This document shows positions 1 through 5,280 of a DNA stretch of 5,280 nucleotides, in pieces; within the stretch, counting starts at the first letter, position 1, and every line of letters starts with the position of its first letter. This stretch comes from a bacterium. Lineage in GTDB: Bacteria > Blakebacterota > Blakebacteria > Blakebacterales > Blakebacteraceae. The notes below the pieces were generated by a model. That model did not search any database and had not been told where the DNA came from. It saw nothing but the letters and a program-made list of their open reading frames with translations. The stretch is taken from positions 1-5,280 of the forward strand of contig JALGWK010000395.1 in the NCBI GenBank assembly GCA_025774205.1. The letters run 5' to 3'. Both the position numbers and the translations under genes were made by a program.

Positions 1-1
1 T

Positions 2-466
2 GCCGATTTCACCTTCGTCTGAGCAACCGAGTTCGCTGCTCTGGCAGAGCAGCAGCCGCGGTTCGACAAGATGGGCTGCGACGTGGTCACCGTCAGCCCC
101 GACACCAAGTTCGTCCACCTGGCCTGGCAGGCTGACGAGAAGGCCCTGGCGGACGCAAAATTCTCCATGGGCGCCGATCCGACTGCCTTCCTGCACCGCA
201 TGTTCAACGTCTATATAGAGGAAGAGGGCCTGGGCGAGCGGGGGACCTTCATCATCGATCCCGACGGGGTTGTGGCGAACATCGAGGTGAACCACCCCGA
301 CATCGGCCGGAACATTGACGAGCTGATGCGAAAGTTCAAGGCCAACCTCCACATCTCGAGGAAGACGAACACAGCCTGCCCGTCGAAGTGGAAGGACGAC
401 GGGGACGTGGACCTCCAGCCCGGCGCCGAGATGGTCGGGAAGGTCTACGAGGCTCTTAACCAGTAA
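2..466 (+). CDS. ahpC: AhpC-type 2-Cys peroxiredoxin, 5'-truncated, with predicted selenocysteine (in-frame TGA) at the peroxidatic position
   Basis: This enzyme reduces hydroperoxides in the cytoplasm. Reading from base 2 gives ADFTFV, then TGA, then ATEF, and continues open to the TAA at 464-466. The residues align along their whole length with E. coli AhpC (ADFTFVCPTEL, then a DTxFxHxAW block). Other matches are ERGTFIIDPDG, which contains the conserved active-site Arg, IGRNIDELMRK, and ACPSKWK, which carries the resolving Cys. The TGA replaces exactly the peroxidatic Cys codon. The spacing from it to the resolving Cys codon (377-379) is 119 residues, the same as Cys46 to Cys165 in the enteric enzyme. 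The TxxC motif is kept as T-F-V-Sec, while the usual Pro after the Cys is Ala. The N-terminal ~40 residues lie outside the window. Starting at the internal ATG (71) would remove the catalytic residue and is unlikely. The alternatives are a pseudogene or a sequencing error. The family call is very sure; the Sec reading is likely. Confidence 0.85.
20..22 (+). other. Predicted selenocysteine codon (UGA recoded)
   Basis: This in-frame TGA falls at the peroxidatic cysteine of AhpC. The frame is open on both sides, with clear AhpC homology upstream (ADFTFV) and downstream (ATEF). Sec in place of the peroxidatic Cys is established for peroxiredoxins such as PrxU of Eubacterium acidaminophilum. Decoding would need SelA, SelB, SelD and tRNA-Sec encoded elsewhere in the genome. 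Confidence 0.78.
35..53 (+). promoter_or_regulatory. Candidate bacterial SECIS hairpin
   Basis: Bases 35-42 (GCTGCTCT) pair perfectly with 46-53 (AGAGCAGC), leaving a 3-nt GGC loop at 43-45. The loop begins 20 nt after the TGA. Bacterial SECIS elements lie inside the coding region just downstream of the UGA, have a short apical loop with a G among its first two bases, and place that loop roughly 16-37 nt from the UGA; all three conditions are met. The hairpin also encodes part of the protein (AALAEQQ), so it serves two roles. It would recruit SelB with Sec-tRNA to the ribosome. Binding is inferred, not shown. Confidence 0.72.
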
Positions 467-510
467 ACCTTCACGTAGAAGTGCCGCAAACCTTCACGTA
501 GAAGTGCCGC
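465..510 (+). repeat. Perfect 23-nt tandem duplication just after the ahpC stop
   Basis: Bases 465-487 are repeated identically at 488-510. Unit 1 begins with the last two bases of the ahpC TAA codon. Each unit contains a small inverted repeat, CTTC-ACGTA-GAAG (469-481 and 492-504), so the transcript could carry two small hairpins in its 3' UTR ahead of the terminator. With only two copies and no spacer this is not a CRISPR array. It could be a slippage duplication or an assembly artefact. Confidence 0.8.
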
Positions 511-531
511 CGGCTTGAATCCGGTTACAGT

Positions 532-569
532 ATCCCCCCGCAGACGTGAGTCTCCGGGGGGATTCCTTT
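532..569 (+). terminator. Rho-independent-type terminator after ahpC
   Basis: Bases 532-540 (ATCCCCCCG) pair with 555-563 (CGGGGGGAT). After a C-C mismatch, AGAC (542-545) pairs with GTCT (550-553), closing a GTGA loop of the GNRA type at 546-549. That gives 13 base pairs in total, followed by a weak T-rich tail (TTCCTTT, 563-569). The position, about 65 nt after the ahpC stop and before the next gene, fits transcription termination. The broken T-tract is the only weakness. Confidence 0.78.
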
Positions 570-647
570 GTCGGTCCTCGAGTAAACAACCACGCCTGAA
601 TCATGTCTTACCGGCAATACCGACCACCACCCGACTGGCCGGAAGAG

Positions 648-1409
648 ATGAATAGAACATACCCTGCACTAAAAACCATCCTTGTCACGATAACCTTTTT
701 TGCTATTCCTGCCTTCATCACTGCCTGTGATAAAAGCCCTACAGGACCGGATTCGGATGACCTCAAGATACTATTTATCGGCAGCAGCTATCTTGCCGGG
801 TGGGACCTGATTGACATGTTCCACGATCTGGCAAAGGAAGCGGGGAAGGAGGTGTGGATCGGTGAGGAGGTCATCTCTGGCAAGTACCTCGAATATCATG
901 CCATCAGTCCGCACACCGAGCGGAAGATCAATAACCGGGAATGGGATTACATAATCATGCAGGGCGGATGTACCACGGTCGCCTACCCGGAAACCCAGCA
1001 CCAGGTCATTCCACCCTATGTGCGCCATGACGCCTACGGCGCCCTTGATCTCCTGCAGCGGAAGATCTGGGCCAACCACGCCGGAACCCGGCCGGTATTC
1101 ATGATGCCGTGGGCATTCGAGGATGGTCTCCTCTGGATCGACGGGCAGGACGACACGCGCGCCGACATGCAGCTGCTGATCTATGAGAACACCCTGGCCT
1201 GGGCGGATTCGTTCGATCTTTCCATCGCCCCGGTCGGCTGGGCCTTCCACACGGTGATCGAAGCGCGTCCGTTCCTCCATTACCTCCATGTCGAGGATTA
1301 TAACCATGCTGAGAAACGAGGGGCGTATCTGGCGGCCTGTGTATTCTTCGTGACCGTCTTCCAGGAGAGTGTCGCTGGGAATGCTCTACTTCCAGCAGGT
1401 GGCCAGTGA
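648..1409 (+). CDS. SGNH/GDSL-hydrolase-like lipoprotein, probably frameshifted at the C-terminus
   Basis: This is a probable exported lipid-anchored hydrolase of the SGNH fold; the substrate is unknown. From ATG 648, which has a GGAAGAG just upstream, residues 1-26 form a signal peptide with a basic start and a hydrophobic stretch. It ends in the lipobox I-T-A-C with Cys27 as the lipid site, followed by a Ser-Pro-Thr-Gly-Pro linker. ILFIGSSY (41-48) resembles the block I Gly-x-Ser motif, making Ser47 the likely nucleophile. WDYIIMQGG (99-107) looks like the central strand and oxyanion region. D217-Y-N-H220, followed by GAYLAACVFF, resembles the C-terminal Asp-x-x-His. An upstream ATG at 603 is in frame but lacks a ribosome site and would push the signal peptide inward by 15 residues. 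The last residues (NALLPAGGQ) look unlike family C-termini, and a better C-terminus lies in the next frame. The family call rests on motifs only. Confidence 0.68.
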   Translation: MNRTYPALKTILVTITFFAIPAFITACDKSPTGPDSDDLKILFIGSSYLAGWDLIDMFHDLAKEAGKEVWIGEEVISGKYLEYHAISPHTERKINNREWDYIIMQGGCTTVAYPETQHQVIPPYVRHDAYGALDLLQRKIWANHAGTRPVFMMPWAFEDGLLWIDGQDDTRADMQLLIYENTLAWADSFDLSIAPVGWAFHTVIEARPFLHYLHVEDYNHAEKRGAYLAACVFFVTVFQESVAGNALLPAGGQ

Positions 1410-1464
1410 GACTGTCCTGAACGACATCACTCTCTGGAACCTTGGCGATCCTCCTCCCCGGTAA
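1381..1464 (+). other. Out-of-frame continuation of the SGNH lipoprotein C-terminus
   Basis: The +1 frame relative to the upstream gene reads MLYFQQVASETVLNDITLWN and a short Pro-rich tail to the TAA at 1462-1464. From memory, proteins with a GAYLAACVF block continue into a helix of the type F-L-Q-x-x-A-x-x-T-V after a short loop, which is what this frame offers. The annotated frame gives only NALLPAGGQ before its stop. The frame change would fall between about 1377 and 1392. This is a fragment, not a separate gene. Confidence 0.5.
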
Positions 1465-1517
1465 TCTCATGAATGTGCTGGCGAGAAGTCGCTGCTGTTC
1501 ACACATTCCCCACGCAT

Positions 1518-1539
1518 CGAGCCGCCTGGAAACGGCTCG
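1518..1539 (+). other. Stem-loop upstream of the Skp-like gene
   Basis: CGAGCCG (1518-1524) pairs perfectly with CGGCTCG (1533-1539) around an 8-nt loop. No T-tract follows (TCATGACC), so an intrinsic terminator is doubtful. It lies 14 nt before the AGGAG of the next gene and could be a 5'-UTR structure or a weak terminator for the lipoprotein gene. Nothing else identifiable was seen in the 1465-1553 spacer. Confidence 0.4.
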
Positions 1540-1553
1540 TCATGACCCGATTC

Positions 1554-1558
1554 AGGAG
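1554..1558 (+). promoter_or_regulatory. Ribosome binding site deciding a GTG start
   Basis: AGGAG sits 9 nt before GTG 1568. The longer open frame from ATG 1442 has no such site and would put 42 unrelated residues before the signal peptide, overlapping the probable end of the lipoprotein gene. The GTG is therefore preferred. Confidence 0.75.
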
Positions 1559-1567
1559 AAGAATACC

Positions 1568-2233
1568 GTGTCGAGCAGTCCCCGTACGTCGTGGAAATCG
1601 TATGCACTCACGGCTCTGATCGCGCTTGCCGCCGGTGGTTTCGCCGGCCGTCATGCGCCGACCGTGCCGACCGCCTACGCCTCCGACATCCTCTGGGCGG
1701 CGCCAGGTGTGGCCACAGGATCGCTGCAGGAGCAGGAGATCGCTCCCGGCGCCATTCCTCTGAAGGTCGGTTACATCAGGTCCGACATCATCATGCAGAT
1801 CCACCCGCGGGTACCCGAACTGCGGACCGCTCTTGAAGCCCAGCTCAGGGCCTGGTCCGAGCAGCAGACGGCGCTGGAGGAGCAGGTCTCGACCCTGCAG
1901 AACGAACTGCGCACCGGTCAGCTCACCCCGCTGACCCGTCGGAACAAGGAGGCGGAACTGAATCAGGCCGTGGAGAGCCTCACCACCTTCCAGACCGAGA
2001 TCTGGGTGCAGGGCGGACAGGCAGAGCGGAAGGAAGCCGAGCTGATGCAGCCGATCCTCGATGCCCTTGACGCGGCCATCCGGGGGATTGCTGAAGGAGA
2101 ACGATTCGACCTGATCTTCGACAGTTCGGGCGGGGGGCTCCTTTTCGGGCATCACTCACTCGATCTGACTTCCAGGATCCTCGAGGCGCTGGGGATCGAT
2201 CCGCCACCTTCCGGCGGAGGGGGAGTCAATTGA
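1568..2233 (+). CDS. OmpH/Skp-like periplasmic coiled-coil chaperone
   Basis: This 221-residue protein is a likely periplasmic holdase of the OmpH/Skp family, which escorts unfolded outer-membrane proteins to the BAM complex. The GTG start gives a signal sequence with basic residues, a hydrophobic stretch from about 12 to 27 (ALTALIALAAGGFAG), and a plausible signal-peptidase site after TAYA (residue 38). The mature part opens with VGYIRSDIIM (68-77), the typical Skp first strand. A long charged helical region follows (about 82-165, rich in Glu, Gln, Leu), then ERFDLIFDSSGGGLLFG (178-194), the usual C-terminal strand, and LDLTSRILEAL. It ends in a Pro/Gly-rich tail. Skp genes often sit next to bamA or lpxD; neither is in the window, and this copy leads directly into RNase genes. 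The stop overlaps the next start by one base (TGATG), so translational coupling is likely. The helical part could also suit another coiled-coil periplasmic role. Confidence 0.8.
   Translation: MSSSPRTSWKSYALTALIALAAGGFAGRHAPTVPTAYASDILWAAPGVATGSLQEQEIAPGAIPLKVGYIRSDIIMQIHPRVPELRTALEAQLRAWSEQQTALEEQVSTLQNELRTGQLTPLTRRNKEAELNQAVESLTTFQTEIWVQGGQAERKEAELMQPILDALDAAIRGIAEGERFDLIFDSSGGGLLFGHHSLDLTSRILEALGIDPPPSGGGGVN
2216..2225 (+). promoter_or_regulatory. Ribosome binding site for the beta-CASP RNase gene
   Basis: The purine-rich run GGAGGGGGAG lies inside the end of the Skp-like gene and ends 7 nt before ATG 2233. It favours ATG 2233 over the adjacent TTG at 2230 and supports coupled translation. 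Confidence 0.65.
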
Positions 2234-3207
2234 TGAAGCTCAGCTTCCATGGCGGTGTCAGGACGGTAACCGGATCGAAGCATCTGCTCGAAGTCAAAGG
2301 TCGGAACATCCTGCTGGAGTGCGGCCTTTTCCAGGGCCGGAGGGCGGAAGCACGGGAGCGGAACAGCAACTTTCCCTTCACGACCGGCGAGGTCGATGCC
2401 GTGATCCTCTCACACGCGCACATCGATCACTCAGGCGCGCTTCCGGCGCTGGTCAGGACGGGCTTCGAAGGGCCGATCTACTGCACCGACGCGACCGCCG
2501 ATCTCCTCGGAGTGCTCCTGAGGGACTCGGCGCAGATAGCCGAACGTGACGTCTATTACCTGAACAAACGGCTGCCGAAGGGGGCGCCGCCGATTGAACC
2601 CTTCTACACCCGCAAAGATGTCGAGAAAACCCTCCCGATGCTGGCTGTGCGATCGTATGACCAGACCTTTCAGGTGACCGACGAGGTATCGGCTATCTTC
2701 AGAGAAGCTGGTCACATACTGGGTGCTGCTCAAGTCATACTTAATATAGACAGCGATGAAGTACCAAACCCACCGTTCCGGTTGGGATTCACCGGGGACC
2801 TCGGGCGTGATCACCTGCCGATCCTGCGTGATCCGTATCAGATCGATGGTCTCGACGCCCTGATCATGGAGAGTACCTATGGTGACAGGCTTCACGAACG
2901 GGGCGAGGATCTGAAGGCCCTTCTGGCGGGAGTCGTGTCCCGGACGGTAGAGCGGGGCGGTCGTCTCATCATCCCGGCGTTCTCGGTAGGGCGAACCCAG
3001 CGGGTGGTCTACCTGCTGCATGAGCTGTTCAACGAAGGGCGTCTGCCGGCCATCCCCATCTACGTGGACAGCCCCATGGCCAGCGAAGCGACCGAGGTCT
3101 ACCGGCGCCATCCGGAGTGTTACGACCGGAAAGCTTCGGAATGGCTGGAAAGCGAAGACATCCTCGGCTTCAGAAGACTGACGTATAGGAGGAGTCGAAG
3201 CGGCTGA
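2233..3207 (+). CDS. Metallo-beta-lactamase/beta-CASP ribonuclease, N-terminal part of a frameshifted gene
   Basis: This belongs to the CPSF73/YSH1-like family of zinc-dependent RNA endo/exonucleases of the cytoplasm. Visible zinc-site motifs are HAHIDH at 61-66, AGHILG with His161, and TGDLGR with Asp189. ESTYGDR (213-219) and the VDSPMA segment (278-283) mark the beta-CASP domain inserted after the first half of the lactamase fold. MKLSFHGGVRTVTGSKHLLE is the typical first strand of the family. Homology runs to LGFRRLTY (311-318). The frame then ends in RRSRSG and TGA, while the missing C-terminal domain continues in another frame from 3189. The family usually has about 12 more bases between this Tyr and the EESK segment; only 2 are present, which suggests a deletion of about 10 bases. 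As read, the product lacks the last zinc-ligand region and would be inactive unless the frame is restored. It follows the Skp-like gene with a 1-nt overlap. Confidence 0.85.
   Translation: MKLSFHGGVRTVTGSKHLLEVKGRNILLECGLFQGRRAEARERNSNFPFTTGEVDAVILSHAHIDHSGALPALVRTGFEGPIYCTDATADLLGVLLRDSAQIAERDVYYLNKRLPKGAPPIEPFYTRKDVEKTLPMLAVRSYDQTFQVTDEVSAIFREAGHILGAAQVILNIDSDEVPNPPFRLGFTGDLGRDHLPILRDPYQIDGLDALIMESTYGDRLHERGEDLKALLAGVVSRTVERGGRLIIPAFSVGRTQRVVYLLHELFNEGRLPAIPIYVDSPMASEATEVYRRHPECYDRKASEWLESEDILGFRRLTYRRSRSG
3187..3192 (+). other. AGGAGG at the frameshift point of the beta-CASP gene
   Basis: The six bases form tandem AGG codons in the first frame and also a full Shine-Dalgarno match. No ATG, GTG or TTG in the C-terminal frame lies at normal distance downstream, so a simple re-initiation role is not supported. 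A -1 shift here would join both halves, although three or so family residues would still be missing. Confidence 0.4.
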
Positions 3208-3641
3208 ACGAACTGCGGATTCCATGCATCATCATTTCAGCTTCGGGCATGTGCGAGGCGGGACGTATCCTTCATCACCTGATCCATGCCGTCGGTGATG
3301 CCAGGAACACGATCCTGATCGTCGGTTACTGTGCCCCTCATACTCTCGGCCGACGTCTGATGGAGCAACAGCCCCTGATCAGGATTTTCGGACAGGAATT
3401 CCGTCTCAGGGCCGAGGTTGAGCACATCGGCGGGCTCTCCACCCACGGCGACCGGCATGATCTGCTTGAGCATATCCGGGGAATGTCGTCGCCACCCGCT
3501 ACCGTCTATGTCGTACACGGGGACGAGCCGGTGAGCCTGGCGTTTGCCAGCCACCTGCGCACCGAAGGGATCTCGAACATCCAGGTTCCACATGAAGGGC
3601 AGCAGTTCGATCTGCTGACGGGGCGGCCCCTGAACGACTGA
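3189..3641 (+). CDS. C-terminal part of the beta-CASP ribonuclease (other frame)
   Basis: The frame opens after a TAG at 3186-3188 and reads EESKRLNELR, IPCIIISASGMCEAGRILHHL and RNTILIVGYCAPHTLGRRL. It then gives VEHIGGLSTHGDRHDLLEHI, the conserved end of MBL/beta-CASP nucleases. The ISASGMCEAGR segment is a hallmark of the RNA-specificity domain. The His of STHGD replaces the more common SAHAD and supplies a late metal or active-site His. The first ATG in the frame (3249) lies inside the ASGM motif and has no ribosome site, so this is not an independent gene. It is the remainder of the gene starting at 2233; together they would give about 465 residues, normal for the family. The TGA at 3639-3641 is 20 nt before the next start. 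Confidence 0.8.
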   Translation, partial: EESKRLNELRIPCIIISASGMCEAGRILHHLIHAVGDARNTILIVGYCAPHTLGRRLMEQQPLIRIFGQEFRLRAEVEHIGGLSTHGDRHDLLEHIRGMSSPPATVYVVHGDEPVSLAFASHLRTEGISNIQVPHEGQQFDLLTGRPLND

Positions 3642-3650
3642 AGGCATCCA

Positions 3651-3656
3651 GAGGTG
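3651..3656 (+). promoter_or_regulatory. Ribosome binding site for the YhaM-like gene
   Basis: GAGGTG lies 5 nt before ATG 3662, in the 20-nt gap after the beta-CASP stop codon. It fixes the start of the following gene. Confidence 0.6.
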
Positions 3657-3661
3657 AAAAT

Positions 3662-4675
3662 ATGAACGGGGCGCAGACTGATTTCCTGAACGCGAACCCC
3701 TCCGACAAAGGTGATTGGGTCGAGGATCTCAGACCCGGCCTGCGGGCTGAGGGTATATACGCCGTGGCCGAGTTGACTCTGCACAAGAAGAAGGACGGTT
3801 CCCCCTTTCTGCGGCTTGTACTCCAGGACCGGACCGGGTCGATCAACGCCATTCACTGGGAGGGCGCCGGATTGGCCGGGAAACTGGAACAGGGCTCGGT
3901 CGTCAGGGCGGGCGGAGATGTCGGTGAGTACCGGGGTACTCCGCAGCTCACGGTTCGGAAGATGGATATCCTTGAAGGTGACTTCCCCCGGGCCCTCTTC
4001 ATGAAGACCGGACCTGAAGATCACAATGAACTCGGAGACCGGCTCGATCGCGTCAGGGGGGGCATCACGACCCCCTGGCTGAAGACCCTTCTGGAGCGGA
4101 TCTTCGAGGGGGAGGGCCTCCTCGAGGCGTACCTGGAAGCCCCGGCCGCGAAGAACCGGCACCAGGCTTATATCGGCGGCCTGGCTGAACATAGCCTCAA
4201 TATGGCCGAGCACGCGAAGTACTGTTCAGAGTACTATCCGGAGGCGGATGGTGACCTGCTGGTGACGGCCGCGCTCCTGCACGATATCGGCAAGATTATC
4301 GAATATCGGGTTGACACCGTGATAGATTATTCGGATGAAGGGAGGCTGGAGGGTCATGTGGTGATAGGAGAACGTCTTGTTCGGCGGCAGGCGGATTCGA
4401 TCGATGAGTTCCCGGAGCCGGTCAGGATGCACCTCAGTCACCTGATCCTCAGCCACCAGGGGAGGCTCGAGCACGGCTCCCCGGTGGTCCCGAAAACGCT
4501 CGAAGCGGTGATACTCCACGCGATCGATCATCTCGATTCACGCGTGGCGACGTTCCGGGACATCAGAGACAGATATCAGGGCGAGGAACGGACCTGGAGT
4601 GACTACGATCGACTTGACGGTCACTTCTGGTATCTCGCCGCGGGACGGGAACAGACAGACTCCGCGTCCGACTGA
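3662..4675 (+). CDS. yhaM: YhaM-type 3'-5' exoribonuclease (OB-fold plus HD domain)
   Basis: This 337-residue protein is a likely cytoplasmic metal-dependent 3'-5' exoribonuclease acting in RNA turnover; B. subtilis YhaM, of similar size (about 314 residues), is the model. Residues about 22-104 form an OB-fold nucleic-acid-binding domain (AEGIYAVAELTLHKKKDGSPF through QLTVRKMDIL). The HD domain covers about 165-300. It holds HQAYIGGLAEHS (His167, His177), ALLHDIGK (His207-Asp208), EGHVVIGE (His232), LILSHQG (His265) and HAIDHLDSR (Asp289). These are the metal-site residues in the order and spacing seen in YhaM. The N-terminal start has a good ribosome site, and nothing looks broken. It follows the beta-CASP nuclease by 20 nt, suggesting a shared transcript and a shared role in RNA processing. 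The topoisomerase gene follows closely. Other OB/HD proteins exist, but the motif match here is strong. Confidence 0.88.
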   Translation: MNGAQTDFLNANPSDKGDWVEDLRPGLRAEGIYAVAELTLHKKKDGSPFLRLVLQDRTGSINAIHWEGAGLAGKLEQGSVVRAGGDVGEYRGTPQLTVRKMDILEGDFPRALFMKTGPEDHNELGDRLDRVRGGITTPWLKTLLERIFEGEGLLEAYLEAPAAKNRHQAYIGGLAEHSLNMAEHAKYCSEYYPEADGDLLVTAALLHDIGKIIEYRVDTVIDYSDEGRLEGHVVIGERLVRRQADSIDEFPEPVRMHLSHLILSHQGRLEHGSPVVPKTLEAVILHAIDHLDSRVATFRDIRDRYQGEERTWSDYDRLDGHFWYLAAGREQTDSASD

Positions 4676-4711
4676 TTCTCTCCCTTCGGTCCCCTGTACA
4701 TGAAACCTTCA

Positions 4712-4716
4712 GAGGA
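4712..4716 (+). promoter_or_regulatory. Ribosome binding site favouring the GTG start of topA
   Basis: GAGGA lies 7 nt before GTG 4724. The in-frame ATG at 4700 is preceded by a pyrimidine-rich stretch without a ribosome site, so GTG is the better start, although ATG cannot be excluded. Confidence 0.5.
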
Positions 4717-4723
4717 AGACAGC

Positions 4724-5280
4724 GTGGAAGAAGTCTCTTCACAACAGCCCGTTCGAGCTCTCGTCGTGGTTGAGTCACCCGCCAAATCGAGGACGATCGA
4801 GCAGTACCTTGGGCCGGGATTCACCGTCCTGGCCAGCATGGGCCACGTGCGCGACCTGCCGAAGAAGGGGATCGGTGTATGCCTCGAATTAAGAAGAGAT
4901 TCAGAAGGTCGTATTGTATATGATCCCAAAATTGATCCGTGCCCGCCTTTTGAACCTGAATACGAATCGATCGAAAAGAAGAAAAAGGTCATCGCCGAAT
5001 TGAGGAAAGCAGCGAAGGAAGCGGACATCATCTACCTTGCGACCGACCCTGACCGCGAGGGAGAGGCCATTGCCTGGCATGTGGCGGTCCTTCTGGGGGC
5101 GAAGGACCCCTTCGGTGATCCACGCTTCCGGCGCCTGACCTTCAACGAGATTACCCGCACGGCGGTAACGGCCTCCCTCGAACAGGCCACGATCATCGAC
5201 AGGGACAAGATCGAGGCCCAGAAGGCACGCCGCGTCCTCGACCGGCTGGTGGGCTACAAGGTCAGTCCCATCCTCTGGAA
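4724..5280 (+). CDS. topA: DNA topoisomerase I, 5' part (runs off the window)
   Basis: This type IA topoisomerase relaxes negative supercoils in the nucleoid. The visible 185 residues are the Toprim domain and the start of the next domain. ALVVVESPAKSRTIEQYLG (12-30) holds the catalytic Glu17. ASMGHVRDLPKKGIG (37-51) follows. ATDPDREGEAIAWH (106-119) carries the metal-binding Asp108, Asp110 and Glu112, and then come FNEIT and AQKARRVLDRLVGYKVSPILW. The active-site Tyr and any zinc-finger tail are beyond base 5280. No stop occurs before the window edge. The start is GTG 4724 on ribosome-site grounds; ATG 4700 would add eight residues. A stretch around 4885-4935 is richer in A+T and in codons such as TTA and AGA than its surroundings, but the protein remains well conserved. 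The gene sits 48 nt after the YhaM-like stop and probably shares its transcript. Confidence 0.93.
   Translation, partial: MEEVSSQQPVRALVVVESPAKSRTIEQYLGPGFTVLASMGHVRDLPKKGIGVCLELRRDSEGRIVYDPKIDPCPPFEPEYESIEKKKKVIAELRKAAKEADIIYLATDPDREGEAIAWHVAVLLGAKDPFGDPRFRRLTFNEITRTAVTASLEQATIIDRDKIEAQKARRVLDRLVGYKVSPILW

Follow-up and report, generated by a model that had tools for sequence, protein, structure and literature searches.

Introduction

A peroxiredoxin containing selenocysteine (Sec), PrxU of Eubacterium acidaminophilum, was reportedly described by Soehling in 2001. The first-pass annotation of the DNA studied here rightly took Sec at the peroxidatic position of PrxU-type enzymes to be known: these enzymes have an NCBIfam model of their own (NF040737), and peroxiredoxins with a TxxU motif (Prx, PF00578) are entered in reviews and catalogues of prokaryotic selenoproteins (PMC13188914, PMC9312934). 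The family-level description in the catalogues fits the gene reported here. The branch to which the gene belongs, with the clade motif ADFTFV-U-ATE (the UATE branch), is not set apart in them as searched, and no paper naming it was found in the open literature searched, itself incomplete. Sec peroxiredoxins as a kind are therefore already known, and the UATE branch lies outside the curated equivalogs AhpC and PrxU.

The gene shares with PrxU a Sec at the peroxidatic position, the TxxU motif, membership of the Prx1/AhpC class, and a SECIS-like hairpin at the same place, although the hairpins of the PrxU relatives sampled have another sequence and a GGUC loop. It differs from PrxU in having UATE where UPTE is usual, in possessing a resolving Cys that several PrxU relatives lack, in its sub-cut-off score, and in its separate branch in the tree. 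Like AhpC (TIGR03137; Salmonella), it has the length, the 119-residue spacing of the two catalytic residues and the CPAKW-type C-terminal motif of that enzyme. Unlike AhpC, it has Sec for Cys, Ala for the Pro that follows, and Arg for the active-site Pro; it also scores below the AhpC cut-off, and its genome has no AhpF above cut-off.

Judged from its sequence, the gene very probably encodes a genuine selenoprotein, a cytosolic AhpC-class peroxiredoxin of the typical 2-Cys type in which Sec replaces the peroxidatic Cys. Its less ordinary features are that both curated cut-offs are missed, that the hairpin is near-invariant across phyla, and that Arg replaces Pro in this genus. Tentatively, and with slightly less than even confidence, we regard the FTFV-U-ATE proteins as a distinct, unnamed Sec-AhpC subfamily that spread through at least a dozen phyla along with its nearly unchanged SECIS element, and the Arg-for-Pro chemistry of this genus as undescribed.

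Structure of the gene

The window (the whole 5,280-nt stretch of DNA analyzed) is all of contig C225, which belongs to a metagenomic bin of 527 contigs that is 86% complete. Features are listed in Table 1.

Table 1. Coordinates in the window of the Sec peroxiredoxin gene and its elements.
Feature	Position	Strand	Evidence
Sec-containing AhpC-type peroxiredoxin gene, 3' part (codons 51-204 and TAA)	2..466	+	Translation, Pfam AhpC-TSA, contig overlap
UGA read as selenocysteine (Sec57, peroxidatic residue)	20..22	+	77 distinct loci (55-79% identity) have TGA; 4 close homologues and the AhpC structures have Cys
bSECIS hairpin in mRNA, stem 35-42 / 46-53, apical loop GGC 43-45	35..53	+	Fold, covariation, entropy, bSECIS rules
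Cys codon, Cys176 of full protein, C-terminal resolving Cys in ACPSKW	377..379	+	Lies 119 residues C-terminal to Sec; alignment with AhpC VCPAKW

The translation of 2-466 is ADFTFV-U-ATEFAALAEQQPRFDKMGC...ACPSKWKDDGDVDLQPGAEMVGKVYEALNQ-stop. As had been claimed, the frame ADFTFV-TGA-ATEF continues uninterrupted to the C-terminus, the TGA being the only in-frame stop before the TAA. The translated fragment matches Pfam AhpC-TSA with 77 bits against a cut-off of 26. The mechanically called ORF is 71-466, from an ATG at 71, exactly where gene callers had been expected to start and so to hide the active site. ORF calls that stop at the TGA lose the half of the protein that carries the active site, and Sec peroxiredoxins of the UATE branch are therefore probably under-counted in metagenomes.

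The 5' end of the gene is missing from the window because the contig starts mid-gene. It is present on contig C164 (reverse strand, locus L130, codons 1-50), whose last 114 bases match the beginning of C225 exactly. The join was made by this overlap and no single contig reads through it. Two pieces of selA, on C490 and C467, share the same 114-base overlap, which points to the word size of the assembler. The joined gene starts with an ATG after AGAGGAGAAAACTG, has an AGGAG-type ribosome site, and runs through 56 codons up to the TGA, with neither a stop nor a frameshift in the recovered part. The full protein has 204 residues. Its C-terminal resolving Cys, Cys176, follows Sec57 at the distance first given, 119 residues, which is also the Cys-Cys distance in the enteric AhpC.

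Directly 3' of the stop codon are two exact copies of CCTTCACGTAGAAGTGCCGC with 23-base spacing (466-510). Allowing for 2 mismatches at most, no further copy was found in the genome.

Relationship to AhpC and PrxU

The full protein scores 174 bits against TIGR03137 (cut-off 272) and 168 bits against NF040737 (cut-off 270). Four other clade members are also below both cut-offs, with 183-214 bits against TIGR03137; a control PrxU relative, L036, passes NF040737 with 366 bits. The best relatives of solved structure are AhpCs of the Salmonella type, such as 1n8j and 1yf1. Phylogenetic reconstruction places Cys-containing AhpC branches between the UATE clade and the PrxU-like group, a topology that makes it likely that Sec arose at least twice in the AhpC class. 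Three Cys members of the clade (L080, L109 and L117) form one group within the Sec clade, which suggests replacement of Sec by Cys in that group; many of the inner branches are weak.

Predicted function

SelB with Sec-tRNA would bind the hairpin and decode the UGA as Sec. By analogy with the mechanism of AhpC, the selenolate would attack H2O2 or alkyl hydroperoxides and become a selenenic acid. This would be resolved to a selenenyl-sulfide by Cys176 of the partner subunit, and a system resembling thioredoxin and thioredoxin reductase would reduce the selenenyl-sulfide. The thioredoxin-type reductant is a guess, made because the profile search found no AhpF above cut-off in this 86%-complete genome (best match 101 bits, cut-off 503). 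Nor is the gene linked to an ahpF. In an anaerobe or microaerophile, Sec would probably confer fast turnover and protect the enzyme from irreversible over-oxidation.

The mixed Sec-Cys pair proposed in the first-pass annotation is supported, with two qualifications. Sec in an AhpC-class enzyme stands, as a case of a known kind. The pairing is deduced from conservation of the Cys: most clade members have the C-terminal CP motif, and the resolving Cys is absent from at least six (L121-L125 and L129), in which the C-terminus reads DEGIPxxW.

In other genomes the neighbors of clade members include desulfoferrodoxin (13 loci), a Fur/PerR-type regulator (10) and rubrerythrin (6); in the Nitrospirota loci the gene adjoins desulfoferrodoxin, a Fur-family regulator or rubrerythrin. 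Such a neighborhood fits oxidative-stress defense in anaerobes. The other genes of the window encode a DUF4886 lipoprotein, an OmpH-like protein, a beta-CASP nuclease, a YhaM-like nuclease and topA, and no functional hint for the peroxiredoxin was found among them. The beta-CASP ribonuclease gene is frameshifted at 3186-3191 (ORFs 2230-3207 and 3249-3641) and is 10 bases shorter than in the same-genus relative L050, where the frame is intact; this is either an assembly error or gene decay.

In 105 of 107 rows, the residue seven positions before Sec is the active-site Pro. The two members of this genus alone have Arg, and their motif is RxxxTxxU in place of PxxxTxxC/U. The Arg is encoded by codon 50 of the joined C164/C225 gene and, in L050, by the corresponding codon (about 2997-2999). 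The two separate assemblies use different Arg codons (CGT and CGG), and the substitution is therefore real and inherited. It could alter or reduce activity. Its restriction to this genus leaves room for a selenoprotein that is no working hydroperoxide reductase here and has become a sensor, a chaperone or a protein with some other thiol or selenol role. We consider this improbable, as Thr, Sec and the resolving Cys are all kept and purifying selection is strong.

Conservation of the in-frame TGA

Scanning GTDB genomes yielded 80 relatives. The catalytic codon is TGA in 75 of these, Cys in four (TGT in L080; TGC in L109, L117 and L118), and lost to truncation in one (L119). With the window and L022 there are 77 distinct TGA loci, which according to their records span about 12 phyla: Nitrospirota, Acidobacteriota, Planctomycetota, Myxococcota, Krumholzibacteriota, Rokuibacteriota, Binatota, Gemmatimonadota, Bipolaricaulota, Calditrichota, Spirochaetota and Thermodesulfobacteriota. 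An in-frame UGA thus stands where homologues have Cys, as in a selenoprotein gene; the homologue check that had been proposed for this codon came out in favor of Sec.

A genuine TGC or TGT misread as TGA would be the simplest artifact, in a metagenome bin, at a contig end, and in a window where another gene is 10 bases short with a broken frame. C164, the same-genus relative and 75 further loci all have the same TGA, beside a frozen hairpin (see below). Its conservation in independent assemblies rules out the misreading, to which we attach a negligible probability. The earlier statement that a single read error does not explain the codon was hence correct. One argument offered for it, that the next codon is GCA (Ala) and not the usual Pro, carries no weight: the Ala is there, in the window as in all 77 distinct TGA loci, and it is a trait of the clade that occurs in the four Cys homologues as well.

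Were the TGA a real stop, the gene would be a truncated one or a pseudogene whose product, from the ATG at 71, lacks the active site, as the mechanical ORF call implies. Comparison with L050 gives pN 0.14 and pS 0.36 before the TGA, and pN 0.12 and pS 0.62 after it. The low pN relative to pS indicates that both sides are translated under selection and excludes a chance frame. This selection and the open upstream frame of the joined gene, together with sites conserved across phyla, rule out a pseudogene, which we hold to be hardly conceivable.

Within the clade, one AhpC-type enzyme exists naturally in Sec and in Cys form, and with or without a resolving Cys; comparing these forms can test the benefit of selenium to a peroxidase.

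SECIS hairpin

The hairpin, which the first-pass annotation did not include, has 8 bp, starts 12 nt past the TGA, and spans 12-31 nt downstream of it, with 20 nt from UGA to loop. Published rules for bSECIS elements specify a loop of 3-9 nt, a stem of 4-16 bp, a UGA-to-loop distance of 16-37 nt, a G in the first two loop positions, and an MFE of at most -7.5 (PMC13188914). The hairpin is within the limits of all of these. The MFE of positions 17-70, -23.3 kcal/mol, is only 2.1 SD better than that of shuffled sequences, so it is conservation and covariation that carry the argument for the hairpin.

Pairing is kept in 99.7% of cells over 75 distinct rows, and three pairs are changed on both sides (14 such cells). 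None of 500 shuffles reached the covariation score, which is lost when the partner strand is slid. Compensatory variants of the stem are GCUGCUCU/AGAGCAGC, GCCGAUCU/AGAUCGGC and GCGGCCCU/AGGGCUGC. Some of them alter amino acids: in L121-L125 and L129, Glu-Gln has given way to Gly-Leu, and L022 has acquired Asp and Arg. Because these changes alter the protein too, protein conservation alone cannot explain the pairing. The subgroup without the resolving Cys (L121-L125 and L129) is the one with the rebuilt stem GCGGCCCU/AGGGCUGC (GCAGCCCU/AGGGUUGC in L122).

Synonymous variation collapses only at the hairpin codons. Codons 5-10 past the TGA have a third-position entropy of 0-0.6 bits, and the surrounding codons mostly one of 1-1.9 bits (lowest about 0.5). 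The mean number of pairs is 7.97 of 8 in 78 TGA rows (77 distinct), whereas it is 3.7 in TGC rows and 4.5 in TGT rows; homologues whose catalytic codon specifies Cys have a degraded hairpin. A further asset of the clade is its SECIS element, which differs by hardly a base between phyla. An Rfam search with the hairpin gave no match, the sole hit being a chance one downstream. PrxU relatives L033, L036-L039 and L045 also have a hairpin in this position; its loop is GGUC and its stem varies in sequence.

Selenocysteine machinery and UGA usage in the genome

The search for sel genes that had been suggested found selA, selB, selC and selD in the genome, selD only as two non-overlapping pieces that are each below cut-off. 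The selA gene is divided between C490 and C467 (353 and 138 bits). SelB is recognized by its C-terminal domain (63 bits) in an open frame of 809 residues, and the tRNA-Sec scores 66 bits and has the anticodon UCA according to ARAGORN. One selD piece has an in-frame TGA of its own (CAG-U-ASKL). The interpretation in the first-pass annotation is supported and was largely right; none of the three findings it named as fatal to it applies, as the 77 TGA loci exclude a misread Cys codon, sel genes and tRNA-Sec are present, and the recovered upstream frame is unbroken.

A genome-wide reassignment of TGA to Trp, Gly or Cys, which in-frame TGAs in several genes might suggest, is ruled out by the intact window ORFs that end in TGA (603-1409, 1442-2233 and 3662-4675) and therefore mark UGA as still a stop in this genome; with tRNA-Sec and SelB present, and the in-frame TGAs examined confined to catalytic positions of redox proteins and to SelD, we give it next to no credence.

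TGA codons at active-site positions are present in L002 (C355), L004 (C364), L134 (C491), L135 (C513), L136 (C461) and L141 (C412). These genes encode PrxU-like and ResA/TlpA-like proteins and SelD, and most have a downstream hairpin. The gene on C355 is a second, PrxU-like Sec gene (GDFTFV-U-ATEV) without the resolving Cys. ResA/TlpA-like genes have the TGA in WUPPC (C364), WMUGAC (C491) and PTUGGC (C513). From these sequences, the genome looks rich in selenoproteins.
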